Origin: Chlorobium sp.
GTDB taxonomy: Bacteria > Bacteroidota > Chlorobiia > Chlorobiales > Chlorobiaceae
NCBI GenBank assembly: GCA_005843825.1
Contig: SZXX01000034.1
Location: forward strand, 1-57,571
Direction: 5' to 3'
Length of the DNA stretch: 57,571 bases
Shown one piece after another: positions 1-57,571 of this stretch. Below the pieces are notes generated by a model. That model worked only from the letters and a program-made list of their open reading frames with translations, did no database searches and was not told the DNA's origin. Each line of letters starts with the position of its first letter. Positions within the stretch are counted from its first letter, which is position 1. A program made the translations under genes and the position numbers.

Positions 1-184
1 CAGAGTGGGGTCCACTTCAGCTCTCTATTCAGTTCCCTCTCGATGTTAACGACATCAAGAGCATACCAAAAAGTTAAATCGTAAACGGTATGGTTGATTT
101 TTCTTAAAAACAGGCCCCTCTGTTTTCATCGTTAGTAACATCAATTAAAAAAACCATCCATCAACAATCTAAATAAGCTGCAAC

Positions 185-460
185 ATGTCAAAAGCCGAAT
201 TAGTAGAAAAAATTGCCGAACAGACAAAATTGACCAAAGCAGACGCCGATCGCGCTGTCAAGGCCTTTATCAATGTTGTATCATCATCATTAAAGAGTGG
301 CGAAGATGTTACCCTTGTTGGATTCGGGACATTCACCACAGTTGACAGGGCAGAAAGACCGGGACGTAATCCGCTTACTGGTAAGGCTATTACCATTAAG
401 GCTAAAAAAGTTGTTAAGTTCAAACCAGGGAAAACACTGAAGGATCAGGTGGGTGGATAA
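185..460 (+). CDS. hup: HU-family DNA-binding protein
   Basis: A 91-residue histone-like protein that binds and bends DNA as a dimer and helps to compact the nucleoid. The whole HU fold is present: an N-terminal helical pair beginning [13 protein letters not shown], the GFGTF turn near residues 47-51, and the RPGRNPLTG arm tip near residues 58-66, which contains the intercalating proline. It ends in the usual lysine-rich [10 protein letters not shown] segment. Length is normal for the family. It stands alone, with its own Rho-independent terminator just downstream. No strong Shine-Dalgarno motif precedes the ATG. HU and IHF subunits share this fold; the sequence looks like a homodimeric HU. 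Confidence 0.96.
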
Positions 461-492
461 TCACTGACTTTTCCGCAACTCATTATCCGTTC

Positions 493-528
493 AAGTCCAT
501 CATGCAATTGTGTGATGGACTTTTTTTT
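493..528 (+). terminator. Rho-independent terminator of the HU gene
   Basis: A perfect 10-bp stem, aagtccatca (493-502) pairing with tgatggactt (513-522), has a 10-nt loop and runs into a T tract ending at 528. It lies 33 nt after the HU stop codon. Confidence 0.9.
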
Positions 529-566
529 GCTCCCCCTCCGCCAATCCTCTCTTCTGCCCTGTCGCT

Positions 567-761
567 TTATTTCTTGGCAGGAAGAGGCCACTTGACAGGC
601 CCACTCGATTTTGGAGTCAAAATCACATTCTTCTTAGGTGCAGCCTTGGGCTCAGGTTCAATGTCGTTAATGCCTAACGCCTTTCCGAATAACTGTTTTG
701 CTTTTGTAATCGCCCAGTTAAATATGCCTGATCCTTTTTGTTCCATCGGTTCAATAGCCAT
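567..761 (-). CDS. Small conserved-looking hypothetical protein (64 aa)
   Basis: A 64-residue basic protein that I do not recognise. The N-terminal half (GIFNWAITKAKQLFGKALG) could form an amphipathic helix. The C-terminal half is rich in proline and lysine (PEPKAAPKK, SSGPVKWPLPAKK) and is probably unstructured. A GGAAG motif lies 9 nt upstream of the ATG, which supports translation. It is convergent with the HU gene, and bciA follows upstream on the same strand after 189 nt. No signal peptide or transmembrane segment is visible. The gene may be real on the basis of its ribosome-binding site and its non-random composition. Confidence 0.55.
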   Translation of the reverse strand: MAIEPMEQKGSGIFNWAITKAKQLFGKALGINDIEPEPKAAPKKNVILTPKSSGPVKWPLPAKK

Positions 762-950
762 AATTATGTACTTCCATTTTGATGTTAGGGTCTCACACGA
801 AATATAATAGCATTCATTGCGATTATAATTTACCGTTTCTTACTATACACATAAATATCACGAATTCCCCTATTTTCAATAACAATCACCTGCAGTACTC
901 CACCGGCTTGAAGCTTCTCTCTTCGGCTCATGATAACATGAGAAAAAGAT

Positions 951-1961
951 TCAGAACATCGAATGTGCACCAAGCTCCTGTCCTTCAAGCCCACCTTGCA
1001 GCACCCGGGAATAAAAATCCCGCAGAGTATCACTTCCGTATGAGGGTGTTGCATCAGCATCATATCTCCCTGTAGCGGTATTAAGCACCAGCATTGACTC
1101 AGAAGTATAGTAGCGGCCAATTCGCGCAAACTCTGCCTTGTCTTTAAGCGCTGGAAAAAGCTTTGAAAGAAAAGTGAGCACTGGAATAATCACATCAAAC
1201 ATCAATGGAGGGACTTTTTTGAACTTCGGTTCGCGACCAAGAAGTTCAAACAGCAGTTCGCCCTGCTCTTTAGCCGAAATCGCTTTCCCCGGTCCGCCGA
1301 TTGGCAGAATTTTATTCTGTCTGGAAGGATCTTCCAGGCAGTCCGCCATAAAACGGGCAAGGTCTGCCTCGCTGATAGGTTTGCAGGAAGTCAGCTCCCC
1401 ATTGCCGAACATGATATAAGGCTTCCCTTTTTTTACCGACTCCACCTGTCCTGCTATAGATTTAAAAAATGCAGTCGGACGTACAATCGAGTAGGTCAAC
1501 CCTGACTCTGTCAGCTCATATTCAAATTTCAGCTTTGCTCTCTGAAATTCAAGCAGTGGCTTCTGGACACAGATAGCCGACAGCAGCACAAACTGGCCTG
1601 CTCCAGCAGCTTTAGCGGCTTCAAGAGCATTATGGGTTGCCTGATAGTCAATCATCCAGGCATCCTTAACTCCACCCGTGCGGGAGGTCAAGCAAGAGAC
1701 AACGACATCAAACCGCTCACCACGGATGCCCTCCTTCATCAAGGAGTTCATGTCGCAAACATCCCCAAAACGTACCTCAGACCCCTGCAGCTGCTGACGT
1801 GTAAGATCCTCTGTAGTCGAAGCATCCACGCCAGAACGTTCACGGGCGAAACTTACCACATCATAACCCCTCGCAACCAGTTCACGAACAACAAATTTCC
1901 CTATATAACCCGTAGCGCCAACCACAAAAACCCGCCTGCGCGATGGTGAAATAAAACTCAA
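951..1961 (-). CDS. bciA: Divinyl (proto)chlorophyllide 8-vinyl reductase, BciA type
   Basis: An NADPH-dependent atypical short-chain dehydrogenase that reduces the C8 vinyl group of divinyl chlorophyllide precursors in (bacterio)chlorophyll synthesis. The N-terminal Rossmann motif is VVGATGYIGKFVVREL (about residues 13-28). The substrate-side segment YSIVRPTAFFKSIAGQ and the run GGPGKAISAKEQGELLFELLGREPKFKKVP are typical of the BciA/DVR group and distinguish it from generic NmrA-like proteins. Its 336 residues fit the green sulfur bacterial enzymes. The start is TTG: an in-frame TAA lies two codons upstream and no ATG or GTG is available before the Rossmann motif. It is monocistronic and faces a 427-nt upstream gap that holds a dispersed repeat. 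Confidence 0.88.
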   Translation of the reverse strand: MSFISPSRRRVFVVGATGYIGKFVVRELVARGYDVVSFARERSGVDASTTEDLTRQQLQGSEVRFGDVCDMNSLMKEGIRGERFDVVVSCLTSRTGGVKDAWMIDYQATHNALEAAKAAGAGQFVLLSAICVQKPLLEFQRAKLKFEYELTESGLTYSIVRPTAFFKSIAGQVESVKKGKPYIMFGNGELTSCKPISEADLARFMADCLEDPSRQNKILPIGGPGKAISAKEQGELLFELLGREPKFKKVPPLMFDVIIPVLTFLSKLFPALKDKAEFARIGRYYTSESMLVLNTATGRYDADATPSYGSDTLRDFYSRVLQGGLEGQELGAHSMF

Positions 1962-2388
1962 GTCTTAATAAATTTATACGTTTAAAAGCCCATCTTTTCC
2001 AACACTACAAGAGAGCAACAAGAATTAGAATATAATGATAGCGACGCATCTATCCCCAACACTTTCTGCCCACTCTTCCCCGTCCCGATCACACCGTCTT
2101 TTATACGTCCTATAGGCCCTATAAGACCTATAGGTCCTATTCCCCTCCCCATCCTTCGTTTCTGAATATACGGTCATTTGACGTAACAAAGTCGCAAGCA
2201 AAGATAGCAAAATTTCATCACACCGATGACGCTTCTCAACAGGGGAAATGACAACTTGCATCCCATCCGGAAAAGCTTATCATGTAAGGGTTAGCGGGTA
2301 TATGACGTCTTAAAAAAGTAGTGGCATTTGCTATATGAAGTCAGTGAAATGATGCGTTTGATAAATGATGTTTAATGATTAAAACCGT
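1962..2388. other. Intergenic region between bciA and the CAP-domain gene
   Basis: This 427-nt gap between two divergent genes must hold both promoters. Apart from the CCTATAGG-type repeat at 2097-2143, I see no gene, stable hairpin or clear riboswitch. Translations across the repeat give low-complexity YRSYRAYRTYK-like peptides that I regard as spurious. Confidence 0.6.
2097..2143 (+). repeat. CCTATAGG dispersed repeat, copy 1
   Basis: The first copy of a roughly 45-bp intergenic repeat built from staggered palindromic CCTATAGG/CCTATAAG units. It has a T-rich leader (cttttata) and ends in cctattcccc. It lies between bciA and the CAP-domain gene. Confidence 0.85.
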
Positions 2389-3000
2389 ATGTTCAAGGTA
2401 TTAAAACATTCTGCTGGAATAGCTCTGATTGTTGCAGCTATCGTTTCAACCCCATCTTTTTTTGAGCCCTCTGGTGGGGTTGTTTTCGCTACAAATGTTC
2501 CCCTGATCTCAAAGCCGCCCCTCTCAGACGATGAATTATATCTGTACAAATTGATAATGAGTTACCGTCATGAGAACGGTTTGGGCTCAATACCCGTATC
2601 TTCAAGTTTGTCCTATGTTGCCCGAACTCATGTGCATGATCTTGAAATGCATCCCACATCAGGCTCATTGCATAGCTGGTCCGGTTATGGACCGTGGACA
2701 GCGTTCAGCTTTAATGGCAGTGAGAGTTCCGAACACATGTGGCGCAAACCGGCTGAGCTTACAGCTTACAAAGGGAGAGGCTATGAAATAGCAGTGAAGA
2801 CATTTGAGAAAATAGATCCAGCCACTGCGTTATCATTATGGATTGATTCATCACATCATAATCCGGTCATCATCAATACCGGCGAATGGGAGCGCCTGCA
2901 TTGGAACGCTGTCGGCATAGCCATGTCAGGGAAGTACGCTGTAGGATGGTTTGGAGAAGAACCTGATTCATCCACAAAAACTATATACAAGGCAAGATAA
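2389..3000 (+). CDS. Secreted CAP-domain (SCP/YkwD-like) protein
   Basis: A 203-residue exported protein. It has a signal-like N terminus (KVLKHSAGIALIVAAIVSTPSFF) followed by a CAP domain over about residues 45-195. Recognisable CAP elements are the opening helix (YLYKLIMSYRHENGLGSIPVS), ARTHVHDLEMH with the first conserved His, the GSLHSWSGYGPW strand, the WIDSSHHNPVIIN segment with the second His, and the closing strands AVGIAMSGKYAVGWFGEE. Bacterial CAP proteins are extracytoplasmic and mostly of unknown function. No partner gene is adjacent: the next gene is on the opposite strand. No good ribosome-binding site precedes the ATG. Confidence 0.82.
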   Translation: MFKVLKHSAGIALIVAAIVSTPSFFEPSGGVVFATNVPLISKPPLSDDELYLYKLIMSYRHENGLGSIPVSSSLSYVARTHVHDLEMHPTSGSLHSWSGYGPWTAFSFNGSESSEHMWRKPAELTAYKGRGYEIAVKTFEKIDPATALSLWIDSSHHNPVIINTGEWERLHWNAVGIAMSGKYAVGWFGEEPDSSTKTIYKAR

Positions 3001-3074
3001 TCGCCATCATCCCAGCTGGAATGATGGAGCCATCTTTCTTCTCCCTCATCACCCGGCACGATCTAAATGAATAC

Positions 3075-3395
3075 TCAAGGATGCGAGAGTTTCAACCCAA
3101 TGATCCCAATAACGATGAAGGTGAATGAAAGGATCCTGAAGAAAGTTGCCGGATCTTTAAAGAGTACTATTCCCAAAATAAACGCCCCGGCAGCACCGAT
3201 TCCTGTCCAGACTGCATAAGCAGTACCCATGGGTATTGATTTTTGTGCCATCCAGAGACACAACCCACTTGCACTCATGGAAAATACAGCAAAAAGCATC
3301 CAGAGCGCCTTATGAGCTGTTGTCTGTGAGAGTTTCAGCCCCAAAGGCCAGCCAATCTCAAACAAACCGGCCACTATCAAATATATCCAGGCCAT
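3075..3395 (-). CDS. SMR-family exporter (SugE/Gdx-like)
   Basis: A 106-residue protein with four transmembrane helices of the small multidrug resistance family, which works as an antiparallel dimer in the inner membrane. The membrane-embedded glutamate is in helix 1 (LIVAGLFEIGWPLGLKLS, E13), and helix 2/3 carries the family signature (GTAYAVWTGIGAAGAFILGI). The FEIGWPLGLK form is closer to SugE/Gdx guanidinium or quaternary-ammonium exporters than to EmrE, but the substrate cannot be read from sequence. AAGGAG lies 6 nt before the ATG. No guanidine riboswitch could be recognised upstream, where the DNA is a dispersed repeat. Confidence 0.88.
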   Translation of the reverse strand: MAWIYLIVAGLFEIGWPLGLKLSQTTAHKALWMLFAVFSMSASGLCLWMAQKSIPMGTAYAVWTGIGAAGAFILGIVLFKDPATFFRILSFTFIVIGIIGLKLSHP

Positions 3396-3424
3396 AGTCT
3401 CTCCTTATCTGATATATCAGCGAG

Positions 3425-3522
3425 AAGTCAGCAGTCAGCAATTGGCAGTTGGCAGTCAAAACTCAAGATTGCCGACTGTTGACTGCCCACTCTTTTCTTT
3501 CTCCCCTGCCCACTGCCAACTG
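3425..3522. repeat. CTGCCAACTG-type repeat cluster
   Basis: Several copies of a gcagt/ggcagt motif occur here in both orientations, for example cagttggcag (3446-3455) against ctgccaactg (3513-3522), so the transcript could fold back. The same motif recurs at 6937, 7511, 22105, 22155, 22841, 22886, 27034 and 31379. Confidence 0.8.
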
Positions 3523-3535
3523 ATTTCCTTCCTCC

Positions 3536-5053
3536 TCACGCTTCCATATGATTCACTGTCAGATAACGCTGATGCCAGCTTAAGGCTTCGTCGAGCAGAT
3601 GTGGAGTATGTTTTCCATGAGAATGGGCTGTTGCGCGCTTCAGGTAGTCCTGAAGAGCCGGCTTGTAATGCGGGTGAGCGCAGTTTTCAATAATTACCTT
3701 AGCCCTCTGTGTTGGCGAGAGTCCACGAAGATCAGCAAGGCCCTGCTCTGTCACAAGAATCTGTACATCGTGTTCGGTATGATCAACATGTGACACCATG
3801 GGCACAATGCAGGAAACATGGCCGTTTTTTGCTTGTGATGGTGTCATGAATATGGAAATGTAGGCATTCCGCGCAAAATCCCCGGAACCACCGATACCGT
3901 TCATTATGGAGCTGCCCATAACATGGGTGGAATTGACATTGCCGTATATATCGGCTTCAATCATTCCGTTCATGGCAATAACACCAAGACGCCGAATGAT
4001 TTCCGGATGATTACTGATCTCCTGAGGACGAAGAATAATCTTATCCTTGTATTCATCAAGATGGGTATAGAGTTTCTCAAGCGCAGAATTGCTCAACGAG
4101 AAGGCTGTCGCAGAAGCGAATGTCAGTTTGCCGGAGTGGATCAAGTCAAGCATGCCATCCTGTAACACTTCAGTATAGGCTGTCAGGTTCTCAAATGGCC
4201 CATGATTCAGACCGGCCATAACGGCATTTGCAATATTGCCGACCCCCGATTGCAGCGGCAGCAGGTTCTTTGGGAGGCGTCCTTTCTTGACTTCATGTTC
4301 AAAGAATTCAAGAATATGGCCCGCAATCAGGCGGGAATTTTCATCAGGGTCTGAAAACCCTGAATTTCTGTCCGGGCTATGGGTTTCGATAACAGCTATA
4401 ACTTTGTCGGGATCACAATGCAGATATTGGTCGCCGATACGGTCATGCGGATGCACAAGAGGGATCGGCAGGCGATTCGGTGGCAGACTTGTGCCGTAAT
4501 ATATGTCGTGCATTCCTTCGAGACGCGCATCCTGCCATGAGTTTACTTCAAGGATTACCTTGTCAGCCTGATCGAGCCAGGTTTTGTTGTTGCCGACAGA
4601 TGTTGAAGGAATCAAACGTCCGTCTTCAAGAATACCGGCTACTTCAACCACGGCGATATTCAGTTTTCCTAGGAATCCGAACCAGACGAACTGGGCTACA
4701 TGAGAGAGGTGAATATCGATATACTCCATCTCTCCGGCATTGATGCGATTGCGGCAAACAGGATCGGATTGATAAGGAAGACGCATCTCAACACCATCAA
4801 CCTTTGCCAGGGCTCCGTCAAGCTCCGGAGCAGTAGAAGCTCCTGTCCACACACCAATCCGAAATTTCTGGCCATTAGTGTTGGCCTCCTCAATGCGCCT
4901 TGCAAGCGCAGCAGGCACCTCCTTGGGATAGCCTGAACCGGTAAATCCGCTCATACCGACATTGTCACCAGACGAAATAAGTGCTGCGGCCTGATCTGCC
5001 GTCATGATTTTGCCTTGTAAGGCCTTGCAAAGGACGCGGGAAGGTGTGTTCAT
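3536..5053 (-). CDS. Succinate/acetate CoA-transferase (acetyl-CoA hydrolase/transferase family)
   Basis: A class I CoA-transferase of the Cat1/AarC/YgfH group that moves CoA between succinyl-CoA (or acetyl-CoA) and a carboxylic acid. Seen here are an N-terminal SSGDNVGMSGFTGSGYPKEVP segment, QSGVGNIANAV, YTEVLQDG carrying the probable catalytic glutamate, and the C-terminal block SHVMGSSIMNGIGGSGDFARNA. The ATG at 5053 gives 505 aa, the length of AarC; a TTG at 5071 would add six residues and neither start has a clear ribosome-binding site. It is a single gene divergent from lipA. The role is presumably CoA recycling around the reductive TCA cycle or acetate assimilation, which is inference. 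Confidence 0.87.
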   Translation of the reverse strand: MNTPSRVLCKALQGKIMTADQAAALISSGDNVGMSGFTGSGYPKEVPAALARRIEEANTNGQKFRIGVWTGASTAPELDGALAKVDGVEMRLPYQSDPVCRNRINAGEMEYIDIHLSHVAQFVWFGFLGKLNIAVVEVAGILEDGRLIPSTSVGNNKTWLDQADKVILEVNSWQDARLEGMHDIYYGTSLPPNRLPIPLVHPHDRIGDQYLHCDPDKVIAVIETHSPDRNSGFSDPDENSRLIAGHILEFFEHEVKKGRLPKNLLPLQSGVGNIANAVMAGLNHGPFENLTAYTEVLQDGMLDLIHSGKLTFASATAFSLSNSALEKLYTHLDEYKDKIILRPQEISNHPEIIRRLGVIAMNGMIEADIYGNVNSTHVMGSSIMNGIGGSGDFARNAYISIFMTPSQAKNGHVSCIVPMVSHVDHTEHDVQILVTEQGLADLRGLSPTQRAKVIIENCAHPHYKPALQDYLKRATAHSHGKHTPHLLDEALSWHQRYLTVNHMEA

Positions 5054-5263
5054 AATGATAACTACATTCAAGATTGACGAACGACAATGCTCAAACTCTT
5101 ACCTGAAAACGGATTGGCCTCCTTTTTCCTTGAATCTTAAATTCGACAAAACCAACTCATAAAATCTACAGCTTTGCCACTTTCAAGTTTTGGAAGTGAT
5201 GAACATACGATATTATTTCCTGCAATAAAAAAACTCTCGCCACTAACGAGTCCGCTCCCCGTA

Positions 5264-5310
5264 TTTTATAAGTCCTATAGGTCCCATAAGCCATATAAGA
5301 CCTATTCTCC
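5264..5310 (+). repeat. CCTATAGG dispersed repeat, copy 2
   Basis: A T-rich leader (attttataag) is followed by tcctataggtcccataag and ends in cctattctcc. It is in the same orientation as the other copies and lies between the CoA-transferase gene and lipA. Confidence 0.85.
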
Positions 5311-5387
5311 CTTTTCCCCAGTTAAAGTTTTATCATCGAATAGCTATATTGCACAATCATTACTAAAACCTGACCCGCAATACCCTT

Positions 5388-6263
5388 ATGGAGCATGGTC
5401 CCGGAAAAAAACCGGAATGGCTGAAAATCAAGTTAACTGCGGGAGCATCCTTTGCCTCTACTAAACAGTTGTTGAACCGTCAGAGCCTTCATACTGTCTG
5501 CCGCTCAGCACTGTGCCCCAACCTGCACGAGTGCTGGTCGCGGGGTACCGCAACATTTCTGCTCCTCGGCAACATCTGTACACGCACCTGCAGGTTCTGC
5601 GCAGTTGGAAAGGCTTCGAGCCCTCCCCCGCCTGATCCACTGGAACCCGAAAATATCGCTCTTGCCATCCAATCCATGCAGTTGAAGCATGCCGTCCTGA
5701 CAAGTGTAACCCGTGACGACCTCCATGATGGAGGTGCAGAGCATTGGGTCAAAACCATCCGTGCTATCCGCTCACTCAACCCGGTTGTCACCATAGAGTG
5801 CCTTATTCCGGATTTTCAGGCCAAGGAAAACGCCCTTGACCTGCTTATGGCCGAATCACCTGATGTACTCAACCATAATATTGAAACGGTGCCATCCCTT
5901 TACTCCAGAGTACGCCCGCAGGCCAATTACCAGGCATCACTGCTGCTCTTGCATCGAGCCAAACAGAAGCATGGCCTCAATACAAAATCAGGCATTATGG
6001 TTGGTATGGGCGAAACCGCCGAAGAGGTTACAGCTTCGCTACACGACCTTGCCCGTCACGGCTGCGATATGGTAACCATCGGTCAATATCTGCAGCCATC
6101 CTCAGAACACATGCCTGTTTCCCGTTATATCACCCCGGAGGAATTTGAGCAATACCGAATCATTGCCGAAGCTGCAGGCTTTAAGCATGTGCAGTCAGCG
6201 CCCTTTGTGCGAAGCTCATATCATGCAGAGGCTTATGCCGGTAACACTGAAACACTTTCTTAA
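5388..6263 (+). CDS. lipA: Lipoyl synthase
   Basis: A radical-SAM enzyme that inserts two sulfurs into protein-bound octanoyl groups to make lipoamide. Both cluster sites are complete: the auxiliary [4Fe-4S] motif C38-x4-C43-x5-C49 ([12 protein letters not shown]) and the radical-SAM motif C64-x3-C68-x2-C71 (CTRTCRFC). The C-terminal FVRSSYHAE contains the RSSY motif whose serine ligates the auxiliary cluster. The 291 residues are normal for the family. The gene starts within 80 nt of a dispersed repeat, lacks a strong ribosome-binding site and is followed 20 nt later by a membrane-protein gene, probably co-transcribed. Confidence 0.96.
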
Positions 6264-6283
6264 CCTATAACCACACTTGAGTA

Positions 6284-6862
6284 ATGGAACTATCTGTACC
6301 AGTGATGATTTATGCCTATTGGGCGTTTGCTTTTCTTGTCGGCTTTATCTTTTTCAAAAAGGATATTCTCTCCTTCAACCGGGAATTCGACACCCGGAGA
6401 ATCGCCCTCCTCGTTGCATCTCTCATTATTGTTGCCCTTAATGCGTGGGTCTATTCCCATTCAACAACAGACGGAGGTCGCAAGCTTGATATGCTCACTG
6501 TTCTGGTATTCACTTTTGCCAACGGCATTGCAGAAACCTTCATGTTCTATGCTGTTTTCCAAATCGGCATAGCCCTTGCGGGCAGGTTCACTCAAAACTC
6601 CTGGGCACTCTTCATCACCGGCATTATCTTTTTCATGGTCTACAGCGGCCTTATCCACGGCCTCTTCTGGATCAATATCCTGCCGACCCATGTAGTCCAG
6701 ACCAGCCCTTACAAACCATTTTTCATGCCTGTTCAGATGCTGATAGCCTGCAGCTGGGCCTTAAACTTTTTCTGGTACCGCGACATCAGAATCGTAGTCA
6801 TTCTCCACTCCATGATCGATTTAACCATGGCCCTGAACGTGAAATTCTCTCTTTTCCAGTAA
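6284..6862 (+). CDS. Integral membrane protein, possible degenerate CPBP-family member
   Basis: A 192-residue protein with about six hydrophobic helices. It carries segments placed like the three CPBP (CAAX protease/bacteriocin-processing) motifs: AETFMFYAVFQ in the EExxxR position, FFMVYSGLIHGLFW in the FxxxH position, and VVILHSMIDLTMAL in the HxxxN/D position. Motif 1 has a single Glu and lacks the usual second Glu and Arg, so protease activity is uncertain. It follows lipA by 20 nt and may be in the same transcript. No experimental function can be assigned. Confidence 0.55.
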   Translation: MELSVPVMIYAYWAFAFLVGFIFFKKDILSFNREFDTRRIALLVASLIIVALNAWVYSHSTTDGGRKLDMLTVLVFTFANGIAETFMFYAVFQIGIALAGRFTQNSWALFITGIIFFMVYSGLIHGLFWINILPTHVVQTSPYKPFFMPVQMLIACSWALNFFWYRDIRIVVILHSMIDLTMALNVKFSLFQ

Positions 6863-6905
6863 CCCCTGCGCTGAGCCCTCAGCACCAGGCACTCGTCCCT
6901 CCCCA

Positions 6906-6954
6906 GTCATCCCGACCAACGGGAGGGATCTCTCTTCACTGCCCACTGCCAACC
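6906..6954. repeat. Stacked intergenic repeats (GTCATCCCG plus CTGCC types)
   Basis: A gtcatcccgaccaacgggag-ggatct unit (6906-6934) is followed directly by cactgcccactgccaacc (6937-6954). The same two families adjoin again at 26989-27059, in the same order. Confidence 0.75.
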
Positions 6955-7075
6955 CTTTCTTTTTCAGCACTCAGAACTATCTTTTCCTACTGCCTACAGA
7001 ACTTGACCGCACTCTTCTTTTTTTGTATTCTTAATCTGAGTCAACAAGCTTCAGTATGACGAAAAGGAGCACTCC

Positions 7076-7495
7076 ATGCCGGTACCATCGGAGTATCAAC
7101 GGGCAACTGACGATTTCTACAGGTTCCTTCTAAAAGTTCGTGACCTTTCCGGCTTTGGAAGCACTCATCAGGCATATACTATGGTGCAAGGGGTGTTGCA
7201 GACTTTTCGCAGTCGTCTTGAAATCAAGGATGCCATCTTGTTTGCATCGGTGCTGCCACCAGTTGTTCGAGCTGTTTTTGTGGCAGATTGGGATACCAAC
7301 GACCCTGTTCGTCCGTTCGAGGATCGTGCCATCATGACCGAGGAAGTCAGGGCGCTTCGTCCAGGTCACAACTTTTCAACCCGGACGGCTATTCGCGATG
7401 TTGCTACTGCTCTCAGGCAGTGCCTCGACGAAAAAGCATTCGATCACATCCTCTCAAAGCTGCCCGAAGGCGCCCGGGAGTTCTGGCAAACATAA
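7076..7495 (+). CDS. DUF2267 family protein
   Basis: A 139-residue soluble protein matching the DUF2267 pattern: an N-terminal helix pair (YQRATDDFYRFLLKVRDLSGFG), then TMVQGVLQTFRSRLEIKDAILFASVLPPVVRAVFVADW, and a C-terminal ATALRQCLDEKAFDHILSKLPEGAREFW. The LP..vR.vf...W segment is the family hallmark. Biochemical function is unknown. An AAAAGGAGC ribosome-binding site precedes the ATG. It is isolated, with repeat-bearing gaps on both sides. Confidence 0.75.
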   Translation: MPVPSEYQRATDDFYRFLLKVRDLSGFGSTHQAYTMVQGVLQTFRSRLEIKDAILFASVLPPVVRAVFVADWDTNDPVRPFEDRAIMTEEVRALRPGHNFSTRTAIRDVATALRQCLDEKAFDHILSKLPEGAREFWQT

Positions 7496-7510
7496 TCTCC
7501 ACCTTTTCAA

Positions 7511-7540
7511 TGCCAACTGCCCACTGAAGGCTGCCAACTA
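7511..7540. repeat. CTGCCAACTG-type repeat
   Basis: The short run tgccaactgcccactg followed by ggctgccaact belongs to the same family as 3425-3522. It lies 15 nt after the DUF2267 stop codon. Confidence 0.65.
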
Positions 7541-7627
7541 TTCGCCGGGAACTGATTACATTCCGCACCACGTTTTAAAGCAGACAGTCAATACTATTCA
7601 CATATTTTTCAATACATAATTCCAGTT

Positions 7628-8338
7628 ATGAAATCATTTAATGGCACTGTCCTGGTTGTCGGGGCTACCGGCAGAACCGGGGTCTGGGTCGTCAAGCGCC
7701 TGCAGCATTACAAAATTGACTTCCATCTGTTTGTGCGATCAGGTAATAAAGCTCTTGAGCTTTTTGGCCCTGAGGTGGTAGATAAACTGACGATAGGCTC
7801 AATTGAGCATCCCGATGAAATAAAGGCTGCCATAGGCCATGCTGCGGCTGTAATTTGTGCCATAGGCGGCAGTGTAACCGACCCGAAAGCGCCACCACCG
7901 TCAGCTATTGACCGTGATGGGGTAAAACGGCTGGCATTGATTGCTAAAGAGTCAGGGGTTAAGCACTTTATCCTTATAAGCTCATTGGGAGTAACCAAAC
8001 CTGATCATCCCCTTAACAAATACGGCCAGGTGCTCACGATGAAACTGGAAGGGGAAAACGAAGTGCGCAGACTATTTTCCGAGCAAGGATATTCATACAC
8101 TATTCTTCGTCCAGGCGGTTTAATTGATGGGCCTCCTCTCAAGCATACTCTCTTATTTGATACCGGCGATAAAATATCCACAGGCGTTATCGACCGAAGT
8201 GATGTAGCTGAAGTAGCCGTCATTTCCCTCTCTACTCCAGAAGCTCACAACCTTTCATTCGAGCTCATACAGTCTAACGAAGCTGAACAGTCGACGCTCA
8301 CTCCTTATTTCAAGCAAAAAGAATTCACAACCAAATAG
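7628..8338 (+). CDS. Atypical SDR, NAD(P)H-binding protein
   Basis: A 236-residue single-domain Rossmann protein of the NAD(P)H-binding (SDR_a5/NmrA-like) family. The nucleotide motif is VVGATGRTGVWVVKRL (residues 10-25). Also visible are the acidic/glycine segment VICAIGGSVTDPK, VKHFILISSLGVTKP, which carries the serine region but no YxxxK, and YSYTILRPGGLIDGPP. The absence of a canonical YxxxK suggests a redox-sensing or isomerase-like role, or a non-classical reductase. Plants and phototrophs have related proteins linked to tetrapyrrole and chloroplast functions, but substrate assignment would be speculation. No operon partner is visible. Confidence 0.78.
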   Translation: MKSFNGTVLVVGATGRTGVWVVKRLQHYKIDFHLFVRSGNKALELFGPEVVDKLTIGSIEHPDEIKAAIGHAAAVICAIGGSVTDPKAPPPSAIDRDGVKRLALIAKESGVKHFILISSLGVTKPDHPLNKYGQVLTMKLEGENEVRRLFSEQGYSYTILRPGGLIDGPPLKHTLLFDTGDKISTGVIDRSDVAEVAVISLSTPEAHNLSFELIQSNEAEQSTLTPYFKQKEFTTK

Positions 8339-8664
8339 TAGTGTTCACAGCAACACTCCAGAATAATATACCCATCAATAACCGCATGCAATACAACATT
8401 ATCCATCATTAATTGATCACAATACTATTATAATACAATCAAGAATGACATACTCTAATCATGAATATGATAAATTAAAACATAGAATTACAATCAATAA
8501 TTATAAGTTATACACACAAAAAACGATACCTTAAAAGTTTTAAAATAATTTTATCATAATATACTTATCGCCTTTCATTATAAGTAATTATATTATTCAG
8601 AAAGATAAGCTTTATTAACTTCGCTATCATCGGTTACGGTTAACATAAATCAATTTATAAATTC
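8339..8664. other. AT-rich intergenic region
   Basis: A 326-nt stretch that is strikingly AT-rich compared with the flanking genes. It has many short tataat-like and ataatata runs, including an imperfect inverted pair around 8555-8600 (aatatacttat against ataagtaattatatt). It contains no ORF of note. It may be the promoter of the downstream glycosylase or a scar of transfer. Confidence 0.55.
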
Positions 8665-9603
8665 TTGCTTTATACGTTAAAAATTAGATCATCGTGCAAG
8701 ATATCTATAAAGGATATCCTGTTTAGTGGGCAATCATTTCTCTGGAATGTATATGAATATGATCGCGATTATTACTGCTCTATAGTTGATTCAATTCCCA
8801 TATTCATACGCCAGTTATCATGCGATGAGTTCGAGATTCAATCTCCTGGTAACGAGATCAATGGTATGCCATTACAAGAATTTATCCGCAGCTACTTTTC
8901 ACTTGATATTGATACGAGTACTATTTTTCCTGAAAGTTTTCTTCTCTTGCATCCTGAACTTTGGAAACTTCTTGGTGAGTATTTGCCGCTGAGAATTCTG
9001 CGGCAGGATCCTTTTGAGACCATGATAATGTTCATGTGTGCTCAAGGCATTGGGATGCATCTGATCAGAAAACAGGTTACTATGCTTACAGAAAGTTATG
9101 GAGCGAAAATATCCTTCACTTTCAAGGAAAAGGAGGTCGTTATGCATAGCTTCCCCACTCCTGAGCGTCTTGCTGCGGCGGAGCCTTTTGCCCTCAGTCG
9201 CTGCACAAACAATAATCGAGTCCGGGCAGCAAATATTATTGCAGCCTCACGGAACATTGCGGAGGGAAAAATTGACCTTCATAGCCTTCGCAAGAGAGAT
9301 ATCCCTCTTGATGAGCTTCGCATGACGCTTTCTCAGAACAGTGGCATCGGGTTTAAAATCGCTGACTGTATCGCACTTTTCGGTCTTGGACGTTTTGATG
9401 CCTTCCCCATTGATACCCATGTCAAGCAATACCTTGGAGTGTGGTTCAACAGTTCAACTGCACTTCGATCTTTAAGCTCTGCGACATATCTTATAATGGA
9501 TGCTGAAGCGCGAACGGTATTAAGCCCTGAATTTGCAGGCTATGCCGGGCATATGTTGTTTCATTGCTGGCGTAAGGAAATTAAAAAAATGAGATCATTT
9601 TGA
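8665..9603 (+). CDS. OGG1-type 8-oxoguanine DNA glycosylase/AP lyase
   Basis: A base-excision repair protein of the helix-hairpin-helix glycosylase superfamily, most like OGG1. An N-terminal OGG_N-like beta domain (residues 1-110, GQSFLWNVYEYDRDYYCSIV) precedes the HhH-GPD domain. The hairpin NSGIGFKIADCIALFGL contains K231, at the place of the Schiff-base lysine of OGG1. FPIDTHV contains D250, the catalytic aspartate. The start is TTG; no ATG lies upstream in frame near the AT-rich gap. It is followed 44 nt later by an SDR gene. It could instead act on other lesions, but the OGG-type Lys/Asp pair favours 8-oxoguanine. Confidence 0.83.
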   Translation: MLYTLKIRSSCKISIKDILFSGQSFLWNVYEYDRDYYCSIVDSIPIFIRQLSCDEFEIQSPGNEINGMPLQEFIRSYFSLDIDTSTIFPESFLLLHPELWKLLGEYLPLRILRQDPFETMIMFMCAQGIGMHLIRKQVTMLTESYGAKISFTFKEKEVVMHSFPTPERLAAAEPFALSRCTNNNRVRAANIIAASRNIAEGKIDLHSLRKRDIPLDELRMTLSQNSGIGFKIADCIALFGLGRFDAFPIDTHVKQYLGVWFNSSTALRSLSSATYLIMDAEARTVLSPEFAGYAGHMLFHCWRKEIKKMRSF

Positions 9604-9647
9604 GATGCTCAGATGTGTACTGACTACCAACCAAAAAGGAGCGTATC

Positions 9648-10535
9648 ATGACCGTTGCAAAAAAAGTGCTGATTACCGGTGCATCCGGCTATTTAGGCCG
9701 ATATGCCGTAAAAGAGTTCAAGGCTCAAGGCTATTATGTGCGCGCACTGGTCAGAAACCCTGAAAAGATCAAAACTCCGGGGCTTCATAGTGAACCTGCA
9801 GTGTACGATATCGTTGATGATATCGTTACCGGTGATGTAACTGCTCCCGAAACCATTGAAGGTGTCTGCAAAGGCATTGATGTTGTTTTTTGCGCTCTTG
9901 GTCTTACCTCTCCTGATGCTCATCACACCAGCTACGATGTTGATTACCTTGGGAACAAACGCATTCTCGATCAGGCAATTTCCGAACATGTTTCAAGGTT
10001 CGTCTATGTTTCCGTTTTCAATCAGGATAAGATGCCCGAAATCCCGACAATCAAGGCTCACGAGCAGTTTGTTGCAGAACTGAAAAAATCAGGGCTACCC
10101 TGGGCAGTCATACGTCCGAACGGCTATTTTTCCGACATGGGACGATTTTTCTCAATGGCGCAAAGCGGCCATATCTTCATGATTGGAGAAGGAGAGAAAA
10201 AAATCAACCCGGTTCATGGTGCTGACTTGGCCAAGGTCTGTGCTGATGCGGTCAATGGTGAATCGAGCGAAATTCCTGTTGGTGGTCCGGATATATATAC
10301 CTTCAAAGAAACAATGGAACTGGCATTCCAAGCCTGCGGCAAAACACCCTGGATAACAGAGCTGCCCATGTGGCTGGCCGAAGGAGGACTAATGGTTACC
10401 GGGCTTTTCAACCGCAACTTGGCCGATCTGCTCTCGTTTGCTGTTGAAGCGCTGAAATTTGACCATGTTGCACCGGCTTACGGTACCAGGCATCTCAAGG
10501 ATTTCTTTGAGGAACTGGCTTCTAAACACGAATAA
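9648..10535 (+). CDS. Atypical SDR (NmrA/YwnB-like) NAD(P)-binding protein
   Basis: A 295-residue extended/atypical short-chain dehydrogenase. The dinucleotide motif is VLITGASGYLGRYAVKEF (residues 7-24). VVFCALGLTSPDAHHTSYDVDYLGNKRILD and SRFVYVSVFNQDKMPE follow, then LPWAVIRPNGYFSDMGRFF and a C-terminal cap with GGPDIYTFKETMELAFQACGK. The layout parallels BciA at 951-1961, which has a similar GGPGK... cap, so the two are distant paralogues. AAAAAGGAGCG lies 7 nt before the ATG. It is convergent with the downstream kinase gene. Substrate unknown. Confidence 0.8.
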   Translation: MTVAKKVLITGASGYLGRYAVKEFKAQGYYVRALVRNPEKIKTPGLHSEPAVYDIVDDIVTGDVTAPETIEGVCKGIDVVFCALGLTSPDAHHTSYDVDYLGNKRILDQAISEHVSRFVYVSVFNQDKMPEIPTIKAHEQFVAELKKSGLPWAVIRPNGYFSDMGRFFSMAQSGHIFMIGEGEKKINPVHGADLAKVCADAVNGESSEIPVGGPDIYTFKETMELAFQACGKTPWITELPMWLAEGGLMVTGLFNRNLADLLSFAVEALKFDHVAPAYGTRHLKDFFEELASKHE

Positions 10536-10566
10536 CTCCGTCAGTCTGACGTCAGCAGGAACACAT

Positions 10567-13404
10567 TTACCAGTGGAGCTGCTCCTGAATCAGCTCAAGC
10601 AGCTCGCTTTTCCTGACTGGTTTGGTAATAAAGCTGTCGCAACCAGCCTCTGTGGCTTTTTCTTTGTCCTCTTGTGAGGTAAATGCTGACTGGGCAATAA
10701 CTGGCAGGTCGGGACGCTGCTGTTTGATGAGTCTTGTTGCCTCAAAACCGTTCATTACAGGCATTTTAATGTCCATGAGCACCAGATTGATCTCCGGATG
10801 ATGCTGAACGAGTTCAACTGCCTCCCAGCCGTTAACGGCACAAATAATGGTAAAGTTTTCGCCTTTCAGGTTGCGTTTAAGAAGCAGGGTGCTTACCTCA
10901 TCGTCTTCGGCTATAAGAATGCAGAGATGCGGAAGTGTTTCTGGAACTTTTGCCTCCGGCAAAGCAGGAGAAATGCTTTTTGGTGCATTGACAGGGTTAT
11001 ACTGCAGTGTGAATGAAACGTTAGTTCCAGTCCCATCTATTGATTCAACCTTGATTGTGCCGCCAAGCATGGTAACGAAGGATTTTGTAATGCTCAATCC
11101 GAGCCCTGCTCCTTCGTAGCCTCTGGTTAAGGTGTTGTCTACCTGGCGGAAACGATCAAAAACTTTATTTTTCATGTCATGAGGAATACCAATGCCTGTA
11201 TCGATAACATAAAATTCAAGATTTTCATCCTGTTTTGTATAACCGAAATCAATACCGCCCTTCGTGGTGAATTTAAGGGCATTGTTGACAATATTTATCA
11301 AAATCTGATTCAACTTTCCGTTGTCGGTTTTGATGAGGCTTTCGCTGTCCGAAAGCCCTTTGGAATAAGTCAAACGCAATCCTTTAGAGAGTGCGTTAGG
11401 CTTGAAAAACGCGTAGATGTCTTCCAAAAGCTTGTTGAGCGGTGTTTCACTGATTTCAATGCTTGTCTCTTTGGCATCAATGCGTGAGATATCAATCAAC
11501 TCATTAATCAGGTTCAGCATACGGTGACCGCTTTTCTGTATGAGTTCAATGTACTCTGCCATTTCCTCACCAGAGAGGTGAGGCTCTTTGAGCAGTTCCG
11601 AAAAGCCGAGAATGCCATTCATCGGAGTGCGTATTTCGTGGCTTATATTAGCAAGAAATGCTGATTTCAGGCGGTCGCTCTCTTCTGCTTTTTCTTTGGC
11701 TGCAATTAGCTCAGCCAAATATGTTTTCTGTTCAGTGATATCCTCTTTGACTGCCACAAAATTGGTTATTACACCATTTTTATCAATTATAGCCGAGATA
11801 ACAGCTGTTTCCCAGAAGAGTTCATCATTTTTCTTTTTGTTTTGGAACTCTCCTCGCCAAATCTTTCCTGAAAGGATAGTTTCCCAGAGATCTTTAAAGA
11901 CTGATTCTGGCGTCAGACCTGATTGAAGAATCCGTGGATTTTTACCTTTAGTTTCTTCTATCGAGTACCCGGTAAGCACTGTAAACGCCGGGTTGACGTA
12001 TTCAATATTGCCGAGGGGATCGGTAATAACAACAACAGCAGGACTTTGCTCAACAGCAGTACTGAGTTTTACAAGTTGATTTTCAAACAGTTTACGTTCA
12101 CTGATATCACGGAGTAAGCCGATCACTCCGGAAGAACCGTTGTCATTGAAATATTGCGAATGAATTTCTGCCTGAATGAGTGAACCGTCTTTTTTCTTGT
12201 ACTTAAACTCAAGAACCTGATTGGTCAATTGACGCTTCATGGCATCAGTGAAGATTGCAATAGCCCTTGGAACTTCCTCTTCTGCCATGTATTCGAAAAA
12301 AGCATGTCCAAGTAACTCATCCGGCTTATAACCGGCAATTTTTTCAACTACTGGTGAAACATAGGTTATCTCTCCAAGGGAGTTGTTAACAAAAACCACC
12401 TCGGAAATTTGTTCTGTAATGGAACGGAACATCCTTTCACTTTCACGCAATGCCTGCTCGGCGTGCTTGCGATCACTGATATCACGGATCAAGCCGATCA
12501 TTCCGGAGATCTCCTGATCCTGATAATATTGCAGATGAATTTCTGCGTCAAAGAGGGTGCCGTCTTTTCTCTTTAACTTGAATTCGAAGATCTGGTTCGT
12601 TGTTTTATACTGCAGGGTTTTGTTGAATACTTGTAATGCTTCAGGAATATCTTCTTCCAGCAAGTAGATGGAAAATGGGTGTCCAATGACCTCATGGGGC
12701 AGATAGCCGAAAAGTTTCTCTACAACAGGTGAAACATAGTTTATGGTTCCGAAGGAGTCGATAACAAATACTTCATCTCCCATCTGTTCAGTTATGGAAC
12801 GAAAGTTTCGTTCACTTTTGCGCAATCCTTCTTCAGTTACCTTCTGAGAGGTAATATCTGAGAGAATAATCTGGCATGCATTCTCAGTATCACTTACAGC
12901 AGCTTCAATGTGAAAGGTGCGAATGGATTGTTCAGAGTGAACAGTGTAGGGAGTAGAGGCCAAAAGCTTCACCTCACAGTTACCAGGCACTCTCGTAGAG
13001 CATACTTTTTGGAGCATGTTATCAAGCACCAGCGTGTCCTCTGGCTCAAGAAATGACATAAAGTGCATACCTTGTAACTGTGAGCGATCAACTCCAAGTA
13101 TTTTGGCTGCAATCAAGTTTGCCTGCTGAATCTTACGATCCCGATTCAAAGTCAAATACCCAACTGGCGCACAGTCATAAAGCTGGGTGTATTTTCCAAG
13201 ACTTTCTTCCAGCTCAACCCTGGTGCGAGCCAGCTCTTCCTGCTGCATTTCAAGTTCGAGCTGGTGCACCTCAAGCTCATGAACAACCCTGAGGATCTCT
13301 TCGGGTGAAGAAGAAGTGCTAAGACGTTTTTGCTTAAGTTTCTTTTCAGCAATAGATCTTAACTCAGATGAACTTGGGGTTTTGCTTTTCTGCTTTTTGG
13401 CCAT
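10567..13404 (-). CDS. Hybrid sensor histidine kinase with four PAS domains and a receiver
   Basis: A cytoplasmic signalling protein with no transmembrane helix. Counting from the upstream TTG at 13428, the order is: coiled coil with HQLELEMQQEELA (about 45-80), PAS domains at about 75-190, 205-322, 330-446 and 452-568, HisKA with phospho-acceptor H597 in FLANISHEIRTP, HATPase_c (about 695-810; NNALKF, DTGIGI, GAGLGLSI), and a REC domain (835-953) with D886 in LVLMDIKMPVMNG. The ATG at 13404 is favoured because GAGG lies 14 nt upstream. PAS 2 and PAS 3 resemble each other closely, suggesting internal duplication. No DNA-binding output or adjacent regulator is present, so the partner is unknown. 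Its N-terminal module matches the kinase at the window end. Confidence 0.92.
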   Translation of the reverse strand: MAKKQKSKTPSSSELRSIAEKKLKQKRLSTSSSPEEILRVVHELEVHQLELEMQQEELARTRVELEESLGKYTQLYDCAPVGYLTLNRDRKIQQANLIAAKILGVDRSQLQGMHFMSFLEPEDTLVLDNMLQKVCSTRVPGNCEVKLLASTPYTVHSEQSIRTFHIEAAVSDTENACQIILSDITSQKVTEEGLRKSERNFRSITEQMGDEVFVIDSFGTINYVSPVVEKLFGYLPHEVIGHPFSIYLLEEDIPEALQVFNKTLQYKTTNQIFEFKLKRKDGTLFDAEIHLQYYQDQEISGMIGLIRDISDRKHAEQALRESERMFRSITEQISEVVFVNNSLGEITYVSPVVEKIAGYKPDELLGHAFFEYMAEEEVPRAIAIFTDAMKRQLTNQVLEFKYKKKDGSLIQAEIHSQYFNDNGSSGVIGLLRDISERKLFENQLVKLSTAVEQSPAVVVITDPLGNIEYVNPAFTVLTGYSIEETKGKNPRILQSGLTPESVFKDLWETILSGKIWRGEFQNKKKNDELFWETAVISAIIDKNGVITNFVAVKEDITEQKTYLAELIAAKEKAEESDRLKSAFLANISHEIRTPMNGILGFSELLKEPHLSGEEMAEYIELIQKSGHRMLNLINELIDISRIDAKETSIEISETPLNKLLEDIYAFFKPNALSKGLRLTYSKGLSDSESLIKTDNGKLNQILINIVNNALKFTTKGGIDFGYTKQDENLEFYVIDTGIGIPHDMKNKVFDRFRQVDNTLTRGYEGAGLGLSITKSFVTMLGGTIKVESIDGTGTNVSFTLQYNPVNAPKSISPALPEAKVPETLPHLCILIAEDDEVSTLLLKRNLKGENFTIICAVNGWEAVELVQHHPEINLVLMDIKMPVMNGFEATRLIKQQRPDLPVIAQSAFTSQEDKEKATEAGCDSFITKPVRKSELLELIQEQLHW

Positions 13405-13738
13405 AAGGGGAAAAACCTCTTGATACAATCAAGGAATAGTTAAAAAGACTGAAAAATTACAGAGGCTTTCTAACATAATTATATCTGACTGATACCTATG
13501 GAATATATAAATTAGTTCCCGAATAGTAATCCCATGGCACATGCTAGCGGGGGCGCCTGCAGAGTGCTCATCATCTATCCTTCCCTTTCACCCCTTTTTT
13601 TCACGGCTTCCCGCTTTTTTCTCAATGTCTAATTCAATACCTTAAGGCTCGATGGAATTATAAAGGAGAAGTACGCGGAACAGCCTGCAATTCCTATACA
13701 TAACACTACCAGAAACTTTAGAGAGCAAATAACAGTAC
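13405..13738. other. Intergenic region between the PAS kinase and secA
   Basis: The two genes are divergent, so both promoters should lie in these 334 nt. No gene, repeat or stable hairpin stands out. Confidence 0.5.
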
Positions 13739-16700
13739 ATGTTGAAAATTTTTGAAAAGGTCTTCGGTTCCAAGCACGATAAGGATATAAAAAAAATCCA
13801 GCCGGTTATCACCACTATCAATGAGCTTCAGGGCACAATGTCATCGCTCAGTGACGACCAGCTCCGCGAGAAAGGCCGGGAACTGAAAAAGAAGGTACGG
13901 AGCGTTCTGGAGCCGTTGGAGCTGGAGAAAAAAACTCTCTCTCAGAAGCTCGACAACCCTGATATCAATATCGATGAGGCTGAGACTGTAAATGTCCGGC
14001 TTGACACCTTGGCGGAAGAGTACGAAAAGGCCACAGCAAAAATACTCGATGAGCTCCTTCCCGAAACATTCGCCCTTGTCAAAGAGACCTGCGTGCGCCT
14101 TAAAGGCCTCAAATACCAGGTCATGGGAAGGGAGATGATCTGGGATATGGTGCCATATGATGTTCAGCTGATTGGTGGAGTTGTGCTGCATTCCGGAAAA
14201 ATATCCGAGATGGCAACCGGTGAGGGAAAAACCCTCGTTTCGACATTGCCGGTTTTCCTCAATGCACTCACAGGAAGAGGCGTCCATGTCGTTACGGTCA
14301 ATGATTATCTGGCACAGAGAGACAAAGAGTGGATGAACCCTGTCTTTGATTTCCATAATTTTTCGGTAGGTGTTATTCTCAACACCATGATCCCCGAAGA
14401 ACGCCGGGAGCAGTACCAGTGCGATATAACCTACGGTACAAACAACGAACTTGGTTTTGACTATCTTCGCGACAACATGGCCGGAACTCCGGAAGAGATG
14501 GTTCAGCGGAACTTCTATTTCGCCATCGTTGATGAGGTCGACAGCGTTCTTATTGATGAGGCTAGAACTCCGCTTATCATTTCAGGACCTGTCCCACATG
14601 CCGACAACAGCAAATTTCAGGAAATCAAACCATGGATCGAACAGCTGGTCCGGGCACAGCAGCAACTGGTAGCAACATACCTCGGTGAAGCTGAAAAAGT
14701 TCTGAAAACAAAGCCTAATGATACAGATGCCGGCCTTGGGTTACTCCGCGTAAAACGTGGGCAGCCGAAAAATACCCGTTACATCAAGATGCTCTCCCAG
14801 CAGGGTATTGCTAAACTTGTTCAGGGTACCGAGAACGAATACCTTAAAGACAACTCCAGCAGAATGCAGGAGGTCGATGACGAACTCTATTTTGCTGTTG
14901 ACGAAAAGGGCGGAACTATTGACTTGACTGATAAAGGTCGTGAGTTTCTCAGCAAGCTCAGCCATCAGGACAGCGATATTTTCATGCTTCCGGATGTCGG
15001 TTCTGAGGTCGCAGCTATTGAGAGTGATGCAGCTGTTGCTACTGCTGAAAAGATCACCAAAAAAGACGAAGTATACCGCCTGTTTGCTGAGCGCTCTGAA
15101 CGCCTGCACAATATCAGTCAGCTCTTGAAAGCATACTCCCTCTTCCAGCGAGATGATGAGTACGTCGTGCAGAACGGTCAGGTGATGATTGTCGATGAAT
15201 TTACCGGACGTATTCTTTCCGGTCGTCGCTACAGCGATGGTCTGCATCAGGCTATCGAAGCAAAGGAGAATGTCAGGATTGAGGGTGAAACGCAGACCAT
15301 GGCGACCATCACCATCCAGAACTTTTTCCGCCTCTATAAAAAACTTGCAGGTATGACCGGTACGGCCGAAACCGAGGCTTCCGAATTCTTTGAAATCTAT
15401 AAGCTCGATGTTGTTGTCATTCCCACAAACAGCAGGATTGTTCGTAAGGATATGGACGATCTTGTCTACAAAACCCGTCGGGAAAAGTACAATGCGGTTG
15501 CGCTGAAGGTTGAAGAGCTGCAGAAAAAGGGACAACCTGTCCTTGTAGGTACCACAAGTGTGGATGTCTCTGAAACCCTTTCGAGGATGCTTCGTGCGCG
15601 CAAAATTGCACACAATGTGCTTAACGCGAAGCAGAACGATCGTGAGGCGGAAATTGTCGCTGAAGCAGGTCAGAAAAATGCGGTGACCATTGCCACCAAC
15701 ATGGCTGGTCGAGGAACCGATATCAAACTTGGACCGGGTGTACGGGAGCTTGGCGGACTCTTTATTCTCGGCTCTGAACGTCACGAGTCACGCCGTATTG
15801 ACCGCCAGCTCCGTGGACGTGCCGGACGTCAGGGTGATCCGGGGGAATCGGTCTTTTTTGTCTCGCTTGAGGACGAACTGATGCGCCTCTTTGGTTCTGA
15901 CAGGGTTATTTCCGTGATGGATCGCCTCGGACATGAAGAGGGCGATGTGATTGAGCACTCAATGATCACCAAATCAATTGAACGCGCACAGAAAAAAGTT
16001 GAGGATCAGAACTTTGCTATCCGTAAGCGCCTGCTGGAATATGACGATGTACTCAACCAGCAGCGTGAGGTTATCTATTCACGCCGGAAAAATGGTCTTC
16101 TCAAGGAGCGTCTGACCAGTGATATCCTTGATCTGTTAAGGGATTACAGTGATGTGGTCGTTAAAAAATACCACAAAGAACATGATGTCGATGGCCTTGA
16201 GGAGCAGCTGCTGCGCGAGCTATCGATCGAGTTCAAACCTGACCCCGAAACCTTTGACCGCGAAAGTGTAGACGTTATAGCAGGAAAGCTCTACGATACT
16301 GCCTTTGCTTTTTACCGCCGGAAAGAGGCAGCCGTTCCGGCAGAGATTATGCAGCAGATTGAAAAATATGCTGTCCTGAGCGTCATTGACTTACGCTGGA
16401 GAGAGCATCTCCGTGAAATTGACTCACTGCGTGAAGGTATCAATTTACGTGCTTACGGCCAGAAAGATCCGTTGCTGGAATACAAGCAGGAGGCCTTCCG
16501 TCTCTTTGTTGACCTGCTTCGCGACATAGAGCACGAGACCCTCTCGCTGGCCTTCAAGCTCTTCCCTGTCGATCCTGAAGAAGCCAGGGAGATGGAAGAA
16601 AAACAACGTAAAGCTGCAATCCGTCAGGACAGGCTTGTCGCTCAGCATCAGGCGGCCGAAAGTGTCTATACTGCATCGTTTGGAGTAGATATGGCGTCGG

Positions 16701-16831
16701 GTGAAAGCGACAACGAGGGTACACCGAGCCCGCAGCAGCCTGTTATTGCTGATAAAAGACCAGGCCGCAATGATGAATGCCCATGCGGAAGCGGAAAGAA
16801 ATATAAAAACTGTCACGGCCAGCAGCCCTGA
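13739..16831 (+). CDS. secA: Preprotein translocase ATPase SecA
   Basis: The motor ATPase of the Sec pathway, which pushes unfolded preproteins through SecYEG. The Walker A motif is GEGKTL (161-166) and the DEVD box is at 265-268 ([19 protein letters not shown]). [12 protein letters not shown] marks the second nucleotide-binding domain. The C terminus has the zinc-binding SEC-C motif C1014, C1016, C1025, H1026, which binds SecB and phospholipid. At 1030 aa it is longer than E. coli SecA (901 aa). The added length includes an N-terminal stretch around 50-100 and an insertion at about 290-390 that precedes the usual preprotein-binding region. It stands just upstream of purL. Confidence 0.97.
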
Positions 16832-16858
16832 TCCCTTGAAAACGTTTAGCGGGTACCA

Positions 16859-19144
16859 ATGAAACATACTGAAGTCGAAGTTACGCTTGCCATTGCTGCA
16901 GAGCACGGTTTGAATGCTGAAGAATATGGGCAAATCTGTACCATTCTCGGAAGAACGCCCTCGTTTACAGAGATTGGAATTTTTTCTGTCATGTGGTCGG
17001 AGCACTGCAGCTATAAAAACTCCATTGCGGTTCTAAAAACCCTTCCCCGCGATGGCGAGGCTCTCCTGACCTCCGCCGGTGAAGAAAATGCAGGTCTGGT
17101 CGATATCGGTGACAACCTGGCGGTAGCCTTCAAGATCGAGTCACACAACCACCCTTCAGCCGTTGAACCCTATCAGGGCGCAGCTACCGGTGTCGGTGGA
17201 ATTCACCGCGATATTTTCACGATGGGTGCCCGTCCTGTGGCATCTCTCAACTCGCTCCGCTTCGGCTCTCCCAAAGACCCCCATGTGCGCTTTCTGGTTG
17301 ACGGCGTCGTGCGCGGAATAGGAGATTACGGCAACTCATTTGGCGTCCCGACTGTCGGTGGCGAAATTTATTTCGAAGAGGGGTATACCGGCAATCCGCT
17401 GGTCAACGCCATGTCAGTCGGCATCGTTGAGCATAATAAAACCGTCAGTGCTACAGCTTATGGTGAAGGCAACCCTGTATTGATCGTCGGTTCCTCAACC
17501 GGACGGGATGGCATCCATGGAGCAACATTCGCTTCTGAAGATCTCAGTGAAGCTTCTGAGGACAAACGCCCGAGCGTTCAGGTTGGCGACCCTTTTGCTG
17601 AAAAGCTTCTTCTTGAAGCCACCCTCGAAGCCATTGCAACCGGCTATGTAGTAGGCCTGCAGGATATGGGCGCAGCCGGTATCACCAGCTCCACCTCAGA
17701 AATGAGCGCAAGGGGCATTGAAAAGCTCGGAACTGGCGGCATTGAAATCGACCTGGATCTTGTTCCGATTCGCGAAGTCGGTATGAGTGCTTACGAAATC
17801 ATGCTCTCCGAATCGCAGGAACGAATGCTGATTGTTGCGGCAAAAGGATTTGAAGACAAAATAATTGAGGTCTACCGTAAATGGGATGTGCTTGCGGTCA
17901 CTATCGGCCGAGTAACCAGCGACAACCAGGTCAGGGTTTTTCATCAGGGTGCTGTAGTTGCTGAAATTCCGGCAGAAACTCTGGTACTTGGAGGAGGAGC
18001 TCCCGTCTACATCCGCGAGGCTGTTGAAAAAAAGCCGCAAACACCGGTCGCAAAGCTTGTTGAGGATAAAAACCTTGACTTCAAGGCACTAAGCAGCGAG
18101 CTGCTTTCACGCCCCAATATTGCAAGCAAGCAATGGGTCTATCGCCAGTATGACTCCATGGTGCAAACCAACACAGTCACCCCTGTAGGTCATACAGACG
18201 CTGCTGTTATCCGTATCAAAGGCTCCCGGAAAGGGCTTGCCATGAAAACTGACTGTAACGCACGTTACGTCTATCTCAATCCGCTGGCCGGCGGCAAAAT
18301 CGCTGTTGCCGAATGTGCCCGCAACATTGCCTGCTCTGGTGCCAGGCCGCTGGCTATAACCAACTGCCTGAATTTCGGCAACCCCTATAAGCCTGAAGTC
18401 TATTTTCAGTTCAAGGAATCGGTCCGGGGCATGGGTGAAGCATGCCGTGCCTTCAATACTCCGGTAACCGGCGGAAATGTCAGTTTCTATAACGAAACAA
18501 ATATCGTCGGTGTCCGTTCAGCCATTTATCCGACACCGACCATAGGTATGATCGGGCTTCTCGATGATATCGACAATCTCACAGGATCAACCTTCACGAA
18601 CTCCGGAGACGCAATCCTTCTTCTTGGCTATCCTGAACTCACGCTTGACGCTTCTGAATACCTTGTCATGCAGTACGAAACACCTGGTCAGGATTCTCCC
18701 GCAATCGACCTTGACCATGAAAAGAATCTCCAGGATCTTCTTGTTTCCCTTGCAGGTAAAAAACTTGTGCACTCCGCGCACGACATTTCCGACGGCGGAC
18801 TCTTTGTTGCTCTTGCCGAAAAATCAATCATGAACGCCGCTGCCCCCCTGGGATTCAAGGTTGAGCTTGAAGATTCTGATAGCGGCCCATACCACATTCA
18901 GCAGCAGCTCTTTTCAGAAGCCCAGGGACGCGTCATTCTCAGCATAGCTCCTGACAATGCACGGGAGGTAATTGAGGCCGCCAATAAACACAATGTTCCG
19001 GTACGCGTTATCGGAAAAGTTGTCGATCATGATGCAGTTATCTCTATAAACGGTGAAGAAATCCTTCATTTCCAGATCGGAGAGCTTAATGAAGCATACT
19101 ATCACTCGCTTGAGCACGCTCTGCACCTTGATGAACTGTTGTGA
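16859..19144 (+). CDS. purL: Phosphoribosylformylglycinamidine synthase, PurL subunit
   Basis: Makes formylglycinamidine ribonucleotide from FGAR, ATP and ammonia in purine synthesis. Its 761 residues match the small PurL form, which works with separate PurQ and PurS. Family signatures include [13 protein letters not shown] (near residue 44), [40 protein letters not shown], the second ATP-grasp-like half starting near 410 ([13 protein letters not shown]), [13 protein letters not shown] and [16 protein letters not shown]. It begins 27 nt after secA and is followed 44 nt later by the NAD(P)HX repair gene on the same strand, so the three could be co-transcribed. Confidence 0.97.
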
Positions 19145-19188
19145 CAAACATTAATCCTTCCCGATAAGGGAATGAAGGAGCGCAAATA

Positions 19189-20778
19189 ATGCTGCCGGTT
19201 CTAACTGCACTGGAAATGAAAAAGGCCGACAAGGCGGCAATAGAAGAGCTTCATATTGGCGAAACCCGTCTTATGGAGCTTGCCGGACGTGAATCTCTCC
19301 GCATTATTAAGGAAACGCTTCAAACCACTGACTCCCTTGCCGGCACATCGTTTCTTCTTGTCGCAGGCAAAGGCAACAACGGTGGAGACGGCTTTGTGCT
19401 TGCACGCCACCTCCTTAATCTCGAAGCGTCAGTTGACCTCGTTCTCCTCTATCCCGATACAGCTCTTCAGGGTGTCAATCGCGAAGGTCTTGCCACTCTT
19501 GAGGCCTACTCAGCATACACACCAAATCTGCGAATTTTTGAGAGCCACGACGAAGCACTTCCCTATGTCGGGGAAACCTCCTACGACATGCTTATCGATG
19601 CCATTGTCGGCACAGGTCTGCGGTTAACAGAATCGAGGGTTGAGCTTCCCTCCCCCCTTGCTGACGGCATTGAACTCATCAACACTATCCGCGAACAATC
19701 CGGCGCCCTCACTTTAGCCATCGATATCCCCTCCGGTCTTGATGCAACCACAGGGCTGGCAGCCACTCCTGCAATCGAGGCGGATGTTACTGTAACCATG
19801 GGATTTCTGAAGACAGGCTTTTACCTCAACGAGGGTCCGAATCTCTGTGGTGAGATCCATGTTGCAGAAATCTCTATCCCCTATTTTCTTGCAGAATCCT
19901 CTTCCACGCACCTGACAGATATAGAGTTCGCCGCAGAACACTTCTTTCTCAGAAAACAGGCAAGTGCCAAACATACCAATGGCAAGGTGCTCATTATTGC
20001 CGGTTCGCAAACTGATCACTCCTCAATGCTCGGTGCAGCTTTGCTATCTGCGAAAGCCGCACTTAAAACCGGTGCAGGGTACGTCTGCCTCTCGGTACCG
20101 ATCTCTCTGGCAACTGCAATACATAACGCTATCCCCGAAGTAGTGGTAATTGGAAGGGATATAACCACCATACTCGAAAAAGCCGAATGGGCCGATGCTG
20201 TCATGATAGGATGCGGCCTCGGTCGCGACAGCGAGGTGATTGCCTTCATCACACAGCTTCTTTCTCATCCTGAAATTTATGGGAAAAAGCTCATACTCGA
20301 CGCTGACGCCCTTTACGCCCTCTCAACCAATGCAACTGTCGAACTGTTAAAAAATTGCATTGAAGCGATTCTTACGCCCCATTACGGCGAATTCAGCCGT
20401 CTCTGTGGAGCGTCAGTCGAAAGTATTGCTGCGGATCCCATTGAATCCGCAAAAAGCTATGCCGAAAAGCATGGAGTCTCGATGCTGTTGAAAGGCGTTC
20501 CAACCGTTATTGCAGACAGAGATGGGAATGTTCTCTTAAACACAAGCGGCACCGAAGCACTTGCCTCGGCTGGTTCTGGAGATGTTCTTGCAGGAATAAT
20601 TGTTGCCCTGGCTGCAAAAGGGGCGGATATTGTTAATGCGGCTGCGGCTGCAGCCTGGTTTCACGGAAGGGCCGGAGACCTGGCATGTGATGTCGCCAGC
20701 CTGGTCTCATCGGGCATGGTGCTTGATTCGCTGCAGCAGGCCTTTCAGGAGGTTTTTGAAGTTGAAGAACCTCTCTGA
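19189..20778 (+). CDS. nnr: Bifunctional NAD(P)H-hydrate epimerase/ADP-dependent dehydratase
   Basis: Repairs hydrated NADH and NADPH. The N-terminal YjeF_N epimerase domain (about 1-225) shows GKGNNGGDGFVLARHL, DAIVGTGL and IDIPSGLDA. The C-terminal ribokinase-like dehydratase domain (about 250-525) shows GKVLIIAGS, AKAALKTGAGYV, GCGLGRD, LDADALYALS, LTPHYGEFSRL, LKGVPTVI and the SAGSGDVLAGI nucleotide loop. At 529 aa it is the usual fusion length. AAGGAG lies about 10 nt before the ATG. It converges with the aminotransferase gene, the stop codons being 20 nt apart, and no obvious terminator lies between them. Confidence 0.95.
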   Translation: MLPVLTALEMKKADKAAIEELHIGETRLMELAGRESLRIIKETLQTTDSLAGTSFLLVAGKGNNGGDGFVLARHLLNLEASVDLVLLYPDTALQGVNREGLATLEAYSAYTPNLRIFESHDEALPYVGETSYDMLIDAIVGTGLRLTESRVELPSPLADGIELINTIREQSGALTLAIDIPSGLDATTGLAATPAIEADVTVTMGFLKTGFYLNEGPNLCGEIHVAEISIPYFLAESSSTHLTDIEFAAEHFFLRKQASAKHTNGKVLIIAGSQTDHSSMLGAALLSAKAALKTGAGYVCLSVPISLATAIHNAIPEVVVIGRDITTILEKAEWADAVMIGCGLGRDSEVIAFITQLLSHPEIYGKKLILDADALYALSTNATVELLKNCIEAILTPHYGEFSRLCGASVESIAADPIESAKSYAEKHGVSMLLKGVPTVIADRDGNVLLNTSGTEALASAGSGDVLAGIIVALAAKGADIVNAAAAAAWFHGRAGDLACDVASLVSSGMVLDSLQQAFQEVFEVEEPL

Positions 20779-20797
20779 GCGCCCTGTCAGCAATCTT

Positions 20798-22009
20798 TCA
20801 GGCTTCCTGGTAGCGAAGAAACTTTTTGATGTTGCGGGACGCCTGACGGATACGCTCCTCATTCTCAATCATGGCAACTCGCACATACTCATCTCCGTAA
20901 GCTCCGAATCCAATACCGGGACTCACGGCAACCTTTGCTTCACTCAGCAGCTTCTTGCTGAACTCCAGACTGCCAAGATGGCGGTAGGGTTCAGGAATTT
21001 TAGCCCACACAAACATGCTTGCCCTTGGAGTGACAACAGGCCAGCCTGCATTTTCAAAGCTCTTGACCATAACATCACGGCGCTTCCGGTACACTTCGCA
21101 AATCTCCTGCACACAGCTTTGATCCTCCGTTAGAGCTATCGTAGAAGCTACCTGGATAGGGGTAAACGTACCATAATCAAGCCAGCTCTTGATCTTTTCA
21201 AGGGCGCCGATCAGTTTTGCATTGCCGACCATGAAGCCGACACGCCATCCGGCCATGTTGTAGGTTTTCGACAGCGTATAGCTCTCAACTGCAACATCCT
21301 TTGCGCCGGGAACCTGAAGGATTGAGGGGGTCACATAACCGTCATACGTGAGCTCGGCGTAGGCAATATCACTGATTATGTAAAAGCGCTCCTGGCGGGC
21401 AATGTCGACCAGCTTTTCATAAAACGGGAGCTCAACAGTAGCTGTGGTGGGATTGTTTGGGAAATTCACAACCAGATACTTTGGCTTTGGCGACGATTCG
21501 CGCAGTGCTTTTTCAATATTCCGGAAAAATCCGGCTTCATTAAGAGTTAAATCATCATTCAGTTCAAGCTTCAGCTTGTGCACATTGCCGCCGGCAAGAA
21601 TAAATGCCTGAGAGTGTATCGGGTAACAGGGATCGGGAACCATCGCCAAGTCCCCGGGATTGGTGATAGCCTGCACAAGATGCACATAACCCTCTTTGGA
21701 ACCCATCGTAGCCACAACCTCACGATCAAGATCAAGATCAACATTGTACTTGCGCTTGTACCAGATACCTACCGCACCGCGAAGCTTGTAAATACCCTTT
21801 GAAACAGAGTATCCATGCGTGCGGGGCTTATTGATGCTTTCAATAAGCTTGTCGACAATATGCTGGGGAGTAGGGCCGTCAGGATTGCCCATTGAAAAAT
21901 CAATAACATCCTCCCCTGCTCTGCGTTCAGCCATTTTCAGCTCATTAACCGCAGCAAAAACATACTTCGGAAGACGCTTGATCTTGTCAAACTCAATTTC
22001 ATCAAACAT
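20798..22009 (-). CDS. alaC: Class I/II PLP aminotransferase, alanine (AlaC-like) type
   Basis: A fold-type I aminotransferase of 403 residues. The PLP-binding lysine is K248 in SYTLSKTYNMAGWRVGF. Other landmarks are MGNPDGPTP, MGSKEGYVHLVQAITNPGD, NFPNNPTTATV and RVAMIENEERIRQA. The GNPDGPTPQHIV N terminus and the KTYNMAGWR lysine loop are typical of AlaC-type glutamate-pyruvate aminotransferases, which exchange amino groups between glutamate/2-oxoglutarate and pyruvate/alanine. An LL-diaminopimelate aminotransferase is a related alternative but would be expected to show different residues near the N terminus. It is a single gene; upstream lies a repeat-rich gap and a toxin-antitoxin pair. 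Confidence 0.85.
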   Translation of the reverse strand: MFDEIEFDKIKRLPKYVFAAVNELKMAERRAGEDVIDFSMGNPDGPTPQHIVDKLIESINKPRTHGYSVSKGIYKLRGAVGIWYKRKYNVDLDLDREVVATMGSKEGYVHLVQAITNPGDLAMVPDPCYPIHSQAFILAGGNVHKLKLELNDDLTLNEAGFFRNIEKALRESSPKPKYLVVNFPNNPTTATVELPFYEKLVDIARQERFYIISDIAYAELTYDGYVTPSILQVPGAKDVAVESYTLSKTYNMAGWRVGFMVGNAKLIGALEKIKSWLDYGTFTPIQVASTIALTEDQSCVQEICEVYRKRRDVMVKSFENAGWPVVTPRASMFVWAKIPEPYRHLGSLEFSKKLLSEAKVAVSPGIGFGAYGDEYVRVAMIENEERIRQASRNIKKFLRYQEA

Positions 22010-22104
22010 GATTTCTTATCAAAAAAATAGTTCATGACAAAAAAAGAAAAACCTCTGCATCATAAGCAAAAAGAACATCATATCAATGCACCCCAATAAA
22101 TTTT

Positions 22105-22180
22105 CAGTCGGCAGTTTGCAGTCTGCAACAGGCCATCAGCCCTATCTTTCTTTCCTGCCAACTGCCAACTGAAAACTGCC
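22105..22180. repeat. CTGCCAACTG-type repeat pair
   Basis: cagtcggcagtttgcagtc (22105-22123) faces ctgccaactgccaactg (22155-22171), so the segment has partial dyad symmetry. It ends exactly where the ParE-like toxin gene ends. Confidence 0.7.
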
Positions 22181-22482
22181 TACATATAAAAATCCTCCCC
22201 CCTCTGATGCCGGAGGGCGAGAATGGTTATGGTTTCCTTGTCTTCGATTTCAAACAGGGCAACATATCCGGCATTCCCGAATGAAATAAGAAGCTCACGT
22301 AACAACGGATTTTGATCTGTCGCCTTGCGGCAACTGAATGGGAAGCGCCTTAAAAACTCCAAGCCTTTCGTTATAGCCTCCAGCGCTCGTACTGCAGCAT
22401 TAATATCCTCATCAAGAAGAAACTCATATAGGCGAACAAGATCACTTTCTGCTTCACGAGTGAAACGTATCCGGTAGTTCAA
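22180..22482 (-). CDS. RelE/ParE-family toxin
   Basis: A 100-residue toxin of the ParE/RelE superfamily. It starts with the typical MNYRIRFTREAESDLVRLYEFLLDE helical hairpin, followed by the four-strand sheet region (FPFSCRKATDQNPLLRELLISFGNAGYVALFEIEDKETITILALRHQRGEDFY). The RELLISFGNAGYVALFEI and LALRHQRGEDF segments are characteristic of ParE proteins, which act on gyrase, but an mRNA-cleaving RelE role cannot be excluded. It overlaps the antitoxin stop codon by 4 nt (ATGA), in the antitoxin-toxin order usual for ParDE. Confidence 0.85.
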   Translation of the reverse strand: MNYRIRFTREAESDLVRLYEFLLDEDINAAVRALEAITKGLEFLRRFPFSCRKATDQNPLLRELLISFGNAGYVALFEIEDKETITILALRHQRGEDFYM

Positions 22483-22751
22483 CGCTTTGCCTGCTGTTTT
22501 GCTTTAGCAAGCATTGCCTCTAAGCCCGTCAACACTTTCTCCTCTGAGATATACTCCCCTGTTTCTTTCGCCTTTTCCCTGGACAGAAGTCCACGAGCAA
22601 TAAATACTTTCTGGTTCTGACGTCGCTCAATATTGCTGCGTATCGAATCCTCAATAAACCCTGAAAGGGTTTCTCCCTCCTGCAAAACACTCTCAGCAGC
22701 AGAACGAAGCTCAGGATTGACCCTCAAAGATGGTAACGATGCAGTTTTCAT
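22479..22751 (-). CDS. Ribbon-helix-helix antitoxin paired with ParE-like toxin
   Basis: A 90-residue antitoxin. The N-terminal part (ASLPSLRVNPELRSAAESVLQEGETLSGFIEDSIRSNIERR) fits a ribbon-helix-helix DNA-binding fold: a beta strand with alternating small residues, then two helices. The lysine-rich C-terminal half should wrap the toxin. Such antitoxins repress their own operon. The stop codon overlaps the toxin ATG by 4 nt, so translation is coupled. Confidence 0.8.
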   Translation of the reverse strand: MKTASLPSLRVNPELRSAAESVLQEGETLSGFIEDSIRSNIERRQNQKVFIARGLLSREKAKETGEYISEEKVLTGLEAMLAKAKQQAKR

Positions 22752-22840
22752 GGAGGTTCGTTTGTCATGCGTTGCTTTTGCAGTGCAATTTAGCTAACAG
22801 CGCCATAATCTCCAATCAGTGCCATCGATTCATTTCCAAT

Positions 22841-22910
22841 AGCCGACTGCCGACTCTTCTCTCCCATCTCAGTACTATCTTTCTTAACTGCCAACCGCCC
22901 ACTGCCAACT
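22841..22910. repeat. CTGCCAACTG-type repeats
   Basis: agccgactgccgactc (22841-22856) and aactgccaaccgcccactgc (22886-22905) belong to the dispersed gcagt/ctgcc family. They fill the gap between the antitoxin gene and the hypothetical at 22920. Confidence 0.65.
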
Positions 22911-22919
22911 ATCTTTCAT

Positions 22920-23234
22920 TCAGTTCAGGCTGTTATATCTGGCTGTGGCAGTAAGGTCAACCAGTTTATGCAATGCATGTAAACACTCTGCCGCTCCCTG
23001 ATGCCCCAAAATATCTTTAATCCGCCATGCTGCGCTTTGCGCATAAAATCCCATGCTGAGTCTGCGTTCCTGTCCTTTTTCCTGCATCGCATTCGCTATG
23101 CCTGTTTCTATAAACGCCACTTCTAATTGCCACTCCTCGGGGTATGCTTTCATCACTCCCCCCAACCTGTCATGAGCGGCTTTATACTCCCCGGCCTCGA
23201 TGTTCTTTATAATGCGCTGCAAGGTTCTTTTCAT
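22920..23234 (-). CDS. Hypothetical helical protein (104 aa)
   Basis: I do not recognise this protein. It is 104 residues, soluble and predicted helical. Segments such as IKNIEAGEYKAAHDRLGGVMKAYPEEWQLEVAFIETGIANAM look like a TPR-style helical repeat (EAGEYKAAHDRL, then the next helix). LSMGFYAQSAAWRIKDILGHQGAAECLHALHKLVD could form the remaining helices. It sits between two repeat clusters next to a toxin-antitoxin pair. The ribosome-binding site is weak, and no partner gene is apparent. Confidence 0.55.
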   Translation of the reverse strand: MKRTLQRIIKNIEAGEYKAAHDRLGGVMKAYPEEWQLEVAFIETGIANAMQEKGQERRLSMGFYAQSAAWRIKDILGHQGAAECLHALHKLVDLTATARYNSLN

Positions 23235-23326
23235 GGCGTCAATGCTCTTGATTTACTCTTTCCAGCTAAAAAAGATTTGACTTGAAAATACCATTTTTTC
23301 TGAAGCATCAAGCCAGGTAACACTCT

Positions 23327-23373
23327 CTTTTATATGTCTCATAGGTCCTATAGGCCCCATAAGCCCTATTCTT
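23327..23373 (+). repeat. CCTATAGG dispersed repeat, copy 3
   Basis: The copy runs from cttttatatg through ataggtcctataggcccc to cctattcttc. It is in the same orientation as the others and lies upstream of the DUF169 gene. Confidence 0.85.
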
Positions 23374-23432
23374 CTTTTCATCAAATATTGTATACTGTGG
23401 TCACAACATCCCTACCAATTCAACAGTGAGCC

Positions 23433-24173
23433 ATGACTCCAGAACAATTGTCGCAAACACTGGTAAAGAGCGAAGGACTTGTCTACAATCCTGTAGCAGT
23501 CAAATTTGTTACTTCGCTCAGTGATCTGCCCGAAGGGGTTAAAAAATTCGGAGCCTCTTCAGAAACGACCGGCCCGAAATCATTTCTCTGTGCCATGTGG
23601 GGCGACTGTCTTAGAGGCGCCGGGCCTTTCTACACTACCAAAGAGCATCAGCTTTGCGGTGGCGGAGCAATATCAGCTGGTTTCGGCAGCCTTCTGCCTC
23701 TCGAGGTTGCAGAGAAATTCATGATCGGTGATGGCAAACTGTTTGGATCGATGAATGCCCTTCGCAACTCAATGGAGTCATCCCTGCCGTTTGAAGATGG
23801 AGAGTTTGAAGCTCAGATTATCGGGCCTCTTGCTGCGATGAATGACGATGAACTGCGGCCTGATGTGGTCCTGATCGTCTGCAAGCCCTTTCAGGGACAG
23901 CACATCATGAGAGCTTACGGGTTCGACAGCGGCGAACTGATTCATGGTATATCCGGCGGATCGACCTGCGAGATGGTTTCAAGCTATGTTGTCAGAAGCG
24001 GAAAACCGACCTTCACGCTTGGCGACACTGGCGGCAATGCCGGACTCTCTCTCGAGCCCGATGAGGTGGTGCTTGCCTTCCCATACGACAAGCTTGAAAT
24101 AGCTGTTAACAATCTGCCGCGTATATGCCGGACATCAACCATGCATCGGCACAACATCGTCCATGAACGCTGA
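23433..24173 (+). CDS. DUF169 family protein
   Basis: A 246-residue protein matching the DUF169 pattern. It has the opening YNPVAVKFVTSLSDLPEGVKKFG, the cysteine-bearing core CAMWGDCLRGAGPFYTTKEHQLCGGGAISAGFG, and a C-terminal GGNAGLSLEPDEVVLAFPYDKLEIAVNNLPRI. Conserved cysteines (about residues 53, 59 and 75) and glycine-rich loops suggest a cofactor- or metal-binding role, but the family is uncharacterised. A hypothetical gene follows after 33 nt on the same strand and may form a two-gene unit with it. Confidence 0.8.
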   Translation: MTPEQLSQTLVKSEGLVYNPVAVKFVTSLSDLPEGVKKFGASSETTGPKSFLCAMWGDCLRGAGPFYTTKEHQLCGGGAISAGFGSLLPLEVAEKFMIGDGKLFGSMNALRNSMESSLPFEDGEFEAQIIGPLAAMNDDELRPDVVLIVCKPFQGQHIMRAYGFDSGELIHGISGGSTCEMVSSYVVRSGKPTFTLGDTGGNAGLSLEPDEVVLAFPYDKLEIAVNNLPRICRTSTMHRHNIVHER

Positions 24174-24206
24174 CATATACCATGCTCAACCAAGTTTACG
24201 ATCGTA

Positions 24207-24623
24207 ATGCATCATAATCATGAAGAAAACATCGAGGCAGTCAGAAAAATGGCACTGCAGTTCCTCGCTGAAGTGATCGGTCAATGCCCGGCCGGACTCG
24301 AAAACAATACAAACAGGGATATCGTTTTCGCTGTTGTTGGCTTCCAGTACGGTGCCGTTCAGAGCGCCGCTTACGTTGCCGGTCTCGGCGAGGATGCCTC
24401 TCTTCGTATTACAGAAGATGTTGTCCAGACAATCAACGGCATGGACAAGGAGAGGGTATCGAAATTCCTTGCCCTGATGCCGATGCTTGCCGCAAAAGAA
24501 TATCCCCCGATCGGTATCGGCGGCAAAGCCATTATCGCCTTCTACAATTCCACAACTGATGAGGCAAAGCTGGAGACTGCCGTTTCGCTGCGCGAAATCC
24601 TCCGTCAGATCGATGAATCCTGA
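24207..24623 (+). CDS. Hypothetical protein downstream of the DUF169 gene
   Basis: A 138-residue protein I cannot assign to a family. It is mostly helical and begins HNHEENIEAVRKMALQFLAEVIGQCP. A middle glycine/alanine segment (FAVVGFQYGAVQSAAYVAGLGED) and a later one (EYPPIGIGGKAIIAFYNSTTDEAKLETAVSLREIL) give it a non-random character. No signal peptide or clear membrane helix is present. It is probably co-transcribed with the DUF169 gene and may work with it. Confidence 0.6.
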   Translation: MHHNHEENIEAVRKMALQFLAEVIGQCPAGLENNTNRDIVFAVVGFQYGAVQSAAYVAGLGEDASLRITEDVVQTINGMDKERVSKFLALMPMLAAKEYPPIGIGGKAIIAFYNSTTDEAKLETAVSLREILRQIDES

Positions 24624-24631
24624 ATACTCCT

Positions 24632-24697
24632 TGTCATCCCGATACGCAGTGAGGGATCCATCTTCCTTCCTGATCTTTTATAAGTCCTATCCCTCTT
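24632..24697 (+). repeat. GTCATCCCG-type unit plus truncated CCTATAGG repeat (copy 4)
   Basis: gtcatcccgatacgcagtga followed by gggatcc is joined through catcttccttcctga to a short copy of the CCTATAGG family (tcttttataagtcctatccc). This copy lacks the second half of the element. Confidence 0.75.
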
Positions 24698-24887
24698 TTT
24701 TTCATCTTTGTTTTCTATACAAATCTTTGTAATTTTATAGATTACGCTATCCGAAACAGTATCCTTTACTGAACCTTTATTTCCCGGATATAATGAACAC
24801 ATGCCGCTATTTTATTTCGCCTTAGCCTGCTGATTTATCACTTTTCTATTTAGTATTTATTCACTTCAGTTGTAAGACAAAACGATC

Positions 24888-25376
24888 ATGCCACGTTACA
24901 CGCCTGAACAGCTTGCCAAACGCAATGCATCCGTATGGACTGAAATACAGATTCTGCTTGCACCGGTCCAGTTCGTCATTTTTCTGACCGGTGTCTGCCT
25001 GAACATCCTCTATGCCAACCATCTTGCTTCCTTTGACTTTTTCTGGATAAGCGTTGCAATTCTCTTCAAGACCCTCTTTTTTGTCATTCTCTTCATCACC
25101 GGGATGTTCTTCGAGAAGGATATTTTCGGCAAGTGGGTCTTTTCGAAAGAGTTTTTCTGGGAGGATGTTGGCAGTTCGGTTGCGACCTTTTTTCATTTCC
25201 TTTACTTCGTGCTGGCCTGGAAGGGTTATCCCGACAGTCAACTGGTGATTTGGTCCTCCGTAGCCTATTTGAGCTACATCATCAACGCCGTGCAATACCT
25301 GGCAAGGATCTGGCTTGAGAAGAGCCATGAGCGGAAGATGAAGCTGAAAGCGGAAGCCAGGACAAATCCGATTTGA
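24888..25376 (+). CDS. bchF: 3-vinyl bacteriochlorophyllide hydratase (BchF/BchV family)
   Basis: A 162-residue membrane enzyme that hydrates the C3 vinyl group of bacteriochlorophyllide, giving the 1-hydroxyethyl side chain. The family start [20 protein letters not shown] is followed by about four transmembrane helices ([83 protein letters not shown]). The [17 protein letters not shown] and [23 protein letters not shown] blocks are characteristic. Green sulfur bacteria have two paralogues, BchF and BchV. Without a BchQ-type methyltransferase nearby I lean to BchF, but this is not settled. A 72-aa membrane protein follows closely. Confidence 0.82.
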
Positions 25377-25403
25377 TCAAACCTCACATCATTGTACGAC
25401 ATC

Positions 25404-25622
25404 ATGCACCAAAACTTTACAAAACTCTGGAACATCACCTTTCTTGTTGTTGGCCCTCTATGGGGGTTGTTTGTCTGGATGGTATGGACATCCGGACAGC
25501 TGAAGACTCCGCAGAATGAGATCCTGTTTTTCAGCGTGGTCATTCCCGGCTTCATCCTCATCTACCTGTCGGGATTCCTTATAGCAAAACGACACGCAAT
25601 AAAGTATCCTGATACCAAGTAA
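25404..25622 (+). CDS. Small two-helix membrane protein next to bchF
   Basis: A 72-residue protein starting MHQNFTKLWNITF at the ATG, preferred over a TTG four codons earlier. It has two transmembrane helices (FLVVGPLWGLFVWMVWTSG and ILFFSVVIPGFILIYLSGFLIA) and a basic C terminus. It begins 27 nt after the bchF-type gene, so it is probably in that transcript. Its function is unknown. A role in holding or aiding the hydratase in the membrane is conceivable but rests only on position. Confidence 0.6.
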   Translation: MHQNFTKLWNITFLVVGPLWGLFVWMVWTSGQLKTPQNEILFFSVVIPGFILIYLSGFLIAKRHAIKYPDTK

Positions 25623-25690
25623 AGGATCCATCTTCCCTCCTCGTCTTTTATAAGCCCTATAGGTACCATAAGCCTATAGGACCTATAAAC
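25623..25690 (+). repeat. CCTATAGG dispersed repeat, copy 5
   Basis: A partial ggatccatcttccctcc lead, like that at 24655, is followed by tcttttataagccctatagg and ends in cctataggacctataaac. It lies between the small membrane-protein gene and the hydroxylase gene. Confidence 0.85.
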
Positions 25691-25717
25691 AGCCATCCTA
25701 ATAACTCCCCGAACACC

Positions 25718-26512
25718 ATGTCCGAAAGCTTTTTTCCCATACCAGACCTCCGCATATTTTCATTCGGCACAACCATTGCCGTTGGAGTCCTGCTCTGGTT
25801 TATGGAGGGCATCATCCCTTGGCTCTCCCCGCAAAAGCACCGTACACTCCATGCGAAGCTCAACCTCTCAATTGCCGGCCTCAACCTGCTGATTCTGCTC
25901 CCTTCCGCCGTACTTATGGCATTCATGCTGAACTGGTCAAGAAATGCCTGGCCAGGAATCGGAATGCTCGTTCATTCCCCGGTTGCCAAAGCCATCGTGA
26001 TCATCCTGCTCATCGACCTTTGGATGTACGTCTGGCATCGTCTCAACCATGAAATCGCATTACTCTGGCGTTTCCACTCGGTACACCACAGCGACCCGAC
26101 CCTCGATGTCACCACCAGCTGGAGGTTTCATTACATGGAGATCCTGATCTCGGAACTCCTGCGTTTCCCACTCTTCATGCTCATGGGTGCAGGTATCGAA
26201 CATCTGTTGCTCTACTCGCTCCTCATGACCCCGGTCATTGAGTTCCACCACAGCAACATAACCATTCCGCCCGCCCTGGATCGTCTGGCCCGGCTCATCA
26301 TCCCCTCCCCCATGATGCATCGCCTGCATCACTCAACTCTCAAGAGCGAACACAACACCAACTACGGCAGCATGCTCTCCGTCTGGGACCGACTTTTCGG
26401 CACCTTCCTGATCAAAGACAATCTCGACGACCTCCATCTCGGTCTCGACCATGAAAGCGACCCCAACAAGCAGCAACTCATCCCTCTGCTCCTCAGACCG
26501 TTCCGCCCATAA
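25718..26512 (+). CDS. Membrane fatty acid hydroxylase/sterol desaturase superfamily protein
   Basis: A 264-residue integral membrane di-iron enzyme. N-terminal helices (TTIAVGVLLWFMEGIIPWL, LSIAGLNLLILLPSAVLMAFML) precede the conserved histidine boxes HRLNHE, FHSVHHSD, EFHHSN and HRLHHST, which together carry the metal ligands of the superfamily (PF04116). Members hydroxylate or desaturate lipid chains, sterols or carotenoids using O2. In a strict anaerobe the substrate and oxidant are unclear. It follows the bchF-type gene and the small membrane protein on the same strand and converges with a rhodanese gene, the stop codons being 4 nt apart. Confidence 0.83.
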   Translation: MSESFFPIPDLRIFSFGTTIAVGVLLWFMEGIIPWLSPQKHRTLHAKLNLSIAGLNLLILLPSAVLMAFMLNWSRNAWPGIGMLVHSPVAKAIVIILLIDLWMYVWHRLNHEIALLWRFHSVHHSDPTLDVTTSWRFHYMEILISELLRFPLFMLMGAGIEHLLLYSLLMTPVIEFHHSNITIPPALDRLARLIIPSPMMHRLHHSTLKSEHNTNYGSMLSVWDRLFGTFLIKDNLDDLHLGLDHESDPNKQQLIPLLLRPFRP

Positions 26513-26516
26513 CCAG

Positions 26517-26984
26517 CTATCGGCGCCCTTCGACCATCATACCCCAGATAGGATCGTACCCGTCGATATTGTCCGTCATACCTGATGCATCGACGACCGG
26601 CCTACCCTCGTTATACCAGCGAAAGATGCCACCACGAAGGTTACGGAAGCTCTTCGCTTTCGAGTGACCGCAGGCACTCTCCAACCGCTCAAGCAGTTCC
26701 GAACTGCGCTGGCCGACCGAACAGTAAAAGACCAGGTCACGCCCCATTATGAGTGTTCCATATAGAGCGACAAAGTCAGCCCCACCGGTACCAGGGTCAA
26801 GCCTCACAGCCGTTGCGATACGACTTTTCTCGTACTCATCAGCGGTGCGTATGTCGAACAGCAATGGCGGTTCCGATCCGGCAAGCATAGCAGCCAGTTG
26901 GTCAGTAGCCAGGTGTTCCACCCGGTGAGTACGCTCGATCACTACAATAGCAGCATCAAGCAACCTGTCATTAATACCAAACAT
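26517..26984 (-). CDS. Rhodanese-domain protein
   Basis: A 155-residue single-domain rhodanese (sulfurtransferase). Visible landmarks are the LFDIRTADEYEKSRIATAVRLDPG strand-helix block and the active-site loop DLVFYCSVGQRSSELLERL, with the catalytic Cys followed by SVGQRS in place of the common CRxGxR. The C-terminal LRGGIFRWYNEGRPVVD is the usual ending of rhodaneses related to PspE and GlpE. Sulfur transfer is plausible in an organism that oxidises sulfide, but the physiological acceptor is unknown. It is alone on its strand, followed by the hydroxylase stop codon. Confidence 0.85.
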   Translation of the reverse strand: MFGINDRLLDAAIVVIERTHRVEHLATDQLAAMLAGSEPPLLFDIRTADEYEKSRIATAVRLDPGTGGADFVALYGTLIMGRDLVFYCSVGQRSSELLERLESACGHSKAKSFRNLRGGIFRWYNEGRPVVDASGMTDNIDGYDPIWGMMVEGRR

Positions 26985-26988
26985 ATTC

Positions 26989-27059
26989 CGTCATCCCGAT
27001 ACGAAGTGAGGGATCTCTCTTCTCTTCCTTCAAAACTGCCCACCGCCAACTGCCAATTG
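26989..27059. repeat. Stacked intergenic repeats (GTCATCCCG plus CTGCC types)
   Basis: cgtcatcccgatacgaagtg with agggatctctctt (26989-27021) is followed by aactgcccaccgccaactgc (27034-27053). A CCTATAGG copy follows immediately, so three families lie side by side here. Confidence 0.8.
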
Positions 27060-27063
27060 AATT

Positions 27064-27108
27064 TTTTATAGGTCCTATAGGACTTATGGGACCTATAGGA
27101 CCTATTCC
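27064..27108 (+). repeat. CCTATAGG dispersed repeat, copy 6
   Basis: A tttttta leader is followed by taggtcctataggacttatg and gacctataggacctattcct. It has the same orientation as the other copies. Confidence 0.85.
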
Positions 27109-27740
27109 TCTCTCCTACTCTTCCCCAAAGAAGTAAGATACCTGTGTGTATAAATCTTATCAACTCTTGAGAGTTCACTCAGCTGGTCAAAGAAAATCAC
27201 CTCCACCCCGTATTGCTGACGAATCCTATCGATCATTGAGAGCCATAAAAGAGCTGTCATCTCAGCATCTGCAAGCGCACGGTGAAACACTCCGGTTTCC
27301 AGGATGCCTGCATGTGTCACCAATGTCTGCAACTTATGGTTGGGAGAATCCTGATAAATCCTTCTTGACACGAGCAAAGAGCAGCAACAGTCACCCTCAT
27401 ACACCCGTTTCGCCCGTTTCAGCTCAAAATCCAGAAAACGGCGGTCAAATGAGGCATTGTGCGCAACAATATTATGACCGGCTATAAATTCTGAAAACTC
27501 AGCCATCACCACTTCACAGCAGGGCTGGCCCTTCAGCATCTCATTGGTAATCCCGGTATAACTCTCGATAAAAGGACTGATCCGGAAACCGGGATTCATC
27601 AACTTTTGAAAGCGATCGACAATCACCCCATGCTCAACAAGCACCGCACCGATCTCGATAGCCCGGTCACCATAATGCGGTGACAAACCCGTCGTCTCAA
27701 AATCCAGCACCACCACACTATCGGCCAAAGTTCGTTGCAT
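27102..27740 (-). CDS. DEDDh 3'-5' exonuclease (DnaQ/Pol III epsilon-like)
   Basis: A 212-residue exonuclease of the DnaQ superfamily. ExoI is [12 protein letters not shown] (D and E ligands near residues 13-15), ExoII is [19 protein letters not shown], and ExoIII is [15 protein letters not shown] with the final His and Asp of the DEDDh set. Length and layout fit stand-alone epsilon-like or RNase T/PolC-exo proteins rather than a polymerase domain. It may act in proofreading, repair or RNA processing. The stop codon overlaps the preceding dispersed repeat by a few bases, and another copy lies just upstream of its start. Confidence 0.88.
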
Positions 27741-27807
27741 TCAATAACTACTAATTTTCATTATTACACCAGCAAGGAATTAACCGTCAATTGCATTCCC
27801 TTCCAAA

Positions 27808-27853
27808 TCTTTTATAAGTCCTATAGGTCCCATGTGTCCTATAGGGCCTATTC
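27808..27853 (+). repeat. CCTATAGG dispersed repeat, copy 7
   Basis: tcttttataagtcctatagg is followed by tcccatgtgtcctatagggc and ends in ctattccgctc. It lies between the divergent exonuclease and antitoxin genes. Confidence 0.85.
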
Positions 27854-27935
27854 CGCTCTTATTTTTAACTATTCCATTACCTTTCTACTATATTTATTTC
27901 AGTACGAAGATCTCGAACTGAGGAGGTAGAAATCT

Positions 27936-28157
27936 ATGAAAACTCAGGAATTTGACAGAAAATTTGATGCTGGTGAAGATATTACCAGTCATCTTGACAT
28001 CAACAGTGCCCGCAGGGTAAAAAAGCAGCATAAACGGGTAAATGTTGATTTTCCTGTATGGATGATTGAATCACTTGACAAAGAAGCAACACGTCTTGGT
28101 GTATCACGTCAATCAGTCATTAAAGTGTGGCTCGGCGAACGCTTGCTGAAAACTTGA
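27936..28157 (+). CDS. BrnA/CopG-like antitoxin without adjacent toxin
   Basis: A 73-residue antitoxin-like protein. The N-terminal segment MKTQEFDRKFDAGEDITSHLDINSARR and the ribbon-helix-helix KRVNVDFPVWMIESLDKEATRLGVSRQSVIKVWLGERL are typical of BrnA/CopG-type antitoxins. A strong GAGGAGG ribosome-binding site is present. The usual BrnT toxin would lie just upstream, but that gap (27741-27935) holds only a dispersed repeat and no recognisable toxin remnant. Downstream is another repeat, then hsdR on the opposite strand. It looks like an orphan that may still autoregulate or neutralise a toxin encoded elsewhere. Confidence 0.78.
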   Translation: MKTQEFDRKFDAGEDITSHLDINSARRVKKQHKRVNVDFPVWMIESLDKEATRLGVSRQSVIKVWLGERLLKT

Positions 28158-28212
28158 AGATTTCGATAGCTGCTCTCTCTTCCTCTTGTATTACAGTCAT
28201 ATCCTCTCCCCA

Positions 28213-28258
28213 TCTTTTATAAGTCCTATAAGCCCCATAAGACCTATAGGCCCTATTC
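28213..28258 (+). repeat. CCTATAGG dispersed repeat, copy 8
   Basis: tcttttataagtcctataag is followed by ccccataagacctataggcc and ends in ctattcttc. It lies between the antitoxin gene and the end of hsdR. Confidence 0.85.
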
Positions 28259-28281
28259 TTCTTTTCTCTCTTCAAAAGTCC

Positions 28282-30603
28282 TCAAGCCGCCGACTGCTGA
28301 TAAAGATGCCGCTGAAACCCGATAAAAGTCGAAAGAATTTTATCAGTGCTTCCTAGTATAGCCACAGCATCAGGAAGTGCGTGATATTTGAGCCTGAGCA
28401 AATGCGGCAGTTTTTCCTGATCGAGCTCCCCAACCCCTGACTCAACATACTGTGCAAGCACAAACTCGATAAACTCCTTCTGTTTATCATCAAGCCCCGA
28501 GTAAATGCTCTTTTGCGCTTCAGCGACTCTGGCCTCCCTTGTAATAGGCCTGTGAGCAAAGGAGATAAATTCAAGCACATCGAAAAGATCGCTTTTTTCA
28601 GCATTGATGAGCTTCTGTATAGACTCAAGCTCCTGCTTTCCATAACCTGCATCAGCCAGCTTTTCGAGCAGTGTTCTCCGTGTTTTCGGGTCCGACCATA
28701 GCTCCTTAAGCTCCTCTTCGCTTTTGAAGAATTCCGGCAAAACGCCGAACATTCCCTGAAGAAACTCTTCAACTGAAATCACCCTGCCATCTGCACTCCA
28801 GAACGACGTTGCAATCATGTGTTGAATCTCTCGCTCCTTGCCGTCACTCAGCTTGATTTTGAGTTTTTTCCGAAGCTCTGCGGGTGGTTCCGGTGGATCA
28901 GTTGAAACTGGTGGGTATGGTTCAGGGTCTTCCTTTATTGTTGGAGGCTCGCCATCAGTTATTGTAGTCTGATCAATAGGCTCGCCGTCCCACTCAACAT
29001 CCGAGAAGTGGTGGCATGCATCAACAAAGTCATAAATGGTGAAATACTCTTTTCCATCAAAAAGTCTGGTGCCACGCCCGATGATCTGCTTGAATTCTAT
29101 AAGGCTGTTGATAAGACGCAGCAGAACGATGTTGCGGATATTGAGAGCATCAACACCGGTCGAAAGTTTCTGCGAAGTGGTCAGTATCGTCGGAATGGTT
29201 TTTTCGTTATCCTGAAACTCCCGCAGATGCTGCTCTCCAAGTTCGCCATCATTCGCAGTAACCCTCACACAGTAGTTTGTCTCGCTGCCCTGCTTGAATT
29301 GATTGATCAGATCGCGAATCACTGCTGCATGAGCCTGGTTGGCGCAGAAGATAATTGTCTTCTCCTTCTGATTAATTTCGGAGAGCAGAATCTTCACCCG
29401 CCTAGCCTCGCGTGCCTTGATTTCAATAATGCTGTTGAACTCCTGCTCTTTATAGAGCCGCCCCTCCTCCACTTCGCCTTCGATGACCTGATCGTCTGAA
29501 GTGTAGATGTAGTCGTCAATCGTAGTCTTTATGCGCTTGACCCTGAAGGGTGTAAGGAACCCGTCGTTGATGCCCTCTTTAAGAGAGTAGATAAAGACCG
29601 GCTCTCCGAAGTAATTATATGTATCGACGTTATCGGTACGTTTCGGCGTCGCAGTGAGACCGATCTGAACTGCAGGAGCAAAGTATTCGAGAATCCCCCG
29701 CCAGTTGCTCTCGTTGTTTGCCCCGCCACGGTGGCACTCATCGATGATGATAAGGTCGAAGTAGTCTTTTGGGTACTCGCCAAAGCAGGGGCTGTTTTCC
29801 GGACCGGTCATGAAAGTCTGGAAAATGGTAAAGAAAATGCTCCCGTTAGTCGGAACTCTGCCGTTTTTGCGAATCTCATCCGGCTTGATACGAACAAGAG
29901 CATCCGCAGGAAAAGGCGAAAAGGCGTTGAACGCCTGATTAGTCAGTATGTTTCTATCAGCCAGAAAGAGAATGCGGGGCCTGCGCCTGCCATCACGGTT
30001 GAGGTTCCATCGGCTCTGAAAAAGCTTCCAGACAATCTGGAAGGCAATGAAGGTTTTCCCTGTCCCAGTGGCGAGAGTAAGCAGAATGCGCTGCTTCTCC
30101 TGTGCTATTGCGTTAAGCGCCTTGTTAACCGCCAGCTCCTGATAGTAGCGCACCGTTTTTGTTCCACCGATATCCTCAAACGCAACATGGTTGAAGTTAT
30201 TTTCCCAAGGGTTTGGTGTAGCAAACGTTCTATGCCAGAGCTCTTCCGGTGTAGGAAAAGTGTCGATCAACCCTTCCATGCCGGTCTTCATGCATATCTG
30301 GTAGATCTCAATGCCGTTGGTAGCGAATGTGAATGCAAGCTGAAGCTTTTCGGCATAATTCTTGGCCTGAGCCACCCCTTCGCCCACTGCCTGTTCATTG
30401 CTTTTGGCCTCAATAACCGCAAGTTTCCTGCCTTGATAAACCAGCACGTAATCAGCAGTCAGTGTCTTACCGCGAACCCCGCCAGTCTGAATCTTGCCAG
30501 CAGTAATAGGATACTCCCGCTGCACTTTTGACCCATCAACTCCCCATCCGCTTTCCTTAAGCTGTGGGTCAATAAGTTCCGCTCTGGTTTCCGCTTCGTT
30601 CAT
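28282..30603 (-). CDS. hsdR: Type I restriction endonuclease subunit R
   Basis: The motor and nuclease subunit of a type I restriction-modification system. The N-terminal PD-(D/E)xK nuclease site is D51...E65-x-K67 (ADYVLVYQGRKLAVIEAKS). The superfamily 2 helicase follows: Walker A ATGTGKT (178-184), DECH at 288-291, and later GLTATPKRTDN, FCANQAHAAV and QIIGRGTRLFDG. A C-terminal helical region should dock to HsdM. Its 773 residues fit EcoEI/EcoAI-like R subunits. It is separated from hsdS by about 810 nt that hold an oppositely oriented DUF2281 gene and several repeats. No ribosome-binding site is obvious. Confidence 0.94.
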   Translation of the reverse strand: MNEAETRAELIDPQLKESGWGVDGSKVQREYPITAGKIQTGGVRGKTLTADYVLVYQGRKLAVIEAKSNEQAVGEGVAQAKNYAEKLQLAFTFATNGIEIYQICMKTGMEGLIDTFPTPEELWHRTFATPNPWENNFNHVAFEDIGGTKTVRYYQELAVNKALNAIAQEKQRILLTLATGTGKTFIAFQIVWKLFQSRWNLNRDGRRRPRILFLADRNILTNQAFNAFSPFPADALVRIKPDEIRKNGRVPTNGSIFFTIFQTFMTGPENSPCFGEYPKDYFDLIIIDECHRGGANNESNWRGILEYFAPAVQIGLTATPKRTDNVDTYNYFGEPVFIYSLKEGINDGFLTPFRVKRIKTTIDDYIYTSDDQVIEGEVEEGRLYKEQEFNSIIEIKAREARRVKILLSEINQKEKTIIFCANQAHAAVIRDLINQFKQGSETNYCVRVTANDGELGEQHLREFQDNEKTIPTILTTSQKLSTGVDALNIRNIVLLRLINSLIEFKQIIGRGTRLFDGKEYFTIYDFVDACHHFSDVEWDGEPIDQTTITDGEPPTIKEDPEPYPPVSTDPPEPPAELRKKLKIKLSDGKEREIQHMIATSFWSADGRVISVEEFLQGMFGVLPEFFKSEEELKELWSDPKTRRTLLEKLADAGYGKQELESIQKLINAEKSDLFDVLEFISFAHRPITREARVAEAQKSIYSGLDDKQKEFIEFVLAQYVESGVGELDQEKLPHLLRLKYHALPDAVAILGSTDKILSTFIGFQRHLYQQSAA

Positions 30604-30914
30604 GGGATGTTGTGTCTAACAGATGAGACTCAAAAGAGGTCTTTTTCTTCCGTAATGGTCACATGTTTCCTCGATTTTTGAAGAGAGGTCCCTATGTAGG
30701 TTGGGGTGATTCCTGAACCCCAACAAAATTACAGTCAAATATAAGGATGCGCTAAGCAAAATACGAAGAAGTTGCTGAAGAGACTCACAACTCAGATCGC
30801 AATCCTCGCAGCACAATACCTGAAAATTTCATCACCTCACGACGCCGGATTCATGAAAATTCGCTAAATTAGTATCAAGAATTTTCTGTTACCCCTTTTG
30901 CATAAGGAGAACCG
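30604..30914. other. Intergenic region between hsdR and the DUF2281 gene
   Basis: A 311-nt gap upstream of both divergent genes, so promoters of each should lie here. The only structure I can support is the hairpin repeat at 30698-30726. Confidence 0.5.
30698..30726. repeat. Hairpin repeat (GTTGGGGT/ACCCCAAC)
   Basis: A perfect 8-bp inverted repeat, gttggggt (30700-30707) and accccaac (30717-30724), with a 9-nt loop. The flanking gtagg...aacaaa resembles REP-like palindromes common in phototroph and environmental genomes. No T tract follows, so a terminator is unlikely. Confidence 0.6.
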
Positions 30915-31172
30915 ATGACAACAGCAGAGCAAATATATCATACTGTAAAGGAGCTTCCTGAGCCGGCGCTTCGTGAAGTGCTGGATTTTGCCGAGTTTTT
31001 AAAGAAAAAGAATAAGCGCGGAGCATTATCTGCCAAAAGAATAAGCGAGACGGACAACTATTTTGCCAACCCCAAGGTCATCGAAGCCATTGAACGAGGC
31101 AAAGCAGATATCAAGGCTGGAAGAGTTACAAAAATTACCGACCCAAACAATATATGGGACAGTATTCAATAG
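30915..31172 (+). CDS. DUF2281-type antitoxin-like protein
   Basis: An 85-residue protein with the DUF2281 opening: TTAEQIYHTVKELPEPALREVLDFAEFLKKKNKR. Such proteins often serve as antitoxins, or remain as orphans, beside RelE- or PIN-type toxins. The C-terminal half (ALSAKRISETDNYFANPKVIEAIERGKADIKAGRVTKI) is charged and should bind a partner. A good AAGGAGA ribosome-binding site precedes the ATG. No toxin follows: the next 239 nt are repeats. It sits inside the type I R-M locus, between hsdR and hsdS and opposite to them. Confidence 0.72.
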   Translation: MTTAEQIYHTVKELPEPALREVLDFAEFLKKKNKRGALSAKRISETDNYFANPKVIEAIERGKADIKAGRVTKITDPNNIWDSIQ

Positions 31173-31194
31173 TCAGATCATTCCATTATTCCCC

Positions 31195-31222
31195 CGTAGG
31201 GGCTACCCTTGTGGTCGCCCAC
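31195..31222. repeat. GGGCGACCacaaGGGTCGCCC-type palindromic repeat
   Basis: gtaggggctacccttgtggt followed by cgcccactctggg is an imperfect copy of a palindrome whose near-perfect copy lies at 37624-37652. It is 22 nt after the DUF2281 stop codon. Confidence 0.7.
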
Positions 31223-31314
31223 TCTGGGAATTCTCTTACGAAGAAGTAAAAAGAAAATCGCTTGACTCCCATTATCCGGACGGCACCCACCCTCTCAGCC
31301 CACCCATCAAACCA

Positions 31315-31362
31315 TCTTTTATAAGTCCTATAGGGCCTATACGACCTATAAGTCCCATTCCC
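31315..31362 (+). repeat. CCTATAGG dispersed repeat, copy 9
   Basis: tcttttataagtcctatagg is followed by gcctatacgacctataagtc and ends in ccattccctattcc. It is the last copy seen in the window; none was found in the remaining 26 kb. Confidence 0.85.
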
Positions 31363-31378
31363 TATTCCTTCTATTCCC

Positions 31379-31410
31379 TGCCCACTGCCCACTGCTGACT
31401 GCTGACTGTT
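31379..31410. repeat. CTGCCCACTG-type repeat
   Basis: ctgcccactgcccactgctg followed by actgctgactg is the dispersed gcagt/ctgcc family again, ending 1 nt before the hsdS stop codon. Confidence 0.7.
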
Positions 31411-31411
31411 A

Positions 31412-32626
31412 TTACAATTTTCCACTGAATGCTTTCTGCAGGATTGACTTTCTCAGTGCATCCAAAGCCTCTATTTTCTTCTGGTAGATAGATTCGAGAC
31501 GTTGGGTTTCTCTTTCCAAGCTTTTAATTTTCGACAAAATAGAGCGTTGCTCTTGAAGAGTTGGGATAGCGACAATTTCTAAAGCACGAATATCTTTCAT
31601 ATTCACATGTTGAACCGTTGCTCCTCGCGAATGAGCCAAGAGCTTCTTTTGCATTTCAGACTGTAAAAGAAAAAATGCAAGGAATTCTGATTCAAAAATA
31701 TCTGCCTTAGGTCTAACGAGAACAGTCCTCTGCCCTAAGCAGAGTCTTAAATTATCTGGGATCACAGCAACATTTCCAGCCGGTGCTTCACGAGCGATAA
31801 CTAAATCACTTCCGCGAGGTACAGCCCGTCGTGTCCACTCATTGTATGTTTGCTCAGAAACACGATAAACACCATCAAGAAGCAATTTCCCTTTGCCAAT
31901 ATTGGGAGTACGAATCGAAGGAATTCCTTCAGTTTGTGTTGGAGCTGTTTTATGCTCACAATCAACAATTAATTCGCAAAGGTAATCAAGTGGTTTCGAC
32001 TTCTCCACCCACCCCTCACCTCGTTGACTGAAAACAGAATTCAGATGCGATTCAAAAAGCTGGCGGGCGTTTTTGAGGTTCTTTTCGGCATTGGCTTTGG
32101 CAGTAGCGATACCCTCAAATGCTCCGTCGAGAATGGCTACTATCCGCAGTTGTTCGGCAACTGGGGGAAAATACACATCAATCAGCTTCAACTTTGCCTT
32201 ATTCAGAGTTTTCCCTTTTATTTTTACATCGCCCTCTGTTGCTTTGTCCCAATCAAAAAAATGAAAAAAGTAGAACAAAAATTCTTTTGATAGATTACAC
32301 TCATTTACAATTGTCAGTGCAGCGATAGCTTCATTTGTATAAAGATCTCGACCAGCAAATGCCAATCTTCCTAATGTGAGCTTAAAACTTACAAGAAGAG
32401 TACCCTTTCGGACAATCTTTGAAATCTTTGCCCCTGAGTCGGAGATATACTCTTTGCTATCAAAAACAATATTATCCTCTGCCCTTAAAAGGTCTGATAT
32501 AGAAAGCCAGACATTGTTTGATTTGCGCGTTTGATCCCAAAACGTTTTACGAGCTCTTGATGGTGTTTTTCCTAATTCAATTTCACAAAGAGCTCCGAGC
32601 TTTTTGATTTCCCAACCTTCCTTCAT
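31412..32626 (-). CDS. hsdS: Type I restriction specificity subunit S
   Basis: The DNA-recognition subunit, 404 residues, with the expected two-fold build. The first target-recognition domain begins KEGWEIKKLGALCEIELGKTPSR, followed by a coiled-coil conserved region (ILDGAFEGIATAKANAEKNLKNARQLFESHLNSVF). The second domain (KPLDYLCELIVDCEHKTAPTQTEGIPSIRTPNIGKGKLLLDGVY) is followed by a second coiled coil (RSILSKIKSLERETQRLESIYQKKIEALDALRKSILQKAF). Target half-sites cannot be read from sequence. It overlaps the hsdM stop by 4 nt, so the two are translationally coupled. Confidence 0.92.
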   Translation of the reverse strand: MKEGWEIKKLGALCEIELGKTPSRARKTFWDQTRKSNNVWLSISDLLRAEDNIVFDSKEYISDSGAKISKIVRKGTLLVSFKLTLGRLAFAGRDLYTNEAIAALTIVNECNLSKEFLFYFFHFFDWDKATEGDVKIKGKTLNKAKLKLIDVYFPPVAEQLRIVAILDGAFEGIATAKANAEKNLKNARQLFESHLNSVFSQRGEGWVEKSKPLDYLCELIVDCEHKTAPTQTEGIPSIRTPNIGKGKLLLDGVYRVSEQTYNEWTRRAVPRGSDLVIAREAPAGNVAVIPDNLRLCLGQRTVLVRPKADIFESEFLAFFLLQSEMQKKLLAHSRGATVQHVNMKDIRALEIVAIPTLQEQRSILSKIKSLERETQRLESIYQKKIEALDALRKSILQKAFSGKL

Positions 32627-34077
32627 AGCAACTCCCTGATGGCAAGCAGCACCTCGGCACTCTCAGCATCAAGAGCTGCAATCTCATTCATAATATCTTC
32701 TGGAGTCCGGTGCACTTCCTCTCCTCCACTGTTGGGGTTTTTGGTTGAGATGTCAAAGGTTGAGTGATCAACATCTTCGATGGTGATGCTCCATGATTTA
32801 TCGGAATCTGCTTTGGTTTTCTGGAGTTCGACAAACTCCGCCAGGTCGTTGTCGTTCAGGGGGTTGGTCTTGCCCATGTTGCGACCGGGATCAAGCTGGT
32901 AGTACCAGATTTTCCTTGTCGGCAATCCTTTCTCAAAGAAGAGCACAACGGTTTTTACTCCAGCCCCTTGAAAGGTACCACCGGGACAGTCGAGAATGGT
33001 GTGCAGGTTGCAGCTTTCAAGCAGTAGTTTGCGGAGGCTGACTGAGGCGTTATCGGTATTGGAAAGAAAGGTGTTTTTGATCACCACGCCTGCCTTGCCG
33101 CCTGCCTTGAGGATTTTGATGAAGTGCTGGAGAAAGAGGAATGCGGTCTCTCCGGACTTGATGGGAAAGTTATGCTGCACCTCAGCCCGTTCTTTGCCGC
33201 CGAAGGGCGGATTGGCAATAACGATGTCATACCGGTCGCGCTCCTGAATGTCGGCAAGGTTTTCAGCCAGGGTATTGGTATGCACAATGTTTGGTGCTTC
33301 TACACCGTGCAGAATCATGTTCATGATGCCGATGATGTAGGCCAGCCCTTTCTTCTCCTTGCCGTAAAAGGTGTTTTTCTGCAGCGTCTCCACATCAGCG
33401 GTGGTCAGGTTCTCCCCTGCCTTCAGGTACTCATAGGCTTCGGCAAGGAAGCCAGCTGAACCAACCGCACCGTCGTAGATTTTCTGACCGATAACGGGAG
33501 CAACAACCTTGATGATGGCTTTAATGAGCGGTCTGGGAGTGTAGTACTCGCCGCCGTTGCGACCGGCATTGCCCATGTTCTTGATTTTGCTCTCGTAGAG
33601 ATGCGACATCTCATGTTTTTCCACATTGGTCCGGAAACGAAGCTCATCAATCCTGTCAATAACCTCTCGCAGGTTATAACCGCTCTGAACACGATTTTTC
33701 AGCTCACTGAAAATTTCACCGATCTTGTACTGGATGGTAGCCGAACTTTCAGCAGAACCTTTAAAGGTTTTCAGGTAGGGAAAGAGCTCACGATCAACAA
33801 ACTCCTTCAGATCATCACCGGTCAGGGCATTGTTGTGGTCAATCCTGCCATCGGCAGTTTTGGGAGCTGCCCACGACTCCCAGCGGTAAAAGGAATCAAG
33901 AAGAGGTGCGTAGGGTTTCCCTGACAGTGCAGCCGCAGTCTCTTTGTCTTTTTCAAGATCGTCAAGGTACTTGAGAAAAAGTATCCACGAGGTCTGCTCT
34001 ATATAATCGAGTTCACTGCCGCAACCGGCGTCTTTGTGAAGGATGTCATCAATATTCTTGAAAGTCTGCTCGAACAA
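32623..34077 (-). CDS. hsdM: Type I DNA methyltransferase subunit M
   Basis: The N6-adenine methyltransferase subunit, 484 residues. The N-terminal HsdM_N bundle (FEQTFKNIDDILHKDAGCGSELDYIEQTSWILFLKYLDDLE) precedes the N6_Mtase domain. SAM motif I is YDGAVGSAGFLAEAYEYL, with Val in place of the common Cys, and the catalytic motif is NPPF (289-292). YTPRPLIKAIIKVVAP is the usual lead-in. Translation starts at TTG: GGGGAG lies 6 nt upstream and no ATG is available. It heads the hsdM-hsdS pair. Confidence 0.94.
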   Translation of the reverse strand: MFEQTFKNIDDILHKDAGCGSELDYIEQTSWILFLKYLDDLEKDKETAAALSGKPYAPLLDSFYRWESWAAPKTADGRIDHNNALTGDDLKEFVDRELFPYLKTFKGSAESSATIQYKIGEIFSELKNRVQSGYNLREVIDRIDELRFRTNVEKHEMSHLYESKIKNMGNAGRNGGEYYTPRPLIKAIIKVVAPVIGQKIYDGAVGSAGFLAEAYEYLKAGENLTTADVETLQKNTFYGKEKKGLAYIIGIMNMILHGVEAPNIVHTNTLAENLADIQERDRYDIVIANPPFGGKERAEVQHNFPIKSGETAFLFLQHFIKILKAGGKAGVVIKNTFLSNTDNASVSLRKLLLESCNLHTILDCPGGTFQGAGVKTVVLFFEKGLPTRKIWYYQLDPGRNMGKTNPLNDNDLAEFVELQKTKADSDKSWSITIEDVDHSTFDISTKNPNSGGEEVHRTPEDIMNEIAALDAESAEVLLAIRELL

Positions 34078-34576
34078 TGGATACTCCCCTTTAAAATATG
34101 TATTACGCTAAACCTCCCCGTTGCCCTTTGCAGCAGCATCCGGAGAGAAAATGATGGGCTCAATACTGATATGGTTTCTATGAATATAACGCCACACCTA
34201 AAACACAGCAAATAAAAGCACTATCCTGATAACATTAGTCGAATATACCCTTTGAAATTTAATAAGGGATCTGGGTCAAAAACTTTCTGAGGTATGTGTG
34301 CAACCCAAAAGGGGACGACATTCTTATCGTACACTTCTCCAGACAACTCAATCTTTCTAAGCCTCTGCAACTTTGTGCACCCCAGACTTCACTAACGGGC
34401 TTGAGTTGTCACTTGCCGTCTCGCCTGTCTCCGCCTGGCTTTCCTTCGCCTGCTTAAAAAAGTTTGAGTGATTGATGCCGGTATTCATAATGGCGACCCG
34501 ATTTTTATCTCTGAAAGATGTAACTTGATGGATACGCAGGCCTGGAGGGTTTAATGTTAGCTGTGAATGAAGCGCA
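34078..34576. other. Intergenic region between hsdM and trmO
   Basis: This 499-nt gap lies between divergent genes. The minus strand can be read as a short polar peptide (MNTGINHSNFFKQAKESQAE... ending SGVHKVAEA, about 34357-34488). It has no recognisable family and could be a remnant of a mobile gene. One copy of the direct repeat described at 34312-34340 is present. I see no other structure. Confidence 0.45.
34312..34340. repeat. GGGGACG(A)CATTCTTATCG repeat, copy 1
   Basis: ggggacgacattcttatcgt followed by acacttctc. A second copy in the same orientation lies at 35051-35079, on the other side of trmO. The motif looks like the REP-type ends found around RAYT-family elements. Confidence 0.65.
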
Positions 34577-35038
34577 ATGATACTGGAACCGATTGGCGTT
34601 ATCCATACACAATTCAAGACAAAAGAGGAGTGCCCGATTCAACCGATCTACTCTTCTGATTCTCTTGGACGGGTCGAAGTTTTTGCTGAATATGAGCTGG
34701 GTTTGCAGGATATTGAAACTTTCTCTCATCTCTGTCTGCTGTATCTTTTTGATCGCTCTGGCTCGATTGCTCTGGTACGCTCGACGTTCCTTGACGATGA
34801 GCCGCATGGGATCTATGCATCACATCATCCCTGCAGGCCAAACGGCATTGGGTTATCGATTGTGAAGCTTGTTCGGCGCGAAAAGAATATCCTGTTTATT
34901 GAGGGTTGCGACATGCTCGACAAGACCCCGCTTCTTGACATCAAGCCATATCTTCCTCAGTATGATACCATCCCTGATGCCTCAGAAGGGTGGACAGCTG
35001 GCAAACAAAGACGTCCTAAACCTGAAGGACGAGAGTAA
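34577..35038 (+). CDS. trmO: tRNA t6A37 N6-methyltransferase TrmO-like (TsaA/UPF0066)
   Basis: A 153-residue SAM-dependent enzyme that methylates the threonylcarbamoyl adenosine at position 37 of certain tRNAs. The TsaA beta-barrel signatures are present: LEPIGVIHTQFKTKEECPIQP at the N terminus, FSHLCLLYLFDRSG, and the SAM-site block GIYASHHPCRPNGIGLSIVKLV. Then come EGCDMLDKTPLLDIKPYLPQYD and a basic tail. It is shorter than E. coli TrmO (235 aa) because it lacks the C-terminal extension, as do many family members. The gene is enclosed by two copies of a 29-bp repeat. Confidence 0.85.
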   Translation: MILEPIGVIHTQFKTKEECPIQPIYSSDSLGRVEVFAEYELGLQDIETFSHLCLLYLFDRSGSIALVRSTFLDDEPHGIYASHHPCRPNGIGLSIVKLVRREKNILFIEGCDMLDKTPLLDIKPYLPQYDTIPDASEGWTAGKQRRPKPEGRE

Positions 35039-35050
35039 AACTCTGCTTTA

Positions 35051-35079
35051 GGGGACGATATTCTTATCGAACACTTCCC
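35051..35079. repeat. GGGGACGATATTCTTATCG repeat, copy 2
   Basis: ggggacgatattcttatcga followed by acacttccc matches the copy at 34312 in the same orientation with few mismatches. The two copies bracket trmO, 739 nt apart. Confidence 0.65.
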
Positions 35080-35132
35080 AAAATAACGCTACTAACAAAA
35101 GCAGCTTGGTGTGAGGTGTGCCATGAAAAAGT

Positions 35133-35408
35133 CTACTGAATGAATATCTCAAGCTTTTTGCCCAAGGCTTCGGCATAATGTGAAAGCGTTGAAAGCCTTA
35201 TATCCTCAGCATGGTTCTCAATACGCGATATTGCCGACTTATGAGTTTTGAGCTTCAGAGCAATTTGATCTTGAGTCATACCGGCATCAGTCCTTGCCTG
35301 TTTCAGCAATACTCCAATCTTGAAGTGCTTATAGCCTTCATCAAAAGATGCCGCAAACTCTTGATCAATAGCTTTTTGTTCCTCAATAAATTCCTCTAAT
35401 TCATCCAT
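35133..35408 (-). CDS. XRE-type HTH antitoxin (HigA-like)
   Basis: A 91-residue antitoxin with an N-terminal acidic linker ([28 protein letters not shown]) and a helix-turn-helix of the XRE/HipB group ([52 protein letters not shown]). It should bind its own promoter and neutralise the upstream toxin. The ATG lies inside the end of the toxin gene (8-nt overlap), and the toxin-first order is that of HigBA. Confidence 0.86.
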
Positions 35409-35754
35409 TTTTGTTCCCCTCCTGATATTCCTTTTTTCGTTGTTCTGCTAAAGCAATTTCATGTTGTGGCGTTTTCTGGGTTTTCTTGGAAAAGGCATTG
35501 GTCAAGATAACAAGCTTCCCTCCATCCATAAAACCCAAAAGCCTGAATGCATGATTCCCCTGCTGAGCTCTTATCTCCCAGATTCCATCTGTGTTTTGTA
35601 GCTTTTTAAAATATTCCTGCGGTACCATCGGGATATCCCTAACCAAAGTTAGAACCCACAATACCTTTTCTCGTTCTTTGGCAGGTAAAGCCCTTATAAA
35701 ATCTTTAACTGGACACTGTCCAGAAGAGTTTTTGTAAAAAATTATTTCACGCAT
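35401..35754 (-). CDS. HigB/RelE-superfamily toxin (Gp49-like)
   Basis: A toxin of the phage Gp49/HigB group. From the ATG at 35754 it is 117 residues beginning [20 protein letters not shown]. Downstream are [81 protein letters not shown], with the [18 protein letters not shown] core and [11 protein letters not shown] conserved in the family. Such toxins cleave mRNA on the ribosome. An upstream start would add twelve residues that do not fit the family. Confidence 0.86.
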
Positions 35755-36085
35755 CAAAACGATGTTAACAAATTCGTCAACTATTATCAACCAAAAAAAA
35801 AGTATTAGCCGCTTCTCTACATCACAACCTTGAAATATTATTCATAGTCTGCTTCATTCCGTACCCTATCACAGATCTTAAGAAGAATGGTTTACTTTTA
35901 TATCAAGCGAAATGTATGAACTTATCGGGCATTATAAGCGTATAATTATCGTGTATTTAAGTAAAAAAACGTCAGGAAGAATAAAAAGAAATGATTTGAT
36001 ATTTTCAAAAATCAAGCTTTTTTGTATTCCCTATATTGACAACATTGAGCTCTTAACCACTTTGCTTTAACACACCCAATACCTT
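35755..36085. other. Intergenic region between the HigB-like toxin and GIY-YIG genes
   Basis: An AT-rich gap of about 330 nt between divergent genes that should contain both promoters. I see no gene or strong hairpin in it. Confidence 0.5.
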
Positions 36086-36679
36086 ATGGACACCGTTTTC
36101 TCGAATATCGAACACCTCTACTCGAGGGCTGAAGTACTCTCAAACCCATGTCCTGTTACCAGGGCAAACGGTGTCTATGCCTTTTTCTTCAAAGAGGTGC
36201 CTCGGGGCGTGCCTGTTGAAGGTTGCTTCACCAATGATGGGATGACGTTACTCTATATCGCGGGATCACCAGATAAAAAAGGGAAAGCCAATGCCTCTCA
36301 AACACTGCAGCAGCGGGTTCGTTACCACTTCAAAGGTAATGCTGACGGTTCAACCCTGCGTCGCTCACTTGGCATCCTGCTGGCGAAAGAGAGTGGCTTT
36401 CCGCTGCGAAGAGTGGGCAGTGGCAAAAAAATGACTCTGACGAACAAGGGTGAGCAATGGCTTGACCGGTGGATGCAGGAAAATGCCTTTGTGACCTGGA
36501 TTGAGAATGAAGAGCCTTGGGATCTTGAAAACAAACTCCAGAACTCTTTATCCATACCGCTGAACATTCAGGGCAATAAACACCACCCCTATGCCGCCGT
36601 GCTCGCTCAAATCCGCGGCGAGGCGATAGTGCAGGCCGAAGAAGACGATGTCGTCGATGACAATGGCCCCCGACTATAA
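36086..36679 (+). CDS. GIY-YIG-like nuclease-fold protein
   Basis: A 197-residue protein with a diverged GIY-YIG module. GVYAFFFKEVP (near residue 29) stands for the GIY strand and LLYIAGSPDKKGK (near residue 55) for YIG. LQQRVRYHFKGNADGSTLRRSLGILL supplies the conserved Arg/His helix, and EEPWDLENKLQNSL the metal-binding Glu. The YIG glycine is replaced by Ala. An acidic tail (QAEEDDVVDDNG) ends the protein. The family includes stand-alone proteins beside restriction genes as well as repair enzymes. It is a single gene, near the R-M and toxin genes. Confidence 0.68.
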   Translation: MDTVFSNIEHLYSRAEVLSNPCPVTRANGVYAFFFKEVPRGVPVEGCFTNDGMTLLYIAGSPDKKGKANASQTLQQRVRYHFKGNADGSTLRRSLGILLAKESGFPLRRVGSGKKMTLTNKGEQWLDRWMQENAFVTWIENEEPWDLENKLQNSLSIPLNIQGNKHHPYAAVLAQIRGEAIVQAEEDDVVDDNGPRL

Positions 36680-36807
36680 GGCTCATAGCATAGAGGTGCA
36701 AGTTGCAAGACTTTGCTGTCTCAAAAAAAGTGCACCTTCCGCCTTACTCCTTTTCACTATATTCAAAAATGCTTCCCTTGTAATCAACTAAAGGAAGAAT
36801 ATCTGAC

Positions 36808-37578
36808 ATGAGAGCAGACAATTTCATACTCGAGAATTACTTTCGCAGGATTGCCTATAATGGCAAGACCCAAAAGGATATCTCAACAGTATCGGAGATA
36901 ATGTGGTGCCAGTTATTTTCAGTTCCTTTCGAAAATCTGGATGTTCAGGCTGGAAAAATTGTCTCTCTGGTTCCAGAGGAGATAGTTGAGAAAATATTGG
37001 TTCGTAATCGTGGCGGGTATTGCTATGAAGTAAACGGCCTTTTTGCAATGGCACTCGAGGAGCTTGGAGTGCCCTATATATTTGTTGCAGCTCGCCCGAT
37101 GATTTATCCGGTAAGGCGTCCCAAAACGCACATGGCCATTGTGGCTGAAATTGATGGCGAAAAGTGGCTGATCGATCTGGGATTTGGGAGCAACAGTATA
37201 AGAAAGCCGATGCGTCTTGATGTTACCGATGTTGAAGTGATGCAGGATACTGACCGTTTTATGCTGAGCATAACAGAGGAGAGCAAGTATCGGTTGAAAG
37301 CATTTGTCGAAGGAGAGTGGGTGGATCAATATGAATTCGATCTCTACCCGCAGGAATGGATAGACTTCGTCCCTGCCAACCACCTTAACTCAACACACCC
37401 CGATACGATTTTTGTGAAAAAATTGATTGTCGTGCTGCAAAACCCAACAGGGAAAGTGGTGCTCATGGGAGATACATTGAAAACCATCAGCAATGGTGTG
37501 ACAACAAAAGAATTCGTTTCCCCCGAAAACCGTGCTGCTATCCTGTCCACCCATTTCGGCCTCGTTGCCCCTGAATGA
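36808..37578 (+). CDS. nat: Arylamine N-acetyltransferase
   Basis: Transfers acetyl groups from acetyl-CoA to aromatic amines or hydrazines. The catalytic triad is C72 (NRGGYCYEVNGLF), H108 (PKTHMAIVAEI) and D123 (EKWLIDLGFGSN). The NAT N-terminal helix pair (FILENYFRRIAYNGK, FSVPFENLDVQAG) and the C-terminal strands (YPQEWIDFVPANHLNSTHPDT) are present; 256 aa is close to the family norm. GGAAGA lies about 10 nt before the ATG. It is a single gene, upstream of a palindromic repeat and convergent with arsM. Confidence 0.93.
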   Translation: MRADNFILENYFRRIAYNGKTQKDISTVSEIMWCQLFSVPFENLDVQAGKIVSLVPEEIVEKILVRNRGGYCYEVNGLFAMALEELGVPYIFVAARPMIYPVRRPKTHMAIVAEIDGEKWLIDLGFGSNSIRKPMRLDVTDVEVMQDTDRFMLSITEESKYRLKAFVEGEWVDQYEFDLYPQEWIDFVPANHLNSTHPDTIFVKKLIVVLQNPTGKVVLMGDTLKTISNGVTTKEFVSPENRAAILSTHFGLVAPE

Positions 37579-37623
37579 TAAGCGCTTCACAGAAAATGAT
37601 TCCTTAATAAAATATGCCATGCC

Positions 37624-37652
37624 GTACGGGCGACCCTTGTGGTCGCCCTCCG
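37624..37652. repeat. GGGCGACCCTTGTGGTCGCCC palindromic repeat
   Basis: Near-perfect dyad: gggcgacc (37628-37635) and ggtcgccc (37641-37648) with a short cttgt centre. The same element, slightly degraded, is at 31195-31222. It lies between the convergent nat and arsM genes and could also act as a bidirectional transcription stop, although no T tract follows. Confidence 0.75.
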
Positions 37653-37661
37653 TGATAGCTG

Positions 37662-38513
37662 TCAAGCAAATACTGAATGATAACCCACACCCTTTTTTGC
37701 GGCTACCTTCAAACTGACGACAGTACTTCCAATACGCTGAAGCTCGCTCATCGGTATGTTCATTTGAACGGCAAGTTCCTTTAACAAAGGTTGTTCGGCA
37801 ATAAACTCAGCAGGAAAATGACTCTCACCGACAACCGTTATATCTTCAAATCCAGCCTCTCGTATAGCATCCATATAATCTTCTTTTCTAATGGCACCGG
37901 CAATGCAGCGAATATAAGCCTCAACCGAACCGTTAAGGTAATCGGGCAGATCTTCCAGAAGAACTATATCCGATACCATAAGCGAACCGCCAGGTTTCAA
38001 AACGCGATAAGCCTCCTGAAAAACCTTTGGTTTGTCGGTTGAAAGGTTGATGACGCAGTTGGAGATTATCCTGTCAACACTTGAACTTTCAACCGGAAGA
38101 TTTTCAATTTCACCCAATCGAAACTCGACGTTCCGGTAACCGTTATGCTGTGCATTCGCTTTAGCACGTTCGACCATCTCAGGTGTCATATCCACTCCTA
38201 TAACGCGACCTTTTTCCCCGACAACGCTCGACGCAAGAAAACAGTCTATACCTGCCCCAGAACCGAGGTCAAGCACAACATCACCCTCCTTGATCTCCGA
38301 AATAGCCAAAGGATTGCCGCACCCCAAACCAAGATTTGCTCCATCCGGGATACTCTTCAGCTCCTTGTCGGAATAGCCCACTGCTTTCCCGGCCGATTGT
38401 ATAAACCCCTTATCCGTATAGTCGGCCTTTTGAAAACATCCGCACGAGCTGCTTTGCTTTACCGTTGAGGCATAGCGCTCTTTAACCGCCTCCCTGATAC
38501 TATTGTGTTCCAT
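37662..38513 (-). CDS. arsM: Arsenite S-adenosylmethionine methyltransferase
   Basis: Methylates trivalent arsenic using SAM. From the ATG at 38513 (283 aa; GGAGG 8 nt upstream, better than an ATG five codons earlier), the arsenic-binding cysteines fall at about C65 (NLGLGCGNP), C153 (IISNCVINL) and C203 (AYIRCIAGA), with further Cys at 24 and 26 (SSCGCF). SAM motif I is VVLDLGSGAGIDCFLAS. These cysteine positions are as in ArsM. It is divergent from a TetR-type regulator, and no other ars gene is nearby. Confidence 0.9.
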   Translation of the reverse strand: MEHNSIREAVKERYASTVKQSSSCGCFQKADYTDKGFIQSAGKAVGYSDKELKSIPDGANLGLGCGNPLAISEIKEGDVVLDLGSGAGIDCFLASSVVGEKGRVIGVDMTPEMVERAKANAQHNGYRNVEFRLGEIENLPVESSSVDRIISNCVINLSTDKPKVFQEAYRVLKPGGSLMVSDIVLLEDLPDYLNGSVEAYIRCIAGAIRKEDYMDAIREAGFEDITVVGESHFPAEFIAEQPLLKELAVQMNIPMSELQRIGSTVVSLKVAAKKGVGYHSVFA

Positions 38514-38640
38514 GTTACGTTCCTCCATGTCTACAGTTAAAGAATACTTTATTCATTAGTGAACATTATGTTTGATAAAAGAATAGATATATTTAACACA
38601 TCAGTCAACAACCAATGTTGCGCAAATTGTTCACTACCGA

Positions 38641-38659
38641 ACAAAACAGGCTGTTTTGT
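38641..38659. promoter_or_regulatory. Candidate TetR operator
   Basis: A perfect palindrome with 8-bp arms, acaaaaca (38641-38648) and tgttttgt (38652-38659), spaced by ggc. It lies 20 nt upstream of the preferred TetR start at 38679, in the arsM/tetR divergent gap. A second 9-bp inverted pair, tagtgaaca (38557-38565) and tgttcacta (38628-38636), lies in the same gap. Confidence 0.6.
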
Positions 38660-38678
38660 CATGCAAAAAAGAGGCTTT

Positions 38679-39350
38679 ATGAAAGAAAAAAAGGAAGATC
38701 GGCGGATTAGTCGTACGCGCAAACTGATGCATGAGGCGCTCATGTCCCTTATTGTGGAAAAAGGATACGAGTCCATCACTGTGCAGGATATTCTTGATCG
38801 TGCCGATGTGGGAAGGTCAACCTTCTATCTTCACTACCGCGACAAAGATGAACTGCTCCTCTCCAGTTTTGAGCACCTGCGCACCCTCTTCGAACAACAG
38901 CAGCAGGAGCTCGTTGCATCACGGCGTACAGGCAAAGACCCGGAGGTATATTTCATTCTCGAGCTCTTCCGTCACACCGGGCAGCATCACAAACTCTACA
39001 AAGCAATAGCCGGCAGGCAAAGCGGCGAAATGATCCTGAAATACCTCCACCGCTATCTCTTTAACATGCTGATCGGCCCCAACACTGAGCTTATGAAAAA
39101 GAGAAAAGCTCCACCCGTACCCATAGAAATTACAACCCACTATCTTGTCAGTGCATTACTCTCCCTCTTGACCTGGTGGCTCGACAACAACATGCCCTAC
39201 CCGCCAGAAAAAATGGATGAAATATTCAGGATACTGGCAACTCCGACCATCGAAGCCGCATTCGGTCGTAAAACAACCATCCATCCTGCCGGAAGCCAAA
39301 AAGCCTTCTACGACCTCTTCGTAGACGGTGACTGCTGTCCCGACAAATAG
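38679..39350 (+). CDS. TetR/AcrR-family transcriptional regulator
   Basis: A one-component repressor. The N-terminal helix-turn-helix is MHEALMSLIVEKGYESITVQDILDRADVGRSTFYLHYRDKDELLLSSF. The C-terminal helical ligand domain (EVYFILELFRHTGQHHKLYKAIAG...MDEIFRILATPTIEAAFG) resembles TetR_C_8. I take the ATG at 38679, with AAAAGAGG 4 nt before it. Earlier GTG or ATG starts would run through the palindrome at 38641, so that palindrome should lie in the promoter. It is divergent from arsM, which makes arsM and itself likely targets. Confidence 0.82.
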   Translation: MKEKKEDRRISRTRKLMHEALMSLIVEKGYESITVQDILDRADVGRSTFYLHYRDKDELLLSSFEHLRTLFEQQQQELVASRRTGKDPEVYFILELFRHTGQHHKLYKAIAGRQSGEMILKYLHRYLFNMLIGPNTELMKKRKAPPVPIEITTHYLVSALLSLLTWWLDNNMPYPPEKMDEIFRILATPTIEAAFGRKTTIHPAGSQKAFYDLFVDGDCCPDK

Positions 39351-39427
39351 CCGTATTGTTCGAGGGAGCAGGTTTTTCCTGTAGCAATCTGAAATCCTGA
39401 AAGGAACGGAATGATCAAGAAAAGCCG

Positions 39428-40366
39428 TTGGTGTTAAAAAGGTCGTGCTGGCAATTACGCCCCGATAGTCAGGTCTTAGTTAAAAAGAAAGATACCGTGC
39501 CTAATTATTTCTTCAGAAATAAACTCCATCTCTCGATACTATCCGCGCTTGGTGCTGCGAGTTGGTCTATGTATTTCAATATCCCTGTAAATGGATGGGC
39601 AATCGTAACAGTCTTCCTGCTGACCTTTTCAATATATCAGGACAACCGGCTCACCGACAATATCGAAGATGCAACCAACGACCCCGAAGGCCTGAAAAGT
39701 GCCCTTAAGAACCAGAATCTTATCACTTACGTAACCTTCTACCTGGTTTCCTTCATCTCACTGATTATCGCTTTTCAATTTGGTCAATCGGCATTCTGGA
39801 GAACGGCACTTATCATTATCATAGGTTTTCTGTATAACCACAAATGCTTTCCTGCGTCTCTGTCAAAACGTTTGAACGGTGCCCGTCGCTTGAAGGATAT
39901 ATACATCATAAAAAACCTCACACCTCCCCTCGATTGGGCAACCGCACTTATCTTTCTTCCCCTGATTTTCGAAGGTCATTCACTTTCACTCAAGGCCTGG
40001 ATCTGCTGGGGATATATGTTTATCTGCGCCTTTTTTATAGAGGTAATGTGGGACATGCGCGACCGCCGGGGCGACCTCTTGAGCGAAATCAAAACCATTG
40101 CCAACACCTTGTCTTTTCCGCATACAAAACAGTTTCTCATCATCATAAGCCTTATCTCGGGCGTTCTCCTCTTTTATTTTACCTTCACAGATATTCTTCC
40201 AGCCTCCACCTATTTCCTTCTGGTAAATAATGCTGCCGTTATAGTCATCGCGAGCATGTACGATGAAAACAAAGAGTCTTTTATGCGCAAAATCAGTGAC
40301 TTCACGATTGTTCTTGCCTCAGCTCTCTTTCTTTCCTTCGGCTTAATCGCCTTTTTTTCGCACTAA
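39428..40366 (+). CDS. UbiA-superfamily prenyltransferase-like membrane protein
   Basis: A roughly 290-312-residue protein with about eight transmembrane helices. The two Asp-rich motifs of UbiA prenyltransferases are present: QDNRLTDNIEDATNDPEG (near residues 71-88) and WDMRDRRGD. Such enzymes move a prenyl chain onto an aromatic ring, a chlorophyllide or glycerol phosphate. The first motif reads NxxxDxxED, as in the broader family rather than UbiA itself, so the acceptor is unknown. The start is uncertain: TTG at 39428 or GTG at 39497, the latter preceded by AAAGAAAG. It converges with the hydrolase gene, the stops overlapping by 4 nt. Confidence 0.78.
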   Translation: MVLKRSCWQLRPDSQVLVKKKDTVPNYFFRNKLHLSILSALGAASWSMYFNIPVNGWAIVTVFLLTFSIYQDNRLTDNIEDATNDPEGLKSALKNQNLITYVTFYLVSFISLIIAFQFGQSAFWRTALIIIIGFLYNHKCFPASLSKRLNGARRLKDIYIIKNLTPPLDWATALIFLPLIFEGHSLSLKAWICWGYMFICAFFIEVMWDMRDRRGDLLSEIKTIANTLSFPHTKQFLIIISLISGVLLFYFTFTDILPASTYFLLVNNAAVIVIASMYDENKESFMRKISDFTIVLASALFLSFGLIAFFSH

Positions 40367-41136
40367 CTCTTCTCCTGCTCCCTTAGCCAACTGCTTACAT
40401 ACTCTGCGACTTCCTGCCAGCCAGGTTCTCCAACAACCCAGTGGGCATGGTTCTTGAACTCCTTGTATGTAGATACCGCTTTATACTTTTTCGCAATTTT
40501 GCGGGCGACTGATGCCGGGGTGATTCGGTCCTGAGAACCAGCAATGACGAGAACCGGGCAGGTAACCCTCGACTCATCGACGCTTGATGCCCGCGAAGGG
40601 TCAAAAGGCCAGTAACCGATTTCTGCAGCTGCCCTGCCGGATTCATAAACGAGTTTGTTGTAGATTTCCCACTGCTCCTTTTCCGTCATCAGATGCAGTA
40701 TCGAAAAGACAACTTCACTGAATTTCAGGCGAAATGGATTGTTCCAGAACCCCCACTTTGTCTGCATGCTCCAGAAACTCTTGACAACAGAGGGGGTAAG
40801 AGCCATGATACCGGCAGGCGATGCAGGAGAGAGCAGAACAAGTGCTTTTGCCCGTTTGCGGGCGCCTAGCATCTGGGCCAGAAGCCCTCCCATGGAGTGG
40901 CCCATCACAACAGGAGGTTCGTCCAGTTGGGAGATTTCATGTTCGAGCTGTTCAGCGTAATCAAGAAGAGAGGTTCTCCCTAAATCAGAGTGTGGGACAC
41001 CACAGGGATTCATATTGTGATAGAGCAATGTCGGCACAATGCAGCGGTACCCTTCAGCTTCAAACTTTTTCTGATAGTTCTCCCAGTACCACGGACCACC
41101 AAACATTCCGTGAATCATGAAAATCGTTTGAGCCAT
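40363..41136 (-). CDS. Alpha/beta-hydrolase fold protein
   Basis: A 257-residue hydrolase. It has an oxyanion-hole HGMFGG motif, the nucleophile elbow GHSMGG (the catalytic Ser), a late acidic residue in VLVIAGSQDRITPAS, and the final His in FKNHAHWVVGEPGW. The ATG at 41136 is preceded by a strong GGAGGAGG, better than any upstream start. The sequence is closest to lysophospholipase/esterase-like or haloperoxidase-like members; the substrate is unknown. The upstream region contains the first of two 123-bp direct repeats. Confidence 0.85.
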   Translation of the reverse strand: MAQTIFMIHGMFGGPWYWENYQKKFEAEGYRCIVPTLLYHNMNPCGVPHSDLGRTSLLDYAEQLEHEISQLDEPPVVMGHSMGGLLAQMLGARKRAKALVLLSPASPAGIMALTPSVVKSFWSMQTKWGFWNNPFRLKFSEVVFSILHLMTEKEQWEIYNKLVYESGRAAAEIGYWPFDPSRASSVDESRVTCPVLVIAGSQDRITPASVARKIAKKYKAVSTYKEFKNHAHWVVGEPGWQEVAEYVSSWLREQEKS

Positions 41137-41201
41137 TTTACCCTCCTCCCGATAACATAACCAGTGTAAAAAATCAGCCACTCTGCCAAAACTAACGGGA
41201 C

Positions 41202-41324
41202 GCTCATGACTATGTGTACATACCACATCAGCCACAAGTTAAAAGCAAAACTGGAGCACCCCGGCTAATTATAACCAAAACGCGGATTACTTCATTGAAG
41301 GAATTTATTCAGTCGAGCATCACC
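41202..41324. repeat. 123-bp direct repeat, left copy
   Basis: This copy runs from gctcatgactatgtgtacat to gagcatcacc. A second copy in the same orientation lies at 43026-43147. The two align with only scattered substitutions and one 1-nt gap, and weaker similarity continues for about 40 nt. Between them lies one gene, the subtilase-like protein. Confidence 0.88.
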
Positions 41325-41560
41325 CAGCTTTGGGCTCAAAAACAAGTCTGTTGTTCGGGTAGAACGGGAATAACAAGTGATTGACCGCAAGCACCACTGC
41401 CTTCCAGAAGTAAGACGGCTACCATAACCATAAGATAGAAATTAGGAAAAAGCGAAACTATTGTCCGTATTGCATCGATGGATGGACGCTGTAAAATAAG
41501 GGTTTTTAATACGCTATATTGCTGAAGATTAGAAGAAGTACAAAAACCATTGAGGATTTT

Positions 41561-42937
41561 ATGAACAGTGCTAATAAATACTGGCTTTGCCTTGTGTTTG
41601 TCTTGTCTTTCACGCCGGTTTCTTTTGCTGATTATAAGACTGATATCGGCTATGCCGATCTGAAAGCTTTGCTGGGTGCAAGTATGCCGACTGGTGCTGG
41701 TGTAAAAGTAATGCAGGTTGAAGCTGGTGGAACTGTTTATGCACCGAATACCACGAGCACGCAGTTTGCAGACAAAACCTTCCGCTTCCCTTGTGCTGCA
41801 AGCATTTCGCCGTCTGGTCATGCAACCTGGGTCGGTTCACTTTTTTATGGTGCCGGTTCAATGGCTCCTGGTATTCGTACTATTACCAGTTATGAATCCT
41901 CTGACTGGATGAAAAGCCTGTTCCACCCTTTGGTTTCAGTACCGCCTAACGGTAGTCGGATTGTCAACCAAAGCTGGGTCGGTAACGGTAATAATACATC
42001 ACATACGGGGATCATTTTGCGCTTGATGGATAGACAGGTGCAGCGGAATGAGCTTATTCAGGTCGTTGCCATGGGCAACGGGCCTGGAGTTAATGCTTTG
42101 TTGCATAGCGCCTATAATGTTATTGCGGTGGGTAAATGTAGTGGCAATCTTGATTATGGCTCCAAACCTGTTGATCTGGTCTATAGAGCAGGACGTACCC
42201 GACCGGATGTCGTAGCTCCAGAATCGACTACCAGTGCTGCTGCGCCGGAAGTAGCCGCCACGGCTGCCTTGCTGGTTGAAACAGGGCATAAAGGCGCCTT
42301 ACTCCTTTCCAGGAGTTCTGCAATGGTCACCGGTATCGGAACTGTTTACAATGCCGAGCGGGCCGCAACCATTAAAGCGGCACTTATGGCCGGGGCAGAT
42401 CGGGTAACACACAATAGCCCTGGCAAAGGTGATATCACCGATTACCGCAGTGCCGGCCACCAAACCAATAATGGCCTTGATGAGCGTTTTGGTGCGGGTC
42501 AGGTTAATGTGCTTCACAGCTATCAGATTATTGCAGCTGGTGAGCAAAGCAGTCTGGAAAATGGTGGCGTCAATGCGGGAGTGATTGGCTTGAACGGCTT
42601 TGATTATGAAAAAGCCTTTGGCGGGTTTTTAAGCAGCAATAAGACCGCAACCTATAAATTTCATGCAACCACTGATTCAAAATTATCGGCATCTTTGGTA
42701 TGGAATATGAATGTTACCAATGATGGGACGTTACGCACAGGGTTGCCAAACCTGAACCTTGAATTATTTGATGTCACCAGCCAAACCATATCTGCCTTTT
42801 CTTCGAGCACTCACGATAATACTGAAAATATCTGGGTTGATTTGGCAGTGGGGCATAGCTATGAACTGCTTGTTAAGTCTGCCGAAGCGAATGATTTCAG
42901 TTGGGACTATTCATTAGCCTGGCATATCAGCCATTAA
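41561..42937 (+). CDS. Secreted subtilisin-like (S8) protein with Asp-to-Glu in the triad
   Basis: A 458-residue exported protein with an N-terminal signal peptide (YWLCLVFVLSFTPVSFA, cleavage after FA). The subtilase blocks are recognisable: GAGVKVMQVEAGG with E54 where the catalytic Asp should be, SGHATWVGSLFYG with H87, VVAMGNGPG with the oxyanion-type N173, and TTSAAAPEVAATAALL with S225. A C-terminal beta-rich domain (about 330-458) looks like a P-domain/jelly-roll add-on. Start: the ATG with GAGGA 4 nt upstream, preferred over an upstream TTG. The gene is bracketed by the 123-bp direct repeats, and its base use suggests import. Confidence 0.78.
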   Translation: MNSANKYWLCLVFVLSFTPVSFADYKTDIGYADLKALLGASMPTGAGVKVMQVEAGGTVYAPNTTSTQFADKTFRFPCAASISPSGHATWVGSLFYGAGSMAPGIRTITSYESSDWMKSLFHPLVSVPPNGSRIVNQSWVGNGNNTSHTGIILRLMDRQVQRNELIQVVAMGNGPGVNALLHSAYNVIAVGKCSGNLDYGSKPVDLVYRAGRTRPDVVAPESTTSAAAPEVAATAALLVETGHKGALLLSRSSAMVTGIGTVYNAERAATIKAALMAGADRVTHNSPGKGDITDYRSAGHQTNNGLDERFGAGQVNVLHSYQIIAAGEQSSLENGGVNAGVIGLNGFDYEKAFGGFLSSNKTATYKFHATTDSKLSASLVWNMNVTNDGTLRTGLPNLNLELFDVTSQTISAFSSSTHDNTENIWVDLAVGHSYELLVKSAEANDFSWDYSLAWHISH

Positions 42938-43025
42938 TCGCTCTGCAGTCTGCCCTGAAATCAAGGATAGCAGTTTAAAACAGGAAATTCTCATGAAGGC
43001 TCTAACTACAGGTGTGAAACACTTG

Positions 43026-43147
43026 GCTCATGACTATGTGTACATACCACATCAGCCACAAGTCAAAAGCAAAACTACTGCACCCCACCAATTATAACCA
43101 AAACGCTTATTACTTCATTAGAGCAATTTATTCTGTCAAGCATCACC
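43026..43147. repeat. 123-bp direct repeat, right copy
   Basis: Matches 41202-41324 over gctcatgactatgtgtacat to aagcatcacc. It lies 88 nt after the stop codon of the subtilase-like gene. The copies are 1824 nt apart. Confidence 0.88.
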
Positions 43148-43181
43148 GGCTTTTTGGAGAAAAACGAGCTCTTTGGTAGAC

Positions 43182-43216
43182 GAAAAATAGAAACCCCGGT
43201 TCAGCTCCGGGGTTTC
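43182..43216 (-). terminator. Rho-independent terminator of the TPR-protein gene
   Basis: A perfect 10-bp stem, gaaaccccgg (43190-43199) and ccggggtttc (43207-43216), with a 7-nt loop. Read on the minus strand it is followed by a T-rich run (ctatttttcg), which fits termination of the TPR gene. Confidence 0.82.
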
Positions 43217-43300
43217 ATTGTTTCAAGTGGATCATTTCGTTATCATAATGAGCGAACTCTATGAGCGCAAAAATCATCAACGCATAATCTGAAGAGAGCA

Positions 43301-43735
43301 TTACCCCTGATTTTTATTGATCTCTTGTTCTGCAGCACCGTCACCGGATAAACCCGCTCTTTTAAAGTCTGATTGAGCACCCTGAATGTCTCCAAGAGCG
43401 GTTTTGGCCAAGCCTCTGATTTTAAACCCATGAGCATCTATAGGAGTTGGATCGACTTCAATAGACTTTCTGAAATCTGCTTTTGCTGATTCTGTTGAAC
43501 CGAAAGCGAGCTCTGAAACACCTCGATTATAGTATGCCTTTGAAAGATCATCTGAGCCAAGTTTTGGACTGCTTTCAATTGCCTTTGTGAAGTTCTCTAT
43601 GGCTTCCTGATACTGACCGGCCTTCAACTGGGCTTCTCCGGCACTCAAAGAGGGGCTGTTATGTGCATAAACAATAGTACTGGCAAGTATCACGTTTATT
43701 GCTGCAAGAGAGAGAAAACGAAAAGAGTTTTTCAT
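43301..43735 (-). CDS. Secreted TPR-repeat protein
   Basis: A 144-residue exported protein. A signal peptide (MKNSFRFLSLAAINVILASTIVYA) precedes about two to three tetratricopeptide-like repeats (AGEAQLKAGQYQEAIENFTKAIESSPKL, SKAYYNRGVSELAFGSTESAKADFRKSIEVDP, KIRGLAKTALGDIQGAQSDFKRAG). AGGGG precedes the ATG. TPRs mediate protein contacts; no partner is encoded next to it. A clear terminator follows at 43182. Confidence 0.85.
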   Translation of the reverse strand: MKNSFRFLSLAAINVILASTIVYAHNSPSLSAGEAQLKAGQYQEAIENFTKAIESSPKLGSDDLSKAYYNRGVSELAFGSTESAKADFRKSIEVDPTPIDAHGFKIRGLAKTALGDIQGAQSDFKRAGLSGDGAAEQEINKNQG

Positions 43736-43903
43736 GAGGCACCCCTGTTTTTATGTTGAGATAGAATTGAAAAGGCAAATGAATGGAGTCCTGAAAACAG
43801 TCCTCTCAATAACCACACGCTATATTGTACTCAACACTCCCTTAAAGCGTCGTTAATGCAACCTTAAATTTTCATAAAAAATACATACTATCTGAAATAA
43901 CCC

Positions 43904-44599
43904 CTATACAACAGTGCCAAACAACCTGCCGACTCCGGCTGTAATCCCCATGGCGAGTGCGCCCCAAAAGGCAACCCGAATGGCACCCTTGACGACAGAT
44001 GCTCCGCCTGCGTATGCCGCCGCACCACCAAGAACAGCCAATATAACAAGTGCTGTCGATGTTAATACTTCGACAACCCGGCCTGAAGGCGCCAGCAACA
44101 CGGCTAAGATCGGAATAATTGCACCTGCAATAAATGAGAGAGCGGAAGCAAATGCAGCCTGGATTGGACGTGCCCGCATAGTTTCCGTAATGCCCAGTTC
44201 ATCCCTGACATGTGCAGCAAGGGCATCTTTCGACATCAGGCTGACAGCTACAAGCCGGGCCATCGGTTCATCTAGCCCCCTGCTGACATAAATTGAGGTC
44301 AGCTCCTCCAATTCGTGCGCCGGATCAGTTTCAAGTTCCCGCTTTTCTTGCTCAATATCCGCCTCTTCGGTATCAGCTTGAGACTGAACTGACACATACT
44401 CGCCTGCTGCCATAGACATAGCGCCAGCTACCAGGCCAGCCACCCCTGTTAAGAGAATACTTCCTTTTGGAACTCCAGCAGCGGCAACGCCGATAACAAG
44501 ACTTGCTACCGAAATGGTACCATCATTTGCCCCAAGCACTGCAGCTCGAAGCCAGCCTATCCGATCTGCTTTGTGTGACTCCCTGTGAATGTATGCCAT
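43904..44599 (-). CDS. VIT1/CCC1-family membrane transporter
   Basis: A 231-residue membrane protein of the VIT (vacuolar iron transporter-like) family. The hallmark blocks are visible: WLRAAVLGANDGTISVASLVIGVAAAGVP, VAGLVAGAMSMAAGEYVSVQSQADTEEADIEQEKRELETDP with the acidic metal-binding helix, and the paired helices FASALSFIAGAIIPILAVLLAP and GAIRVAFWGALAMGITAGVGRLFG. Family members move Fe2+ or Mn2+ across membranes. GGGGGA lies 11 nt before the ATG, which is preferred over a TTG one codon earlier. Confidence 0.9.
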   Translation of the reverse strand: MAYIHRESHKADRIGWLRAAVLGANDGTISVASLVIGVAAAGVPKGSILLTGVAGLVAGAMSMAAGEYVSVQSQADTEEADIEQEKRELETDPAHELEELTSIYVSRGLDEPMARLVAVSLMSKDALAAHVRDELGITETMRARPIQAAFASALSFIAGAIIPILAVLLAPSGRVVEVLTSTALVILAVLGGAAAYAGGASVVKGAIRVAFWGALAMGITAGVGRLFGTVV

Positions 44600-44872
44600 C
44601 AATCAGTTATCCCCCTTGAGAAACTTGTTCTATGAGTTAGAGTAATCCTCCCGACCTGAAGCTTAGAGGAGTATAAACTATAGAAGAAGCTAATAAAATC
44701 ATACCATTGAGCTGGCAGATTACCTCAAGTTCATGCTTCAATAGTTTTAAAAAAAGTCATATAATTCGAAACATTTTTATCAATATAATTGCATATGAAG
44801 TCACAGCACAGAGAAGAGGCGGTTTAATGTGATTATAGCCTGGTAATCTGGTCAAATTCAATAAAAAGAAAA

Positions 44873-45508
44873 ATGAAAGTCATAGCAATAAACGGAAGCC
44901 CCAAACAGGAAGGCAATACCTGGCATGCACTGACAGGAGTCGGTCGGCAACTTCAGGAAAATGGTATTGAATTTGAGATTATTCATGTCGGAAACAAGGC
45001 TGTAAGAGGATGTATGGCCTGCGGAACATGTGCTAAAAATAAAGATGAAAAATGCAGCATAAGCACCGATCCTGTCAATGAGTGGATTCAGCAGATAAAA
45101 GAGGCTGACGGAATCATTCTTGGTTCACCCGTGTATTATGCGGGCATTGCCGGTACAATGAAATGTTTTCTTGACAGGGCGTTTTATGTTGCAGGGGCTA
45201 ATGGGGGGCTGTTCCGCCAGAAAGTTGCCGCGGCAGTTGTTGCTGTTCGCCGCACAGGAGGTTCTGTCACATTCGACAGCCTCAACCACTATCTGACCTA
45301 TTCAGAAATGATCCTTGCGACCTCCAATTACTGGAACATCACCCATGGCAGGGCTCCGGGTGAAGTATTGCAGGATGGAGAGGGTGTGCAGATCATGGAT
45401 GTCCTTGGGCAGAATATGGCATGGCTGCTCAAAATGCGTGAAGCAACAAAAGCCTCGCTGCCGGGACCGGCAAAAGTTGACAAGATCTATACCCACTTCA
45501 TAAGGTAG
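44873..45508 (+). CDS. Flavodoxin-fold NADPH-dependent FMN reductase family protein
   Basis: A 211-residue flavoprotein. The FMN-binding P loop is INGSPKQEGNTWHALTGV (residues 5-22). A cysteine cluster, GCMACGTCAKNKDEKC, lies near residue 46, as in iron-sulfur flavoproteins. GIILGSPVYYAGIAGTMKCFLDRAF is the usual second signature. Such proteins reduce quinones or metals or pass electrons to Fe-S partners. It stands alone, followed by a perfect inverted repeat at 45564-45612, with the Hdr-Flx operon further downstream. Confidence 0.85.
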   Translation: MKVIAINGSPKQEGNTWHALTGVGRQLQENGIEFEIIHVGNKAVRGCMACGTCAKNKDEKCSISTDPVNEWIQQIKEADGIILGSPVYYAGIAGTMKCFLDRAFYVAGANGGLFRQKVAAAVVAVRRTGGSVTFDSLNHYLTYSEMILATSNYWNITHGRAPGEVLQDGEGVQIMDVLGQNMAWLLKMREATKASLPGPAKVDKIYTHFIR

Positions 45509-45563
45509 ATCAGTACACAAGGAACTGCCTTACCGCTATCCTTCACATGAACTATTGACATCA

Positions 45564-45612
45564 CGAATTGCATAAAAGCTCAAGAAAAAATCGGAGGCAT
45601 TTATGCAATTCG
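45564..45612. repeat. Perfect 13-bp inverted repeat containing a ribosome-binding-site-like mini-ORF
   Basis: cgaattgcataaa (45564-45576) pairs exactly with tttatgcaattcg (45600-45612). The 23-nt loop contains ggagg, and 5 nt after it an ATG opens the seven-codon reading MQFAQIF before a TAA. No T tract follows the stem. Confidence 0.7.
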
Positions 45613-45950
45613 CTCAAATATTCTAACTTCACCTCACCAAAAGACTGGATGTTTATCCCTGCAGGGGACAAGAAAAAGTATCGATTATTATACTCTATTA
45701 TTACGCGATAACGGTTTTTATAATTACGTCAATCAATCACCCAAAAATTCCACTGATTTCTCCCCCTTAATCGAGTGTCCGATTTGTCCAGTTTTGAAGG
45801 GATTATGACGAAATAACAGGACCCATAAATTACTGCACTGCATCAACATTTTTGAAGATTACACTGTTGTAAAAAAATTTTTATCAGAGCCATTGAACGC
45901 ATTTGCTATTATTGGTGTTTTCTCTTCATACATTTTCAGATCATATGTTC

Positions 45951-45999
45951 ATCGGGCAGGCTTCTTTCTACATAAGGAATAATAATTAAGCCTGTCTGA
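45951..45999. promoter_or_regulatory. Inverted repeat next to the promoter-like element
   Basis: atcgggcaggctt (45951-45963) pairs with aagcctgtctgat (about 45988-46000). Thirteen pairs include two G-U pairs if read as RNA. Because it lies upstream of the putative -35, a protein-binding site is more likely than an mRNA structure. Confidence 0.5.
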
Positions 46000-46000
46000 T

Positions 46001-46028
46001 TTGACATTAATGTATTTTTCCTTAACAT
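46001..46028 (+). promoter_or_regulatory. Candidate promoter of the Hdr-Flx operon
   Basis: The TTGACA at 46001-46006 exactly matches a -35 box. A TAACAT at 46023-46028 follows after 16 nt as a weaker -10. This would give a leader of about 60 nt before the hdrCB start. The call rests on motif similarity only. Confidence 0.45.
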
Positions 46029-46095
46029 ACTCTGTTTGTGTCATTTCGCTTCCTGCTCCACGTTAAGTAACCTATACCACGTGTCAAATATCAAG

Positions 46096-47589
46096 ATGAC
46101 AGTATCTGATGCCCTTAAGCATCAGCTTGAGGAATCCACCGGCAATGACTACAACTGCTGTTACCAGTGCGGTAAATGCACAGCTGGCTGTCCGGCGGGA
46201 ACATTCATGGATAATCCGCCAGCCCGGATCATGCGCCTTGTACAGGCCGGATATATGGAAGAAGCGCTCAAAAGTGATGCACTCTGGTACTGCCTCGGCT
46301 GCCAGACCTGCACGTCACGATGTCCCCAGAACATGGAGATTGCTGCCACCATGGACTCTCTTAGAGCTCTGGCACTTGAAAAGAATATTATTTCCGAAGA
46401 CAAGGCAAAAAAGCTTGTCAATGCCTTTCACCTCTCATTCCTCAACAATATCCGTAAACACGGCCGTCTGGAGGAACTCTCCCTGGTCAACAGTTACAAG
46501 CTCCGCACAAGAACTTTTCTTCAGGATGCAGCTTCAGGCGTCAAAATGATCAAGGATGGGAAGATCAATCCTCTTCATACCCTGACCGGTAAAGGCGGAG
46601 TAAAAGCTAAGGATCAGATCTCTAAAATTTTTGCAGCTTCAGAAAAGCCATTTCATCCGTCCGTCGCTAAACGTAAGCCGGTAAAGAAAGAGTTTAAACC
46701 TAACGCTCCCCTCTCGATCAAGCCGGGCATGACCATCGGTTATTATCCCGGATGCTCACTCAGCGGAACAGCCAAGGAATTTGATATTTCAGTTAAAAAA
46801 ATGTGTTCCCTGCTCGATATAAAGCTCCAGGAAATTGAAGACTGGAACTGCTGTGGAGCAACATCCGCCCATGCCACCAATCACAAGCTCGCCCTGCTTC
46901 TTCCAGCCAGAAACCAGGCATTAGCTGATGCTCAGGGGCTTACCTGTGTTCTTGCTCCTTGTGCAGCATGTCACAACCGTCAGGTAACCACCAGGCTGGC
47001 CCTGATGGATTCGGCTGAGCTTCGCGAAGAAGTTCGTTCCATAACCGGAATAGAGCCTACCTGCAGTGCAGAGTTTATCGGTGTTACCCAGCTCCTTGAG
47101 GCATTGGACCCGGAGGAAATTAAAAAAAGAGTAACAAACCCTCTCACAGGACTTAATCTTGCATGCTATTACGGATGCCTGCTGGTTCGGCCGATGGAGG
47201 CGATGGGTTTTGACGATACTGAAAACCCTATCAAGATGGAGGGAATCATGAGCGCTCTTGGAGCTTCACCTGTGGAGTGGGCTTTCAAAATAGAGTGCTG
47301 TGGAGCGGGCCTCACACTTGCCCAGCAACCACTTGTAGAAGAACTCACGCACAAGATTACAACAAATGCCATAGCAAATGGTGCTGATGCATTTGTTGTT
47401 GCCTGTCCTCTATGCCATACCAATCTTGATATGCGTCAGGAGGGTATGAGAAAACGGTTTGGAGATGTAAAACCAATGCCGGTTTACTATATTTCAGAAT
47501 TAGTGGCCATTGCTTGCGGGGCCAAGCCTTCTGATGTCGCTGTGGGTAAACATTTTGTTCCTGCTCTCGATCTGGTTTCGAAACTTTAA
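46096..47589 (+). CDS. hdrCB: HdrC-HdrB fusion, heterodisulfide-reductase-like subunit
   Basis: A single 498-residue protein joining the two subunits usually encoded as hdrC and hdrB. The N-terminal HdrC part has two [4Fe-4S] motifs, C22-x2-C25-x2-C28-x3-C32 (CYQCGKCTAGC) and C66-x2-C69-x2-C72-x3-C76 (CLGCQTCTSRC). After a lysine-rich linker, the HdrB part (about 210-480) carries two CCG domains: YYPGCSLSG...NCCGATSAH...APCAACH, and CYYGCLLV...ECCGAG...VACPLCH. These ligate the noncubane clusters that split disulfides. I start at the ATG; an earlier TTG would add 20 residues. It heads a probable six-gene operon. Confidence 0.92.
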   Translation: MTVSDALKHQLEESTGNDYNCCYQCGKCTAGCPAGTFMDNPPARIMRLVQAGYMEEALKSDALWYCLGCQTCTSRCPQNMEIAATMDSLRALALEKNIISEDKAKKLVNAFHLSFLNNIRKHGRLEELSLVNSYKLRTRTFLQDAASGVKMIKDGKINPLHTLTGKGGVKAKDQISKIFAASEKPFHPSVAKRKPVKKEFKPNAPLSIKPGMTIGYYPGCSLSGTAKEFDISVKKMCSLLDIKLQEIEDWNCCGATSAHATNHKLALLLPARNQALADAQGLTCVLAPCAACHNRQVTTRLALMDSAELREEVRSITGIEPTCSAEFIGVTQLLEALDPEEIKKRVTNPLTGLNLACYYGCLLVRPMEAMGFDDTENPIKMEGIMSALGASPVEWAFKIECCGAGLTLAQQPLVEELTHKITTNAIANGADAFVVACPLCHTNLDMRQEGMRKRFGDVKPMPVYYISELVAIACGAKPSDVAVGKHFVPALDLVSKL

Positions 47590-47764
47590 ACGATCACAAA
47601 TATTACTGCTGGACTTCGATGATTTTGTCCATCATCGTCAGTAGCAGAGCATTCGGTGCAATTTCGTGCATAATTGAACATAAAGAAGCCATCTACTGTT
47701 CATAGATTGCACTTTTTACCCGAGGTACCGTCACTTAGGCGGTTTCATACTAAATCATTGATTT

Positions 47765-49735
47765 ATGGCGAAAATAGGGGTATTCATTTGTCACTGCGGC
47801 GAAAACATAGGCGCAAAGGTTGACTGTACCAAATTGGCAGCAGCAATGGGAGAGCACCCCGGAGTTGCTGTTTCTGTTGAGTATAAATATTTCTGTTCTG
47901 ATCCTGGCCAGGAGAGCGTTAAACGGGCCATCCGCGAAAATAATCTTACAGGGGTTGTCGTTGCCGCGTGCTCTCCAAGAATGCACGAGGCCACTTTCCG
48001 CAAAGCATGTGCCGAAGCCGGACTGAATCCTTATTTATGTGAAATAGCAAATATTCGCGAGCAGTGCTCCTGGGTACATACAGACAATGACCAGGCGACC
48101 GAAAAAGCCATGGACATCACCCGGTCAATGGTCGAGAAAGTAAAGCGCAACAATAAACTGCAGCCTATAGAGGTACCTGTCACCCGTCGCGCTCTGGTAA
48201 TTGGAGGAGGCATTGCAGGCATCCAGGCCGCACTTGATATTGCCAATGCAGGACAGGATGTTGTGCTGGTTGAGCGCGAACCATCCCTTGGCGGGCATAT
48301 GGCCCAATTGTCTGAGACTTTCCCTACGCTCGATTGTTCACAGTGCATCATGACCCCGCGAATGGTCGAAGCGGCTCAGCACCCGAAAATCAGGCTGCTC
48401 ACCTATGCTGAAATTGAGAGTGTGGATGGTTATATCGGAAACTTCTCGGTCAGGGTCCGCATGAAATCGCGATATGTTGATATCGATAAATGTACCGGCT
48501 GTGGTGATTGTATAACAAAGTGTCCTGCAAAAAAAATCTCGAGTGAGTTTGATTGCGGTCTCGGAAAACGTACTGCCATTTATACCCCATTTGCCCAGTC
48601 TGTTCCTAATATCCCGGTTATTGACAAAGCGAATTGCATCTATTTCAAAAATGGAAAATGCAAAATCTGTGCTAAAACCTGCCAGTGCGATGCCATCAAT
48701 TTCGATATGCAGGACGCCTTTGAGGATATTGAAGTTGGAGCTATTGTGGTTGCGACAGGATTTCAGGTTCAAAATAACACCATGTACGGAGAGTATGGCT
48801 ATGGTAAATATCCTGATGTCATAAACGGCCTGCAATTTGAGCGTCTCGCCTCAGCAAGTGGTCCTACAGCAGGTAAAATCCTGAGACCTTCGGATGGAGT
48901 TGAACCGCAAACGGTGGTTTTTATCCAGTGTGCCGGATCTCGCGACCCTTCAAAAGGGGTTCGCTATTGTTCGAAGATTTGCTGCATGTACACAGCAAAA
49001 CACGCCATGCTTTATGCGCATAAGGTTCATGGAGGGAAAGCTCATATTTTCTATATGGATATCCGTGCTGCAGGTAAAGGATACGACGAGTTCAGCCGGA
49101 GAGCTATTGAGGAAGACGAAGCTGCATATCTCCGTGGCAGAGTCAGCAAGGTATGGCAGGAAAATGGGAAACTGATGGTCAGGGGTGTTGACACCCTGCT
49201 GGGCAGACCTGTTGAAATAGCTGCTGATATGGTGGTACTTGCTACCGCAATGATTGCACAGCCTGATGCAAAAGAGTTTGCCAAAACAATCGGCATCGGT
49301 TATGATGAATACGGTTTCTATAACGAGGCACATCTTAAACTCCGGCCCGTTGAATCATCCACGGCCGGGGTTTTCCTTGCCGGAGCCTGTCAATCGCCGA
49401 AAGATATTCCCGATTCTGTTGCCCAGGCTTCGGCAACGGCAAGTAAGGTACTTGCACTTTTCAGCAAGGATATGCTTGAGAGGGAACCTGTTGTTGCCAC
49501 AAATAACGAAGCAACCTGCGCAGGATGTTGGGGCTGTGTACTGGCTTGTCCTTATAATGCCATAGAACAGAAAGATATTGTCGACCGTTCCGGACGGGTC
49601 ATCAAACGGGTTGCATCTGTTAATCCCGGCCTTTGCCAGGGCTGTGGAACCTGTGTGACCTTCTGCCGCTCGAATAGTCTCGATCTGGCAGGATTTACTG
49701 AAAGACAGATTTTTGCAGAAGTGATGGGCCTCTGA
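47765..49735 (+). CDS. hdrA: Electron-bifurcating subunit HdrA
   Basis: The FAD protein at the centre of heterodisulfide-reductase complexes. An N-terminal Fe-S domain (CHCGENIG...CSPRMHE...REQCSWVH) precedes the thioredoxin-reductase-like fold, with FAD motif ALVIGGGIAGIQAALDIANAG (residues 143-163). Two ferredoxin motifs follow (CTGCGDCITKCP; CKICAKTCQC), and a C-terminal pair (CAGCWGCVLACP; CQGCGTCVTFC) completes four. Its 656 residues match the long HdrA form. All cysteines are ordinary; no in-frame TGA suggests selenocysteine. It begins 176 nt after hdrCB, with no strong ribosome-binding site seen. Confidence 0.94.
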   Translation: MAKIGVFICHCGENIGAKVDCTKLAAAMGEHPGVAVSVEYKYFCSDPGQESVKRAIRENNLTGVVVAACSPRMHEATFRKACAEAGLNPYLCEIANIREQCSWVHTDNDQATEKAMDITRSMVEKVKRNNKLQPIEVPVTRRALVIGGGIAGIQAALDIANAGQDVVLVEREPSLGGHMAQLSETFPTLDCSQCIMTPRMVEAAQHPKIRLLTYAEIESVDGYIGNFSVRVRMKSRYVDIDKCTGCGDCITKCPAKKISSEFDCGLGKRTAIYTPFAQSVPNIPVIDKANCIYFKNGKCKICAKTCQCDAINFDMQDAFEDIEVGAIVVATGFQVQNNTMYGEYGYGKYPDVINGLQFERLASASGPTAGKILRPSDGVEPQTVVFIQCAGSRDPSKGVRYCSKICCMYTAKHAMLYAHKVHGGKAHIFYMDIRAAGKGYDEFSRRAIEEDEAAYLRGRVSKVWQENGKLMVRGVDTLLGRPVEIAADMVVLATAMIAQPDAKEFAKTIGIGYDEYGFYNEAHLKLRPVESSTAGVFLAGACQSPKDIPDSVAQASATASKVLALFSKDMLEREPVVATNNEATCAGCWGCVLACPYNAIEQKDIVDRSGRVIKRVASVNPGLCQGCGTCVTFCRSNSLDLAGFTERQIFAEVMGL

Positions 49736-49788
49736 AAAAGAGCTCTTCTCTATGCTGAACAATAGAACTTTGCTACCGGAGTTAGCTG

Positions 49789-50238
49789 ATGAGTGAAACT
49801 TTTGAGCCTGAAATCATAGCGTTTGTCTGCACCTACTGTACCTATGCGGGCGCTGACCTTGCAGGAACTAGCCGGTTGAAGTACGCTCCCAATGTGCGTA
49901 TTATCCGTCTTCCATGTACAGGAAGAATCAGCCCGATGTTTATCCTTAAAGCTCTGCAGAAAGGCGCTGACGGTGTTCTTATTAGTGGATGCCACCCTGG
50001 CGACTGCCATTTTACCCACGGAAACTACCATGCGCGACGGAGATGGATGGTTTTTCGCGCACTGCTTGACTTTATAGGCATTCCGCCTGAACGGGTCAAG
50101 TACTCATGGATCAGTGCGGCTGAAGGAGTAAAGTTTGCTGAATTCATTAACAGCGTCACTGAAGATATCCGCAAACTTGGTCCTTTTGAGCAGTACACTC
50201 AATTGATCGATCAAGCAAAGGCACCAGCGTCACTATAA
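49789..50238 (+). CDS. flxD: MvhD/FlxD-type electron-transfer subunit
   Basis: A 149-residue MvhD-family [2Fe-2S] protein that connects HdrA to its electron-donating partner. Seen: CTYCTYAGADLAGTSRLKY at the N terminus, RLPCTGRISPMFILKALQKGADGVLISGCHPGDCHFTHGNYHARRR in the middle, and a helical C terminus. The conserved cysteines of the family are all in place. GGAG lies before the ATG. It is followed 11 nt later by flxC. Confidence 0.92.
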   Translation: MSETFEPEIIAFVCTYCTYAGADLAGTSRLKYAPNVRIIRLPCTGRISPMFILKALQKGADGVLISGCHPGDCHFTHGNYHARRRWMVFRALLDFIGIPPERVKYSWISAAEGVKFAEFINSVTEDIRKLGPFEQYTQLIDQAKAPASL

Positions 50239-50248
50239 AAAATATGTA

Positions 50249-51079
50249 ATGAGTATCGAGGAACAATACAGAACGAGGGCAAAGGAACTTCTTTCGGGCG
50301 GTGCCGTCAAAATGGTTATCGGCTATGGCAAGGGCTCTAACGCCAGTCGACGCCGGCCAATCTTTATCAGTTCAGCGGATGATGTTGAACGGCTTGTGCT
50401 TGATGATGCCTGCATAACCAACCTCTCAGGCTATCTTGTCAGTGAAGGCCTCCTGAGCGATGAAAAGCGTGTTGCGGTCTTTCTCCGCCCTGAAGGGATA
50501 CGCGCCATCAATATCCTTGCGGCTGAATCGCAGCTTGATGCCGATCAGATTGTTATTTTCGGTTTTGATGTTGCCGGAAATGAAGTCAAGGCATTGAAAG
50601 GAATTCATGTCGAAGAGTTTTCAGATGTCATAACCTCTATCAAGGAGTCTGCTCCAGAGGCAGCTGAAGAAGAGCTGTTTGAGAAGATTGAAAAAATGAG
50701 CCCCCAGGAGCGCTTTTCTTTCTGGCAGGAGGAGTTTTCGAAGTGCATCAAATGCTATGCCTGCCGTCAGGCATGCCCCATGTGTTACTGCCGCCGGTGC
50801 ATTGTCGACAGCAATCAGCCGCAATGGGTCAATACATCTTCACATACACTCGGAAATTTTGAATGGAATATCGTTCGGGCATTTCACCTTTCAGGCAGAT
50901 GTGTGGAATGCGGCAACTGTGATCGGGCATGTCCTGTAAACATTCCACTTCGTCTTATCAACCACCGGATGGCTGAGGAGGTCCTTGGGGCATTCGATCA
51001 CTTTGCCGGCACGAGCAAAACCCAGGAACCGGTGCTTGCCAGTTTTAAGAAAGACGATTCCGAGACCTTCATTCTTTAA
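50249..51079 (+). CDS. flxC: FlxC-like Fe-S subunit with two ferredoxin motifs
   Basis: A 276-residue protein of the Flx/coenzyme F420-hydrogenase-beta-like group. It has an N-terminal alpha/beta domain (VIGYGKGSN, RVAVFLRPEGIRAINIL) followed by a dicluster region: CIKCYACRQACPMCYCRRC (near residue 169) and CVECGNCDRACP (near residue 220). By analogy with the Desulfovibrio FlxABCD-HdrABC set it should shuttle electrons between FlxA/FlxB and HdrA. Which of this gene and the next is FlxB or FlxC is my assignment from gene order. Confidence 0.8.
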   Translation: MSIEEQYRTRAKELLSGGAVKMVIGYGKGSNASRRRPIFISSADDVERLVLDDACITNLSGYLVSEGLLSDEKRVAVFLRPEGIRAINILAAESQLDADQIVIFGFDVAGNEVKALKGIHVEEFSDVITSIKESAPEAAEEELFEKIEKMSPQERFSFWQEEFSKCIKCYACRQACPMCYCRRCIVDSNQPQWVNTSSHTLGNFEWNIVRAFHLSGRCVECGNCDRACPVNIPLRLINHRMAEEVLGAFDHFAGTSKTQEPVLASFKKDDSETFIL

Positions 51080-51092
51080 GTAACTAACTCGT

Positions 51093-52106
51093 ATGACAAA
51101 AATCCTCTTCAGCGATAAACTTGACAATTGTGTCGAACGATGGAAATCAGCCGGTTTAACCGTTATTGGCCCTGTACAAAGAGCCAATATATCGACCTAC
51201 GCAGCTGTTGAACATGCTTCCGAATTTGACTTCGGCCTTGTTCTGCCGGACCGCTCGATCAAGGATCTTTTCTTTCCGCAGAGTGAGCCGATGTTGCGTT
51301 ATACGATTAAAAAAGAGTCCATCGACACTGATGAGTGCCTGCCGCCTTCTGGACCGAGAATTATCTTCGGTGCCAGACCTTGTGATGCTTCAGGGATGGC
51401 CATTGACGACCCCCTTTTTGGATGGGATTATAAGGATGAGTACTGGTTTCAGCGACGCAATGAATCTGTTATTGTGACCATTGCATGCACAAAAGCTGAT
51501 GATTTCTGCATGTGCACATCCCTTAACATGGCGCCCGACAGCACAAAAGGCTCCGATATTCTGCTTCGGCCACTTGCCGGCAACAAGGGGTGGCTGGTTG
51601 AGGAGCTGACTAACCGCGGACGGGAAGCCTTCAAAACAATTGCTGATATCCTGCAGGAGAGTTCCGACCTTCCAGCACCTTTGGCCGTGGTTGAAAAGAA
51701 GTTTGACCTTGATGCCTGTGTCGCCTGGCTGCAGAATCCCGAAAATTTTGAGAGCAGATTCTGGAAGGAGATATCGATGCGCTGTATCGGCTGTGCTTCG
51801 TGTACTTACCTCTGCCCCACCTGTCACTGCTTTGACATCCAGGATGAAGGTGATACATACACCGGCATCAGAAGAAAAAACTGGGACAGCTGCTCATTTG
51901 CCCTCTTTACCATGCATACCTCAGGCCATAACCCCCGGTCGACACAATCTGCACGATGGCGCCAGCGAATCATGCACAAATTCAATTACTTTCCAGGCAA
52001 GTTCAGTGTGAACAGCTGCAGCGGATGCGGCCGTTGCTCACGCCAGTGCCCGGTTGACATGGGAATTACCGAGACTTTACAAGAGATATCAACATTATCG
52101 CTGTGA
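51093..52106 (+). CDS. flxB: FlxB-like sulfhydrogenase beta/AsrA-related Fe-S subunit
   Basis: A 337-residue protein related to HydB/AsrA. The first 230 residues form the 4Fe-4S dicluster-associated domain (GARPCDASGMAIDDPLF; VTIACTKADDFCMCTSLNMAPD). The C terminus has two [4Fe-4S] motifs: CIGCASCTYLCPTCHC and CSGCGRCSRQCP. Such subunits relay electrons from a flavin subunit to Fe-S partners. It ends in an overlap of 4 nt (GTGA) with flxA, so these genes are translated together. Confidence 0.85.
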   Translation: MTKILFSDKLDNCVERWKSAGLTVIGPVQRANISTYAAVEHASEFDFGLVLPDRSIKDLFFPQSEPMLRYTIKKESIDTDECLPPSGPRIIFGARPCDASGMAIDDPLFGWDYKDEYWFQRRNESVIVTIACTKADDFCMCTSLNMAPDSTKGSDILLRPLAGNKGWLVEELTNRGREAFKTIADILQESSDLPAPLAVVEKKFDLDACVAWLQNPENFESRFWKEISMRCIGCASCTYLCPTCHCFDIQDEGDTYTGIRRKNWDSCSFALFTMHTSGHNPRSTQSARWRQRIMHKFNYFPGKFSVNSCSGCGRCSRQCPVDMGITETLQEISTLSL

Positions 52107-52969
52107 CAGAACACAACCACAACACGCAACAGAACATCTACAAGCCTGCCATCATGAAAATTGTGGCCCGCCACGACGAAGCGCCAGGCGTAAGAACCAT
52201 GAAGCTTGAGTTTCAGGATGCAGCTGACCATGAGCTTTTCAAAGAGACATACCGCACCGGCATGTTTGGCCTTTACGGAGTTTACGGCGAAGGAGAGAGC
52301 ACCTTCTGCGTCGCAAGCCCGGAAACCCGCAAGGATTATATTGAATGTACATTCCGCCAATCAGGCAGGGTGACCTCGGCACTTGCAAATGCTGATATCG
52401 GCGACCTCATCACGTTCAGGGGCCCTTACGGGAATCGCTTTCCCATCGAGGAGTTCCATGGGAAAAATCTTCTTTTTGTTTCAGGGGGAATAGCTCTGCC
52501 TCCAACGAGGAGCGTTATATGGTCATGCCTCGACCAGCGAGATAAATTCGGTAAGGTCACCATTGTTTACGGAGCACGTTCGGTGGCTGATCTTGTGTAC
52601 AAGCATGAACTTGAGGAGTGGCAGGAACGAAGCGATGTCGATCTTGTATTGACTGTTGACCCGGGCGGAGAATCACCCGACTGGAAAAACAGGATTGGCT
52701 TTGTGCCAACTGTGCTTGAGGAGGCTGCTCCCTCTCCGGAAAACTGCATTGCGGTGATTTGCGGCCCGCCCATCATGATCAAGTTCACCCTGATCTCCCT
52801 CAAAAAGCTCGGGTTCGATGAATCGAATGTCTATACAACGCTTGAAAACCGGATGAAATGCGGACTGGGTAAATGCGGAAGATGCAATGTCGGATCAGTC
52901 TACGTGTGCAAGGAAGGACCCGTTTTTACTGCTGCTGAGGTATCACTCATGCCTGCCTCCGACCTATAA
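52103..52969 (+). CDS. flxA: FlxA-like NAD(P)H/FAD oxidoreductase subunit
   Basis: A 288-residue ferredoxin-reductase-type subunit, like PyrK and HydG. The FAD-binding beta barrel (RTGMFGLYGVYGEGESTFCVASP; GDLITFRGPYGNRFPIEEF) precedes the NAD domain (LLFVSGGIALPPTRSVIWSCL; VICGPPIMIKFTLISL). A terminal [2Fe-2S] motif is CGLGKCGRCNVGSVYVC. It should oxidise NADH and feed the complex. The start is GTG, overlapping flxB. The stop overlaps murB, which converges on it, by 6 nt. Confidence 0.88.
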   Translation: MTEHNHNTQQNIYKPAIMKIVARHDEAPGVRTMKLEFQDAADHELFKETYRTGMFGLYGVYGEGESTFCVASPETRKDYIECTFRQSGRVTSALANADIGDLITFRGPYGNRFPIEEFHGKNLLFVSGGIALPPTRSVIWSCLDQRDKFGKVTIVYGARSVADLVYKHELEEWQERSDVDLVLTVDPGGESPDWKNRIGFVPTVLEEAAPSPENCIAVICGPPIMIKFTLISLKKLGFDESNVYTTLENRMKCGLGKCGRCNVGSVYVCKEGPVFTAAEVSLMPASDL

Positions 52970-54610
52970 AAAAGTGATTGGATAAAAATGATCCGGCTGA
53001 TGGAAATCGGCCGGGCCTGAGGGCCCCTGCCACCAGGGAAACAAGCCATACTCTCCCCTGCCAGTAGACACACAGCACTGCATTGCGATACTCTCCCCTT
53101 GAATGAATGGCTCCAGCAGCCTATAGGGCAATTCCATCCCGAAACCGCCCTCACTCTTCACCATGGTGATATATTCCTTCCATGGCTCTTCAGAAAGGAT
53201 TGCGTACCCTAAAGTTCTTTTTCTTGGAGCATCGAATCGCAGGGCAACCCAGTTCCCTTCCGGAGTCATTTCAAACTCGAGATAACCTCCAGAGAAATCC
53301 GGATGAGCAATAAACAGTTCGGAAACTCCATACTGCCATAGTTCATCAGTAAATGTGCCTGCAGGAATAACGGAAGGCGGCTTCAGTGAAAAAAGAGCTG
53401 AATTGCTGTTACGGGTTGTCCACCGAAGAAAAGGGGCGTCAGGTGAGGCTATGGCAGCATGTATTGAAAGCAGTTGTTCAACTGCCACAAAACCTCCGGG
53501 GGGAATTTCCCTGTCAGTTCCCTTGTAACCAACAAAAGAGCCACGAATGAGCACATGAGGAAAGAGATGTTCCGGAATTTCTGCTTTCTTGCTTAACTCC
53601 TTTGGTGACCATAGAAGACCGGCCCAGCCTTTTGAAGAGTCCTGATCATCCGCAACACTGTTTACCCCGCATGAAACCAGAAGCTTTTCGTCAAACAAGC
53701 CTATACACTGTACTTCAAGATCAAGTTGAATGTCAGCCTCTTTCTGTGCGGCAGTTTTCATCTCTGCGGCAAGTCTAAGCACATCTGATGCGGTTGCCTC
53801 ACCTTTGTTGAAAATAAAGTTGGCATGGTGCTCGCTGACCATAGCTCCCCCTTCACGACGACCTTTAAAACCCAGTTCCTCAAATATAGTTCCGCTCGAA
53901 CGACCGGCTGCATAGTTGTTCTTGAAGGTAGAACCGCAGCTCGGAAAATCGAAATGATGCTTTTTATTGCGCTCCTCCTCAAATCCTTCCATCTGAAGCT
54001 TTATATCCTTTTTCGTGCGTGTCTCGGGAAAACGAAGAAGCACAGCAATGACAATTTCAGGATTTTCCATCAGCGACGTCTGCTTGTATCCATGAAAAAC
54101 CTCATCAGGGGTCTTCCATAACAAGTGGCCCTCAATAGTCATAGTCTGGATACCACTGGTAATGGCAGAAATTTCACCCCCGAAGCAGCGGGCATTCATT
54201 CTGACCGTCGATCCAATCTGACCCGGAAGGCGATAAAGCCATTCGCCCCCTCCTCTATCGCATCTAAGAAGCTCTTCGGCAATAAGGGTATTGTCCGCCC
54301 CAGCCTCGCAAAAAAGTTCATCATCGGAAATCCAGAACATCCGTTCCATACGGTCTAAAGAGATAACAATACCAGGGAATAAGGAATCGGAAAAGAGGAT
54401 ATTACTTCCTTTTCCCATGATGGCAAGAGGCAGTTGATACTCCCTGTTCCAAATGAGGAGATCTGCAAGTTCAGCAGGAGTTCCGGGATGAGCAAGAAAA
54501 CGAGCTGTGCCGCCTATACCGTAATATGATCTTGAAGCGAGAGAGACATCACATTCATAAGTACAGGGAAGGAATAACTCAGGCATAACGTAGAGGCTTT
54601 TGATGGTCAT
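52964..54610 (-). CDS. murB: UDP-N-acetylenolpyruvoylglucosamine reductase (MurB) with long C-terminal extension
   Basis: Reduces UDP-GlcNAc-enolpyruvate to UDP-MurNAc in peptidoglycan synthesis. The MurB part (1-305) has MGKGSNILFSD (FAD loop), RLPGQIGSTVRMNARCFGG, the type II catalytic S227 in CGSTFKNN, and E299 in LDLEVQCIG. MurB is normally about 300 residues; here about 240 more follow. The extension (about 305-548) reads like a carbohydrate-binding family 9/DOMON-type beta domain: FTDELWQYGVSELFIAHPDFSGGYLEFEMTPEGNWVALRFDAPRKR. Whether this is a stable fusion in the family cannot be judged from one genome. Confidence 0.85.
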   Translation of the reverse strand: MTIKSLYVMPELFLPCTYECDVSLASRSYYGIGGTARFLAHPGTPAELADLLIWNREYQLPLAIMGKGSNILFSDSLFPGIVISLDRMERMFWISDDELFCEAGADNTLIAEELLRCDRGGGEWLYRLPGQIGSTVRMNARCFGGEISAITSGIQTMTIEGHLLWKTPDEVFHGYKQTSLMENPEIVIAVLLRFPETRTKKDIKLQMEGFEEERNKKHHFDFPSCGSTFKNNYAAGRSSGTIFEELGFKGRREGGAMVSEHHANFIFNKGEATASDVLRLAAEMKTAAQKEADIQLDLEVQCIGLFDEKLLVSCGVNSVADDQDSSKGWAGLLWSPKELSKKAEIPEHLFPHVLIRGSFVGYKGTDREIPPGGFVAVEQLLSIHAAIASPDAPFLRWTTRNSNSALFSLKPPSVIPAGTFTDELWQYGVSELFIAHPDFSGGYLEFEMTPEGNWVALRFDAPRKRTLGYAILSEEPWKEYITMVKSEGGFGMELPYRLLEPFIQGESIAMQCCVSTGRGEYGLFPWWQGPSGPADFHQPDHFYPITFL

Positions 54611-54750
54611 CAGAAACTGGCCTTAATAACAGGGTGTCTCAAAAAAAAGAAAAGAAAACAGATGAAAATGGATAAATTCCATATTTTTAAGCTTTAAAAC
54701 GCCTTACAGCGTTCGGATTACCAATTCAGCAACCCATTATTTCTCCTACC

Positions 54751-55203
54751 ATGCCAGAAAGCAGCGACCGCAGGGTAAACTTTGCCCTTGCACAAATTAC
54801 AACTGAACAAATTGCGATTCTCCCTGAAGTCCTTGTTGAAGACAAGCCTATTACCATAAATGCCGGACTTAATTTTGGTATTGACAGTAAACAGCATCTG
54901 TTGAAAGTAATGTTCAAAAACGTCTTTCTGCAAGAGGAAACTCCCTTTATCATCATTGAAACAGGATGTGTTTTTGCCATAGATCCCGAGTCATGGGCGC
55001 TTTTTTCAAGTCAGGAAAAAGGTTTTTTTGTATTGCCAAAAAACTTTGCAGGTCATCTTGCGACACTTACAGCCAGTACAGCTCGGGGGATTTTGCACAA
55101 CAAAACTGAAAATACTCCAATGAATCGTTTTTTTATTCCTGCCAATAACATTGAAGAGATGATTCCGGATAACCTGGCTCTTCCTTTGGAACCTGAATCC
55201 TGA
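54751..55203 (+). CDS. Possible SecB-fold protein
   Basis: A 150-residue soluble protein. The order of strands and the C-terminal stretch suggest the SecB chaperone-like fold: INAGLNFGIDSKQHLLKVMFKNVFLQE, PFIIIETGCVFAIDPESW, HLATLTASTARGILHNKTENTPMNRFFIPANNIEEMI. The STARGILHNKT...FFIPANNIEEM block is where SecB-like proteins carry their conserved segment. It may be a general chaperone or a stray TAC-type chaperone, though no toxin-antitoxin pair is adjacent. No strong ribosome-binding site is visible. Confidence 0.5.
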   Translation: MPESSDRRVNFALAQITTEQIAILPEVLVEDKPITINAGLNFGIDSKQHLLKVMFKNVFLQEETPFIIIETGCVFAIDPESWALFSSQEKGFFVLPKNFAGHLATLTASTARGILHNKTENTPMNRFFIPANNIEEMIPDNLALPLEPES

Positions 55204-55276
55204 ATAAAACGGATATGAAGCCTGTCCGCTTTACCGGGACAGGCTCAATCATTGGGCAACTCACCACTCTTCTCTT

Positions 55277-55843
55277 TCACTGCAATAACGTCACGGTACC
55301 GGGTTTTCTTGGGGCAGCTTCGGGCAATGGCTGTGCACTGTATCCAAAAACTGCTGCAGCATAGGGAACATGCCCTTCAGGAAAATTGAGCCCAATACTG
55401 CTCAGTGATGCGGGGCCTTCAGGGGCTCCATACACAATCATTGGAGAGTGAACCCAGCATGAGCTTATCCCGAGTGAAGAGGCTGCAAGTAACATGTTTT
55501 CCATGGCAAGCACACTGTCCCACAAGGGCGCTACGGCCTTACTGTCTGCTGACACGATCACGAGCGTAGGGGCATGGTAGAAAACATGAACATCATCACG
55601 ACTGGATAATTCACGCAAACTCGGAATATCAGAATTCTTAAAACTCGCTTTACATAACAGCTGAAGCTTTTCCTTCAGTTCTGCATTCTGCACAACGGTA
55701 AAATGCCAAAGTTGATCTCCCATGGCTGTTGGAGCATACTGCCCTGCAAGAAGAATCTCCTGCAGATCTTTTTCACCAATCTGTCGTGGCTGATAAGCCC
55801 TTACACTACGTCGGGTTAGAATGGCTTGTATTATGTCATTCAT
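55277..55843 (-). CDS. Nitroreductase family protein
   Basis: A 188-residue FMN-dependent oxidoreductase from the ATG at 55843; upstream start codons would add residues outside the family. MNDIIQAILTRRSVRAYQPRQIGEKDLQEIL is the classic nitroreductase N terminus with the RRSVR phosphate-binding residues. APTAMGDQLWHFTVVQN, SVLAMENMLLAASSLGISSCWVHS and GHVPYAAAVFGYSAQ follow. Substrates range from quinones to nitro compounds. It lies 62 nt downstream of a sensor kinase gene on the same strand and could be its co-transcribed neighbour. Confidence 0.88.
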   Translation of the reverse strand: MNDIIQAILTRRSVRAYQPRQIGEKDLQEILLAGQYAPTAMGDQLWHFTVVQNAELKEKLQLLCKASFKNSDIPSLRELSSRDDVHVFYHAPTLVIVSADSKAVAPLWDSVLAMENMLLAASSLGISSCWVHSPMIVYGAPEGPASLSSIGLNFPEGHVPYAAAVFGYSAQPLPEAAPRKPGTVTLLQ

Positions 55844-55904
55844 ATCAATCGTCTTTACAGTTATAGTGAGAGAAATAGAAACACTGGGTTTATTGACAGG
55901 CTCA

Positions 55905-57571
55905 TCACTGATTATCAAGGATGTTACGTACTTTGCACGCAAGTTCTTTGCGATTAAACGGTTTGCCTAGAAACGGCATCGGAATATCCTGATTGTTCTT
56001 GGGCTTTAAAAAGTCATCCGCATATCCTGAAATAAGCAGAATTTTAAGCCCTGGACGACTCTTTTTCAAAATCAAAGCGAGATCACGACCATTCATATCC
56101 GGCATGATAACGTCGGTAATGAGCAGATGAATAGTACCTGAATAATCGCGTGACAGTGAACGTGCCTCATTTGGCGATTCGGCCACAAGCACCTTATATC
56201 CAAAACTTTTCAAAAAGTCCAGTGTAATATCCCTGACTAACTTATCATCCTCAACAAACAAAATGGTTTCATTTCCATGGGAGATCTGTTCACCTGTTGT
56301 TAGTGATGGAGAAGAGGATAGTTTACCAGAATATCTTGGCAGATAAATTTTAAATGTTGCCCCTTTTCCAATGTCACTGGATACCATAATCGCTCCATTG
56401 TTCTGCTTGACTATGCCATACACAGTTGCAAGTCCAAGGCCTGTACTTGATGTGTTTGATTTGGTCGAAAAGAAGGGCTCAAACACAGAATCAAGAGTAA
56501 CTTTGTCCATCCCATTGCCATTATCGCGAAAAACAAGCAATACATAATCGCCGGGAACAATATCAGGATGATGCCTGGAAAATGCATCATCAACGCTGAC
56601 ATTACGGGTTTCTATGGTAAGCACTCCAATGCCTTGAATGGACTCTTTCGAATTTATGGCCAGATTGGTTATAATCTGATCAATTTGTGAAGAATCCATC
56701 TTCACAGGCCAAAGATCATTCGATAATGAAAAAATCAGTTCAATATTAGCCCCAAGCAGTTGCTTGAGCATTTTAAGAGTTTTGGAAACTGATGCATTGA
56801 AATCAAGTACCTGTATATCGATGGGTTGCTTTCGCGCAAAAGCAAGGAGTTGACTTGCAAGCCCTGCTGATTTGAGAACAGACAATCGAAGATCGGAAAA
56901 AATTTCCCTGTCGCTGTTTTTCAAATCATCCGAATCAATCAAAAGATCAAGGTTGCCAAGCATCACCTGCAGCATATTATTAAAATCATGAGCAACCCCT
57001 CCTGCCAGCCTGCCGATTGATTCCATTTTCTGAGCCTGCATCAGATTTAACTGAAGAGCAACATTCTGCTCTTCAATCTCTTTCTGTTTTGTGATGTCTG
57101 TGAAAATAGCTCTGCATTCCTCTGCATCATCGCTTACGACAGCATCTATACGAACCATCATATGAGGGACAACAGAAGCACCCGGTGCAGGGTGAACATC
57201 TTCATTCCGAAGCCTTATCTCAACGTATTTCGGATCCCTGCGATTAAACACCTTTTCTATGAATGCATTGAATATCGCAAGGTCATCAGGATGAATAAAA
57301 CGCCCTAAGCGATCACCTTTCAAGATGCTGCGTTCAACACGAAGCATCTTTGTGGCTGTCAGATTTACTTCAAGAATCCTACTGTCCCGCCCAAGAGTCA
57401 GGTAGCCCAAAGGAGCAAACTCATAAAGCTCGGTGTATCTCTCAAGACTCGACTTAAGCTCTTCTCTTGAATGCAGCAACTCTTCCTGCTGCATTTCCAG
57501 TTCGATCTGATGAATCGAAAGTTCATTGATAATCCGATGCATTTCCTCTTGTGAGGTAAAAACCGGGGATA
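55905..57571 (-). CDS. Hybrid sensor histidine kinase (5' end beyond the window)
   Basis: A PAS-type hybrid kinase. Counting from the ATG at 57542: HQIELEMQQEELLHSREELKSSLERY coiled coil (about 10-37), one PAS domain (about 38-155), HisKA with H185 in GRLAGGVAHDFNN, HATPase_c (about 285-405; DNGNGM, STGLGLATV), and a receiver with D477 in LLITDVIMPDMNG. The frame stays open to the window edge (SPVFTSQEE before the ATG), matching the SSPEEI segment of the kinase at 10567-13404. The true start is therefore probably outside, and the ATG is probably internal. There is no transmembrane helix in the visible part. Confidence 0.88.
   Translation of the reverse strand, partial: SPVFTSQEEMHRIINELSIHQIELEMQQEELLHSREELKSSLERYTELYEFAPLGYLTLGRDSRILEVNLTATKMLRVERSILKGDRLGRFIHPDDLAIFNAFIEKVFNRRDPKYVEIRLRNEDVHPAPGASVVPHMMVRIDAVVSDDAEECRAIFTDITKQKEIEEQNVALQLNLMQAQKMESIGRLAGGVAHDFNNMLQVMLGNLDLLIDSDDLKNSDREIFSDLRLSVLKSAGLASQLLAFARKQPIDIQVLDFNASVSKTLKMLKQLLGANIELIFSLSNDLWPVKMDSSQIDQIITNLAINSKESIQGIGVLTIETRNVSVDDAFSRHHPDIVPGDYVLLVFRDNGNGMDKVTLDSVFEPFFSTKSNTSSTGLGLATVYGIVKQNNGAIMVSSDIGKGATFKIYLPRYSGKLSSSPSLTTGEQISHGNETILFVEDDKLVRDITLDFLKSFGYKVLVAESPNEARSLSRDYSGTIHLLITDVIMPDMNGRDLALILKKSRPGLKILLISGYADDFLKPKNNQDIPMPFLGKPFNRKELACKVRNILDNQ

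Follow-up and report, generated by a model that had tools for sequence, protein, structure and literature searches.

Probable illegitimate insertion of a subtilase-like gene, with duplication of its target DNA, in a Chlorobium chromosome

A 1.7-kb stretch of DNA from a related Chlorobium, carrying one gene for a subtilase-like exported protein, was probably placed by illegitimate recombination into the gap between an alpha/beta hydrolase gene and a TPR gene of Chlorobium sp., leaving a 123-bp duplication of the target as direct repeats on its two sides. The window, that is, the whole stretch of 57,571 nucleotides that was analyzed, is one complete contig (C19) and holds both repeat copies (hereafter R) together with the gene; the comparison genomes, one per species, are mostly draft or metagenome-assembled. 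Features of the locus are given below in window positions, the borders of the insert being uncertain by about 5 to 15 bp.

40363 to 41136, minus strand: alpha/beta hydrolase gene, left flank (Pfam Abhydrolase_6/_1); the TPR gene adjoins it in relatives.
41197 to 41221, plus strand: REP-like motif GGGACGCTCATGACTATGTGTACAT whose hairpin has decayed, where the left R copy starts (motif search of genus genomes).
41202 to 41324, plus strand: left R copy, target DNA, joining the hydrolase side as in G027.
41325 to 43025, plus strand: inserted segment of about 1.7 kb, with ends that match L115; in G027, G041, G078, G055 and G049 these flanks do not enclose it.
41333 to 41373, plus strand: remnant of a doc/Fic toxin gene, comprising its last codons and stop (similarity to L115).
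41488 to 41560, plus strand: upstream (promoter) region with ribosome-binding site, travelling with the gene; 93% identical in G027 and partly shared with G043.
41561 to 42937, plus strand: gene for an exported subtilisin-like (Peptidase_S8) protein of 458 amino acids (PF00082 above cut-off).
42938 to 43012, plus strand: donor 3′ flank of the subtilase gene (similarity to L115).
43026 to 43147, plus strand: right R copy, joining the terminator/TPR side as in G027.
43190 to 43216, no strand assigned: hairpin resembling a terminator (GAAACCCCGG..CCGGGGTTTC), situated after R and before the TPR gene and conserved (comparison with relatives).
43301 to 43735, minus strand: TPR protein gene, right flank (Pfam TPR), in the same place in relatives.

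The two R copies (123 bp on the left, 122 bp on the right) lie in the same orientation and are 88.6% identical across 123 columns, with one 1-bp gap. When searched against the entire 2.55-Mb genome the pair scored E = 4e-39, and the further copies for which the preliminary description had proposed a search were not found, the genome holding two copies of the full unit and no third. The specificity of the match is also apparent within the window, where the R pair agrees at 57/61 positions as compared to 33/61 for the next best ungapped 61-bp match. No Rfam element exceeded its gathering score in either copy, and R folded no better than shuffled sequences. The bases GGGAC (41197–41201) precede the left copy and are missing from the right one. 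A tandem-like 360-bp direct repeat elsewhere in the window (12092–12826, 70% identity) is unrelated to the R/subtilase locus.

The preliminary description had read the repeats as framing a single exported, subtilase-like protein gene with its own ribosome-binding site, and each element of that reading was borne out. The only open reading frame between the R copies starts at the ATG at 41561, behind a GAGG ribosome-binding site, and its product begins with an apparent signal peptide (MNSANKYWLCLVFVLSFTPVSFA). The Pfam Peptidase_S8 profile (PF00082) matches this product at 28.2 bits against a cut-off of 21.8, a weak score yet above threshold, and aligns only from position 107; all seven of seven homologues match the same profile. 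When the alignment was read by eye, H87, N173, and S225 were invariant in 7/7 homologues. The protein shares with peptidase family S8 the PF00082 match, a conserved TTSxxxP serine region, and H87, but differs in that the position of the usual catalytic Asp is apparently occupied by Glu54 (also read by eye). An AlphaFold model of the 458-residue protein was unusable, with a pLDDT of 30, and a sequence search of solved structures (PDB) returned no match. The reading frame is intact in seven genomes with dN/dS of approximately 0.2 to 0.37 across pairs, which indicates that the gene is kept as a protein; judged from sequence, its product is most likely an exported serine-protease-like protein.

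The site before insertion is represented in a related species, G027, where the hydrolase gene is followed by a single R (6449–6566 of L014, on contig G027:C39; 83–85% identical to the window’s two copies) and then by the terminator hairpin and TPR gene, with no insert. This is the empty site with one repeat copy that the preliminary description had proposed to seek among relatives. The hydrolase gene adjoins the TPR gene directly in G041, G078, and G049 and lies next to it across a contig break in G055; all four lack both the insert and the first part of R, so that the 5′ part of R is an insertion common to the window and G027 and its 3′ part is ancestral intergenic DNA. The terminator-like hairpin stands at the same place in all five relatives, none of which keeps the subtilase gene between these flanks; the preliminary description had named a gene and flanks kept together in relatives as counting against its reading. 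R is local target DNA, in part REP-like and in part native intergenic sequence, and not the end of a cassette.

G027 does possess the subtilase gene, at the opposite flank of this hydrolase gene (L014, 4273–5649; hydrolase 5626–6459), in the position taken in the window by methyltransferase, TetR, and UbiA genes. There it abuts the hydrolase 3′ end and replaces its last codons, giving an altered C terminus. This placement is the one point in favor of a tandem duplication of a G027-like subtilase-hydrolase-R block, after which one of the two copies of each gene was lost. However, what borders the insert in the window is doc and L115-type DNA rather than hydrolase sequence or the left flank of G027, and the hydrolase C terminus cut by the G027 gene is a derived state. 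The insert flanks effectively refute a duplication from a G027-like state, which we regard as scarcely credible.

Both ends of the insert point instead to L115, a locus of the Chlorobiaceae MAG G074 in which the subtilase gene lies beside doc and ABC-F genes. At the left, 41341–41379 is 92% identical over 39 bp to L115:362–400, the end of an intact Fic/DOC open reading frame that terminates approximately 380 bp upstream of the subtilase gene; doc tails similar to the window remnant occur in 10 further genomes of the genus. At the right, 42944–43012 is 87% identical over 69 bp to L115:2154–2222, between the subtilase and ABC-F genes. Because the insert ends in a doc tail and an L115-type 3′ flank, the incoming DNA is taken to have been a chromosomal stretch and not a tidy element. 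The donor differed from L115, since no source of 41380–41487 (∼108 bp) was identified in the genomes compared. The left junction falls within a short stretch where R (ACCGGCTTTTTGG) and the doc tail resemble each other.

The subtilase gene is the only gene recognized in the insert, which contains no recognizable transposase and no terminal inverted repeats (best inverted match of 8, compared to a shuffled mean of 7.8, and equally good in 278 of 500 shuffles). An integron gene cassette was considered and rejected, as the integron integrase model TIGR02249 had no match over its cut-off in the window genome (G000), G027, or G074, no attC-like fold was present, and the gene comes with an upstream region of its own. 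A further possibility is a nonautonomous transposon mobilized by a transposase that makes long target duplications, given that insertion sequences of the IS1549/IS1634 type are flanked by long, variable direct repeats of 8 to 514 bp (PMC2266710), a range that includes 123 bp, and that the location of the subtilase gene varies from species to species. In contrast to those elements, the window insert lacks a transposase and terminal inverted repeats; moreover, the limits of the shared segment vary (41488–42942 with G027, others with L115), leaving no fixed ends, and the gene has a stable home in a sister group. Transposition of this kind is accordingly rated very unlikely.

The gene is present in six of the genus genomes examined. 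No homologue was found outside this genus in other genera of the phylum sample, and plasmid and phage collections yielded no match. In G013 and G029, the subtilase gene has an ABC-F gene as its neighbor and a DUF4136 lipoprotein gene upstream; a DUF4136 gene is likewise upstream in L116, and in G043 the ABC-F gene is approximately 6 kb away. No subtilase gene is present at the ABC-F locus in the window genome or in G027, G041, or G049. Gene order places the home of the subtilase gene at the ABC-F/DUF4136 locus, where it is stable in a sister group.

Synonymous divergence separates the history of the gene from that of its surroundings. Between the window and G027, dS is 0.08 to 0.09 for the subtilase gene versus 0.35 to 0.88 for seven neighboring genes, and between the window and L115 it is 0.149 versus 1.7 for ABC-F. 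Within the donor group, L115 and G043 give concordant values of 0.49 for the subtilase gene and 0.43 for ABC-F. The discordance between the two genes shows a horizontal move of the subtilase gene from the L115 side. The locus therefore combines an empty site in relatives, donor-like flanks, and synonymous divergence at odds with its neighbors, as expected of a horizontally acquired insertion. The smaller divergence of the window copy from G027 (0.09) than from L115 (0.15) suggests, from dS values, that the copy in G027 was received later, perhaps from the lineage of the window.

The duplication of R can be placed relative to the same events. The copies differ at 13/119 positions (11% divergence). 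Similar values separate the window from L115, at 13% in the 3′ flank and a subtilase dS of 0.149; judging from some 120 bp of R sequence and 69 bp of flanking sequence, the duplication would be about the same age as the insertion. With G027 as outgroup, the copies lie at about the same distance from its single R and show five and seven private changes, plus 16 differences from G027 that they have in common. These balanced private changes and shared differences indicate that one local R was duplicated after the split from G027 and that neither copy looks imported. The borders of insert and repeats coincide within about 5 to 15 bp at both ends, for which reason insertion and duplication are treated as what was presumably a single event. 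The preliminary description had offered an old cassette insertion or a duplication of flanking DNA around a newcomer. An insertion with flank duplication around a newcomer accords with the empty site in G027, the foreign flanks, and the discordant synonymous divergence; its age is established only in relative terms, as younger than the split from G027, and the notion of R as a cassette end did not hold.

The same counts bear on a Campbell-type integration, in which a circular DNA carrying an R homologue and the subtilase gene recombined with the chromosomal R, so that the copies differed from the start. This would account for diverged repeats with no need for age, and the length of R suffices for homologous recombination as a rare event. 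Set against it are the balanced private changes (five and seven) and 16 shared differences, by which neither copy appears foreign; the occurrence of the full R in the window genome and G027 only, and beside the subtilase gene in the window only, among genomes searched; and the lack of a plasmid or phage match to the gene. We consider such an integration improbable.

The favored account, illegitimate insertion, may be set out as follows. A chromosomal 1.7-kb stretch from a related Chlorobium-group species would have entered the lineage of the window, extending from the doc tail through the subtilase gene with its promoter to just before the ABC-F gene. Illegitimate recombination would have inserted it between the hydrolase and TPR genes, and the joining would have copied the 123-bp target onto both sides. 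RecA-independent end-joining or template-switch repair with a 123-bp fill-in, not transposition, is the presumed route, and the simplest interpretation is an illegitimate join whose fill-in duplicated 123 bp. Unequal recombination between the R copies would be expected to delete the gene and restore the empty site.

To our knowledge, a 123-bp direct target duplication is unusual for a simple illegitimate insertion; in classical illegitimate integration, recipient DNA is lost or replaced. The locus nonetheless shares with such integration foreign DNA devoid of a mobility gene, short similarity at one junction, and no fixed ends, and differs in its target duplication on both sides. Illegitimate and homology-facilitated illegitimate integration are described in Acinetobacter and Pseudomonas stutzeri (as cited in PMC3784515). 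Transformation-generated merodiploidy (Johnston et al. 2013, PMC3784515) also couples duplication to integration of exogenous DNA, but its duplications span approximately 100 to 900 kb and form between existing repeats, whereas the window duplication is 123 bp and had no pre-existing repeat pair. The locus is probably an ordinary case of gene acquisition that is unusually readable. It offers a relatively dated entry of a single gene into a chromosome with no recognizable mobility gene, one in which the empty site, the donor-type locus, and the duplicated target can each be seen, and shows how one-gene transfers among green sulfur bacteria can occur.

The start of R introduces a possible enzymatic contribution. 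Its first 25 bases belong to a dispersed motif, GGGACRYTCATGACTNNNTGTACTT, found at 19 sites with at most one mismatch in 65 genus genomes (reversed control, 0). Copies lie near RAYT-type Y1_Tnp genes in the window genome, G027, G007, and G041; the Y1_Tnp gene on G000:C39 is closest to the NCBIfam RAYT model, though below its cut-off. The intact G007 motif folds as a hairpin (z of −4.6) and the form in R does not. The family is palindromic, dispersed, and associated with RAYT-type Y1_Tnp genes, in keeping with REP/RAYT systems. The right R copy starts inside this RAYT-associated motif, so an enzyme may have been involved, and a role of the REP-like motif in the insertion is possible from its position.

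In the explicit form of this idea, a single-strand nuclease of the RAYT type would have nicked the motif where R begins, after which repair from the nick captured donor DNA and copied R; the 123-bp duplication would then follow from cleavage at the motif. Favoring it are the coincidence of R with the motif (the right copy beginning 5 nt inside), the proximity of motif copies to RAYT genes in the four genomes named above, a whole RAYT gene in G077 at the opposite end of this hydrolase gene, and 165-bp direct repeats that start at the motif around a radical-SAM operon on G027:C20. However, the motif copy in R has lost its hairpin, and long direct repeats are also found away from the motif. The body of the G027:C20 repeat is moreover dispersed with the motif in G045, so that this pair may represent two independent element insertions. 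REPs are known as insertion targets, and RAYTs have been described (PMC1525189, PMC3733652); the window locus resembles these in its insertion within an intergenic region bearing a REP-like, RAYT-associated motif, but the insert is not an IS, and the motif is decayed and has few copies per genome. RAYT-assisted capture is unlikely on balance, and illegitimate joining remains the preferred reading. If the REP motif was involved, domesticated RAYT nucleases would gain a testable role in gene capture.

The RAYT gene in G077 has inverted GGGGACGTTGTT arms and lies between UbiA and the hydrolase gene (L121, G077:C300, 3134–7782), and the hydrolase-TPR gap of that genome contains a two-gene insertion resembling 2-oxoacid oxidoreductase; this neighborhood is thus an insertion-prone hot spot. 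The G027:C20 repeats (L043, 254–418 and 3543–3697, 77% identical) enclose a radical SAM/SPASM maturase gene and genes for a pair of paralogous small proteins rich in Cys that may be peptide precursors. In the window genome itself (L042, G000:C39, 2990–6880), a RAYT gene and a VapC-like gene lie between direct motif copies, with a 149-bp direct repeat (93% identical) close by. These motif-framed gene blocks on G027:C20 and G000:C39 are no more than a lead, since carrying the motif was the reason for selecting the loci, and repeats of this sort are found in its absence as well. The broader proposal, that RAYT-associated REP motifs in Chlorobium are entry points that capture foreign genes or operons, duplicate 120 to 165 bp, and give reversible blocks, is correspondingly doubtful and offered as a long shot. 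In a same-genus relative (L052, G007:C51, 3856–3960), the motif occurs as an inverted pair approximately 105 bp apart, an arrangement like that of a REPIN.
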